Source of the DNA: Muribaculaceae bacterium
GTDB taxonomy: Bacteria > Bacteroidota > Bacteroidia > Bacteroidales > Muribaculaceae
Direction of reading: 5' to 3'
NCBI GenBank assembly: GCA_022509125.1
Contig: JAFLTU010000017.1
Span: 1 to 44,796 of the forward strand
Length of the DNA stretch: 44,796 nucleotides
Under the pieces are notes generated by a model. It was given only the letters and a program-made list of their open reading frames with translations, did not search any database and was not told where the DNA came from. A program made the translations under genes and the position numbers. Below are positions 1 through 44,796 of this stretch, in pieces; position 1 is the stretch's first letter; every line of letters begins with the position of its first letter.

Positions 1-5
1 CGTTG

Positions 6-36
6 CAAAATTAGGACAATTTCAATCCCTTTGCAA
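6..36 (-). promoter_or_regulatory. Predicted promoter for a gene beyond the left edge
   Basis: On the minus strand a TAATTTTG box (13 to 6) matches the Bacteroidetes -7 consensus TAnnTTTG, and a TTG sits 20 nt upstream (36 to 34) as a possible -33 element. It would fire leftward out of the window. The rest of 1-153 is AT-rich, non-coding, and probably the 3' untranslated region of the efflux operon. A short palindrome, CACTTTGAAGTG, lies at the end of the outer-membrane-factor gene but has no good T-run after it. Confidence 0.4.
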
Positions 37-153
37 GAGGGTGGTAACTAAAGAGTTGGGATTAGGGCTTTTTATGGGGTTAAGACATTGGGTATTAACT
101 GAATAAAAATTTGTTAAAATATATTTAGAAATATTAAAGAAAGATTTGAGCTA

Positions 154-1587
154 TCACTTTGAAGTGGCACTAAAAAGTTGCCACCCTCCTCCGAGTGCTT
201 TATATAGTTGGATTAAGGCGAGATGTTCATCGCGGATTGCGTTCATTCTCGAAATCTGAGCTTCAAAAAATCTTCTTTGTGCATCGAGGACATCTATATA
301 ATTGATTGTTCCTCCCCGATACTGTTTCCAAGTCAGTTCCTGATATTTATGAGCTGCCTCGAGCAGTTCCGTATCTTTAGTGACTGCCATTCGAGCAGAA
401 TTATATCTCATGAGAGCATTGTCGACTTCGGCGAAAGCTTCGAGCACTTTATTTTCATAGGATAAGCGTGCCTCGTCGTAGGCCGCTATTGCAGCCTGAT
501 ATCGTTTCTTTCTCTTTCCGAAATCGAAAAGAGGTGCCACGAAATTTTCCGCCACATAACTGAATGGAGAGCGGAAAAGATTTTTGAAATCATTGTCTTC
601 AAGGCCGCCGGTCAGTTCAATATTAAGAGAAGGGAAACGTTTGGCATAGGTGTAACCCACATTTGCGACGGCTGCCCGGAGTTTATCTTCTAAAGCCCTG
701 ACATCGGGGCGACGTTCAAGCAAAGAAGAAGGAATACCCAAAGGAATCCGTTCAGGGAGAGAATTATCTTTCAAAGAAGAGGCTCTTGCAACCCTTTGAT
801 CCGGCAAAGAACCCATAAGCAAAAGCAATTGGTTTTCTGCCACCTTAATATTATATTCAAGATTAGGGATAAGGGCGGCGGCTGTGGCATACTGCACTTG
901 GGCCTGTTGATAGACGGTTTCAGATGTTAATCCACCATCAAATCTAAGTTTAGCGAGTCTTACGCCCTCTTCTCTTGTAGACATGGTGGATTTAACAATG
1001 GCCAACTCGTTGTCGAGGGCTACTAGTCTAAAATAGGCAGAGGCAGTCTCAGCCACCAGCACCATTCTCATAGCCCTTTCATCTTGCTGAGCTGAATGGA
1101 ATTGGGCCTCGGATTTCTTTTTGTTCCATCGGAGGCTGCCGAATAGGTCGACCTCCCAACTAATAGAGGCCTTAACGCCTATCTCAGGATCGATAAGACT
1201 AAGTTCCTTATAATAATCATTGGTTTCATGGTTCCAAGGAAGCTTGAAGGAGAGCTCGGGGAGAAGACTTGCCTTATCCACATCATATAAATAGCGGGCT
1301 TGTTGAACTCTAGCCGAAGCCATTTCGAGACCTTTATTATTGTGCAAGACAGAATCTATAATCTCCTTCAAATATTCGTCGCCATAAAACTCCCACCATC
1401 CGAGATCGGCAATTGTCAGCGAATCAAAGGGCTCCTCTCCTCCTAACGATGAGGGGATTGGAATCACAGGCTGAGTTAGATTTTTCACACCCGAACAGGA
1501 TGCAAAGACCAATAAGATCCCTACAGCAATTATGAAAGGAAGATTGACAATGGATACTTCTATTTTATTCCTAATTTTTATCTTCAT
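154..1587 (-). CDS. RND efflux outer-membrane factor (TolC/OprM-like lipoprotein)
   Basis: Outer-membrane channel of a tripartite RND efflux pump, NodT/OprM family (two OEP domains). It is 477 aa, normal for the family. The N-terminus has a hydrophobic segment ending FASC (Cys31), a near-canonical lipobox, so the mature protein is probably a lipoprotein. The two OEP repeats cover roughly residues 65-250 and 285-470. Family-like stretches such as LLERRPDVRALEDKLRAA and PLFDFGKR are visible, the latter in the usual trimer-barrel region. The start overlaps the stop of the pump gene by 4 nt (ATGA), so it is translationally coupled and last in the adaptor-pump-channel operon. The substrate cannot be told from sequence. 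Confidence 0.93.
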   Translation of the reverse strand: MKIKIRNKIEVSIVNLPFIIAVGILLVFASCSGVKNLTQPVIPIPSSLGGEEPFDSLTIADLGWWEFYGDEYLKEIIDSVLHNNKGLEMASARVQQARYLYDVDKASLLPELSFKLPWNHETNDYYKELSLIDPEIGVKASISWEVDLFGSLRWNKKKSEAQFHSAQQDERAMRMVLVAETASAYFRLVALDNELAIVKSTMSTREEGVRLAKLRFDGGLTSETVYQQAQVQYATAAALIPNLEYNIKVAENQLLLLMGSLPDQRVARASSLKDNSLPERIPLGIPSSLLERRPDVRALEDKLRAAVANVGYTYAKRFPSLNIELTGGLEDNDFKNLFRSPFSYVAENFVAPLFDFGKRKKRYQAAIAAYDEARLSYENKVLEAFAEVDNALMRYNSARMAVTKDTELLEAAHKYQELTWKQYRGGTINYIDVLDAQRRFFEAQISRMNAIRDEHLALIQLYKALGGGWQLFSATSK

Positions 1588-4500
1588 TTTCTCAATCTTC
1601 TTGTCTTTGCAAAATCTTTAATTCTATAGATCCATACGAACGAGAATGGGACAAAAATGATTCCGGCGGTTATAGCTGTGACCATACCGAAGAAAACCCC
1701 GGTGCCTATACCCTGTCGGCTCACAGATCCTGGTCCCGAGGCGATTACCAGAGGAATTAAACCCAAGATAAACGCGAGCGACGTCATTACGATTGGGCGA
1801 AACCGGAGATGGGCAGCAGTCAGTGCGGCACCTACCACGTCTTTACCCTTATCCATCTCCTCCTTCGCAAACTCCACTATTAGGATAGCATTTCTTGCAG
1901 CCAGACCTATAAGCATTACAAGCCCTATCTGGAAATAAATATTATTTTCGAGGCCCAGGAGCCAGATTCCAATATATGCCCCGACGCAAGCTATAGGGAG
2001 AGTAAGCAGGACAGCAATCGGGATTGTCCAGCTTTCATATTGAGCGGCCAAAAATAGGAAAACAAAAATAAAGGCAAGGCCGAGCACAAGACCCGTTTTC
2101 CCGCTGGCATGTTTTTCCTGATAAGAGAGTCCACTCCATTCTATTCTTATATTATCCGGCAGATGGGTGTCGGCAATTTCTTCAATGGCTTTCATAGCCT
2201 GTCCGGAACTGTATCCATGGGAAGCCTCGCCTGTGAAGGGGGCCGAAGTGAACATGTTAAAACGTTTAATAGTGCCAGGACCGGCGGTATAATTAGTATT
2301 CCCAAGAGAAGAAATCGGAATCATTTTCCCTCCGGTTCCCTTAACATAGAACAGCCCTATATTATCCTTTCTGGCACGATATGGGGCCTCAGCCTGGATA
2401 TAGACACGATAAATACGGTTGAAAAGGTTAAAATCATTAACATAGACAGAACCTGTGAAAGTCTTCATGGTCGTGAAAATGTCAGACATCTGGACGCCCT
2501 GCAATCTGGCTTTATCTCTATCTACGTCGAAATAAATTTGCGGTATATCGTTTTGCATCGAAGAGGCCATGCTTGAGAGTTCGGGACGCATTGAAGCGTA
2601 ATAAAGAAGAGTATCAGCAGCTCTCTGCACGTCGGCATAAGTTGCATCCCCTCGCGCCTCAAGAGCGAAGGAGAAACCACCGGCTTCCCCTAGACCCGGG
2701 ATGACGGGTGGACGTGAAAGATAGACCTTGCTTTCCGGATATTGGGACAGTTCTTCTTTTACATTATCCATAATTTTACCCATAGAGTTTTTTCTATCCT
2801 CCCAGGGCTTGAGGATAACTGTGAGCTGGCTTCGTGCCTGGGATGTGCCTAGACGTGGGCTTGAGCCGGTGACGTTTAAAACATATTCGACATCAGGATG
2901 ATTCACCAGGAAATCCATTGCTCGATCAGTGACTCTTCGTGTTCTCTCAATTGTGGCATCTTCTGGAAGCTCCAATTCCACCGTGAAATATCCTTGGTCT
3001 TCCTGGGGTATGAAACTTTGAGGAAGGAAACTATTCAAGAGCCAGAGGGCTATCAGAATCATACCAAAGGCAGCCACTACCCTGCGAGACCGTGTCAGAG
3101 CTTTAACAATCAAACCTGCATAAACTCTGTTTCCCTTTGCAAGAGCGATATTTATTCGGCGGAAAATCCGATGTTTCTTTTTTGTTTGAGGACGCAACAT
3201 GATAGCACACATAACCGGGCTTAGCGTAAGCGCCACAATTGTGGAAATAACCACGGAAACGACTATGGTGACAGTGAACTGCCTGTAGAGTAATCCAGTG
3301 ATTCCAGATAGGAAACTTACCGGGACAAAGACTGCGCAGAGCACAAGGGACATAGCCACGAGAGCCCCTCCTAGATTTGCCATAGCTTTCTTGGTTGCCT
3401 CATAGGAAGACAGTTTCTCCTGCCGCATTACACGGTCGACGTTTTCAACCACTACAATAGCGTCGTCAACCACAATACCGATAGCAAGGATCAATCCGAG
3501 GAGCGTCAACATATTTAAGGAGAAACCAAAAATAAGCATTACCCCAAACGTTCCAATTAAGGATATAGGAACTGCTACCATAGGAATAACCGTGGCTCTC
3601 CAGCTTTGAAGGGAGAAGAAGACTACAATAATTACGAGTATAATAGCCTCAATCAAAGTGCGATATACATGGTGGATTGATTCGGATATATATGTAGTTA
3701 CATCAAATGGAATATTATATGTGATGCCTTCGGGGAAATTTCGGCTTAAGTCTTTCATTTCAGCCCTAACCCTCTTTGAGACATCAATAGCATTTGCACC
3801 GGGGAGTAGGTTGATATTCATTACAGCGGCATTTTCTCCGTTGACACCGCTTTCTGTGTTGTAAGACTGTGCCTCAAGAGAAATACGGGCCACATCCTTC
3901 AAGCGAATTATTGAACCATCTGGATTTGCCCTAACCACAATTTGTTCAAACTCTTCTACCGTGGAGAGACGACCACGGGCCTTGATTGGGATTGTCACGT
4001 CGATGCCCTCCATTGGGGCTTGTCCGAATACCCCGGCGGCAGACTCTCTATTCTGATCTTGAAGAGCATTCTGAAGATCTTTTACGGTCAATCCCATGTC
4101 GGCGAGTTTATCCGGCTGCACCCAGATCTGCATAGCATAGTAACGGCTGCCTACATTGGTTACACTTCCGACACCCGGAATTCTCCTCAACATGTCGAGC
4201 ACATTGAGGGTGGAATAATTGGAAAGATAAACTTCGTCGAATTTAGGATCGTTTGATAGCAGAGTGATGGTCATCAGGCGGCTTGAGGCTTGTTTTTCCA
4301 CCGACAAACCATTTTTCACAACCTCAGCCGGGAGCCGAGCCTCCGCCTTTTTTACTCGGTTTTGGATTTCTACAGCTGCGATATCCGGATCTGTGCCGAT
4401 TTCAAAAGTTATAGTGGCGTTATAAGCACCCGAATTAGAACTTGTAGATTCCATATAAAGCATTCCCGGGGTGCCGTTTAATTCTTGTTCTATAGGTGTT

Positions 4501-4688
4501 GCAACAGCCTGAGTGACTGTTTGAGCGTCGGCACCGGGATAGGTGGCTGCCACTTTAACTGAAGGAGGCACGATATCGGGATACTGATCAACTGGGAGCA
4601 GAGACAATCCAATGAATCCTATAATCAGAATGACTACAGAAATCACTATTGAAAAAACAGGCCGATCTATGAAAAAATCAGACTTCAT
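1584..4688 (-). CDS. RND multidrug efflux inner-membrane pump (HAE1/AcrB family)
   Basis: Proton-driven inner-membrane pump of 1034 aa, full length for the hydrophobe/amphiphile RND family (AcrB, MexB). The sequence shows the usual N-terminal membrane segment, two large periplasmic loops and two bundles of membrane helices. The proton-relay aspartates are present in VVDDAIVVVENV (Asp408 and Asp409), as are the Arg and Thr of the LRFRPIVMTSL segment. The position equal to AcrB Lys940 is Arg932 (GLAARNAIL), which is unusual. The gene lies 27 nt after the adaptor gene and overlaps the outer-membrane factor by 4 nt. It looks like a drug or bile-salt type pump rather than a CusA metal pump, although metal-related genes lie upstream. 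Confidence 0.95.
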   Translation of the reverse strand: MKSDFFIDRPVFSIVISVVILIIGFIGLSLLPVDQYPDIVPPSVKVAATYPGADAQTVTQAVATPIEQELNGTPGMLYMESTSSNSGAYNATITFEIGTDPDIAAVEIQNRVKKAEARLPAEVVKNGLSVEKQASSRLMTITLLSNDPKFDEVYLSNYSTLNVLDMLRRIPGVGSVTNVGSRYYAMQIWVQPDKLADMGLTVKDLQNALQDQNRESAAGVFGQAPMEGIDVTIPIKARGRLSTVEEFEQIVVRANPDGSIIRLKDVARISLEAQSYNTESGVNGENAAVMNINLLPGANAIDVSKRVRAEMKDLSRNFPEGITYNIPFDVTTYISESIHHVYRTLIEAIILVIIVVFFSLQSWRATVIPMVAVPISLIGTFGVMLIFGFSLNMLTLLGLILAIGIVVDDAIVVVENVDRVMRQEKLSSYEATKKAMANLGGALVAMSLVLCAVFVPVSFLSGITGLLYRQFTVTIVVSVVISTIVALTLSPVMCAIMLRPQTKKKHRIFRRINIALAKGNRVYAGLIVKALTRSRRVVAAFGMILIALWLLNSFLPQSFIPQEDQGYFTVELELPEDATIERTRRVTDRAMDFLVNHPDVEYVLNVTGSSPRLGTSQARSQLTVILKPWEDRKNSMGKIMDNVKEELSQYPESKVYLSRPPVIPGLGEAGGFSFALEARGDATYADVQRAADTLLYYASMRPELSSMASSMQNDIPQIYFDVDRDKARLQGVQMSDIFTTMKTFTGSVYVNDFNLFNRIYRVYIQAEAPYRARKDNIGLFYVKGTGGKMIPISSLGNTNYTAGPGTIKRFNMFTSAPFTGEASHGYSSGQAMKAIEEIADTHLPDNIRIEWSGLSYQEKHASGKTGLVLGLAFIFVFLFLAAQYESWTIPIAVLLTLPIACVGAYIGIWLLGLENNIYFQIGLVMLIGLAARNAILIVEFAKEEMDKGKDVVGAALTAAHLRFRPIVMTSLAFILGLIPLVIASGPGSVSRQGIGTGVFFGMVTAITAGIIFVPFSFVWIYRIKDFAKTRRLRK

Positions 4689-4715
4689 TGCATCGAGACA
4701 ATAAAGGACAAAAGA

Positions 4716-5960
4716 TTAATTTATGGAGTCGGTAGACATGACTACAGGTTTCACTTTCATGCCGGGATTTAACTTATGGAAACCCTCTACGACAATCTTC
4801 TCACCCTTGGCAAGACCCCGTTCAATAACTGTATTGTTTCCGAACTCAGGTCCGATCTCCACATATCGTCTTTCTACGACACTATCTGGACGGACAACAT
4901 AAATATAGGCACCTCCCTTTTCAATTTCGAGTGCCCGAGAAGGAGTTACTACCGCGTTTTCACGTATATCGAGAAGCATCTTGACACGTGTAAACTGTCC
5001 CGGAAGGAGTTCTCGATCTTGATTCGGCATTTCGGCGCGTACCGAGAATGTGCCTGTCTGCGGGTCAACCTGTGGGTCAGCAAAATCCACAAGACCTTTG
5101 TAAGGATATTCTCGACCGTCGGCAAGCGTGACCGTGACATAAGAATCCCAATTGCGAGTGGAATCTTTACGTCCTATGCTAACATTTCTGTCTTTGGAAC
5201 GGAGATAGTCAAGGGCCGTCATACTGAAATCTATTCTCACAGTGTCTGTTTTAACAACTGTGGCCAATAATGATTTACCACCAGGACCAACCAAAGTGCC
5301 GATATCTACATTTCGTTCGGAAATGTAGCCGGAGATAGGAGATTTCACCGACGTGTATCCCAACACCATTTCAGCCTGAGTGAGATCAGCCTCACCTATT
5401 ACAACGTCTGCGTGTGAGGTTTCGTAGGCTGCCACAGCATTATCAAGGTCAAGTTGACTAGCCGCATTTTCTTCAAACAATGGTTTAATCCTATTGAGAT
5501 CACGTTCGGCTTTATGAGCCTGGGCCTTTGCTTTGTTGAGACGAGCCTTAGCACTCTCTACATTAGCTTTATAAAGCAGTGGGTCTATTATAAATAAGGT
5601 TTGTCCCTTTTCTACGTAGGTGCCCTCATCGAAGAGCATCTTTTCAAGGTAGCCTTCGACCCGAGCCCGAACTTCAACAAATTGATGGGCATTGACACGA
5701 CCGACATATTCCCCATAGATACTGACATCGTCTGTGGAGACTGTTTCGACAGCCACTACAGGATATTCAGGTTCTACGGGCTTTGGGAGACAAATCCAGA
5801 CAATACCACCTGCCACGACAACGATGGATACTGCTATCAAGAGCCATTGATACCATTTGAGATGGATATGCTTTATATTTGCCGACATCGCCTTAATGTC
5901 GCTCAATTTAAGATCTTTGATCTTTTGGAAATTTATATTGTTAGGCAAATGTTTCGACAT
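4716..5960 (-). CDS. RND efflux periplasmic adaptor subunit (membrane fusion protein)
   Basis: Periplasmic adaptor (AcrA/MexA family, 414 aa) that joins the RND pump to the outer-membrane channel. After a cytoplasmic N-terminus of about 38 residues there is one membrane anchor (about 38-58). Then come the first half of a lipoyl/barrel-sandwich domain (VEGYLEKMLFDEGTYVEKGQ), an alpha-helical hairpin rich in Ala/Lys/Glu (about 125-190), the second lipoyl half (VKSPISGYISER) and beta-barrel and membrane-proximal domains to the C-terminus. The unusually long cytoplasmic N-terminus before the anchor is worth noting; an internal ATG could shorten it. First gene of the pump operon; no TetR- or MarR-type regulator is adjacent. 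Confidence 0.93.
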   Translation of the reverse strand: MSKHLPNNINFQKIKDLKLSDIKAMSANIKHIHLKWYQWLLIAVSIVVVAGGIVWICLPKPVEPEYPVVAVETVSTDDVSIYGEYVGRVNAHQFVEVRARVEGYLEKMLFDEGTYVEKGQTLFIIDPLLYKANVESAKARLNKAKAQAHKAERDLNRIKPLFEENAASQLDLDNAVAAYETSHADVVIGEADLTQAEMVLGYTSVKSPISGYISERNVDIGTLVGPGGKSLLATVVKTDTVRIDFSMTALDYLRSKDRNVSIGRKDSTRNWDSYVTVTLADGREYPYKGLVDFADPQVDPQTGTFSVRAEMPNQDRELLPGQFTRVKMLLDIRENAVVTPSRALEIEKGGAYIYVVRPDSVVERRYVEIGPEFGNNTVIERGLAKGEKIVVEGFHKLNPGMKVKPVVMSTDSIN

Positions 5961-6046
5961 GCGTTTTAGAAAGACATTTATGGGAATCTCGGTTAATATC
6001 CGAAGGAGGAGAAGGCGCTACACTACTTTTAATCAGTTAAGGCTCC

Positions 6047-6078
6047 GAAAGTTACATTATTTTTTTAAATATATTCAA
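6047..6078 (-). promoter_or_regulatory. Possible promoter of the RND pump operon
   Basis: A minus-strand TAACTTTC (6054 to 6047) is one base off TAnnTTTG, with TTG 21 nt upstream (6078 to 6076). The upstream element overlaps the 3' end of the binding-protein gene. It would give a leader of about 80 nt before the adaptor start. The spacing is slightly long and the last -7 base is wrong, so read-through from the upstream genes is an alternative. Confidence 0.3.
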
Positions 6079-6884
6079 TATTTGTCGATTATTTTGCGAT
6101 AAGAATCGGATATCCGGAAAGAGTCAAACCATTCATTAAAGTTGATGGCCACAATGGAATCGGAGGGATTGAAAACCCAAACTTGAAATTGAGTGAAACT
6201 GACAGAGGTGTCATAGTTCAGAAGGGGGTAATTTTTAGCCAGAGCCTTGGCAATCCTTTCATTTACGACAGCCAATGGAATTTCAGCCGATGCCACCTGT
6301 AGGCATAGAAGCTCGTCTGACAAGCCATCTGCCTCTATTATTTCGATTTTTCCACCAATTTCTTCGGATAGGTTTGAAAGACGGTTGATAGCCGAAGAAC
6401 CGGGTGCTACAAATACGGAACGCCCATTCAGATCGAGAGAAGAATTGACTGCTTTATTTCCTGCCGAGTCGGCCAACTGAATCAATACGAGCCTATCAAG
6501 AAAGACGCTTTCCGAGACCGGGAATCTATTTTTGATATAATTGTCTAAAGGGAGGGATGCAAGGATATCGAAAGCGCCTGCTTCGAGCTTCTCAAACCCG
6601 GAGGCTGCTTCATTGAGGGGCCAGAGTTTAACGGGCACTCCTGTTTGGTGGCTGAAATTAAGAGCAATCTCTTGATTTATACCGGCCAAGGAATCGCCAT
6701 ACATATAGAAACTTCCGGGTCCATAGACAAGTGCGATGTCTAAAGTGTCCCCTTCCGAAAAGCCCTCTTTAGGGACAAAAGGTAATCGGCCGCAATTTCT
6801 TGTGATACTGATGGCAAAGACAAAAATCGCGATAATCATCGCGTAGGCTATAATTTGTAGATATTTCTGAGATTGAGAAGCCAT
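6075..6884 (-). CDS. Periplasmic substrate-binding-fold protein (SBP_bac_3-like)
   Basis: 269 aa with one N-terminal membrane anchor (about residues 8-28), then an amino-acid-binding-protein fold like that of family 3 solute-binding proteins and the N-terminal half of MltF. Signature pieces are an opening beta strand (LDIALVYGP), GINQEIALNFSHQTG, FDILASLPL and, near the middle, LNGRSVFVAPGSSA, which matches the usual L-x-G-x-x-V-x-V segment. No lysozyme-like domain follows, so it is not an MltF transglycosylase. There is no ABC permease or ATPase nearby. Its ATG overlaps the porin stop in TGATG, so it is tightly coupled to the porin. The ligand is unknown. Confidence 0.8.
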   Translation of the reverse strand: MASQSQKYLQIIAYAMIIAIFVFAISITRNCGRLPFVPKEGFSEGDTLDIALVYGPGSFYMYGDSLAGINQEIALNFSHQTGVPVKLWPLNEAASGFEKLEAGAFDILASLPLDNYIKNRFPVSESVFLDRLVLIQLADSAGNKAVNSSLDLNGRSVFVAPGSSAINRLSNLSEEIGGKIEIIEADGLSDELLCLQVASAEIPLAVVNERIAKALAKNYPLLNYDTSVSFTQFQVWVFNPSDSIVAINFNEWFDSFRISDSYRKIIDKY

Positions 6885-8923
6885 CAGTTTGTGAAATCAA
6901 TCGATAGGCCCAATTCAAGCCGCCGCGGGTTCATCGGGTAATGAGGCATGAAAAAATAATTGGAGGAGAACCAGCCCTGATTTATATGACTATATTGCAC
7001 GTAGAAACGTGTCTTATAAAGACGTGCGTTTACATAGGCATTTATTAAAGGATAATTTCCTACCTTAACCGGGTCACTTCCTTGGACATGGAATGACATC
7101 GTAGCCGGTTGATAATTGAGACTCTTGTAGGAGGTATAATAGTCGCAATCTACACCAAGCTGGACTTTCAATACCTTGAATGCTATGAATTTTATGAAGA
7201 GATTGCTATAAATGGCAAGTTCCGGCAATGGCAGAATATCGCTGTTTGAAGTCTTTTGATAATAGATGGAATTATTCCAATGGAGGATTCCCAAACGGAG
7301 TTGCTGATTAAGAGATGCCGAAAAGACTTGCACATTACCCCCGTATTGTTGAGGCAGAGCTCCAGAATTAAAATAGACATAATTTTGTATATTCTCCAGA
7401 CCCACATTTATTGTAGTCTTAGTCCAAGGAATATGCAAGTTCCCCCCTATTTTATATTTGCGTGATTTACCGAAATTGTTGCTCCATACGAAATGGTTGG
7501 AAATATACTGCTGGAGGAGGTAAGGTTGCGACAAACTAGAGAAATGGCCTTCAGCCGATATCTTAATAGAGTCCCCTCTGACGGGTATTTTTGTAGAAAC
7601 ATAACCATTAAGGTCTATATCTCCGGCTCCATCCCCGATAAGTCCGAATTTTACGTCGGCCGAATACCTAAGGATATTGCCCTTGTCTTTCTGAAATCTT
7701 CCACCCACCCAAAGAAAGTTTTTAGTTGCTGAAGGAGGCACATAAAGACCTTCAGGAAGAGGCGTGAGATAATCGGCCTGTTCTTCGTCAATAGGATAAT
7801 AGTAAGAGGTTTGATGATATTTTTGGATTTGATAAGAAATATAAGCCGAAAGGCCGAATTTCACCCATTTCCTAAAACCCTCGATCAATTCCAGACCAAT
7901 CGTATTGGTCATCATGTTCATATAAGTGTCATCGAGGGTTCCGTTGGTGTTGAGGTATCGGTGTTCCCAGAATTGGTTGCCCTCATTGGCATTGGTATTT
8001 TTGAATCCGTGGCGATTGTGTTGGAGGTCGAAGGAATAAATAATTTTTGCAAGCGGGACATATTCTTCGCGCGTCAAAGTATCGTTTACAGCCACCGACT
8101 TCCAATACCCCATTTTGTAGGCATGGTTCATGTAGAACTCATCACCTGTCATCCTGGATTGAGCATAATTAAGCCACGTCGGAATACTTTTAGTGTTCAC
8201 AGAAGTAACGCCGGCCTGCACCTGCGCCGGGTCAGTTATATAGAGGTCGTCGGTAATACCCCCATTTTCCTTCAACAGAGTGTAATAATTATTGTAGAAG
8301 GCTTGGGCTTCATATCTGTCACCGAGATAATAGAATGAGAGGCCCCAGGAGAAATTCTTCACGGCCTGGTTTTCATAGGTTCCTCGCGAATGCAGATATG
8401 TTGTTTTACCACCGATTCCTATACGACGGTTGACGTTGCCCATAAGGTCGATATTCAGAAGATCCTGGTGGGTTTCCTTACTTCCCGCAAAACCATATTG
8501 AAGGATTGTGGAAGGGACGTAGACATTATAGAATTTCTGTTTAGCGAATGATGGGAGCCAACGGTCGAGAGCATCACGGAAGAAAAAAGTGAATCTTTCA
8601 GGTCTCTCAAAATAAATCATATTGATACCTTCGGCACCAAGGTTTCCGGTTGTGACGTAAGCGTCGCTTTGAAGGGCCGGAATAGAATAACGTTGATAGT
8701 TATAAGTGAGCGTATCGATTTGAGACTCGACATGGTCAGCCAAAGGGAAAGTAAGTGTCCAAGCCGAACCCTCCTTAATTGTATCTTTCTTGACAGTTTG
8801 TGTTGCATTCCCCTCTTTGAAATTTCTCGACAAGCTTTGAGAGCCTTGTGGGAAAGCCAAAGTTGCAGAAGCAATCAAAGCTCCCACAACAGCCATTCTT
8901 TTATATGGTGAAAAACTTGCCAA
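6884..8923 (-). CDS. Putative outer-membrane porin (Porin_10 family)
   Basis: 679 aa, rich in aromatic residues and alternating beta-strand patterns, ending ELGLSIDFTN with a penultimate-aromatic type barrel end. It resembles the Bacteroidetes putative porin family (PF14121). The first codon after the upstream stop is TTG at 8923. It gives a signal peptide with a positive n-region (PYKR) before the hydrophobic core. The first ATG (8896) would start inside that core and lose the positive charges, so I keep the TTG start with some doubt. Lies 41 nt after the HMA gene and shares one base with the next gene. The transported substrate is unknown. Confidence 0.78.
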   Translation of the reverse strand: MASFSPYKRMAVVGALIASATLAFPQGSQSLSRNFKEGNATQTVKKDTIKEGSAWTLTFPLADHVESQIDTLTYNYQRYSIPALQSDAYVTTGNLGAEGINMIYFERPERFTFFFRDALDRWLPSFAKQKFYNVYVPSTILQYGFAGSKETHQDLLNIDLMGNVNRRIGIGGKTTYLHSRGTYENQAVKNFSWGLSFYYLGDRYEAQAFYNNYYTLLKENGGITDDLYITDPAQVQAGVTSVNTKSIPTWLNYAQSRMTGDEFYMNHAYKMGYWKSVAVNDTLTREEYVPLAKIIYSFDLQHNRHGFKNTNANEGNQFWEHRYLNTNGTLDDTYMNMMTNTIGLELIEGFRKWVKFGLSAYISYQIQKYHQTSYYYPIDEEQADYLTPLPEGLYVPPSATKNFLWVGGRFQKDKGNILRYSADVKFGLIGDGAGDIDLNGYVSTKIPVRGDSIKISAEGHFSSLSQPYLLQQYISNHFVWSNNFGKSRKYKIGGNLHIPWTKTTINVGLENIQNYVYFNSGALPQQYGGNVQVFSASLNQQLRLGILHWNNSIYYQKTSNSDILPLPELAIYSNLFIKFIAFKVLKVQLGVDCDYYTSYKSLNYQPATMSFHVQGSDPVKVGNYPLINAYVNARLYKTRFYVQYSHINQGWFSSNYFFMPHYPMNPRRLELGLSIDFTN

Positions 8924-8964
8924 TTAATCGAGACGAAGTTTAATAAATTATAATTGGGAAAAAG

Positions 8965-9321
8965 TCATTCACCTGCACAACATCCCGCTGAGCATTTCTC
9001 AGCATTTGTCTCTTGACCCTCTTCAGTGGGACAAGTTTCTGAATTGACTACTTCTACCCTATACCCGATTTTTTCAAAAGCAGCCTCTATTTTTTCAGGG
9101 TTGGTTTTTTCGGCATCATATTCAATAGTGACACGTTGGTCGGGTATATTTGTTTCTATCTTTTTCACACCCTTCTCGAATCTAAGATTGCCTTTAATTT
9201 TATTCTCGCAATTCTGGCAAGACATTGGTGGATTGGTGGTGACCACAAGTTCCTTCATATCTTTTGCATAGAGATTCAAGCAAAACATAGCCAAAAGGGC
9301 AAATAATGTAAATTTCTTCAT
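8965..9321 (-). CDS. Secreted heavy-metal-associated (HMA) domain protein
   Basis: 118 aa from the ATG at 9321; an upstream in-frame codon would add 15 residues but spoil the signal peptide. A Sec signal peptide (about residues 1-20, ending LNLYA) is followed by one HMA domain with the metal-binding MSCQNC motif and the typical beta-alpha-beta ending KIGYRVEVV. The C-terminal tail is Cys-rich (CPTEEG, then KCSAGCCAGE) and could bind further metal. Copper is the usual ligand of this motif, but zinc or mercury cannot be excluded. It starts 10 nt after the TonB receptor stop, so the two are very likely co-transcribed and act on the same metal in the periplasm. Confidence 0.88.
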   Translation of the reverse strand: MKKFTLFALLAMFCLNLYAKDMKELVVTTNPPMSCQNCENKIKGNLRFEKGVKKIETNIPDQRVTIEYDAEKTNPEKIEAAFEKIGYRVEVVNSETCPTEEGQETNAEKCSAGCCAGE

Positions 9322-9331
9322 TTGATATTTT

Positions 9332-11353
9332 TTATAGTTTTCCAAAATTAAAACGTATTCCCGCATAAAACATTATACCGTCAATAGGACCCCATATAAG
9401 GGTTGAGTCGAAATCGGGTCCCCAAGGGTCGGCACTCCCTATTATCGGATTTTTTTGACGATAATTGGTAATGTTTTCCGCGCCGGCATATATTGAGAAA
9501 TGCCTGAACCACCTGGTAGCCTGGAAGTTCAGCATCGGATAGGAAGGAAATCTTTCCGACCATGACCATTTTCCATTGCCTAATAAGTAGGGAGCAGGCA
9601 TGCGTCCTCCTCCATTCAATTGCAAAGTTAGGTCAAATTGCCAAATGTCCATAGCTGTGGAATAAGAAACTGTGAAAAGTCCTTTATATTTTGATGTCAA
9701 AGGTTTTTCAAGCAATTTCCCTTGATAAGTTGTTTTGACATCGTTTAGCCGCCATGCTGCGAGAGCTGTCAAGCCGAATGATGATTCGTAAGAAACCTCC
9801 ACTTGAAAAGTATGGGAAAAAGATTTACCGTCGAGATTGCCGATGGTTAATACATGAGGAGATTCATAATCCACCACAACTTGTCGGTTGAAATGGGTGT
9901 AATAATATTCGGCAGAGAAGGTTAGTGTTTCAGAATTTATGGGCAAACGGTAAGAGGCATTGAATCCATAATTCCAAGAACTTTCCTGATTCAGATTTTC
10001 TATGACCAGACTTCTACTGGAAGCAAGAAGATAGTTATATTCAGCCCAGGCGAAGACCGTGCGGTAACCCTTTCCCGCAGATGCCCTAAGAGTTATATCC
10101 TCGGTTGGATTATACCTGATGTTCATCCTTGGAGTCACAAACCATTTATATTTGCTACTCCAATCGGCTCTCACGCCTGCCATAAGAGTAAATTTCTCGA
10201 TAGGTTTCAGAGTATATTGGGCATAGGTGCCGGCTGTATTCTCCTTTTCTGTGAGAATATAAGGACTCTTCTGTGTAAGGAGAATGTTCTGTCGGAGATA
10301 ATCATAATTATAAGAAAGTCCTATCGATAGATTGTTTTTATCGTTAAAATCAGTTTCCAACATCAACTGGGAATAAGCATTCCATTCTTTAACGTCATAT
10401 CCTTTGAAGCCGTAGTGGGTGTCTAAGTCATGAAGAGATCCGGAAGACATCCAAGCAATGTTTGTGGAGTGTTCTTTATCTAAAATAAAGGCATGTTTCA
10501 TATAGGCCTCATATCTTCCGGTCTGCATTTTAATCTTGTAAGGATCGGTCATCATATCCATTGTGGAGGTGTGATGATCGATTTGACCGGCAAGACTTCT
10601 CTCATTGATAACCCCCAGCCCGGCATGCATTATGTAATTTGGCAGAAAAAGGTTCCAACGGTTTTGAAAATTGAATTGACGGATATCTGGCATATCTGTA
10701 AATCCGTCTCCGTTACTGTCGTGGTTAATGAAACGGTCTTCGAAATGGCCTAAAATTTCTGTGTTAAGAGTAGGTGAAATATGGAAATTAGCATCAGCAT
10801 TTGCTTCCACCTTCAATTGAGAATCTATATAAGCGTTTAAAATGACTCCGGCAGGGTCTTGCGGTTTGAGATATTCGATGTCTATTTGGCCCGTAATAGA
10901 TTCGAAACCATTTTTCACAGATCCGCTACCCTTAGAGACACTAATGCTCTTTAACCAAGGCCCCGGGACATATCGAAGAGCATAAGGGCGAGCTGCACCG
11001 CGGAATACAGGTAGAGTTTCGGCAAGCAATTGCACATAGTTACCTGAGAGTCCAAGCAATTTTATTTGTTTTGAACCAGTGGCCGCATCGGTGTAACTTA
11101 CATCTACAGAGGGATTGGTTGTGAAACTTTCTCCAAGGTTACAACAGGCTGCCCTAAAAAGTTCAGTTTGATTCACTTTAAAACCGATTTCCGGCCCACT
11201 CAATGAATTCAACCCGGCCTTTTTCTTTACGAATTCAAAATCCTGAAGCATATTCCATTCAATTGAATCAACAGGATTTTGTGCATCAGAATCTAATGAG
11301 CCGAATGCCAATAGATTAAAAAGGCCCAAAAATATCGAAAATACGCGTTTCAC
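9332..11353 (-). CDS. TonB-dependent outer-membrane receptor, heavy-metal (copper) type
   Basis: TonB receptor of 673 aa from a GTG start at 11353. That start gives a clean signal peptide (VKRVFSIFLGLFNLLAF, first residue read as Met). A TTG at 11380 is the only other start and would place the -7 promoter box inside the gene. A plug domain (about residues 45-160) is followed by a 22-strand-type barrel ending AGIRFNFGKL. The plug begins with the RAACCNLGESF signature of a Bacteroidetes receptor family usually found with HMA and copper genes. The usual N-terminal CarboxypepD-like extension is absent. Its HMA partner follows after 10 nt. Confidence 0.88.
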   Translation of the reverse strand: MKRVFSIFLGLFNLLAFGSLDSDAQNPVDSIEWNMLQDFEFVKKKAGLNSLSGPEIGFKVNQTELFRAACCNLGESFTTNPSVDVSYTDAATGSKQIKLLGLSGNYVQLLAETLPVFRGAARPYALRYVPGPWLKSISVSKGSGSVKNGFESITGQIDIEYLKPQDPAGVILNAYIDSQLKVEANADANFHISPTLNTEILGHFEDRFINHDSNGDGFTDMPDIRQFNFQNRWNLFLPNYIMHAGLGVINERSLAGQIDHHTSTMDMMTDPYKIKMQTGRYEAYMKHAFILDKEHSTNIAWMSSGSLHDLDTHYGFKGYDVKEWNAYSQLMLETDFNDKNNLSIGLSYNYDYLRQNILLTQKSPYILTEKENTAGTYAQYTLKPIEKFTLMAGVRADWSSKYKWFVTPRMNIRYNPTEDITLRASAGKGYRTVFAWAEYNYLLASSRSLVIENLNQESSWNYGFNASYRLPINSETLTFSAEYYYTHFNRQVVVDYESPHVLTIGNLDGKSFSHTFQVEVSYESSFGLTALAAWRLNDVKTTYQGKLLEKPLTSKYKGLFTVSYSTAMDIWQFDLTLQLNGGGRMPAPYLLGNGKWSWSERFPSYPMLNFQATRWFRHFSIYAGAENITNYRQKNPIIGSADPWGPDFDSTLIWGPIDGIMFYAGIRFNFGKL

Positions 11354-11358
11354 AACTG

Positions 11359-11366
11359 CAAATTTA
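11359..11366 (-). promoter_or_regulatory. -7 promoter box of the TonB receptor
   Basis: TAAATTTG on the minus strand, a full TAnnTTTG match, ending 5 nt before the GTG start at 11353. No good -33 TTTG is seen. The spacing predicts an mRNA that begins at or next to the start codon. Confidence 0.5.
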
Positions 11367-11409
11367 ATGTAAATCCCCAATTTTTCTTTATGACTTAACT
11401 AATTTTAAG

Positions 11410-11417
11410 TACTTTTG
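11410..11417 (+). promoter_or_regulatory. -7 promoter box of the hydrolase-MurF operon
   Basis: TACTTTTG, a full match to TAnnTTTG, 63 nt before the ATG at 11481, giving a leader of roughly 55 nt. It is back-to-back with the TonB receptor promoter. Confidence 0.5.
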
Positions 11418-11480
11418 CATTATAGCTCATTCCATATTTTTTATTAAAATTCCTGTAAAAAATCGAAAAGCGAAAACATT

Positions 11481-12251
11481 ATGGAAAAAGAAATAGAAAT
11501 TGAAGGATTGAGAATTAATTATGCGGAGACAGGAGTGCCGGAAGGACCTCCTGTGCTGCTGCTTCATGGATGGGGATGCAATCTATCGACAGTGAGGAGC
11601 ATTGCAGCTTGTCTGGAAGATAAGATGAGAGTCTTCAGCCTTGACCTTCCCGGTCATGGGAAATCAGAGGAACCGAGGGAGATTTGGGGAACAAAAGATT
11701 TTGCCAACCTTGTGGGTAAATTTGTGGAAATGTTAGGTTTGAAGCGTCCTTCGCTTATAGGCCATTCCTTCGGGGGCCGGACCTCAATAGCTTATTGTGC
11801 CGGAAATCCCGAAATAGAAAAAGTGGTTTTGGTAGATTCAGCGGGCATAAAGCCATACCGGTCTTTAAGTTATTACTATAAGGTCTATTCTTATAAAGCT
11901 CTTAAAAAACTTGCAATTTTATTAAAAGGCGAGGAAAAGGGGAAAGAATTAATAGAGAGGGCATTAAAGAAAAAGGGATCAGCCGATTATCAAGCTGCCT
12001 CGCCTAAGATGAGAGCTATTATGAGCCGGTGTGTTAATGAGGACTTAAAGCCACTATTGCCTCAGATTAAATCTCCAACTTTGCTTATATGGGGCCAAAA
12101 CGACACAGCCACTCCCCTACGTGATGCAAAAATTATGGATAAGTTGATACCTGACTCCGGTCTCGTGTGTTTCTCAAACTGTGGTCACTATAGTTTTCTT
12201 GACAACCCACATCAATTTAGGGCCGTAGTCCGTTCATTTTTTGGTTTATGA
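11481..12251 (+). CDS. Alpha/beta hydrolase
   Basis: 256-aa serine hydrolase of the alpha/beta fold. Visible are the oxyanion-hole segment LLHGWGC, the nucleophile elbow GHSFGG (Ser near 95), the acid in WGQNDTATP (Asp near 205) and the base in NCGHYSFLDNP (His near 234), so the triad is complete. A short lid lies between about residues 130 and 185. There is no signal peptide, so it should be cytoplasmic. Its stop overlaps the ATG of the MurF-like gene (ATGA), so the two are translationally coupled. This suggests a role in cell-wall precursor or lipid-linked intermediate metabolism, but the substrate is unknown. Confidence 0.88.
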   Translation: MEKEIEIEGLRINYAETGVPEGPPVLLLHGWGCNLSTVRSIAACLEDKMRVFSLDLPGHGKSEEPREIWGTKDFANLVGKFVEMLGLKRPSLIGHSFGGRTSIAYCAGNPEIEKVVLVDSAGIKPYRSLSYYYKVYSYKALKKLAILLKGEEKGKELIERALKKKGSADYQAASPKMRAIMSRCVNEDLKPLLPQIKSPTLLIWGQNDTATPLRDAKIMDKLIPDSGLVCFSNCGHYSFLDNPHQFRAVVRSFFGL

Positions 12252-13852
12252 CTGCTTATTTAATTGTTATTTACTGTATCTGTGGCATATATATGGTGTT
12301 CAATTTCAAGCACGATATCCATATGCTTCAGCAAAACAGCTATAGGCTACCCCGATATTGGCGATATCTTCAGAAAAACGATGTCGGGAATTCCTGGCGG
12401 CTCGTAGATGTCGCTATGATTTTTATAGCCCTCTCCAGGTTGCTTGATTTCAGGTTGACAGTATTTCTTGTTGCGTTGCTCTCTGTATACAAAATCGGGG
12501 CAATTTTGAAAAAAAAGCATAAAAAACCGTTGGTATTCACCCGCCGAGTCTGGAGAATTTACATTGTAACGGGATGTATCGGTGTGGGTCTTTATTTATG
12601 GGCAATCTTTAAATTGGGCTTCATAGCTGATGCATGGGGTTATTATATGGGACCCACTCTTACGGTATCAATCCTACTTTTGATGACTATTTTCTCCTGG
12701 TTTATTGTGATTATAGCTGTGATCATTCTCATTCCGGTAGAAAAACTTATAAATAAAAAATATTGGAACGAGGCTTCAAGGATATTAAGCTCTATGCCCA
12801 ATTTGAAGGTGATTGGAATTACGGGCTCTTACGGGAAGACAAGCACCAAACATTATCTAGAGCGGATCTTAAGTGAGAAATATGATGTGGTGATCACACC
12901 GGGAAGTTATAACACAACCTTGGGAGTGATCCGTACAGTCAGAGAAATTCTTAAGCCTTATAACCAGATTTTCATTTGCGAAATGGGGGCAAAGCAAAAT
13001 GGTGATATCGAAGAAATATGCCGATTGGTAAAGCCTGAAATGGGTATAGTTACGGCAGTTGGCCCCATGCATCTTGAGACCTTCAAGACTATCGAAAACG
13101 TAAGGAAAACTAAATTTGAGTTGATTGATAGCCTGCCGGAAGATGGTCTGGCGGTCGTCAACGATGATTTTGAATTTTGCAGAAACCGCGATGTAAAAAA
13201 TGTAACTTGCAAGCGTTACACCACAGAAAATAACCGTATTGGGAAGGATGATTATTGGGCTGAGGAAGTGAAATATTCCAGAAATGGCACAAGTTTCACC
13301 ATAAGATCCAAAGATGGGTATGCCATAGAACTTTCCACACGTCTTTTAGGAGCCTGCAATGTTTCCAACATAATGGCCGGAGTTATTGTGGCAAGAAGCC
13401 TCGGTCTCTCGGAAGAAGAGATTAAAAGAGGTGTAGCTGGGATTGAACCTGTAGAGCACAGGCTCAGTATGAAACACACGCCTGGAGGGGTGACAATACT
13501 CGACGATGCTTTCAATTCCAATCCTGAAGGATCAAGAATGGCTCTGGAAGTGTTGAAAGACTTCAAGGAAGGTAAAAGAATAGTTGTGACACCGGGAATG
13601 GTGGAATTGGGTTCAAAACAATATGAAGTTAATGAAAAGTTTGGGGAATATATAGCCAGGAGTTGTGATATCGCTATTGTTGTGGGTCGTTATAACCGAG
13701 AGTCAATCATTGCGGGAATTGAAAAAGGAAAGTTCCCCGGAAAACTTTATGAGGTAGACAGTTTCGAAGAAGCCCAAAAACTGGTAAACCCCATGTTACA
13801 GTCCGGAGATACAATCCTCTATGAGAATGACTTACCTGATTCTTTCAAATGA
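12248..13852 (+). CDS. Membrane-anchored MurF-type Mur ligase
   Basis: 534 aa, about 80 longer than ordinary MurF. Roughly the first 165 residues are membrane segments (about 1-18, 57-85, 101-121 and 133-165). A full Mur ligase follows, with the ATP-binding loop GITGSYGKTS (near 190-200), the central EMGAKQNGDI segment, GPMHLETF, EHRLSMK, and the C-terminal glutamate-ligase domain with DDAFNSNP and GDTILYENDLPDSFK. The closest known activity is UDP-MurNAc-tripeptide:D-Ala-D-Ala ligation. The membrane anchor and the hydrolase partner suggest a specialised role rather than the housekeeping MurF, which is probably elsewhere. No ATP-grasp D-Ala-D-Ala ligase follows it. Confidence 0.85.
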   Translation: MTAYLIVIYCICGIYMVFNFKHDIHMLQQNSYRLPRYWRYLQKNDVGNSWRLVDVAMIFIALSRLLDFRLTVFLVALLSVYKIGAILKKKHKKPLVFTRRVWRIYIVTGCIGVGLYLWAIFKLGFIADAWGYYMGPTLTVSILLLMTIFSWFIVIIAVIILIPVEKLINKKYWNEASRILSSMPNLKVIGITGSYGKTSTKHYLERILSEKYDVVITPGSYNTTLGVIRTVREILKPYNQIFICEMGAKQNGDIEEICRLVKPEMGIVTAVGPMHLETFKTIENVRKTKFELIDSLPEDGLAVVNDDFEFCRNRDVKNVTCKRYTTENNRIGKDDYWAEEVKYSRNGTSFTIRSKDGYAIELSTRLLGACNVSNIMAGVIVARSLGLSEEEIKRGVAGIEPVEHRLSMKHTPGGVTILDDAFNSNPEGSRMALEVLKDFKEGKRIVVTPGMVELGSKQYEVNEKFGEYIARSCDIAIVVGRYNRESIIAGIEKGKFPGKLYEVDSFEEAQKLVNPMLQSGDTILYENDLPDSFK

Positions 13853-13893
13853 TGGGAGATCGTTAATTGACCTCTGCTATCTTAGACCCAAGA

Positions 13894-14307
13894 TTATTTG
13901 ATATGTAGTATCTGATTTCTATGTCCGATGGTTGGTAGAGAGATATGGATCCAAGAAAGTCCTTTCTCGTCGATTAGTTGGCCTACTGTGATTTCTCCTA
14001 ACAGCAACATTCTGCATATTAAATCCCAAAGGAGAGTGTTGTCGTGACAAGAGATGTCGGCAGCTTCTCCAAAGAGATGCTGAGAGGTTTTAGCCCCTCC
14101 TACAGCATTGTTTAAACGTCGGGATCTGAAAGCGCTTGTCACCCGGAGAGGAGCTCCAAGCCTGTCGCGGATTGGTTGCAAGATCTTTTGGCATAGATTT
14201 TTAAGATTTTCCAATTGGGCAGTATCCGGAGTGTTATCGATGCCACGAAGTCTGGCGGTTGGAGAATAGATCATTTCCTCAAGAGTGAAATTTTGAGATA
14301 GGTTCAT
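13894..14307 (-). CDS. M15 family D-Ala-D-Ala carboxypeptidase-like metallopeptidase
   Basis: 137-aa zinc peptidase of the Peptidase_M15_3 type. The zinc ligands and catalytic residues are visible as SQHLFGEAAD (His and Asp) and the late WIHIS His. An N-terminal NFTLEEMIYSPTA stretch and the VTSAFRSRRLN segment are typical of these compact enzymes. No signal peptide is seen, which is common for phage-derived or holin-dependent members. It faces the Mur ligase gene, with 41 nt between stops, and has its own promoter at 14333-14340. It probably cleaves peptidoglycan stem peptides; whether it is a domesticated phage endolysin cannot be judged here. Confidence 0.85.
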   Translation of the reverse strand: MNLSQNFTLEEMIYSPTARLRGIDNTPDTAQLENLKNLCQKILQPIRDRLGAPLRVTSAFRSRRLNNAVGGAKTSQHLFGEAADISCHDNTLLWDLICRMLLLGEITVGQLIDEKGLSWIHISLPTIGHRNQILHIK

Positions 14308-14332
14308 AAATTAAAATTCATTTATTTCGCAG

Positions 14333-14340
14333 CAAAACTA
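14333..14340 (-). promoter_or_regulatory. -7 promoter box of the M15 peptidase
   Basis: TAGTTTTG on the minus strand, a full TAnnTTTG match, about 25 nt before the ATG at 14307. Confidence 0.45.
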
Positions 14341-14425
14341 TACCTATATCACTGGAGGAAAGTGTTATTCTGAGATCCAATGCACTGAAGAGTGAGGAGG
14401 TCAGTAAAAAAACTTGTATTTATAA

Positions 14426-14455
14426 TTGATTTTTAGAATAAATTAATTAACTTTC
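14426..14455 (+). promoter_or_regulatory. Predicted promoter of the histidine-utilisation operon
   Basis: TTG (14426-14428), a 19-nt spacer, then TAACTTTC (14448-14455), one base off the Bacteroidetes -7 consensus. The ATG of the first gene is at 14483, so the leader is about 20 nt. No operator palindrome or repressor gene is visible nearby, so regulation by histidine or urocanate, if any, uses a distant regulator. Confidence 0.42.
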
Positions 14456-14482
14456 AAGTGGAAAAATAAAACTCCCATTACT

Positions 14483-14758
14483 ATGATAAGAATTAATTGT
14501 TTCATATCGGTTAGCGAAGAAAAGCGGTCCGAAGTTTTGGAAGCTGCCAAACGTCTCACATCAGCATCTCAACAACAGGATGGTTGTATAGCCTATGATA
14601 TATTTGAGAGTGCCACTCGAAGAAATGTATTGATGATATGCGAAACCTGGCGCGACCAAGCTGCATTGGATGCACACTCCAATTCAAAAGTGTTTCACGA
14701 CGAAGTCTCGATCTTACATTCAAATGCTGAAATGAAATTGGAGACCTTCAAATTCTAA
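14483..14758 (+). CDS. ABM-domain protein (putative quinol monooxygenase family)
   Basis: 91-aa protein of the antibiotic-biosynthesis-monooxygenase fold (PF03992; YgiN-like). The pattern is typical: an opening strand (INCFISV), a helix with EVLEAAKRL, QQDGCIAYDIFES, then CETWRDQAALDAHSNSKVF, where the E-x-W and the A-x-D-x-H pieces are the family signature. These are cofactor-free dimers that act on quinols or reactive carbonyls. It heads the hut operon, 15 nt before hutU. A link to urocanate or imidazolone chemistry is inference only. Confidence 0.8.
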   Translation: MIRINCFISVSEEKRSEVLEAAKRLTSASQQQDGCIAYDIFESATRRNVLMICETWRDQAALDAHSNSKVFHDEVSILHSNAEMKLETFKF

Positions 14759-14773
14759 TCATAAAGACTAATC

Positions 14774-16792
14774 ATGAAAGACACTAAACAGCCTTTGTTT
14801 GAAGATGTAAGGATACAATTTGATGCCCAATATCCCGACTATCCAAAATTTCAAGAGGGTATCCGAAGAGCACCCGACAGAGGATACACACTTTCAAAAG
14901 AAAAGACAGTTACAGCTCTTAAAAACGCATTGAGATATCTTCCTCCCGAGCTTCATGAAAAGGCAGCTCCGGAATTTCTTGAGGAATTGAAAACGAGGGG
15001 CCGTATTTATGCCTATAGATGGAGACCTGAGGGAGATCTAAAAGCTAAGCCAATTGACGAATATAAGGGGAAATGTCTTGCCGGGAAGGCCTTTCAGGTT
15101 ATGATCGACAACAATCTATGTTTCGACATCGCTCTTTATCCCTATGAACTTGTCACATACGGGGAGACAGGACAGGTTTGTCAAAACTGGCTCCAATATC
15201 GTTTAATAAAGAAATATCTGGAGGAAATGACCGACGAACAGACTTTAGTGGTAGAGTCCGGCCATCCTCTAGGTCTCTTCCCCTCTAAGAAAGATGCACC
15301 AAGGGTTATTATCACGAATGCCATGATGGTTGGAATGTTTGATAATCCAAAAGATTGGCATGAAGCCATGCAGATGGGAGTTGCCAACTATGGACAAATG
15401 ACTGCCGGGGGATGGATGTATATCGGCCCCCAAGGTATTGTTCATGGCACCTTCAATACCCTCCTGAATGCTGGAAGGATGCAATTGGGTATACCTCCTG
15501 AAGGCGATCTACGAGGCCACTTGTTTATTTCATCCGGACTGGGAGGAATGAGCGGGGCACAACCTAAGGCTGCAGAAATTGCCGGAGCGGCAGCTATAAT
15601 CGCCGAGGTCGATCCATCCAGGATTGAGACTCGCAGGAAACAAGGGTGGGTGAAGGAAGTAACCGATTCGATACCCGAAGCCTTTAAGCTTGCCAAGGAA
15701 GCGATGGACAAAAAAACACCTACATCCATTGCATATCAAGGAAATGTGGTAGACTTGCTCGAATATGCCGTAGATCACGACATACCGGTAGAACTCTTGA
15801 GCGACCAGACATCCTGCCACGCGGTTTATGAGGGTGGATATTGTCCGGCAGGGCTGACCTTTGAAGAACGCACCCGGCTTTTGCATGACAATCCTGAAGA
15901 ATTCAGGAAAAGGGTGGACGACTCCCTGCGCAGGCATTATGAGGCTATCAAAGCTCTTACGAAAAAAGGGACCTATTTCTTTGATTACGGCAATTCCTTC
16001 ATGAAGGCAATTTATGACGCCGGGGTCAAGGAAATCAGCAAGAATGGCATTGATGAAAAAGATGGATTTATATGGCCTTCCTATGTAGAAGACATAATGG
16101 GCCCCATGCTTTTTGATTTCGGTTATGGTCCCTTCCGATGGGTATGCCTGAGCGGCAAGCCGGAAGACTTGGCAAAGACCGACAAGGCAGCAATGGATTG
16201 TATCGACGTAGACCGTAGAGGCCAAGACCGTGACAACTATAACTGGATCCGCGATGCTGAAAAGAATGCTCTTGTGGTTGGCACCCAGGCCAGGATTCTT
16301 TATCAAGATGCCATGGGTCGCCTTAATATCGCTTTGAAATTTAATGATATGGTAAGGAAAGGGGAAGTCGGCCCAATTATGCTCGGAAGAGATCATCATG
16401 ACGTCAGCGGCACAGATTCTCCATTCCGGGAAACTTCAAATATCAAAGACGGATCCAATGTGATGGCTGATATGGCAGTGCAATGTTTCGCCGGCAACTG
16501 CGCTCGGGGCATGAGCCTAGTGGCGCTCCATAACGGGGGTGGCGTAGGCATAGGAAAAGCCATTAATGGAGGCTTCGGCATGCTGCTCGACGGCTCGGAA
16601 CGTGTGGACGAAATATTGAGAAACGCAATGCTTTGGGACGTTATGGGAGGAGTGGCTCGTCGTTCTTGGGCTCGAAATGAAAATGCGATGTCGACAGTCA
16701 AGGAATGGAATGAAACTCAAGGTAAGAACGGTTTCTGCATTACAGAACCTTTCCTTTCTCCTGAAGGCTACGTTGAGACTCTCGTGCTTTGA
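14774..16792 (+). CDS. hutU: Urocanate hydratase
   Basis: Second step of histidine breakdown: urocanate plus water to 4-imidazolone-5-propionate, using NAD as an electrophilic prosthetic group. 672 aa, longer than the roughly 555-aa proteobacterial enzyme and consistent with the long Bacteroidetes/eukaryote-like form. The NAD-binding loop is seen in SSGLGGMSGAQPKAAEIAGA. Other family stretches are GTFNTLLNAGR, SDQTSCHAVYEGGYCPAG, GRDHHDVSGTDSPFRET and the late HNGGGVGIGKAINGGFG. Soluble and cytoplasmic. Co-transcribed with the small ABM protein before it and ftcD after it (50 nt gap). Confidence 0.97.
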   Translation: MKDTKQPLFEDVRIQFDAQYPDYPKFQEGIRRAPDRGYTLSKEKTVTALKNALRYLPPELHEKAAPEFLEELKTRGRIYAYRWRPEGDLKAKPIDEYKGKCLAGKAFQVMIDNNLCFDIALYPYELVTYGETGQVCQNWLQYRLIKKYLEEMTDEQTLVVESGHPLGLFPSKKDAPRVIITNAMMVGMFDNPKDWHEAMQMGVANYGQMTAGGWMYIGPQGIVHGTFNTLLNAGRMQLGIPPEGDLRGHLFISSGLGGMSGAQPKAAEIAGAAAIIAEVDPSRIETRRKQGWVKEVTDSIPEAFKLAKEAMDKKTPTSIAYQGNVVDLLEYAVDHDIPVELLSDQTSCHAVYEGGYCPAGLTFEERTRLLHDNPEEFRKRVDDSLRRHYEAIKALTKKGTYFFDYGNSFMKAIYDAGVKEISKNGIDEKDGFIWPSYVEDIMGPMLFDFGYGPFRWVCLSGKPEDLAKTDKAAMDCIDVDRRGQDRDNYNWIRDAEKNALVVGTQARILYQDAMGRLNIALKFNDMVRKGEVGPIMLGRDHHDVSGTDSPFRETSNIKDGSNVMADMAVQCFAGNCARGMSLVALHNGGGVGIGKAINGGFGMLLDGSERVDEILRNAMLWDVMGGVARRSWARNENAMSTVKEWNETQGKNGFCITEPFLSPEGYVETLVL

Positions 16793-16842
16793 TTATAATT
16801 AAGACTCCAACAACTTAAAAAATTACAACTCATTACATATCC

Positions 16843-17733
16843 ATGAAACAGATAATAGAATGTGTGCCGAATTATAGCGAAGGCCGCGATAAAGAAAAAA
16901 TGGAAAAGATCCTCGATTGCTTTCGAGGGAAAGAGGGAATAAAACTCCTTGACTATAGCAACGATATCAACCACAACCGAATGGTTGTCACTCTAGTAGG
17001 AGAATACGAACCATTAAAAAATGCCGTCGTAGAGTCAGTGGGCAAGGCCGTGGAACTCATAGACTTGAACCAACATGAGGGGCAACATCCAAGAATGGGA
17101 GCTGTAGACGTGATACCTTTTATTCCCATTAAAAACGCTACTATGGAGGAGTGTATAGAGCTTTCCAAAGAAGTGGGTCGGGAAATAGCTGAAAAATATG
17201 ATTTTCCGGTATTCCTCTATGAGAAGTCTGCTACCGCTCCCCATAGAGAAAATCTGGCAGCTATACGTAAAGGAGAGTTCGAAGGTATGGCAGAAAAAAT
17301 CCATGAACCTGAATGGCGACCGGATTTCGGACCTGCTGAACGCCACGCCACCGCCGGCACTGTAGCTGTTGGTGCGAGAATGCCTTTGGTGGCATATAAT
17401 ATTAATTTAAACACAAATCGATTAGATATTGCTACCAACATTGCTAAAAAAATCCGCCATATCAATGGAGGTTTCCGCTTTGTCAAAGCCATGGGAGTGG
17501 ATCTGGAAGACAGAGGAATCGTTCAGGTCTCTATCAATATGACAGATTTCACACGCACAGCCCTTTATCGAGTGTTTGAGACTGTGAAATTCGAGGCTCA
17601 AAGATGGGGCATCACGATTGCAGGAAGCGAAATCGTTGGGCTGGTGCCTCTTGCAGCAATAGTGGACACAGCTGAATATTATCTGGGATTAGAAAATTTC
17701 TCAATCGATCAAGTGCTTGAAGCAAAGTTATGA
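16843..17733 (+). CDS. ftcD: Glutamate formimidoyltransferase
   Basis: Transfers the formimino group of N-formimino-L-glutamate to tetrahydrofolate, releasing glutamate. 296 aa, matching the stand-alone transferase (the N-terminal half of mammalian FTCD) with its two subdomains. Clear markers are CVPNYSEGRD at the start, NHNRMVVTLVGE, EGQHPRMGAVDVIPFIP and, in the second subdomain, AYNINLNTNRLDIA. The deaminase half of the mammalian fusion is encoded separately two genes downstream. The start ATG at 16843 agrees with the conserved N-terminus. Confidence 0.96.
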   Translation: MKQIIECVPNYSEGRDKEKMEKILDCFRGKEGIKLLDYSNDINHNRMVVTLVGEYEPLKNAVVESVGKAVELIDLNQHEGQHPRMGAVDVIPFIPIKNATMEECIELSKEVGREIAEKYDFPVFLYEKSATAPHRENLAAIRKGEFEGMAEKIHEPEWRPDFGPAERHATAGTVAVGARMPLVAYNINLNTNRLDIATNIAKKIRHINGGFRFVKAMGVDLEDRGIVQVSINMTDFTRTALYRVFETVKFEAQRWGITIAGSEIVGLVPLAAIVDTAEYYLGLENFSIDQVLEAKL

Positions 17734-17752
17734 TAAAAAGATAATTCGCTTC

Positions 17753-18997
17753 ATGGGAAATTTAATTATAGAAAATGCGAGGATAATCACTCCTCTTGGC
17801 AATAAATCAGCCAAGGGGAGTGATATGTCTAAATTGTCGGACACTCCGGATTCACATATTGTTATCACCGACGGAAGAATAACCTATGTTGGGAACAAGG
17901 AAGGGATGCCAAAACCTGATCAACCTGAAAAATATAAAACAATCTCGGCTAATGGTAATGTTGTGATGCCGGGATTCGTTGATTCCCACACCCACATGCT
18001 CTTTGGAGGATTCCGTCCGGATGAATTTGAATGGAGGCTGAAGGGTGATTCCTACATGTCGATTATGGAACGCGGAGGGGGCATTCAATCCACCGTGGAT
18101 TCCACAAAGAAAGCTTCTGACTATCATTTAGTCAACAAGACCTTCTGGTTTTTGAAAAGAATGAGCGAGATGGGAGTCACCACCGTTGAAGCCAAAAGCG
18201 GATATGGTCTTGACAAAAAGACTGAATTGAGAATGCTTCGACTCCTGGATTACATCAACAAACAATCAGACAAATTCATTGATATTGTCACTACATTTAT
18301 GGGGGCACATGCCATACCTCCAGAATATAAAGGTAGGACCTCTGAATATGTTGACGTATTAATCTCGATGCTGCCCGAAGCAAAAGAATATGCTGATTTT
18401 TGCGACGTCTTCTGTGAAAAAAATGTTTTTGAAATAGAGGATTCAAGACGACTCTTGAATGCTGCCAAGGAGCATGGATTTAAACTAAAACTCCATGCTG
18501 ATGAAATAGTGACACTGGGAGGAGGAGAGTTAAGTGCGGAGGTCGGAGCAATTTCGGCTGACCACCTTCTTCACGTTAGCGATGAAGGAATCAGACAAAT
18601 GGCAGATTCGGGAGTTGTGGCAACCTTATTGCCGCTTACCGCATTTGCCTTAAAAGAACCCTATGCTCCTGCACGTAAATTTATTGATGCCGGATGTGCT
18701 GTGGCCCTTGCCACAGATCTAAATCCCGGGAGTTGTTTCTCGGGTTCTATCCCCCTAACTATTGCCCTTGCTTGTATCTATATGAATATGAGCATAGAAG
18801 AAACAATAACTGCTCTGACTCTTAACGGAGCTGCAGCATTAGATATGGCTGATGAAATAGGCACTATAGAAGTTGGGAAAAAAGGAAATCTTATAATGCT
18901 TTCTACCGATAACTATAGGGTTCTCCCCTATTATGTCGGGATGAATTGTGTGACCACCACTGTCTTTGATGGTGAAATAGTGTATGATGCACGTTAA
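17753..18997 (+). CDS. hutI: Imidazolonepropionase
   Basis: Third step of the pathway: opens imidazolone-propionate to N-formimino-L-glutamate. 414 aa from the ATG at 17753; a TTG at 17717 would overlap ftcD and add 12 non-conserved residues. It is an amidohydrolase-fold metalloenzyme with DSHTHMLFGG (first metal histidines), VEAKSGYGLD, MGAHAIPPEYKG, LHADEI (metal His) and ATDLNPGSC (metal Asp). It lies 19 nt after ftcD, in the same operon. Cytoplasmic. Confidence 0.96.
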   Translation: MGNLIIENARIITPLGNKSAKGSDMSKLSDTPDSHIVITDGRITYVGNKEGMPKPDQPEKYKTISANGNVVMPGFVDSHTHMLFGGFRPDEFEWRLKGDSYMSIMERGGGIQSTVDSTKKASDYHLVNKTFWFLKRMSEMGVTTVEAKSGYGLDKKTELRMLRLLDYINKQSDKFIDIVTTFMGAHAIPPEYKGRTSEYVDVLISMLPEAKEYADFCDVFCEKNVFEIEDSRRLLNAAKEHGFKLKLHADEIVTLGGGELSAEVGAISADHLLHVSDEGIRQMADSGVVATLLPLTAFALKEPYAPARKFIDAGCAVALATDLNPGSCFSGSIPLTIALACIYMNMSIEETITALTLNGAAALDMADEIGTIEVGKKGNLIMLSTDNYRVLPYYVGMNCVTTTVFDGEIVYDAR

Positions 18998-19028
18998 AAC
19001 CTATAAACCATAAATATCAAATACTACC

Positions 19029-19649
19029 ATGAAACTACAAGACCTTACAATAAAAGAATTTCTAGAAAAAACTTACGGCAAAGACCCGGTGCCGGGAGGA
19101 GGTAGCGTTTCAGCCCTCTGCGGTGCTCTGGCAGCTTCTTTGGGAGAAATGGTGACTGCCCTAACTATCGGGAGAAAGAAATATGCGGATGTAGAAGAGG
19201 AGATGCTTCAATATGCACCACAAATGGAACTTGCCCGCAGGAAATTCCTTGATTTTATAGATGAAGATGCCGAAGCGTATCAGTTAGTATTTAATTCCTA
19301 TAAACTCCCCAAAGAGACTGAAGAAGAAATAGCTTTAAGGAATTCAGAGATTCAAAAGGCCACACTTCAGGCTGCGATGGTGCCTTTAAGAGTCGCTGAA
19401 ACAGCTGTGGGAATAATGTCGACCATTTTTGAAATTGGGAGCAAGGGAAACAGGAATGCAGTCACCGATGCCTGTGTAGCCATGATGTGTGCCCGCACGG
19501 CTGCCCTGGGTGCAATCCTCAACGTGAGAATCAATCTCTCAGGCCTCGATGATAAGGAAAAAGCAAAAGAATTGGAAAACCGTTGCATGGCGCTTATAGA
19601 TGAAGCCCAAGTGAAGGAGGCTTCTTTGCTCGATACTGTCACTTTTTAA
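19029..19649 (+). CDS. Formimidoyltetrahydrofolate cyclodeaminase family protein
   Basis: 206-aa cyclodeaminase/cyclohydrolase (PF04961), equal to the C-terminal half of mammalian FTCD. It turns 5-formimino-THF into 5,10-methenyl-THF and ammonia. The signature PVPGGGSVSALCGALAAS lies near the N-terminus. The remaining helices carry DEDAEAYQLV and NAVTDACVAMMCARTAALGA, typical of the all-alpha fold. Its place directly after hutI and before hutH supports the folate-linked route (histidine to glutamate plus methenyl-THF plus two ammonia) rather than a formamide or N-formylglutamate route. Confidence 0.95.
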   Translation: MKLQDLTIKEFLEKTYGKDPVPGGGSVSALCGALAASLGEMVTALTIGRKKYADVEEEMLQYAPQMELARRKFLDFIDEDAEAYQLVFNSYKLPKETEEEIALRNSEIQKATLQAAMVPLRVAETAVGIMSTIFEIGSKGNRNAVTDACVAMMCARTAALGAILNVRINLSGLDDKEKAKELENRCMALIDEAQVKEASLLDTVTF

Positions 19650-19700
19650 CATTATATTTATTTGAAAATCCCACCTTCAATTCAACTTTGAATTTTGGCC

Positions 19701-21206
19701 ATGGAAAAACTTGAATATTTCGAAATTGGGAGTTGCGATCTCACATACTCCCTGGTGGAAGAAATCTTAAAAAGCGGATGCAAACTAAAACTTTCCGAAG
19801 AGGCACGCCTCAATATAAAAAAATGTCGTGACTTCTTAGACAAGAAAACAGATGAAAACACCGTGCCTGTTTATGGTGTCACCACCGGCTTCGGTTCTCT
19901 TTGCAATAAACATATTTCTCGCGACGAATTGACAACTCTACAGGAAAATCTTATAAAGAGCCATTCGTGCAGCGTGGGTAAACTAATAGACAAAGTTGTC
20001 ATAAAACTCATGATGATGCTGAAGGCCCATGCTATATCTTTGGGATATAGCGGTGTCCAGTTGTCTACTGTTGAACGTATACTTGATTTCTATAATAATG
20101 ACATTTATCCTGTGGTCTACGACCGTGGATCATTGGGAGCATCAGGCGATTTGGCCCCGCTTGCCAATCTCTTTCTTCCCTTGATCGGAGAAGGAGAAGT
20201 GATCTATCAAGACAAGAGGATGACAGGCAAAGAGATACTGGAACTATTTGGCTGGCAACCTGTTCGCTTGCAATCTAAGGAGGGTTTGGCATTGCTTAAC
20301 GGCACGCAGTTCATGAGTGCCAATGGCATAAAAGCATTGATCGATGGCTGGCACATGGTGAATTGTTTCGATCTTTTTGGAGCCATGAGCCTGGAGGCTT
20401 ACGACGGGCGTATCGAACCATTTTGGGATTGTATCCAACAAGTAAGACCCCATCCGGGACAGATTGAAACAGGAAGAATATTCAGAAAAATTCTTGATGG
20501 AAGCCAGATAATCAAACAAGAGAAAGAACATGTGCAAGACCCCTACTCTTTCCGTTGCATTCCCCAGGTGCATGGAGCTGTAAAAGATGCCATGCGCCAT
20601 GTCACCGAGGTGCTCCATATAGAAATTAATTCCGTCACGGATAATCCCACTGTTTTCCCTTATCAGGATATGGTGGTTAGCGGAGGAAATTTCCATGGAG
20701 AACCAATTGCTCTTGTGTTTGACTATATGGGAGTCGCTCTCCATGAACTTGGAAATATCTCGGAACGCCGGGTTGCACAATTGATCCTTGGCAAGAGGGG
20801 CTTGCCTGAATTCCTTGTAGCCAAACCAGGTCTTAATTCCGGCTTCATGATACCACAATATGCGGCAGCTGCATGTGTCAGTCAAAATAAAATGTATGCA
20901 TGGCCAGCTTCATGCGATTCAATTGTGAGCTCAAACGGACAGGAAGACCTGGTGTCGATGGGTGGCAATTCCTCTACAAAGCTACACAAAATCATAGATA
21001 ATCTAAAGATTATCGCGGCTATTGAACTTATGAATGCCGCTCAGGGGATAGATTTTAGAAGACCCTTGAAATCGTCGCCTCTCATCGAGAACATAATGGA
21101 AAATTATAGGAAGGCTGTGCCGTTTGTTGAAGAGGATGTTGTCATGGAAGATTATATCAAAAAGACAATGGAATTCCTTGACACTTTTGATATAGTGATA
21201 GAATAA
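19701..21206 (+). CDS. hutH: Histidine ammonia-lyase
   Basis: First step of the pathway: L-histidine to trans-urocanate and ammonia. 501 aa from the ATG at 19701, normal length; a TTG at 19695 is rejected. The Ala-Ser-Gly triad that forms the MIO electrophile is present in RGSLGASGDLAPLANL. Other conserved parts are VYGVTTGFGSL, KEGLALLNGTQFM, NSVTDNPTVFP and SSNGQEDLVSMGGNSS. The last gene of the operon encodes the entry enzyme, an order opposite to the reaction order. Cytoplasmic homotetramer in characterised relatives. Confidence 0.97.
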   Translation: MEKLEYFEIGSCDLTYSLVEEILKSGCKLKLSEEARLNIKKCRDFLDKKTDENTVPVYGVTTGFGSLCNKHISRDELTTLQENLIKSHSCSVGKLIDKVVIKLMMMLKAHAISLGYSGVQLSTVERILDFYNNDIYPVVYDRGSLGASGDLAPLANLFLPLIGEGEVIYQDKRMTGKEILELFGWQPVRLQSKEGLALLNGTQFMSANGIKALIDGWHMVNCFDLFGAMSLEAYDGRIEPFWDCIQQVRPHPGQIETGRIFRKILDGSQIIKQEKEHVQDPYSFRCIPQVHGAVKDAMRHVTEVLHIEINSVTDNPTVFPYQDMVVSGGNFHGEPIALVFDYMGVALHELGNISERRVAQLILGKRGLPEFLVAKPGLNSGFMIPQYAAAACVSQNKMYAWPASCDSIVSSNGQEDLVSMGGNSSTKLHKIIDNLKIIAAIELMNAAQGIDFRRPLKSSPLIENIMENYRKAVPFVEEDVVMEDYIKKTMEFLDTFDIVIE

Positions 21207-21296
21207 AACATTTTGTTAGAGACCATCAATTAAAATCAATAGGAATTCGCGGGATAGACTCAGCTATTTTGCCACATAGTTGCATCAATAATTATT

Positions 21297-21304
21297 TAAA
21301 TTTG
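21297..21304 (+). promoter_or_regulatory. -7 promoter box of the P-type ATPase
   Basis: TAAATTTG, a full TAnnTTTG match, 14 nt before the ATG at 21319. A TTG (21280-21282) is too close to be a classic -33. No convincing metal-regulator palindrome was seen in 21207-21318. Confidence 0.45.
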
Positions 21305-21318
21305 CACAAATAATCATT

Positions 21319-23280
21319 ATGGAAGCAACTACACAGACTGTCCATTCCCATTCTCATAAAGACATCTCATGTCATTGCAACAATTGTCATAAAGAATGGT
21401 GGCGACCCTTTATAGGGGTTGGTATCTCTCTGGCTTTGCTGATTGCCGGTTTGATACTTGACCATTATCATGATTTCATGACTACTACCACATGGGCTAA
21501 ACCTTTGTGGTATTTCGTCGCATTTTTGCCGGTGGGGTTTCCAGTTGTTAAAGAGGCAATAGAGGGAATGGCTCAGAAGGATTATTTCAATGAGCTGACC
21601 CTCATGGCTATCGCCTGTATCGGGGCTTTCTGCATAGGAGAATATGCTGAGGCCGTTGGAGTGATGCTTTTCTATTGTATCGGAGAAACGCTAGAAGACA
21701 GAGCCGTAGACAGAGCTACAAAAGATATTTCAAAACTTCTTGAAATAAAAGCTGAGATAGCTCGGTTGGTCAAAGATGGGAATCTTATCGTTGTCAAGCC
21801 CGAAGAGGTAAATGTAGGGGACATTATAGAAGTGCACGCCGGAGAACGTGTGCCCCTTGATGGAGTGATGGTATCTGAAGAGGGCGGTATGTTTGACACA
21901 GCCGCGCTTACAGGCGAGAGTTTGCCCAGAGACATCGAGAAGGGGGAGGAAGTGCTCGCCGATATGATATCCTCAAGTTCTACTGTGAGGATAAAAGTCA
22001 GCCGTCCGGTAAGTGATAGCGCGGTGTCTCGAATTTTGGATCTTGTTAAAAACGCACAGGCCAAGAAGGCGAAATCTGAGGTGTTTATCCGAAAGTTTTC
22101 CCGTATTTACACTCCTGCAGTCACTATACTCGCATTTTTAGTGGTTGTGTTCCCCTATTTCATATCTCTCATTAATCCTTCTTTCCATTATGTTTTTAGC
22201 GATTGGCTTTATAGGGCATTAGTCTTTTTAGTGATTTCTTGCCCTTGTGCTTTGGTCATCAGCGTTCCTCTAAGTTATTTCGCTGGTATCGGAGCAGCAT
22301 CGCGTCAAGGAATTCTTTTTAAAGGAGGGAATTACTTGGAGAGCATAAAAAACGTGAATGTTGTGGCCTTCGATAAGACCGGGACTTTGACCACAGGAAG
22401 TTTCAGTGTAGATCAAACCGTGGCTGCAAACGGAATAAGCAAGGAAGAGCTTCTTAGATTATTGGCCTCTGCTGAGTCCAATAGCACCCATCCATTAGCT
22501 AAAGCTATAGTGGCTTATAGTGAAAAGGAGAAAATCGCCATACCGTCACCTGAGAGTGTTAAAGAAATTGCGGGAAAAGGGACTCAAGCCATAGTCGAGG
22601 GTAAGACACTATTAGCCGGGAATTTGAGGCTAATGAAGGATGAAGGGATTGCTTATCCCACAGAATTAAACTCCAATACCTCAACTATTGTGTCCTTAGC
22701 AATCGATGGAAAATTTGCAGGCTATGTAACTCTCTCCGATGTTCCCAAAGATGATGCAGAAGCAACAGTAAAGGGTCTTCGAAATTTGGGAGTAGACAAG
22801 GTTGTCATGCTCTCCGGCGATAGAAAAGAAATTGTGACCAAATATGCCGACATGCTTGGAATACAACATGCCTATGGGGAACTTTTACCACAAGACAAGG
22901 CCGAATATGTTGAAAAGATTTCCAAGACTCCCGGTAAAAAAATTGCTTTTGTTGGTGATGGGATGAACGATGCTCCGGTGCTTGCCATCAGTAATGTCGG
23001 GGTAGCAATGGGGGGACTTGGCTCCGACGCTGCAATAGAAAGCGCAGATCTCGTGATCCAGACCGATAAACCATCAAAAATGGTGACAGCGATTAAAATA
23101 GGACGCTACACCCACACTATCGTGCTGGAAAATATCATAGGAGCTCTTATAATAAAAGTAGCCATCCTGACGCTTGGAGTCATAGGTTTTGCATCTCTAT
23201 GGGCAGCTGTCTTTGCTGACGTTGGAGTGACAATGCTCGCTGTCTTGAATTCTATGAGAGTCTTATGGCATAGATATTAA
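21319..23280 (+). CDS. Heavy-metal-translocating P-type ATPase (Zn/Cd/Pb type)
   Basis: 653-aa P1B ATPase that exports a soft metal cation across the inner membrane using ATP. The short N-terminus has no HMA domain but is His/Cys-rich (HSHSHKDISCHCNNCH), a likely metal sensor or ligand. Core motifs are all present: the TGES actuator loop (ALTGESLPRD), the SCPCALVIS metal channel with CPC, the phosphorylated Asp in FDKTGTLTTG, the STHPLA HP motif, GDGMNDAPVL and a late membrane pair. The CPC context and His-rich tail fit ZntA/CadA-like divalent metals better than CopA, but substrate choice is uncertain. Monocistronic. Confidence 0.93.
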   Translation: MEATTQTVHSHSHKDISCHCNNCHKEWWRPFIGVGISLALLIAGLILDHYHDFMTTTTWAKPLWYFVAFLPVGFPVVKEAIEGMAQKDYFNELTLMAIACIGAFCIGEYAEAVGVMLFYCIGETLEDRAVDRATKDISKLLEIKAEIARLVKDGNLIVVKPEEVNVGDIIEVHAGERVPLDGVMVSEEGGMFDTAALTGESLPRDIEKGEEVLADMISSSSTVRIKVSRPVSDSAVSRILDLVKNAQAKKAKSEVFIRKFSRIYTPAVTILAFLVVVFPYFISLINPSFHYVFSDWLYRALVFLVISCPCALVISVPLSYFAGIGAASRQGILFKGGNYLESIKNVNVVAFDKTGTLTTGSFSVDQTVAANGISKEELLRLLASAESNSTHPLAKAIVAYSEKEKIAIPSPESVKEIAGKGTQAIVEGKTLLAGNLRLMKDEGIAYPTELNSNTSTIVSLAIDGKFAGYVTLSDVPKDDAEATVKGLRNLGVDKVVMLSGDRKEIVTKYADMLGIQHAYGELLPQDKAEYVEKISKTPGKKIAFVGDGMNDAPVLAISNVGVAMGGLGSDAAIESADLVIQTDKPSKMVTAIKIGRYTHTIVLENIIGALIIKVAILTLGVIGFASLWAAVFADVGVTMLAVLNSMRVLWHRY

Positions 23281-23357
23281 AATAAGGTATTGGCATAGAT
23301 TCATTTGTGAACTTTTTGTGGCACAATATTTGTTTTATTATTATAAAACATTTATTT

Positions 23358-25556
23358 ATGCCAGAAAAAACCTCCCCACAACAAATATTCAATCAGATTA
23401 ACCAGCTTATAAATTCTTCACGTTTCAACGAAGCTTTCTTGCTTTTGAGAAGAAATATGCAGAAGATCCCCTCTATGGGATATGAGCTGCAGAAGATGGA
23501 AGAATCTGAGTCGACTTATAAATATCTTCTTGATTATATAGCCTCGGGCCATCAGGATCCGTCGCGTAAAGAGGTGATAGAACAAATTCGAGACTCTCTT
23601 TATAGAGCTAATGAACACCTTTTAAGGGAATGTCGCATTATCGACAGTTCAGATATTTATTCATCCACCCGAAGGATGAAAATCTTGAAAAATGCTTCAA
23701 TAAATTCTCTCGTTGAGGATTTTCTCAATGCCTATCAAGAAGACAATCCTGAAGGGTCGACAGAAACTGAAATAAAAGTTTCACAAAATCAGGCAAACGC
23801 CATCGATGAAATATTCAATTATGTTTGGACGATGTCTTCTTCGCCTTCTTCAGAATATGAATCTCTCGGAGATATTTTGTCGTCGGAATCTATTCCTGAA
23901 TATCTTAAATTATCGATAGTTTCAGCCATTATTTTAGGTCTGACGGAATATTTCGAACCGGAGGCTTATGAATTATTGCTATCCGTTTACGAGAATAGCC
24001 ATTCAACTTCTTTACAAGCCAGGGCAATCACTGGAGTCATTCTCATTTCTCTTCTCCACTCAGGGAGATTGAAAGGAAATATTAATCTAAGGTCGCGCCT
24101 TCTTTTGACCATAGATGATGAAAACCTCCGAAAGATGGTGAAGGAGGTTTTGATGAATATCGTCAAAACTTACGACACTCAGCGCATTGACAATAAAATG
24201 CGTAACGAATTGATACCGGGTCTTATGAAACTGAAACCGGAAATCATCAATAAAATAAGAAATCTATCTGAAGATTCTGATAATTTTCTATCAGAGGCCA
24301 ACCCAGACTGGGAAGAACTTTTAGAAAATTCAGAGATAGGCGACAAACTTCAGGAAATCAACGAAATGCAATTAGAGGGCGCCGATGTGATGGTTACAGC
24401 CTTCTCCAATTTGAAAGGTTTCCCATTTTTCAGTAAGGTGTCAAACTGGTTTCTTCCTTTAATACCCGGATATTTTGAATTTGAAAATCTGCCTCTTGAT
24501 AAGAATGGAGAGACTTTTGAGCGCCTGAAGGGAGTAATGTGTGATAGCGACCTCCATTCTTTTCTAATTTCGATGAAATCTATGCCTGAAGCTCAAAGTG
24601 GCCTAATGATTTCAAATATGGAAAAACAGATAAAAGAAGTAAAGGAGGCTATGTCTGACTCCATTGGCGAAAGTGAAAGCGATATTTTGAATAAAAAAAT
24701 CAGACAAACCCTCCAAGACCTTTATCGTTTTTTTAAATTTTTCCGTAAGAAAGATGATTTTAAAGATCCTTTCGCCGCTCCATTCCTGGCTTCCCACGTC
24801 AAACCATTGATAAAAGCCTTAGGCGTGGATTCTGAAGATATAAGGCTGTTAGGTGAATTTTATTTCCAAAAGAAATATTATGATGAGGCTGCGGGAATGT
24901 TCGAACTTTATGACGAACTTGAAGCCGATGATTTCACTCTATGGGAAAAAATCGGTTTCAGCCATGACAGAATGAATCGTCCGGAGCAAGCCGTGATATG
25001 GTATAAAAAAGCCGAAATTGTTGATGCCGACAATCCCTGGCTGCATAAAAAAATTGCTGTAGCTCTAAAAAATGCGGGAAAGGCAGAAGAGGCTAAAATT
25101 TATTATGAAAAAGCCTTGGAAAACGATCCGGAAAATTATCATTTGTTGTTGAGTGCAGGGCAATGTTTTCTTGACACCGGTGAATATGATAAAGCCCTAT
25201 CACATTTCTACCATGCCAATTATATCAAACCGGAGAAGCGGAGCGTGAAAAGAGCCCTAGCTTGGGCTGAGATGATAGCCGGTCATCATGATAAGGCTCT
25301 TCCCATATTCAAAAATCTCACTGAGGATGAAAAGGCTGATAAATCAGATTTCTTGGCAGCGGGCCATTCAGCAATGGCTGTAGGGGATTTTAAATCTGCA
25401 ATTTCCCACTATAAGAAATTTATCTCTTCGTCTTCTGAGCAAGAAATCAAATCCCTTGTGGTAGCCTTTAGAGATGATGCAGAATTGATGAAAAAATTAA
25501 ATATCCCGGTTGAAGATATGCGAATTGTAGTAGACAAAATTCGCTACGACAAGTAA
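23358..25556 (+). CDS. Tetratricopeptide-repeat protein of unknown function
   Basis: 732 aa from the ATG at 23358; a GTG at 23307 would add 17 unlikely residues. About the first 480 residues are Ser/Glu-rich alpha-helical sequence with no domain I recognise. The C-terminal 200 or so (about 490-690) hold at least five TPR units, recognisable by repeats such as KYYDEAAGMFELYDEL, RPEQAVIWYKKAE, KAEEAKIYYEKALENDPEN and EYDKALSHFYHANYIKPE. No signal peptide or membrane segment is seen, so it is probably a cytoplasmic scaffold. It converges on dnaA and is separated from it by a two-way terminator. Confidence 0.8.
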   Translation: MPEKTSPQQIFNQINQLINSSRFNEAFLLLRRNMQKIPSMGYELQKMEESESTYKYLLDYIASGHQDPSRKEVIEQIRDSLYRANEHLLRECRIIDSSDIYSSTRRMKILKNASINSLVEDFLNAYQEDNPEGSTETEIKVSQNQANAIDEIFNYVWTMSSSPSSEYESLGDILSSESIPEYLKLSIVSAIILGLTEYFEPEAYELLLSVYENSHSTSLQARAITGVILISLLHSGRLKGNINLRSRLLLTIDDENLRKMVKEVLMNIVKTYDTQRIDNKMRNELIPGLMKLKPEIINKIRNLSEDSDNFLSEANPDWEELLENSEIGDKLQEINEMQLEGADVMVTAFSNLKGFPFFSKVSNWFLPLIPGYFEFENLPLDKNGETFERLKGVMCDSDLHSFLISMKSMPEAQSGLMISNMEKQIKEVKEAMSDSIGESESDILNKKIRQTLQDLYRFFKFFRKKDDFKDPFAAPFLASHVKPLIKALGVDSEDIRLLGEFYFQKKYYDEAAGMFELYDELEADDFTLWEKIGFSHDRMNRPEQAVIWYKKAEIVDADNPWLHKKIAVALKNAGKAEEAKIYYEKALENDPENYHLLLSAGQCFLDTGEYDKALSHFYHANYIKPEKRSVKRALAWAEMIAGHHDKALPIFKNLTEDEKADKSDFLAAGHSAMAVGDFKSAISHYKKFISSSSEQEIKSLVVAFRDDAELMKKLNIPVEDMRIVVDKIRYDK

Positions 25557-25585
25557 TATTTTAAGCGGATGGATGAAAAAATTAC

Positions 25586-25605
25586 AGAGATAGGGATCTA
25601 TCTCT
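25586..25605. terminator. Bidirectional terminator between the TPR gene and dnaA
   Basis: Perfect 8-bp stem AGAGATAG/CTATCTCT with a 4-nt loop. On the plus strand it is followed by TTAATTCTTTTT; on the minus strand the stem is followed by GTAATTTTTT. The dnaA stop codon (25598-25600) lies inside the hairpin. Confidence 0.7.
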
Positions 25606-27001
25606 TTAATTCTTTTTCAATAGCAGCGACTGAGTCGGCAAGGTCTTTGGTGAAATTGATGCGGTCTTCCACCTGTTGGATTCCATGCAACACAGTCGTA
25701 TGGGTGCGATTGAGTTTTTGTCCTATAGCCGTTGATGATAAAGATGTTAGTTTCTGGCTTAGATACATTATAATCTGGCGTGCATCAGAAACGTCTCTGA
25801 GCCTTGATTTCGAGAATATTCTATCAGGATTTATATTGAAGAAATCGGCAGTGGTTTCCACAATCATTTCAAAGTTAATCACTTTCTGAGGCTTCGGCTT
25901 AACCATGTGTTTCATCACACTGCGGGCTAAATCAACCGTGATTGGGCAGTTAAGAGTGATGGACCGAGTCAATATACCCATGACAATTCCCTCAAGTTCA
26001 CGAACTGAACCGGTTGAATATTCAGCGATAAGATTTATCACCTCTTTAGAAAGGCCCAGTCCATTTTTTGCAGCCTTGAATTCAAGAATTTTTTTCTTAA
26101 GATTTAAATCCGGTTTCTGAAGTTCTTCCGTCACTCCCCATTTAAATCTATCAATCAATCGATCGGCAATGCCATCTAATTCTATGGGACGACGGTCGCA
26201 TGTGAATATAATCGCTTTGCCGTTTTGATGAAGATGATTGAAGATTGCGAAGAGGGCATCTGTGGTTCCGGATTTATTGCTAAGCTCCTGAAGGTCGTCG
26301 ATTAATAAGACATCCATCTGTTGGAACCATTGGATGAAATAGGGAACTTCCTTCTTTAAAGCCGCATTCTGATAAAGTTGCTGGAATTGACGAAGGGTCA
26401 CGAAACTGACTTTAGCATTCGGACGCGTTTCCTTCACTCTGATTCCAATTGCCTGGATCAAATGGGTCTTCCCCACTCCCACTTCGCCATAAAGGAAGAA
26501 GGGATTAAAATCATTTTTGCCGGGATCATTGGCAATATATTCAGCAATTGTAAAGGGAAGTTTATTGCTGTCGCCCACACAATAATTTTCAAAGGTCAGG
26601 GCTTCGTTAAGCTGAGGATCGAAAGTGGGCTTTGAAGATTTAGCATCAAGAATGGGACTTGGAGCCTGGAGCGATTGTGTGTATCGGCTCTTGATTACGG
26701 GACTCTGTTTTGTGGCTGAAATCTTCACCTTTGAGTCTTTGTCATGGTTGACAATTTCTACCTCATAGATTAATTTCACCTCCTTGCCAAAGATTTTATG
26801 GAGCGAAGAGGTCAGGATATTATAAAATTCCTCCTCATATTTTTCCACAAAAAATTTCGAAGGCAATTGCAAAGAAAGTTGATTATTTATAAAAGACACA
26901 GGCTTAGCGACTCCGAACCAAGTGCGGGCACGGACTTCGCCAATATTATCGGTGATAATCTCTACCACCTTTTGCCATTTATCTTTGTAATCAGCTTTCA
27001 T
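25598..27001 (-). CDS. dnaA: Chromosomal replication initiator DnaA
   Basis: 467 aa, normal length, with the four DnaA domains. The N-terminal DnaB-interaction domain (about 1-85) contains ARTWF. A variable linker (about 90-130) follows. The AAA+ domain has Walker A GEVGVGKTHL, Walker B LLIDDLQEL (a Bacteroidetes-type variant) and a box VII-like DRLIDRFKWG segment with the arginine finger. The C-terminal helix-turn-helix domain carries SKSRLRDVSDARQIIMYL and the DNA-reading motif NRTHTTVLHG. That motif lacks the Asp of the usual RDHTTV/KDHATV form. The gene is not next to dnaN or recF, as is common in Bacteroidetes. Leader and upstream region are at 27002-27255. Confidence 0.97.
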   Translation of the reverse strand: MKADYKDKWQKVVEIITDNIGEVRARTWFGVAKPVSFINNQLSLQLPSKFFVEKYEEEFYNILTSSLHKIFGKEVKLIYEVEIVNHDKDSKVKISATKQSPVIKSRYTQSLQAPSPILDAKSSKPTFDPQLNEALTFENYCVGDSNKLPFTIAEYIANDPGKNDFNPFFLYGEVGVGKTHLIQAIGIRVKETRPNAKVSFVTLRQFQQLYQNAALKKEVPYFIQWFQQMDVLLIDDLQELSNKSGTTDALFAIFNHLHQNGKAIIFTCDRRPIELDGIADRLIDRFKWGVTEELQKPDLNLKKKILEFKAAKNGLGLSKEVINLIAEYSTGSVRELEGIVMGILTRSITLNCPITVDLARSVMKHMVKPKPQKVINFEMIVETTADFFNINPDRIFSKSRLRDVSDARQIIMYLSQKLTSLSSTAIGQKLNRTHTTVLHGIQQVEDRINFTKDLADSVAAIEKELKR

Positions 27002-27255
27002 GGATTTTTTCGAAACGGGTTACAAAATAAGCTCAAAAAAAATTCAAAAAAAAGTGGTTTTCCTATTGCAAAATTCGTTTTTTTTTTAGTGTTATGTATC
27101 TCAACATTTTATAGTTAGCGTTAAAATTCTTAAAATTTTTAGTTGCTGATTTTATGGGCTTTCCGTGGCGAAATGTTAAGGGGGCCTCACAGACCCCCTC
27201 ATTTCGATTTAACCCCTCGGAAGGATAAATGTCTATTTTAAAAATTTTGTGACCT
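27002..27255. other. AT-rich gap upstream of dnaA; no clear oriC
   Basis: 254 bp between the dnaA start and the MCE gene stop. It has A-runs near dnaA (27039-27056), a GAATTTTG near-promoter box on the minus strand (27076 to 27069) and a doubled TTAAAATT near 27121-27140 that could melt easily. No TTATNCACA-type DnaA boxes were found, so an origin here is not supported. A strong hairpin lies at 27169-27206. Confidence 0.4.
27169..27206 (-). terminator. Compound hairpin after the MCE gene, probable terminator
   Basis: Outer stem CGAAATG (27169-27175) pairs with CATTTCG (27200-27206); inner stem GGGGG (27180-27184) pairs with CCCCC (27194-27198). The loop is 9 nt, with an uneven internal bulge. 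It lies 50 nt past the MCE gene stop. It lacks a T-run, so it may instead be a transcript-end or regulatory RNA structure upstream of dnaA. Confidence 0.5.
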
Positions 27256-28158
27256 CTAAAGCAATTTTATGCTTATATAGCGCTTCGGATTTTTCTTAAT
27301 GTCTAAAATCAAGGAGTCGATATCAGCTGTCAGTCGGTTTATTCGGTCATAGAGTTCGGAATCCTGAGTAAGCTCTCCCAGAGTGGAATTGGGATTATTA
27401 AGATTTGACGTGAATTTAACAAGATTACCCGTCAGTCCGTTGACATTCTGCATCGTCTCCTTTAAAGGAAGCCGGTTGAGTTCCGAGGATAATAGGGTAA
27501 GATTTGCTGTGATAGAGTCTAAATTTACAACCGCTTCATTGGCTCCTCTAATCAAGCCCGGAACTTGACGCTCCATAAGCACGTCAAGATTGCGACTGGC
27601 TGAAGAAACATTGGCTGTTATTGTCTCAAGATTTTTTATTGAGGCAACCAAGGCAGGATCAGATGCAAGACGATTGACAGACAAAAGAAGGCTGTCGATT
27701 TGTGGCATGATTGAGCTGACAGCCGGCAAAATCTCATCGCTTAGACTCGACATCAAATCGGGAGACATGCCCGATTCAACTACACCTCCCACAGGCAACA
27801 TCTCTTGACTGCTCCCTAATTTTATCTCTACGAAACTTCCGCTCAAAAGAGTGCTTCCTATCAAAGCTTTTGAATCTGAGGGGAGATGCAAGTTCTTATT
27901 TAGAGCCAGCAAAACCTCAATTTTTCCGGGATTTTCATAATTGAAATTAATCTCTCTGACCTGCCCAACCTTAAAACCATCTATTAAGACAGGGGCAGCT
28001 ACTTCCAGACCTGACACGTTTTCATATTGGGCTACATAAAAATTCGCAGGCCTAAATAAGTTGATACCTTTCAGAAATTCTATGCCGAAACATAAAATCA
28101 AAATGGCTATAGCAACGCAAAAGCCTATGATCACTTCCTTGGTAAATATCCTTTTCAT
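27256..28158 (-). CDS. MlaD-family (MCE domain) lipid-transport protein
   Basis: 300 aa with one N-terminal membrane anchor (about residues 9-28) and one MCE domain (about 37-115), including the conserved VSGLEVAAPVLIDGFKVGQV and SKALIGSTLLSGSFVEIKLG stretches. After it come long helices rich in Leu/Asn (about 130-280) that form a tube-like stalk in related proteins. It would sit in the inner membrane facing the periplasm and bind phospholipid for an Mla-type ABC transporter. No MlaE or MlaF gene is in the window. Downstream of the amidase on the same strand (98 nt gap), an arrangement often seen in Bacteroidetes. Confidence 0.9.
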   Translation of the reverse strand: MKRIFTKEVIIGFCVAIAILILCFGIEFLKGINLFRPANFYVAQYENVSGLEVAAPVLIDGFKVGQVREINFNYENPGKIEVLLALNKNLHLPSDSKALIGSTLLSGSFVEIKLGSSQEMLPVGGVVESGMSPDLMSSLSDEILPAVSSIMPQIDSLLLSVNRLASDPALVASIKNLETITANVSSASRNLDVLMERQVPGLIRGANEAVVNLDSITANLTLLSSELNRLPLKETMQNVNGLTGNLVKFTSNLNNPNSTLGELTQDSELYDRINRLTADIDSLILDIKKNPKRYISIKLL

Positions 28159-28256
28159 ATTATCTTGTTTTTCTTGCCACTGGACTTTATAAAGCTTTCC
28201 TCAAAAAAATATTTTTTTCGGAGTTTACCGATTATTACTGGTTATATTCTTAAGAT

Positions 28257-29729
28257 TTATTTCCTGATGGTGACGATAAAAGCATCGGGTATCTTCTTCT
28301 TCACGTCTTGTAAGACGGTCTCAAGCTCAGCTTTATCTTCACTCTCTCCATATAAATATTTATAGAAATTATTATCTTTGATAACTGAAATAGGGCTTAG
28401 TCCGCAAAATCTCTCGCTATCAGTGTTGAGGAGATCTTTCGACGCCAAGACCTGAACGGCATAAAGCGTAGATAATTTAGTGATTTTTGCATTATGAGCC
28501 CCCTTTCTTCTCTCCTTTTTCTGTTGCTTCTCAAGATTCTTTTGGAGCTTTTTAGCCTCTTTTTCCTCCTTTTCTTTTCGTTTCTTCTCAGCTTTCGTCA
28601 TCTTGGAAGGTGGAGTGTTTTGAGCAGCAGGAGCAAGGTTATCATTAACCTCCATTGAGGCCACTGCATAATTTTTTGACTCCGGAAAAACCAGGCTTGA
28701 CTCTTCAAAAGATTTATTCATAGAAACCTGCTTAGCCCTTGATGAACGTCGGCGCCTTTCTCCAGATTTCTTAATTCGTGGGGACTCTGTTGATGAAGCA
28801 GAAGATTTATGTGTCCTGGTGCGGGCTGTCGCAATGCCGGATGGGGTCGCAATTGTAAAGCTCTCTTCCAAATTGCCCGGATCTCCGGAAATATAAATAT
28901 CTGCCAGGGATCCACCATCACTTCCCCGCAGGCTCTTACGCCATCCATCCTCATATTTCTCAATGGCTTTGAAAATGGCTTCCGCCATTTCTTTGGCCCC
29001 TTTATCGGAAGCCATGTATTTCGCTGATTCCGGATTGCAAATGAAATCCAATTCTATGAGGACAGAAGGCATAGAGGTGGCCCAAAGCACCCAAAATCCT
29101 GCTTGATGCACTCCCCTGTCTTTTCTTCCTGATTTGACTAGCTCTTTTTCAACCGTTTCGGCAAACATTATGCTTTGACTCAAATTTCTTTTCTGAGCCA
29201 TTTCGAAAATGATGTAACTTTCGTCTTTTTGGGGATCAAATCCACTATATTTCTGGGCGTAATCTCTTTCAAGCTCTATGACAGAGTTCTCTCTCATTGC
29301 CACCTCAAGATTATTTTCATCTTTATGGAGGCCGAGGGTATAGACAGAACTTCCAGCTACTGTCTTCCGATTACGATTCCTTTTATCTACGGAATTAGTA
29401 TGGATGGAAATAAAAAGATCTCCCCGAGCCTTATTTGCTTTATCGGCTCTTTGTTGAAGAGTCAGGTAAGAGTCCCCCTCACGGGTCATCACTACTGAAG
29501 TGTTTTTCAATTTTTTCTTAATCAAAGCTTCCAATTGCTTCGCAACTTTCAGATTGATATTTTTTTCCATCACACCATTGTCGGAGGCGCCGATGTCTTT
29601 GCCACCATGGCCTGCATCTATGACAACGGTGAATTTTTTGTCATCCAAACCTTTAGCTACCGTAACATTCCCAAAAAGAATGGACAAAGTAGCCAGAAGA
29701 AGGACTATATATATTTTTCTTATTAGCAT
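28257..29729 (-). CDS. N-acetylmuramoyl-L-alanine amidase with SPOR-like C-terminus
   Basis: 490-aa cell-wall amidase. A signal peptide (about 1-25) precedes an Amidase_3 domain (about 31-245) with zinc ligands in VIDAGHGGKD, Glu in VMEKNINL, His in SIHTNSV and the catalytic Glu in VLIELDFICNP. A long linker (about 250-410) is Ser/Arg- then Lys/Glu-rich, with an almost uninterrupted charged helix around 375-410. The last 75 residues (LYAVQVLASKDLL onward) resemble a SPOR-type domain that would bind denuded glycan at the septum. It likely cuts the stem peptide from MurNAc during daughter-cell separation. Confidence 0.92.
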   Translation of the reverse strand: MLIRKIYIVLLLATLSILFGNVTVAKGLDDKKFTVVIDAGHGGKDIGASDNGVMEKNINLKVAKQLEALIKKKLKNTSVVMTREGDSYLTLQQRADKANKARGDLFISIHTNSVDKRNRNRKTVAGSSVYTLGLHKDENNLEVAMRENSVIELERDYAQKYSGFDPQKDESYIIFEMAQKRNLSQSIMFAETVEKELVKSGRKDRGVHQAGFWVLWATSMPSVLIELDFICNPESAKYMASDKGAKEMAEAIFKAIEKYEDGWRKSLRGSDGGSLADIYISGDPGNLEESFTIATPSGIATARTRTHKSSASSTESPRIKKSGERRRRSSRAKQVSMNKSFEESSLVFPESKNYAVASMEVNDNLAPAAQNTPPSKMTKAEKKRKEKEEKEAKKLQKNLEKQQKKERRKGAHNAKITKLSTLYAVQVLASKDLLNTDSERFCGLSPISVIKDNNFYKYLYGESEDKAELETVLQDVKKKIPDAFIVTIRK

Positions 29730-29749
29730 TCGTTGTTAGAATTTAACCC

Positions 29750-29757
29750 CAAAATTA
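29750..29757 (-). promoter_or_regulatory. -7 promoter box of the amidase gene
   Basis: TAATTTTG on the minus strand, a full match, 20 nt before the amidase ATG. The methyltransferase -7 box on the other strand begins only 22 bp away, so the two promoters overlap in their upstream regions. Confidence 0.5.
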
Positions 29758-29779
29758 CTTAAAAATTCCCGTTCCTTTG

Positions 29780-29787
29780 TAATTTTG
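29780..29787 (+). promoter_or_regulatory. -7 promoter box of the THUMP-like methyltransferase
   Basis: TAATTTTG, a full match, ending 5 nt before the ATG at 29793. Transcription would start at about the first base of the start codon. Confidence 0.5.
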
Positions 29788-29792
29788 CTCCT

Positions 29793-31004
29793 ATGTATTT
29801 TGCATCCCAAGAATTCTATAATTTCATAGAGAGTCAAAGAGGTGAAGACCCCCTAAAATTAAGATTATCAAAATCTTCGGAAAATTTCGACCGGGAGTTC
29901 GCCATAATCCAGATTGAATGTAGGAAAAAATGTAAACAGAAATTGGCTTTTTTCACTTCTGAGAGCCGGTTTCTGTTTCCCGATTCGGTTAGCGCCCGTC
30001 AAGCTTCGCATCAGGCTATTGCACGTTTTCATTCAGCGCTTCTGGATTCGGAGAGAACAATACTCGACATGACTGCCGGACTCGGGATAGATGCCATGAC
30101 TTTTGCTACTATCCCTCATCGAGAAGTTACAGCAATTGAACTCGACAAGAAAAAAGCGGAAATACTGTGCCATAATGCTGAAGTATTAAATCTAAAAAAT
30201 TTAAAGGTCATAAATGGTGATTCTATTGAATTTCTTAATAGTAACCAAAAGAATTACGATTTAATTTTTATCGATCCTTCAAGAATAGATAGTAATCACA
30301 ATCGGGTCTATAACCTTAAGGATTGTGGCCCGGATGTAATTAAATTCCAGGATTTAATTCTCAGTCATGCTCGAAGAGTGTTTATCAAAGCCTCCCCAAT
30401 GCTTGATATCTCACAAACTATCAAAGATTTTCACAATCTAAGAAGCCTAAGGGCAGTCGGAGTTAAAGGAGAATGTAAGGAAGTTTTAATCGAACTGGCC
30501 AGCCCGACTGAACTAACTTTTTCATCGGAAGAAATTATCCTGGAAGCTATAGATCTGGATGGAGACGGAAATATAATCTCCTGTTTCAGTTGCGCTTCCA
30601 ATATTCCAATTCATAAAATAGAATATGCTTCATCCGATGATTTAAAACCCGGAAACTTTCTTCTGGAACCCTCGGCTATGATGATGAAAATCTCTCCCTG
30701 GTCAAGAATATGCGAAGATTTCAAGGCAAAGAAAATAGGCAGATCCTCCCATCTTTTTATTTCAGAAGAAAAGCCCGAGGGTTTTCAAGGTAGAGTCTCC
30801 AGGCTTGTTAATGTGATATCAAAAAAAGACCGGAAGAACCTTTTTGGTCTTCCAGCCTCAATAGTGTCGAGAAATCATCCCCTTTCTGCCGATGAAATAA
30901 GAAAATCTTACAAACTAAAAGAGGGAGATAATAATTTCATTTATGCTACCCGTCTGAACGACAAACCTATATTAGTCCTTTCAGAAACGATAACCCATAG
31001 ATAA
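29793..31004 (+). CDS. Class I SAM-dependent methyltransferase with THUMP-like domain
   Basis: 403 aa. The central part (about 65-210) is a Rossmann methyltransferase: motif I is DMTAGLGIDA, the acidic end of strand 2 is VTAIELDKK, and the motif IV region is DLIFIDPSRID. The C-terminal part (about 300-400), with FLLEPSAMMMKI, FGLPASIVSRNHPLSADEIRK and an ending LNDKPILVLSETI, fits the THUMP-like family (PF18096) seen in Bacteroidetes. Such proteins are thought to modify RNA, but the substrate is not known. Its last 24 bp overlap the 3' end of the convergent OmpP1-type gene. Confidence 0.88.
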   Translation: MYFASQEFYNFIESQRGEDPLKLRLSKSSENFDREFAIIQIECRKKCKQKLAFFTSESRFLFPDSVSARQASHQAIARFHSALLDSERTILDMTAGLGIDAMTFATIPHREVTAIELDKKKAEILCHNAEVLNLKNLKVINGDSIEFLNSNQKNYDLIFIDPSRIDSNHNRVYNLKDCGPDVIKFQDLILSHARRVFIKASPMLDISQTIKDFHNLRSLRAVGVKGECKEVLIELASPTELTFSSEEIILEAIDLDGDGNIISCFSCASNIPIHKIEYASSDDLKPGNFLLEPSAMMMKISPWSRICEDFKAKKIGRSSHLFISEEKPEGFQGRVSRLVNVISKKDRKNLFGLPASIVSRNHPLSADEIRKSYKLKEGDNNFIYATRLNDKPILVLSETITHR

Positions 31005-32693
31005 AACAACCTGACTATTGTTAAGGCTAACTTTTGCCTGGGGAGAAGTTAAGGCAGGATAGGCAGGGTCGGGAGTATACGCATGGTATTCTGAATTCAT
31101 TCTTTTGTAGACATAAGCAAGGTCTACATAAAAATGGCTATAACGGTATCCAAGTCCACAGGTTATATAATTTGTGTCGTTATCAAACCTGTAGCTCGGA
31201 GTCAAACCCGAGGTATATATCACTTCTTGATTATCTTTGGCAACTTTATTTACCGGAGATGAAACATAACTATAGCCGGCTCTTATGCTCAAAGCAGAAA
31301 TTGGTTTGAATTCCACCCCAACCCTGAAAGTATTAGAAGATTTATAGTAAGTGGCAATGTCAGCATTTTCGTATCCGTAGGGATCGGCAAGGTTAACATA
31401 GTTGGCGGGTGCTGAATAGTCCCAAGGATACCATGGATCATACCAACCGTCGTAACCTCCATCGTAATAGTAATTGGGCTCTGAAAAATGCATCTTACCA
31501 TAATTTGCCCATTCGTAGTCGAACGAAACGATTAGATTGCTACCTAATACGCCGGCAGCGCTCGCAATAATTTTCCAAGGAGTCCGAAGATTATAGCTAT
31601 TATATCCAGGCACACCATCGTTAGTGACTGCAGTTCCATTTTCAAGACCTGCATAATTATAGTTTACATATCCTCCGAATTCTTCGTTGATATTAAACCA
31701 AGTGGGTGTATGGAAAGCAAATCCCAGACGAAATTCTTGCACCGGTTTAAAGATAAGTCCGAATTGATAGTTAAAGCCAGTGCCTCTCATCCGATAGTAG
31801 CTATTGAGGTTCCAATCTGCCGCATCCCTTATGAGATTGTTGCTGGCATCAGGCACAAGGGCGTTTTCGAGATTTTCTCCCCAAATACTTGTGAGATTAT
31901 AATTAAGGTTGATAATGTCGAAATTCATACCCCAATAAACAACGTTGCTTATATTTCCACCAAACGCGATATTAAACTCGCTTTGGCTCCCGCTCTCCTG
32001 CATCATAAAGGAACCTCTTCCGGAAGTATTGGCTCCATTCATGTCGTAGTCATCCCATAGTCCATACCAATTTGTTGCTCCTGTTGCAGGGTCTAATTGG
32101 GGGGTCATAAGGTATGAGTCATAGCCAAGCACCGTGAGCCACGGGGCGGCATAATAGGATGGTCCGGGATTATAAGGGTCTACTCCCCCACTCCAACTAA
32201 CATCCCCCTCAGTGACGCCTTCCGCATTGGCAACTCCTGCAATATAATTGCTCATGGAATTCCTTAGAGTGGAGAAATTACCTCCGAAGACTCGATTATA
32301 GGTAGTTCCACGATTGAAGGTGAAACCGAAATTGAAATTTGGGAAGGTTTTGCTCGGAAGACGCATTGTCAAAACCGCTCCGATGTTGTTGAGATAGAAC
32401 TTAGTCTGGTCCATCCCATATTTATTACCTTCGTTCATGACTGATGAACTCTGGGCATCGAGATCGAGTGTGAAACCTACGTCGCTACTCCTGTAGACAC
32501 CGATTCCGGCAGGATTCTGAGAAAGAGAAGACAAATCGCCGCCCAAAGCACCGAAGGCTCCGGCCATTCCCATGAAGCGTGCAGTGCCTTTCAGATCAGG
32601 CTGGGCAATCCCATACGCCCCTATGGCACTCTGGCCGAAGCTCAACCCGGTTGATGCTCCAAATATCGACAATATAATCAGTTGTTTTTTCAT
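30981..32693 (-). CDS. OmpP1/FadL/TodX-family outer-membrane protein
   Basis: 570 aa with a signal peptide ending LSFGQ (about residue 21). The N-terminal signature ARFMGMAGAFGALGGDLSSLSQNPAGIG is characteristic: the FadL-type hatch with N-P-A-G. A Tyr/Asn-rich beta-barrel follows, ending LSMGYRF with the terminal Phe used for BAM insertion. FadL relatives import hydrophobic compounds, so lipid or aromatic uptake is plausible. It lies 49 nt after the Trp/Gly/Pro-rich gene on the same strand, and its 3' end overlaps the convergent methyltransferase gene. Confidence 0.88.
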   Translation of the reverse strand: MKKQLIILSIFGASTGLSFGQSAIGAYGIAQPDLKGTARFMGMAGAFGALGGDLSSLSQNPAGIGVYRSSDVGFTLDLDAQSSSVMNEGNKYGMDQTKFYLNNIGAVLTMRLPSKTFPNFNFGFTFNRGTTYNRVFGGNFSTLRNSMSNYIAGVANAEGVTEGDVSWSGGVDPYNPGPSYYAAPWLTVLGYDSYLMTPQLDPATGATNWYGLWDDYDMNGANTSGRGSFMMQESGSQSEFNIAFGGNISNVVYWGMNFDIINLNYNLTSIWGENLENALVPDASNNLIRDAADWNLNSYYRMRGTGFNYQFGLIFKPVQEFRLGFAFHTPTWFNINEEFGGYVNYNYAGLENGTAVTNDGVPGYNSYNLRTPWKIIASAAGVLGSNLIVSFDYEWANYGKMHFSEPNYYYDGGYDGWYDPWYPWDYSAPANYVNLADPYGYENADIATYYKSSNTFRVGVEFKPISALSIRAGYSYVSSPVNKVAKDNQEVIYTSGLTPSYRFDNDTNYITCGLGYRYSHFYVDLAYVYKRMNSEYHAYTPDPAYPALTSPQAKVSLNNSQVVLSMGYRF

Positions 32694-32742
32694 TTTCTTC
32701 CAATTTATTGAATATTAAGGAATATGGAGAGAAGGGAAGTTT

Positions 32743-33975
32743 CTATCTATGGCGACCTCCGCCTCCACCTCCGCCGCGGCTACCACCTCCCGTGGAGCGG
32801 CTTGCGCCACCGCTTGATCGGCTTGCTCCGGAAGTGCGGCTGCTGGAACCCACACTACGGTTAGAGGTGCGTGAACCTGAGCTCACGCTCTTGTTGTTGG
32901 AGCTATTGTTGGAAGAACGATGATTGCCGGTGACTTTCCCTGCCGATTGATTGGATGGAGCCGGAGTGCGGTTGCCAACATTAGCTCCTGAAGCGGGCAC
33001 AGAGTTTCTTCCGGGAAGCACTCCCGTGCCAGCAGTACGATGGCCGGTTGAACCCGTAGTATTGTATTCCCATCTTCCGTTATTGTTGACAACTCCGGCA
33101 GGTCGGCCGTTATTTCCTCCTCCGGGATACCCTCCGATATTTCCACCCCCATTTGGCATGCCGGGACCTCCATTGCCTGAGGGTCTAAAGTTGCCTCCTG
33201 CGGGACCACCTCCCATCGCCATATTTCCTCCACGATGCTGAGTGGCAGCGCCCCAGCCGGGTCGCGGGGCCACAGGGCGGTTGCCCCTCGGATTCCAAGA
33301 AGCCATTGGACGTGGACCGGGTCCTGGGCCAGGACCCCATCCTGGACCCGGACCGGGTCCCCAGCCTGGGCCAGGACCCCATCCCCAACTCGGCCCTGGG
33401 GCCCACCATCCGGGACCCCATCCCCAGTTCCATGCATACCAGGGATTTGTCCAGCCAATGCTCCAACCCCAGCCTCCAACATTGAATCCCCAATACCATG
33501 GAGACCAATAGGAACTATAATAAGGCCAGTTCCAACCATAATATCCATAATAGGGGGCAAAAACAGGATAGCCGTTAGAGTTGATAACTATTTCAACATT
33601 ACCATAGGCATTGGTCAAAACATCGCCTAATGCTGATGCATTATCAACCACTATGGTCGGATTATAATATTTCTGAATCTGCTGAGTATAAACGAAATCC
33701 TCGCCATTCTCAACGCCACTGCCTATCGTGTCGATCTGGGATACATAGTACTGACCTCTACGATTGTAGGTATCGACATCCATATTACCCAAATCCGCAA
33801 TATAGGCCGACTGGGACTGAGCTTGAGTCTGCCTTTGCACTTCTCGACTTGTGGTTTGTGGTGTTGTTGTAGATTTAGCTTTCTTAGGATTATAATAAAC
33901 GTCGTCGAAATAATCCTGGGAATAAGCGCTTCCCGCTATTGCAAACAAGGCGAGTAATGTGATGTGAAATTTCAT
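32743..33975 (-). CDS. Secreted low-complexity Trp/Gly/Pro-rich protein, unknown function
   Basis: 410 aa from the ATG at 33975 (an ATG three codons earlier is possible). Signal peptide ending AGSAYSQ, then a short conserved-looking DYFDDVYYNP. Positions about 145-185 are packed with Trp/Tyr (YYGYYGWNWPYYSSYWSPWY). A block of Gly-Pro-Gly-Trp repeats (about 185-225) follows, then a Gly/Asn-rich stretch, and a Ser/Arg/Gly tail ending in a run of seven Gly and RHR. I do not recognise a domain. The pattern resembles surface, adhesive or phase-separating proteins, but no function is assigned. It is probably co-transcribed with the OmpP1-type gene. Confidence 0.75.
   Translation of the reverse strand: MKFHITLLALFAIAGSAYSQDYFDDVYYNPKKAKSTTTPQTTSREVQRQTQAQSQSAYIADLGNMDVDTYNRRGQYYVSQIDTIGSGVENGEDFVYTQQIQKYYNPTIVVDNASALGDVLTNAYGNVEIVINSNGYPVFAPYYGYYGWNWPYYSSYWSPWYWGFNVGGWGWSIGWTNPWYAWNWGWGPGWWAPGPSWGWGPGPGWGPGPGPGWGPGPGPGPRPMASWNPRGNRPVAPRPGWGAATQHRGGNMAMGGGPAGGNFRPSGNGGPGMPNGGGNIGGYPGGGNNGRPAGVVNNNGRWEYNTTGSTGHRTAGTGVLPGRNSVPASGANVGNRTPAPSNQSAGKVTGNHRSSNNSSNNKSVSSGSRTSNRSVGSSSRTSGASRSSGGASRSTGGGSRGGGGGGGRHR
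33314..33384 (-). repeat. Gly-Pro-Gly-Trp coding repeats with strong dyads
   Basis: GC-rich direct repeats inside the low-complexity gene. CCTGGGCCAGGACCCCATCC occurs at 33323-33342 and again at 33365-33384, 42 bp apart; GGACCGGGTCC occurs at 33314-33324 and 33350-33360. The block also contains a 9-bp inverted repeat, GGGTCCTGG/CCAGGACCC. It encodes the GPGPGW units and is prone to slippage. Confidence 0.75.
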
Positions 33976-34054
33976 GCGTCCCATAATTCTCTTTGTTTAC
34001 TGGTTGTTTTTTCTTTTGACTAATTAGGAGGACTTTGGTTTATAGGCAATTTTC

Positions 34055-34062
34055 CAAAAATA
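34055..34062 (-). promoter_or_regulatory. -7 promoter box for the low-complexity/OmpP1 genes
   Basis: TATTTTTG on the minus strand, a full TAnnTTTG match, about 80 nt before the ATG. The surrounding gap (33985-34236) otherwise shows only a weak GACCCTTCGGGGT hairpin on the minus strand near 34120, which could end the trmN6 transcript. Confidence 0.42.
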
Positions 34063-34236
34063 TGTTAATAGCTCTATAACGCGCTCGAATAATGTTAATA
34101 ATTATATCTATCCCCCACCCCGAAGGGTCATTAATTAGTAAAGTTACTGATTTTTTCTCTAACCTCAAAATTTGAACCTAAAGAAAAGAGAAGAAAATAG
34201 ACCGAAATAGGACTATAATCAGATAATTTGATGCTT

Positions 34237-34956
34237 TTAAAATTTCAGATAAAAATCTTTGCAAAGAATTATATGGTCATCTGTGGGATTTCCATCTTCA
34301 AAAAGATTAATATGGGTCACTTCACATGGAGATTCTTCCACCTCTCCCATCTTTTTTAATTCCATCATCACTCTTTTTTCCCGACTCTTGGGATTGTTTC
34401 TGATATAACAGAGACGAGTGAGGGATAAGCCGTGAATTTTGCCACACTCAATCGCTCTTTCTGCAAACTCGGTGGGGAAAATCATTGAAAGGCAACCTCC
34501 GCTTTTCAATAATTGGGAGCTATTTTCAATTAATGAAAAAATGGAAAGTTCTCCCTGATGTCGTGCTATTTCCCGAGGAGTGGAAGGTCTATCGATTCCT
34601 GAATTGAAATATGGAGGGTTACTCACAATTAAATCGTAAAGATTTTCTTTTTGGCAAGTCTCTTTAGGGAAACACTCCCGCTGAACTTTAAGTCGTTGGG
34701 ACCAGGGTGAGTTTTCAAAATTTTTTCTTGCCTCCTCAACAGAGGATTCGTCAATATCAATTGCCTCTATGAAACTTGTGGGAAATCGTTGTGCTAAAAT
34801 CAGGGATATTACTCCGCAACCCGTGCCGACCTCAAGGATCTTTTCGCAAACTCTTCCGGCCCAGCATCCCAACAAAACTGCATCGACTCCTATCTTCATA
34901 GAAGATTTCCCATGACTGACTTGAAATTTCTTGAATTGGAACACATTTTTATCCAT
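34237..34956 (-). CDS. trmN6: tRNA1(Val) (adenine(37)-N6)-methyltransferase family protein
   Basis: 239-aa SAM methyltransferase of the TrmN6/YfiC family, which makes m6A at position 37 of tRNA1(Val). The N-terminus FQFKKFQVSHGKSSMKIGVDAVLLGCWA is typical. Motif I is ILEVGTGCGVISLILAQRF, the acidic loop is EAIDIDESSVEEA, and the catalytic motif is VSNPPYF (NPPY, used for adenine N6 chemistry). The length fits the family. The start codon lies 5 nt after a perfect -7 box. Divergent from the lon-like gene. Confidence 0.9.
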   Translation of the reverse strand: MDKNVFQFKKFQVSHGKSSMKIGVDAVLLGCWAGRVCEKILEVGTGCGVISLILAQRFPTSFIEAIDIDESSVEEARKNFENSPWSQRLKVQRECFPKETCQKENLYDLIVSNPPYFNSGIDRPSTPREIARHQGELSIFSLIENSSQLLKSGGCLSMIFPTEFAERAIECGKIHGLSLTRLCYIRNNPKSREKRVMMELKKMGEVEESPCEVTHINLFEDGNPTDDHIILCKDFYLKF

Positions 34957-34961
34957 ATGTG

Positions 34962-34969
34962 CAAATATA
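34962..34969 (-). promoter_or_regulatory. -7 promoter box of trmN6
   Basis: TATATTTG on the minus strand, a full match, ending 5 nt before the ATG at 34956. It predicts a leaderless mRNA. The -7 box of the divergent lon-like gene starts only 12 bp away. Confidence 0.5.
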
Positions 34970-34981
34970 ATCGGAATTATT

Positions 34982-34989
34982 TAACTTTG
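34982..34989 (+). promoter_or_regulatory. -7 promoter box of the lon-like gene
   Basis: TAACTTTG, a full match, 31 nt before the ATG at 35021. Each promoter's upstream region overlaps the other's -7 box, so the two may compete. Confidence 0.48.
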
Positions 34990-35020
34990 TCTTCTCTAAA
35001 AGTCGATATAATCATTAAAA

Positions 35021-36817
35021 ATGGCTCCAAGAAAAAACTCTCTTCAAGACAACAATGTATTGATACGTCCTTTGGTGGCGATAAGCCGAATTGTTGTGAG
35101 TCCTCAAATTATGCAACCGGTCAAAATAGAAGATGACCAAGTGGATCGTGTCACCAAATTAATGACTGAAAAAACGGAAGTCCTTTTTTTGACAGATACT
35201 GTTGAAGAGGGTCAGGAAGACCATAATTTGGTCGACACAGGTGTGCTTTGTGTTGTGGAACGTATGATTCAAATGCCCGGAGCCCCTAATTTAGCTTTTG
35301 TAAGACCTTTGGCAAGAGCAAAATTCCTGGGTCTGGTGATAGGCCAAGATGGACCTTACGCAAGATTGACAACTTTAAAAGATATTACCGACCCAAAAAT
35401 TGTAACCCTTGAAATAAAAGCTCTTGAGGAGAGGATTTCAGAACTCTTTGAAACCATCATGCGCTTTGCCGGCGAACCGGAAAAAGTGGGTGCAAAGAAG
35501 ATTGTGGAAGACAACTCTTTGTTCCTAACCTCAAGAGTCTACGCTATGACAAATGTGGCTCCATTAGAATGGGAAGATAAGATAGAAATCCTTAAATGTG
35601 GCACATTAAAGAAACTTCTTGAAACAGTTGCTGTGATTTTTGATGAAACAGAGCAACGGATTAAACTTCAGGTCTACATCCATGAGAAAACCCATCATGA
35701 ACTTAGCCAGCAACAGAAGGAAACTTATTTGAGGGCTCATCTTCAAAATGTCAGAGAAGAACTCGGAGAAACCGACCTTAACGACCTGGATGAACTTCAA
35801 GCTAAGGCTGCTGATAAGAATTGGAGCAAAGAGGCACGTAAACATTTCGAAAAAGAATTGCAGAAACTTCGGCGATTGAATGTCAACAATCCTGAATATT
35901 CAGTGCAATATGCTTACCTTGAAACTCTTCTCGAGCTCCCCTGGAACAATTATAAAAAATCCAAGATTTCTCTAGATAAGGTGGAAGAGGTGTTAAACCG
36001 TGATCACTACGGACTCGATAAAGTTAAGGAACGAATAATGGAGTATATGGCTGTGGTCAAACTCCGTAATGATCTGAAGGCACCTATTCTTTGTCTCTAT
36101 GGCCCTCCGGGTGTAGGGAAAACCTCTATCGGCAAATCAGTGGCCGAGGCTGTTGGCAGAGAATATGCCAGAATTTCTTTAGGGGGAATGCATGATGAAG
36201 CTGAAATCCGGGGGCATCGACGCACATATATCGGGGCAATGCCGGGAAGGTTTCTCCACACTCTCTCTAAACTTTCCTCCGGTAATCCGCTTATCCTTCT
36301 TGATGAAATCGACAAGGTGGGTAAGGATTATAAGGGCGACCCCTCTTCTGCTCTTCTGGAGGCGCTGGATCCGGAACAAAACAATACATTTCATGATAAT
36401 TTCATTGATTTCCCTTACGATCTTTCGAAGGTATTGTTTATAGCAACAGCCAACGATCTCTCTTCAATCCCCCCACCATTGAGAGACCGTATGGAGGTTA
36501 TCGAAATGCCCCCATATTCCAAGGAGGAGAAAAGGGAAATAGCTGTCAGGCACCTTATAAATCAGGCACTGACGGAAAACGGGTTCAAGGAAAATGAAGT
36601 GGCATTTACACCGGACGCAATTGATACTATTATCCGGCAATACACTCAAGAAGCCGGAGTGAGACAACTTAAAATGCAGATATCAAAAATAATTCGTAAA
36701 CTTGCCCTTTTGAAGGTAAGAAAACAAAAACTTCCCGATGAAATCACCGGGAAGCTAGTCTCGCAATTTCTCGACAAGAAAGACTCTTGGCGCAATAGTC
36801 TCGGGTTTCGGGGGTAA
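35021..36817 (+). CDS. Lon-like AAA+ protein lacking the protease domain
   Basis: 598 aa, about 200 short of a normal LonA. The N-terminal Lon substrate-binding domain (about 10-215), the coiled linker (QQQKETYLRAHLQNVREELG) and the whole AAA+ module are present. Walker A is GPPGVGKT (361-368), Walker B is LILLDEID (near 425), the pore-loop region reads SLGGMHDEAEIRGHRRTYIG, sensor 1 is FIATAND, the arginine region is PPLRDRM, and sensor 2 lies in AGVRQLKMQISKIIRKLA. The frame stops just past the AAA+ lid (KDSWRNSLGFRG). The Ser-Lys catalytic dyad domain is absent. Only 51 bp separate the stop from dapL, and no frame there encodes it. Probable ATP-driven unfoldase or chaperone; not an active protease by itself. 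Confidence 0.9.
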   Translation: MAPRKNSLQDNNVLIRPLVAISRIVVSPQIMQPVKIEDDQVDRVTKLMTEKTEVLFLTDTVEEGQEDHNLVDTGVLCVVERMIQMPGAPNLAFVRPLARAKFLGLVIGQDGPYARLTTLKDITDPKIVTLEIKALEERISELFETIMRFAGEPEKVGAKKIVEDNSLFLTSRVYAMTNVAPLEWEDKIEILKCGTLKKLLETVAVIFDETEQRIKLQVYIHEKTHHELSQQQKETYLRAHLQNVREELGETDLNDLDELQAKAADKNWSKEARKHFEKELQKLRRLNVNNPEYSVQYAYLETLLELPWNNYKKSKISLDKVEEVLNRDHYGLDKVKERIMEYMAVVKLRNDLKAPILCLYGPPGVGKTSIGKSVAEAVGREYARISLGGMHDEAEIRGHRRTYIGAMPGRFLHTLSKLSSGNPLILLDEIDKVGKDYKGDPSSALLEALDPEQNNTFHDNFIDFPYDLSKVLFIATANDLSSIPPPLRDRMEVIEMPPYSKEEKREIAVRHLINQALTENGFKENEVAFTPDAIDTIIRQYTQEAGVRQLKMQISKIIRKLALLKVRKQKLPDEITGKLVSQFLDKKDSWRNSLGFRG

Positions 36818-36868
36818 CCTTCCCCTATTTTTTCTTTTATATTACCCCCTTTTTCAATTAGTTTAATC

Positions 36869-38104
36869 TCACAATTCTTTAAATCCCTTGAGAAATCGTG
36901 AGATAGCAAGTTGAGTATTCTCCCTGCTATTAAAACCTGTTAGACGGATAAATCCCTCACCCTCCCTGCCGAATCCTGAACCGGGAGTGGTAGATACCCC
37001 ACATGTCTCAAGCAATTTCTGGAACGTTTCCGTGGAACTCAAACCATATGGATTTTCGGCCCATACGTAAGGAGAATCCATTGCGCCAAAGACTTTCCAA
37101 CCACTCTCCTCAAACATTTTTCTGAGTTCCAATGCATTCTCCAAATATTGGTCTGTCATTTCTTTAACTTCTCGGCGTCCATTCTCTGTGTATAAGGCTG
37201 CAGCTCCGCATTGGGCTACATAGGAGGCTCCGTTGAATTTAGTGGTCTGACGTCGGCTCCAAAGTGCATTCAGAGTCACAGGTGTTCCATCTTTATAATA
37301 GCCCACTATCTCTTTTGGCACTATTGTGTATCCACAACGAACTCCTGTGAAGCCTCCTGTCTTAGAAAAACTCCTAACTTCGATTGCTACCTCTTTTGCG
37401 CCCGCTATTTCATATATCGACTTAGGGAGACCGGGAGTGCGAATATAAGCCTCATATGCTGAATCAAAAATTATCAAACTATTATTTTTTTTAGCGTAAT
37501 CCACCCATTTCTCTAATTCCTGATGAGACATCACGGTCCCGGTCGGATTGTTGGGGCTGCATAGATAAATAATATCAACCTTAGATTGAGGCAGCTCCGG
37601 GCTGAAGTTTTTTTCTGCCACACATTTGAAATAGTTGACTCGGTTGTATCGCCCATCTATAAGAGAGCCGGCCCTCCCGTCTATGACATTATCATCTATG
37701 TAAGCCGGATAAGAGGGATCCATAACGCCAATGACACTATCTTGTGAAAGAATATCCCCCAAGTTGCCAAGATCGCATTTTGCTCCGTCGCTAATAAAGA
37801 TTTCAGAGCTGTCAATGGGAAGGTTTCTTTCGCGATAATCTTTTTGAGCTATCACCTCCCTCAAAAATGAATAACCCTGTTCAGGTCCGTAACCCTTGAA
37901 ACTTTCAGGTTTGGAAAGTTGATCCACAGCCTCTTTCATGGCTCTTGCAACCGACTTAGGTAACGGACCCGGAATATCGCCGATATCCATCCTAATCAAA
38001 GGTAAAACTCCCTTCTCTTCCTTATATTTTGACAATATGCGACTTATCTGAGTAAACAAATAAACACTCGGCAGTTCTTGAAAATTATCATTTACTCTTA
38101 TCAT
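36869..38104 (-). CDS. dapL: LL-diaminopimelate aminotransferase
   Basis: 411-aa class I/II PLP aminotransferase that converts tetrahydrodipicolinate plus glutamate directly to LL-diaminopimelate. Family markers are YLFTQISR near the start, IRMDIGDIPGPLP, FKGYGPEQGYSFLRE, YLCSPNNPTGTVM and the PLP-lysine segment EVRSFSKTGGFTGVRCGY. The last two fit DapL and not aspartate aminotransferase. It lies 11 nt after dapF, whose product is the next enzyme in the pathway, so the pair makes meso-diaminopimelate for lysine and peptidoglycan. It converges with the lon-like gene. Confidence 0.95.
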   Translation of the reverse strand: MIRVNDNFQELPSVYLFTQISRILSKYKEEKGVLPLIRMDIGDIPGPLPKSVARAMKEAVDQLSKPESFKGYGPEQGYSFLREVIAQKDYRERNLPIDSSEIFISDGAKCDLGNLGDILSQDSVIGVMDPSYPAYIDDNVIDGRAGSLIDGRYNRVNYFKCVAEKNFSPELPQSKVDIIYLCSPNNPTGTVMSHQELEKWVDYAKKNNSLIIFDSAYEAYIRTPGLPKSIYEIAGAKEVAIEVRSFSKTGGFTGVRCGYTIVPKEIVGYYKDGTPVTLNALWSRRQTTKFNGASYVAQCGAAALYTENGRREVKEMTDQYLENALELRKMFEESGWKVFGAMDSPYVWAENPYGLSSTETFQKLLETCGVSTTPGSGFGREGEGFIRLTGFNSRENTQLAISRFLKGFKEL

Positions 38105-38115
38105 TTTCGGTTTCT

Positions 38116-38991
38116 TTATAAATAAAATTTTCCTTCACATACGAATTCGGCCGGACCGGTCATTTTAACCCGATTGGAGTTCTTATCATAGCTTATTTTC
38201 AAATCGCCTCCACGAAGTGTCACCTTGATTTCATCCTCAGTGAAACCTTTTCGATAGGAAGCAACTGCGGCAGCACATGCTCCTGTGCCACAAGCCAAAG
38301 TCTCCCCTGAACCTCTCTCCCATACTCTCACCCTTATTTCTTTGGGGCCTACAATTTTCACAAATTCAATATTGGCTCTGTCAGGCCATATTTCATGTCG
38401 CTCAAGTGAAGGCCCTATAGTCTGTAAGTCAAGGCTTTCAACATCTTCAACAAAAATTACTCCATGGGGATTGCCCATTCCCACTCCTGTGGTGGAAAAA
38501 GTCTTACCTGCTGAATATAATAGCTCATCTGCCATTTCCTCATCCTTTGATCCGGCAGCAGGGATTTCTCCCCTTTTAAAATAAGGAGAACCCATGTCTA
38601 CTTCCACACTTTCAATCTGGTTGTCTGCCCCCCTGATGAGCTTCAGATGCCTTATTCCACTGTTGGTTTCAATTTCAAGAGATGTCTTTTTGGTGAAACC
38701 GCGATCATAGAGATATTTGCCCACACATCTTATACCATTGCCACACATCTTGGCCTCTGAGCCGTCAGAATTGAAAATCCGCATTCGGAAATCACTCTTT
38801 TCTGAAGGTAAAATCAAAATTAATCCGTCACTTCCCACTCCGAAATGGCGGTCGCTGATTTTTCTTGTTAAAGATGGTAAATTTTCCTCTGTCAACCATG
38901 AGGGAGTCTCTCCCCTGAGGCAATCCATATAAACATAGTCGTTGCCGATCCCATGCATCTTGACAAAGGGAACTTCTCTTTTAGATTTCAT
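38116..38991 (-). CDS. dapF: Diaminopimelate epimerase
   Basis: 291-aa cofactor-free racemase turning LL-diaminopimelate into the meso form. Both catalytic cysteines are present: MCGNGIRCVGKY (first Cys) and GSGETLACGTGACAAAVA (second Cys). The N-terminal KMHGIGNDYVYMD and FGVGSDGLIL segments are conserved. Normal length. First gene of the dapF-dapL operon, with a promoter box at 39050-39057 and an inverted repeat in its leader. Confidence 0.97.
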   Translation of the reverse strand: MKSKREVPFVKMHGIGNDYVYMDCLRGETPSWLTEENLPSLTRKISDRHFGVGSDGLILILPSEKSDFRMRIFNSDGSEAKMCGNGIRCVGKYLYDRGFTKKTSLEIETNSGIRHLKLIRGADNQIESVEVDMGSPYFKRGEIPAAGSKDEEMADELLYSAGKTFSTTGVGMGNPHGVIFVEDVESLDLQTIGPSLERHEIWPDRANIEFVKIVGPKEIRVRVWERGSGETLACGTGACAAAVASYRKGFTEDEIKVTLRGGDLKISYDKNSNRVKMTGPAEFVCEGKFYL

Positions 38992-39000
38992 ATTGCAAGG

Positions 39001-39044
39001 AAAACTTCATTAATAATTGAAATTTGTAAGAAAAGTGAAGTTTT
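39001..39044. repeat. Inverted repeat in the dapF leader
   Basis: AAAACTTCA (39001-39009) and TGAAGTTTT (39036-39044) are perfect 9-bp inverted copies with a 26-nt AT-rich spacer. They lie between the predicted transcription start and the dapF ATG, so the RNA could fold into a hairpin. Protein operator or mRNA structure are both possible. Confidence 0.5.
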
Positions 39045-39049
39045 GCCTG

Positions 39050-39057
39050 CAAATTTA
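39050..39057 (-). promoter_or_regulatory. -7 promoter box of the dapF-dapL operon
   Basis: TAAATTTG on the minus strand, a full match, giving a leader of about 50 nt that includes the inverted repeat at 39001-39044. Confidence 0.48.
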
Positions 39058-39084
39058 TATTTTATTTTGTAATCCCACAAGCTT

Positions 39085-39948
39085 TTAGGGTTCCGGGATA
39101 CCCCCAGAGACATAGGGGTCGCCATGGCCAATCTCTTCTATGGGCTCCTCTAGTTTTTGAGTGTGGATCGGAAGGGTGTAAATTAAAGAAAATCCTGCAC
39201 TGAGGGCTCCTGTGCCATATCCCGGCACGAACCATGGACGCGAATTTTGAGGCAAACTTTGTTTCATCTTGAATCCATAGCGTATATTCCATCCCAAGGA
39301 AAACCATTTCCAGATTTTCACTTTAATTCCGGCTACAGCCTGACCGTAAAAAACACTTGCACGTTGGTCGGTTATCGAAAAATGATTGCTTTGACCCCAA
39401 TAATTCGAATTTATGGTGACATCATTGATGTCGTATTTAAAGGAACTGAACCCGAACCGCAATCCTAAATAAACCTGATAGTCGGGATTGCTTTTATACA
39501 TGAAATTATAATTCATTCCAAGTTTCCCATAAAATGAGGGTTTCCCTTGATAATGAAAATTTTTGTCAACAGGTTTATTGTCAGCAAATCCTAAACCCAA
39601 CTCTATCAATGGTTCAAACCAATTATGAAGCGACAAAGAGGCCTGTAGGTCATAGCTGGAATGGCTCTGACCAAAAAGCGACATCAATCCGTCGAAAAAG
39701 TTGAAGCCCACACTTGCTGAATAAAGCAATGGATAAACGGGACGTGGCCTAACACTCACTACGGTGTCGAGTTCGGCCATGAATAAAACCGGTTCATCCA
39801 GAGGATTGCCATGTTGGTCGTAATAATGAAGAGTAGGTTGAGCCGGTTTGTTGGGATCATTGTCAACAGGAGTGATCTTCTTCTGGGCCAGGGCACAAAG
39901 AGCTCCGACTGTCAGAAAGATAATCAATATGTAAAACCTCGTTTTCAA
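39085..39948 (-). CDS. DUF6048-family outer-membrane beta-barrel-like protein
   Basis: 287 aa with a signal peptide ending ALCALAQ (about residue 21). A short Pro/Asp-rich stretch precedes alternating beta strands with many aromatic residues: LLYSASVGFNFFDGLMSLFG, FYGKLGMNYNFMYKSNPDYQVYLGLRFGF and GAGSLI-like late strands. This fits a small outer-membrane barrel. It resembles the Bacteroidetes DUF6048 family, which commonly follows a DUF6452 gene, as here. The last 25 residues extend past the barrel (EEPIEEIGHGDP). Function unknown. Last of a four-gene minus-strand block. Confidence 0.78.
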   Translation of the reverse strand: MKTRFYILIIFLTVGALCALAQKKITPVDNDPNKPAQPTLHYYDQHGNPLDEPVLFMAELDTVVSVRPRPVYPLLYSASVGFNFFDGLMSLFGQSHSSYDLQASLSLHNWFEPLIELGLGFADNKPVDKNFHYQGKPSFYGKLGMNYNFMYKSNPDYQVYLGLRFGFSSFKYDINDVTINSNYWGQSNHFSITDQRASVFYGQAVAGIKVKIWKWFSLGWNIRYGFKMKQSLPQNSRPWFVPGYGTGALSAGFSLIYTLPIHTQKLEEPIEEIGHGDPYVSGGIPEP

Positions 39949-40000
39949 TTTTAATATTTTACAATATGCAACCTATTCTCTATCCAATAATCTAAAATTC

Positions 40001-40555
40001 TCACTCCTCTTCTTCTCCTACCCTGAAATATATTTTAAGGTTTTCAATATTGGCATTCGTGATCTCTCCTGTAGGACAAACTACTGAGTCGATAATGTTA
40101 GTGGTGTAATCTATCGACTTCATTTTATAATAATAAACCGTTCCACATGCGGAAGATACAAACATTGGAAGGATATCATAATTAAATGTAATAATATCAT
40201 TTACAGCGTATTGGCCTAAGAGACCTGTGAGATAATAGATGGCGTAGGTTGTCGACTCCTGATCGATACGGAAGGGCAAGTAGACCTCTGAAAGCCCTCT
40301 GACTGAATCGATGAGTATACTATCTCCGGGTGCTCCCACTCCGAAAATAGTGATAGAATCCAGGGCTATGCTTGCAGGAACCTCCTGACTGCTATAAAAA
40401 CCGGCCAAAGGCAAAGAGTTCTGATTGTCATAACATTCCGATGTGGAACATCCGGCTGCTACTCCTGTTAAGCCACCGATGATCATCAACGGAGCTCCTA
40501 TTCGCCTAAGACATCTCCATTTATTCTTGTGCTGACAGCCTTTTCGCTTTTTCAT
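40001..40555 (-). CDS. DUF6452-family lipoprotein
   Basis: 184 aa. A highly basic N-terminus (KKRKGCQHKNKWRCLRRIG) leads into a hydrophobic segment ending GVAAGC, a lipobox with Cys36 as the probable lipidated residue. The mature part is beta-rich, with ESTTYAIYYL and a late CGTVYYYKM strand, and contains two Cys that may pair. It matches what I know of DUF6452, partner of DUF6048. It ends in an acidic EEEE run. 45 nt downstream of it the glycosyltransferase gene block begins on the same strand, upstream in transcription. Function unknown. Confidence 0.78.
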   Translation of the reverse strand: MKKRKGCQHKNKWRCLRRIGAPLMIIGGLTGVAAGCSTSECYDNQNSLPLAGFYSSQEVPASIALDSITIFGVGAPGDSILIDSVRGLSEVYLPFRIDQESTTYAIYYLTGLLGQYAVNDIITFNYDILPMFVSSACGTVYYYKMKSIDYTTNIIDSVVCPTGEITNANIENLKIYFRVGEEEE

Positions 40556-40608
40556 TCGTCTAAAAATCTTCCCCGGTCCTTGTTTCCCTATGATATCTCA
40601 TCTATTCT

Positions 40609-41565
40609 TTAATCCCCAATCCTTTCGGCGATTTTATAGGAATTGCGTTCAGAAGAATTTCTGATTATTAGCTCACCCATAAATCCTGTCAGGAAAAATT
40701 GTAGGCCCATAATCATAGATGCCAATGATAAATAGAAATAGACAGATTTTGTAAGATAAAAATGAAAATTCGGATTGCCGATGCTCACTAATTTCAAGAT
40801 TATCACAGTCAGAACAGCCACAAATCCAATTAGAAACATGAAAGAGCCAAGAAGTCCGAATATATGCATAGGCTTAACGCCAAATTTGGTCTGAAACCAG
40901 AGAGTGCCCAAATCGAGATATCCGTTTACAAATCGGTCAAGACCGAATTTTGTATGGCCATATTTACGAGCCTGATGTTTCACCTCCTTCTCTCCAATAT
41001 GACCGTATCCGGCATTTTTAGCAAGATAGGGGATGTAACGGTGCATGTCGCCATACACTTCTATATTTTTCACTACCTGACTCCGGTAGGCTTTAAGTCC
41101 GCAATTGAAATCATGAAGGTTTTTTATCCCGCTTACCCTTCTGGCAGTCGCATTGAATAGTTTGGTGGGTAGAGTTTTCGACAAGGGGTCATATCTCTTT
41201 TTCTTCCATCCCGACACCAAGTCGTAGCCCTCTTCCTTAATCATTCTGTAAAGCTCCGGAATTTCATCAGGACTGTCTTGCAAATCGGCATCCATTGTAA
41301 TCACTACATCGCCCCTCGCTTCCTGGAAACCCGTATGCAGCGCCGGAGATTTCCCATAATTACGGCTAAAACGTATAGCTCTAATATTTGGATTTATCTC
41401 CGACAATTTCCTGATCTGATAAAACGAGCCATCGGTGCTCCCATCGTCGATGAATATGATTTCATAAGTAAATCCGTTTGACTTCATCACTCTCTCGATC
41501 CACGATGTAAGCTCCGGAAGAGACTCTTCTTCGTTATATAAAGGAATTACAACGGAAATATCCAT
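40609..41565 (-). CDS. Membrane-associated family 2 glycosyltransferase (polyprenyl-phosphate type)
   Basis: 318 aa. The N-terminal GT2 domain (about 1-220) has VVIPLYNEEESLPEL, FIDDGSTDGS and DADLQDSPDEIPEL with the metal-binding DAD. The LHDFNCGLKAYR segment is typical of dolichol/undecaprenyl-phosphate sugar transferases such as ArnC and GtrB. Two C-terminal membrane helices (about 235-262 and 275-305) anchor it. It likely loads a sugar onto undecaprenyl phosphate in the inner membrane. It starts 2 nt after the DUF4199 stop, so the two are co-translated. Confidence 0.92.
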   Translation of the reverse strand: MDISVVIPLYNEEESLPELTSWIERVMKSNGFTYEIIFIDDGSTDGSFYQIRKLSEINPNIRAIRFSRNYGKSPALHTGFQEARGDVVITMDADLQDSPDEIPELYRMIKEEGYDLVSGWKKKRYDPLSKTLPTKLFNATARRVSGIKNLHDFNCGLKAYRSQVVKNIEVYGDMHRYIPYLAKNAGYGHIGEKEVKHQARKYGHTKFGLDRFVNGYLDLGTLWFQTKFGVKPMHIFGLLGSFMFLIGFVAVLTVIILKLVSIGNPNFHFYLTKSVYFYLSLASMIMGLQFFLTGFMGELIIRNSSERNSYKIAERIGD

Positions 41566-41567
41566 TC

Positions 41568-42110
41568 TTAAGCTGGAAATTCTCTGGCCACCTTAGACGA
41601 CCTGCTCATGATCAAGGCCATTAAGAGTGATAGGATGGAACCGCAAAAACACGTGAACCAAGCCATCGTTGTCAGAAATTGCAAACCTGTAGGAAGCAAA
41701 TGAGCATCCATTGCTCGGCGCATCATTTCAACCGAATTTTCATACTCCCCTGCCAAGGGTGATGACTCTATGGCTGTCAAGGCATTCCCCACATAAAGGC
41801 CCACAAAATCCGGTTCTATAAACACGATGTATAAAGCCGACAAAAACATGCAGATCAAAGTGCCGAAGATTACACTATAAATACCTCCAAGCCAAAGTGA
41901 AGAAAATTTATTATAGGAGGGTTCCAGACGACTGATACGCTTGACTTGAAACCATAAAACCACCGGGAAACCCAACATTAACGGGAGCATAAACATCGGA
42001 GCAATCGGAAATTTAACGCTCGTAAGAAGACACATTGACATCAGGGTCAAATACAAGCCTATAGGCAAACCGGCCTCCGAGGCATATTTATATATCGATT
42101 TCTTTTGCAT
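41568..42110 (-). CDS. DUF4199-family integral membrane protein
   Basis: 180 aa with four predicted membrane helices (about 15-35, 38-54, 72-95 and 143-168) and a loop between helices 3 and 4 rich in acidic residues. This is the layout of DUF4199, a Bacteroidetes family that commonly precedes a GT2 gene. Function unknown; the tight pairing suggests it supports the glycosyltransferase, for example as a flippase partner, but this is inference. The ATG at 42110 is 4 nt after a perfect -7 box. Confidence 0.85.
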   Translation of the reverse strand: MQKKSIYKYASEAGLPIGLYLTLMSMCLLTSVKFPIAPMFMLPLMLGFPVVLWFQVKRISRLEPSYNKFSSLWLGGIYSVIFGTLICMFLSALYIVFIEPDFVGLYVGNALTAIESSPLAGEYENSVEMMRRAMDAHLLPTGLQFLTTMAWFTCFCGSILSLLMALIMSRSSKVAREFPA

Positions 42111-42114
42111 GCCA

Positions 42115-42144
42115 CAAATTTAATTATTTTTCCTCTCATTTCAA
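42115..42144 (-). promoter_or_regulatory. Promoter of the DUF4199-GT2-DUF6452-DUF6048 block
   Basis: TTG (42144 to 42142), exactly 19 nt spacer, then TAAATTTG (42122 to 42115). Both elements fit the Bacteroidetes sigma-ABfr promoter. The ATG follows after only TGGC, predicting a leaderless mRNA. Confidence 0.62.
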
Positions 42145-42187
42145 CGTTTACTCCCTCCCTTTTATTTCTAGCCTCACCCTTTTTCAT

Positions 42188-42195
42188 TATTTTTG
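42188..42195 (+). promoter_or_regulatory. -7 promoter box of the nuclease gene
   Basis: TATTTTTG, a full match, 24 nt before the ATG at 42220. It may also serve mnmE. Confidence 0.45.
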
Positions 42196-42219
42196 CATCT
42201 GATCCAAGACAATCCTTTG

Positions 42220-43053
42220 ATGAACAGTCTTCCGAAATTGGCCCTTTGTGGCATTATCGCTTGCGCCATCGTTATCGCCGTTGGCCTTTATCTCGCATTC
42301 AGTTCCGACGCAAATACAAACAGGGTTGAAACTTCTTTACAAGTCAACTCTGCAAAAAAATTTTACCCGGGGCTCGAAACGGTCACTCTTCCCGAAAACC
42401 TCCCTAAGCAAGTAAAAGAGTATACGGGATTTACAATTTCCTTCAATAAAGATAACCACACTCCCAACTATGTAGCCTGGGAGTTGCTCGGTTCGGAAGT
42501 GACCAATGAGAAAAGTCGCTCAAACAATTTCTGGCAAGACCCTGAAATAGAAGGATGTCCGGCTCATCGGGATTATTCATATTCTGGTTTCGATCGGGGA
42601 CACATGTGTCCGGCTGCCGACCAAAAATGGAGCCAACAAGCCATGGAAGATTGTTTTGTGATGGCAAATATGTGTCCCCAAGACCATAGCCTGAACGCCG
42701 GAGCTTGGAACACTCTCGAAAACAAAGAAAGACAATGGGCTCTCCGCGACTCTGCAATCATGATTATAGCCGGACCTATCTATCAACCCTCCAACACAAA
42801 AAGAATCGGAGAGGCTGGAGTGAGAGTACCATCGGCTTTCTTCAAGGCATTTCTTGCCCCCTATGTTGAGGAACCCAGAGCAATTGCTTTTGTTTATCCA
42901 AATATGTCAGCGCCAGGCAACATGCAAGATTATGCTATGTCGATAGACGACCTGGAAGATATCACGGGGTATGATTTCTTCCCTTCTCTACCCGATGAAA
43001 TTGAAAACAAAGTAGAGGCTTCATTCTCATTCAAAGAATGGAATAGAAGATAA
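42220..43053 (+). CDS. DNA/RNA non-specific endonuclease
   Basis: 277 aa from the ATG at 42220; a TTG at 42193 lies inside the promoter region and is rejected. The N-terminal hydrophobic segment (about 8-28) is a signal or anchor. The beta-beta-alpha-metal nuclease core has the catalytic DRGH in GFDRGHMCPAAD, then the metal Asn/Glu region NMCPQDHSLNAGAWNTLE. This is the NucA/EndoG family, acting outside the cytoplasm on DNA and RNA, perhaps for nucleotide scavenging. 39 nt before mnmE. Confidence 0.93.
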   Translation: MNSLPKLALCGIIACAIVIAVGLYLAFSSDANTNRVETSLQVNSAKKFYPGLETVTLPENLPKQVKEYTGFTISFNKDNHTPNYVAWELLGSEVTNEKSRSNNFWQDPEIEGCPAHRDYSYSGFDRGHMCPAADQKWSQQAMEDCFVMANMCPQDHSLNAGAWNTLENKERQWALRDSAIMIIAGPIYQPSNTKRIGEAGVRVPSAFFKAFLAPYVEEPRAIAFVYPNMSAPGNMQDYAMSIDDLEDITGYDFFPSLPDEIENKVEASFSFKEWNRR

Positions 43054-43092
43054 GTATCCTCACTCTTCTTTTTCGTCTACAAATAATTCAAT

Positions 43093-44658
43093 ATGTCTGA
43101 ATCTTCCACCATAGCTGCTATCTCAACCCCTCCAGGAGTGGGAGGGATTGCCGTAGTCAGAGTCTCGGGCCCCCGGGCAATTGAAATTGTTGGAAAAGCT
43201 TGGAGAGGCGTTAATCTTGAGGAGACCCCTTCTCATTCTGCACATTTAGGAAAGTATTTCACTATTGGCGGCCAGCTTCTCGATGAAGCAGTAGCTACAG
43301 TTTTCAGAGCTCCGACTTCATTCACCGGTGAAAACGTGGTGGAAATCTCAGTGCATGGATCTTCCTTCATTCAAAGGGAACTGCTAGCCGATCTCATTGA
43401 ACGAGGCGCACGTATTGCCAATCCGGGTGAATTCACTCAACGAGCTTTCTTAAACGGCAAGATGGACCTGGCCCAAGCGGAAGGCGTGGCTGACCTTATC
43501 GCCTCGTCGTCAAAAGCAGCCCATGATATGGCGATTAACCAAACGCGAGGAACTTTCTCCAAAGAATTCAACCTACTGAGAGACAAATTAATAGAATTCG
43601 CATCATTAATAGAACTTGAGCTCGACTTTTCTGAAGAAGAGGTGGAATTTGCCGATAGGGTGAAGCTCGTCACCCTATGCCAAGAGATACTTGGGAAAAT
43701 AGATTCTCTAATAGCCTCATATAATCGTGGGGCAGTTCTAAAAAACGGTGTGCCAGTAGTGATAGCGGGCATTCCGAATGTGGGTAAGTCCTCCCTTCTA
43801 AATAATATTTTAGGCGACGAGAAGGCAATAGTAACAGATGTGGCTGGAACTACGCGTGACACTATTGAAGACATTATTGAAATCAATGGCATCCTTTTCA
43901 GATTTATTGACACTGCAGGGCTCAGAGAATCCGAGGATAAAGTAGAACGCTTAGGAATAGAAAGAGCGCGTCAAGCATTGGAAAAGGCCTTTGCGGTTAT
44001 TTGGATTTTCGATCCCACACAACCTCTGCCTCCTCAATGGGACAATTTCCTCAAGTTCAAAGAGACAAATCCCGATAAACCCATCCTCATTTTGCAATCA
44101 AAAGCGGATATAGAAGTAAATCAGGATCTAAACCTAGAAAATATTGGCAGGGACAAAGTAAATCAGGATATAAATTCTGAAAGTATTAGCAGTAACGGAA
44201 TAAAGGAAGATATAAAATTAGGAAATATTGGCAGGGACGAAGTAAATCAGGATATAAATTCAGAATGTATTGGTAGCAACGGAATAAATCATGATATAAA
44301 TTCAGAAAGTACTGACAGAGAATATGAAATTCATAATATTTCTACGGACATAATTCAATTTTCCTCTAAGACAAAACAAGGCCTCGAGACAATAATCCAT
44401 CGTCTAACTTCGCTTGTCTCAGGTAATATTAATCCATCTAACGACATATTGGTCTCCAACGTGCGCCATCTTGAAGCATTAAAAAAAGCATCCCAATCCC
44501 TTTCCAGAGCCCTATCGGAACTCTCCTCTAATTTAAGCGGCGACCTGATAGCCCAAGACATCCGCGAAGCCATCTCCCATCTTTCCCTCATAACCGGCTC
44601 TATTTCCTCCACCACCCTCCTCCATTCAATCTTCTCCCGCTTCTGCATCGGCAAATAG
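43093..44658 (+). CDS. mnmE: tRNA uridine-5-carboxymethylaminomethyl modification GTPase with repeat insert
   Basis: 521 aa; usual MnmE is about 455-465. The N-terminal folate-binding domain (STIAAISTPPGVGGIAVVRVSG) and helical domain (GEFTQRAFLNGKMDLAQAEG) are normal. So are G1 (GIPNVGKSS, near 226), G2 (GTTRD), G3 (DTAG) and the C-terminal FCIGK with the catalytic Cys. The G4 motif reads QSKAD instead of NKxD (Ser336 for Asn). Between G4 and G5 (SSKTKQG) lies an insert of about 70 residues made of five 14-aa repeats. With MnmG it would install the cmnm5 group at the tRNA wobble uridine. Confidence 0.95.
   Translation: MSESSTIAAISTPPGVGGIAVVRVSGPRAIEIVGKAWRGVNLEETPSHSAHLGKYFTIGGQLLDEAVATVFRAPTSFTGENVVEISVHGSSFIQRELLADLIERGARIANPGEFTQRAFLNGKMDLAQAEGVADLIASSSKAAHDMAINQTRGTFSKEFNLLRDKLIEFASLIELELDFSEEEVEFADRVKLVTLCQEILGKIDSLIASYNRGAVLKNGVPVVIAGIPNVGKSSLLNNILGDEKAIVTDVAGTTRDTIEDIIEINGILFRFIDTAGLRESEDKVERLGIERARQALEKAFAVIWIFDPTQPLPPQWDNFLKFKETNPDKPILILQSKADIEVNQDLNLENIGRDKVNQDINSESISSNGIKEDIKLGNIGRDEVNQDINSECIGSNGINHDINSESTDREYEIHNISTDIIQFSSKTKQGLETIIHRLTSLVSGNINPSNDILVSNVRHLEALKKASQSLSRALSELSSNLSGDLIAQDIREAISHLSLITGSISSTTLLHSIFSRFCIGK
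44116..44325 (+). repeat. Five 42-bp tandem repeats inside mnmE
   Basis: Units at 44116-44157, 44158-44199, 44200-44241, 44242-44283 and 44284-44325, all in frame (14 codons). Each begins near VNQDIN. Units 1 and 3 end NIGRD(K/E), units 2 and 4 end (S/G)SNG, so the higher-order unit is 84 bp. The repeats are AT-rich and rich in Asn/Asp/Ser. Confidence 0.95.
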
Positions 44659-44700
44659 GTAATTACTTGAAAATCATATAATTAGCTAATAAATAACAAG

Positions 44701-44727
44701 AAACGCCTCTTTTTCGAGGTGTTTTTT
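44701..44727 (+). terminator. Intrinsic terminator after mnmE
   Basis: Stem ACGCCTC (44703-44709) pairs with GAGGTGT (44716-44722, one G-U pair), 6-nt loop, then a T-run to 44727. It lies 44 nt past the mnmE stop. Confidence 0.75.
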
Positions 44728-44796
44728 ATTGGTCATTTTTTCCGATTTTGACCCATTTTAGCCCTTTTTCGTCACTTTTTGTACCGCAGTTGTACC
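44728..44796. other. Right-edge sequence with an 11-bp-period direct repeat
   Basis: TTGTACC occurs at 44779-44785 and again at 44790-44796, separated by GCAG. A minus-strand frame is open from the right edge to a TAA at 44728-44726 (last residues WVKIGKNDQ). Either the end of another gene or a mobile-element border could begin here, but 69 bp are too few to decide. Confidence 0.25.

Follow-up and report, generated by a model that had tools for sequence, protein, structure and literature searches.

The G domain of MnmE, a widely conserved protein, is usually regarded as a standard GTPase module. A mnmE gene of a Muribaculaceae gut bacterium nevertheless carries a tandem repeat array directly beside the base pocket of this module, which raises the question of whether such an array is a switch, an element with a job of its own, a sign of decay or a tolerated loop. 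The window, i.e., the whole stretch of 44,796 bp that was analysed, constitutes an entire contig of a genome in draft state (81 contigs, completeness 88.64%) and has mnmE as its final gene:

43093..44658, + strand: mnmE (trmE), 521 aa, tRNA uridine-5-carboxymethylaminomethyl(34) synthesis GTPase (NCBIfam, Pfam, Foldseek)

The open reading frame exceeds the curated equivalog cut-offs of two NCBIfam models, NF003661 (382.5 bits against 380) and TIGR00450 (355.4 against 252.6 bits). According to Pfam, TrmE_N (PF10396, residues 6-123) precedes MnmE_helical (PF12631, 126-518), within which the G domain (PF01926, MMR_HSR1, 222-334) is inserted as in the MnmE architecture, and the top Foldseek match, 9hip_A of the MnmE-MnmG complex (E 2.2e-33), points to the MnmE fold. 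The protein features GIPNVGKSS (G1), TTRD (G2), DTAG (G3), E285 and the C-terminal FCIGK, which fits the motif FC(V/I/L)GK as given in PMC12397908. Throughout the genus, 11 catalytic positions are identical in 89/89 MnmE rows, and the C-terminal Cys is kept in all 84 rows reaching that far. Residue 278 (43924-43926), which directly follows DTAGL, is an Arg in 80 of the 89 rows and a His in the other 9. Only this full-length mnmE was found in its own genome, with three weaker matches falling in Der and Era, and the gene of the partner MnmG was found there as well. Judged from these features, the window mnmE would be an ordinary, functional MnmE, with GTPase and tRNA-modifying activity presumably retained; in MnmE these consist of GTP hydrolysis stimulated by potassium and, jointly with MnmG, of cmnm5U34 formation.

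The array lies in the G domain between the motifs G4 and G5:

44098..44109, + strand: G4 motif SKAD, residues 336-339 (sequence, alignment)
44110..44358, + strand: G4-G5 loop of 83 aa, residues 340-422, third in length among 86 genus rows (alignment)
44113..44322, + strand: five 42-bp (14-codon) units in the order A-B-A-B-B, 84-bp period (TRF, unit comparison)
44359..44370, + strand: beta-strand end and G5 motif, FSSK (G5 = SSK) (sequence, alignment)

A single array was detected in mnmE by TRF (44113-44308), either as 42 bp x 4.7 copies (score 189) or as 84 bp x 2.3 copies (score 265). Its five units are, in order and in frame, EVNQDLNLENIGRD, KVNQDINSESISSN, GIKEDIKLGNIGRD, EVNQDINSECIGSN and GINHDINSESTDRE. 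The 84-bp pattern arises because units 1 and 3, which end in NIGRD, differ from units 2, 4 and 5, which have DINSE in common. Between units, 28-36 of the 42 bases are identical (67-86%) and 6-14 differ. Codon shuffling of the CDS or of the loop, 1000 times each, never reached the TRF score of 189 and attained 69 at best. The first-pass annotation had described five in-frame 14-residue units in an alternating 84-bp arrangement between G4 and G5, together with a G4 reading SKAD; TRF, unit comparison and shuffles confirm the former, and the letters at 44098-44109 the latter. Its figure of about 70 added residues was too high, since relatives also carry a G4-G5 loop (genus median 34 aa) and the net growth of the 83-aa loop amounts to about 50. 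The AlphaFold2 model (43 sequences, mean pLDDT 83.1) predicts disorder for residues 364-366 and 368-417 (pLDDT <50). In the first repeat it shows a weak helix (348-362), for which the block means are about 66.

Two simple origins of the array were considered and rejected. A second genomic copy or mobile repeat as the source is disfavoured: compared with its own genome, 44107-44343 matched this locus alone, other matches comprising 14-22 bases. As for a genome-wide repeat tendency, the genome does form tandem repeats: in 444,796 sampled bases out of 2.33 Mb, made up of the window and 20 further stretches, TRF found 12 merged arrays with scores of at least 100, and the mnmE array ranks sixth. 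Among conserved genes, mnmE alone was seen to carry an array in this sample; regarding ORF context, the only other long ORF with an array is an 805-aa Ser/Pro-rich one, the remaining arrays being located in short ORFs of low complexity or not in ORFs at all. One stretch (L323, G000:C13:1-20000) is rich in tandem repeats with periods of 7, 30, 93 and 120 bp, some of them open in frame.

Loop length, repeat arrays and constraint among relatives

Within the genus, mnmE was detected in 90 of 111 genomes. Overall, 228 MnmE ORFs were merged to 205 distinct rows by identity of the last 300 residues, and both G4 and G5 could be aligned in 199 of them. The tree comprised 136 rows from genus and family, with the exclusion of rows containing more than 25% gaps and of 68 other Bacteroidales records, which, judged by record title, include some Muribaculaceae of other genera. 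In one three-contig genome, two equal-score mnmE matches (G157:C1:2059370-2060314 and G157:C2:75772-76716) represent a duplicate or an assembly overlap.

The G4-G5 loop ranges from 10 to 191 aa in the genus (median 34, 86 rows), compared to medians of 25 in other genera of the family (47 rows) and 31.5 in other Bacteroidales (66 rows). Loops of at least 50 aa were found in 19/66 rows of other Bacteroidales and 7/47 of other family genera, where they occur without detected arrays, and slippage is for this reason not the sole route to length. Arrays within the loop (TRF score >=60) are present in 12/86 genus rows versus 2/113 rows elsewhere (L076, L183). Thus, long loops at this position are common across the order, and it is the tandem arrays that distinguish the genus. 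Although the loop accounts for 7.7% of residues, only two genus arrays lie outside it, in L026 just before G4 and in L161 in the helical domain. The Fisher and binomial values for these counts take no account of the relatedness among rows. The repeat units are unlike between lineages, e.g., 9 bp in L006, 72 bp in L007, 57 bp in L009 and 33 bp in L031; in L009 the unit contains a copy of the protein's own G5 stretch. Some relatives feature near-perfect copies (97% in L009, 92% in L007). On the 136-row tree, array presence requires at least 12 changes for 14 labelled rows. As read from units and tree, the loop is a place of repeated duplication of local sequence, not of one ancestral insert that was inherited. 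In composition, the loops show an excess of Pro, Asn, Gln and Ser. A second hypervariable segment of 0-90 aa follows residue ~327 (about 44071), just before G4, with an array of its own in L026; it was also noted in L164 and other rows.

That length differs between relatives, as was initially supposed, is borne out by three sister pairs, namely L007/L016 (97 and 63 aa at 93.0% core identity), L182/L190 (91 and 25 aa at 89.5%) and L223/L233 (39 and 34 aa at 96.7%). Other pairs have kept their loop length (L194/L197, 20/20; L023/L024, 31/31). The related proposal that length changes in whole codons agrees with the window, where every unit is 42 bp long and in frame.

Selection differs between the two parts of the protein. 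In the core, omega is 0.042-0.145 in the 13 of 14 pairs where it is defined, several of the pairs having saturated dS; for the window against L005 it is 0.105 (dS saturated, 2.6). In the loop, omega reaches 0.39-1.21 in six of eight defined pairs, the other two (0.10 and 0.32) belonging to a clade without the G4 Asp, which is treated below, and within arrays it is noisy (0.15-2.8 over 14 codons). The MnmE core is under purifying selection and most loops are weakly constrained.

The GTPases Der and Era served as controls. The genus was sampled with 30 Der and 29 Era proteins, none of the 15 Asp-less genomes being among the 30, and other genera with 30 and 21. The G4-G5 loops of Der are fixed at 22 aa (loop 1) and 31 aa (loop 2) in 60/60 proteins, the Era loop measures 26 aa in 29/29 genus proteins and 26 or 27 aa in other genera, and every sampled Der and Era G4 reads NKxD. 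At a Der identity of 92-95%, the MnmE cores are on average 65.1% identical in the genus (41 pairs) versus 82.5% within other genera (8 pairs), and at a Der identity of at least 95% the values are 70.2% (22 pairs) and 84.4% (7 pairs). The gap narrows with lower Der identity (58.7 versus 64.2%; 55.8 versus 60.4%). MnmE of the genus g3 is equally fast, with pairs at 53-54% for Der identities of 81-87%. MnmG changes more slowly than MnmE, its nearest full-length relative being 82% identical, and since it also outpaces Der, fast change is not confined to MnmE. No tandem repeats were detected in MnmG at a TRF score of 40. Between members of the genus, MnmG (L340) shows an indel around residues 228-249, where several matches are split. 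Wholesale horizontal replacement of mnmE as the cause of its fast change is made less likely by the correlation between MnmE and Der identity (r = 0.71; 253 pairs, 23 genomes).

With a probability of roughly 75%, which covers the functional state of the enzyme as well, the loop is best explained as a tolerated, disordered and elastic loop grown by slippage rather than as a switch. A 14-codon stretch would have been duplicated locally in tandem and in frame, most likely by replication slippage, with unequal exchange as the other route; the resulting 28-codon pair would then have been duplicated in turn, and the copies would have diverged afterwards by point changes, with frame-keeping products surviving. 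The loop, presumably disordered in the cell as it is in the prediction, points away from the catalytic centre in the model, and the enzyme may tolerate its growth provided that the reading frame is preserved. Length variation, weak loop constraint and predicted disorder all favour the tolerated flexible loop that had been one of two initial suggestions. A counter-point to entirely free loops is given by the Asp-less clade, with 34 aa in 13 of its 15 rows and the two low omega values mentioned above.

Four other explanations have to be weighed against the tolerated loop. An unlikely one is that the loop performs a selected job, e.g., as a tether, as a regulator of G-domain opening or as a contact to tRNA or MnmG, so that repeat growth was favoured. 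It could account for the recurrence of arrays at one spot (12/86 rows), for the second variable loop before G4, which leaves the base pocket with a variable segment on either side, for the composition of the loops and for the fast change of MnmE in the genus (65.1% against 82.5% at 92-95% Der identity). However, units and loop sequences are unlike even between close species, the loop shrinks to 10 aa in relatives which keep the core, and its omega is near 1 in two pairs; as to the fast change, the genus g3 and MnmG exhibit it as well.

A tunable, phase-variable-like contingency locus, in which quick copy-number changes between strains would tune MnmE, is very improbable. In-frame tandem units, sister species of differing loop length and the near-perfect copies in L009 and L007 are in line with it, but the window copies have diverged (67-86% identity), and since the units keep the frame, the gene cannot be turned off by a gain or loss of copies. 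At contingency loci, a change in copy number switches frame or expression, whereas the units of the window are uniformly 42 bp long. The switch suggested by the first-pass annotation is thus left unsupported by a comparison of one genome per species, in which diverged copies (28-36/42) and a kept frame were found. A scan of viral contigs for copy-number variants of mnmE yielded a single distant mnmE (L311).

Equally improbable is the decay of mnmE, as a pseudogene or by loss of function, with the changes in loop and G4 being part of it. The degenerate G4 in the genus and the fast protein change would fit, yet the frame is open over its full length, the core is constrained against L005 even if dS is saturated there, the catalytic residues are invariant, FCIGK is kept and MnmG is present. 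Finally, an artefact of metagenome assembly, for which the draft state of the genome and the contig end 138 bp past mnmE might be cited, is practically negligible, as the copies differ at 6-14/42 bases while staying in frame and arrays occur at the same place in assemblies of other species.

The G4 motif and the Asp-less clade

In SKAD, the Lys and the guanine-reading Asp are kept and the first residue is Ser, compared to the usual N/TKxD, which the curated models do not demand. N/TKxD is the consensus given in PMC11594714 and PMC3000849. Among 88 genus rows, the first residue is Asn in 42, Thr in 38, Ser in 5, Gly in 2 and Ala in one, i.e., other than Asn in 46/88; Lys is present in 87/87 resolved rows and Asp in 71/86. 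Outside the genus, Asn was found in 44/48 rows of other family genera and in 66/68 of other Bacteroidales. At least 17 changes between Asn and another residue are required on the tree. The altered G4 to which attention had been drawn is real, but as evidence it weighs less than was thought, with Lys and Asp kept, 46/88 rows lacking Asn and Thr being part of the consensus. As far as the alignment indicates, the SKAD of the window is one of many mild G4 changes in the genus.

A deeper change concerns the G4 Asp, which was lost once, in a clade supported by an SH-aLRT of 99 (quick method):

Asp-less clade, 15 species: L027-L030, L122-L127, L129, L130, L135, L136, L150 (tree and alignment)

G4 reads TKxS, TKxF, TKxL, TKxQ or AKxE in these rows, the catalytic residues are intact next to the mostly 34-aa loop, and all but one of the 15 genomes yielded MnmG (14/15). 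The fourth position of G5 is Glu in 15/15 rows of the clade versus 7/71 remaining genus rows. MnmE was described to bind guanine nucleotides weakly, at about 1 micromolar, and to exchange them fast (PMC3695501), and relaxed base contacts may for this reason be bearable. According to PMC11594714, 43.3% of 298 guanine-bound structures are without NKXD, and 20.5% use Asp or Glu from elsewhere. In SpoIVA, the lost G4 Asp and a G5 Glu accompany the use of ATP, and matching changes turned Era towards ATP (PMC7952092). By analogy, the G5 Glu of the clade could act as a guanine reader or mark a SpoIVA-like shift to ATP; either fits, the association representing one clade.

A tentative and rather doubtful reading of the genus as a whole, with about one chance in five, is that base recognition has been loosened while catalysis was kept. 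The loops at the base pocket vary, the G4 Asn shifts and one clade is Asp-less, which may read the base anew, either guanine via the G5 Glu or ATP or a broad range of NTPs; the SKAD and repeat loop of the window would then be a milder stage. In any case, the base-reading side of MnmE varies in this genus in length, repeats and motif, the hydrolytic side is constant, and Der and Era are stable controls. This offers a natural series for the question of how much base pocket a GTPase needs, and with the Asp-less clade at hand, a changed nucleotide preference could be put to a direct test in an enzyme of tRNA modification.

The 3' end of mnmE as a candidate attachment site

The end of the gene and the sequence behind it form a further feature of the locus:

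44634..44655, + strand: mnmE 3' end coding for FCIGK; the DNA matches the ending TTCTGCATCGGCAAR common to most relatives among those listed
44659..44796, + strand: 138 bp downstream of mnmE, probably the left terminus of an element that has integrated here, nearly identical to G041 (L014); window and contig end here

The last 138 bp of the window are near-identical to the sequence following mnmE in L014 (G041; L301), although the MnmE cores of the two are 65% identical. In G041, an HTH_17 ORF and then a tyrosine integrase follow the shared element end. Among the matches listed, the sequences after the stop codon fall into a few near-identical families common to distant species. By eye, an integrase-like ORF was recognized about 1.2 kb after mnmE in 7 of 10 downstream stretches, the exceptions being L308 without such an ORF, L309, in which it is shortened, and L307, which could not be anchored. 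PF00589 was matched in 4/4 tested integrase ORFs and HTH_17 in 2/2 first ORFs. Likewise, the viral contig L311 features mnmE followed by a candidate integrase-like ORF. Contigs end within 1 kb downstream of mnmE in 42/87 genus genomes (8 of them at or inside the gene end) and upstream of it in 1/87. The 138 bp of the window occur once in their own genome, so that a contig break due to multi-copy sequence is less likely. Salmonella genomic island 1 is described as using the trmE 3' end (PMC8409611), and no paper on MnmE as an integration site in Bacteroides was found in the literature search. From these arrangements, tyrosine-integrase elements appear to use the mnmE 3' end as an attachment site, and the window probably ends inside an integrated element.

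Comparison with known systems

A search of titles and abstract openings yielded nothing on tandem repeats in mnmE of Muribaculaceae, which may be described elsewhere in print. Contingency loci resemble the window in having tandem repeats within a coding gene; they differ from it in that the window units are long, diverged and frame-keeping, lie in an enzyme loop and are without evidence of rapid change. SpoIVA, a TRAFAC-class ATPase that has lost NKxD (PMC7952092), has its counterpart in the Asp-less clade and not in the window: in both, the G4 Asp is gone and G5 contains a Glu. Still, the motif is SxE in SpoIVA and S-x-x-E in the clade, with the Glu one position later, and the clade keeps the G4 Lys that SpoIVA is without.

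Canonical MnmE/TrmE (E. coli; PDB 2gj8, 3gee, 1xzp, 9hip) is matched by the window protein in domain order, G1-G3, catalytic Glu, FC(V/I/L)GK and fold. The P-loop Asn presumably coordinates potassium as in canonical MnmE, and E285 is taken to be the catalytic Glu, E282 in E. coli. Differences to the canonical enzyme are SKAD in place of NKxD and the 83-aa loop with its five-unit array. Closest to the window are the MnmE proteins of the genus with loop arrays of their own (L006, L007, L009, L014, L016, L025, L031, L134, L154, L161, L165), which likewise carry an in-frame array in the same loop, but are built from other units with periods of 9 to 72 bp and mostly feature other G4 letters.
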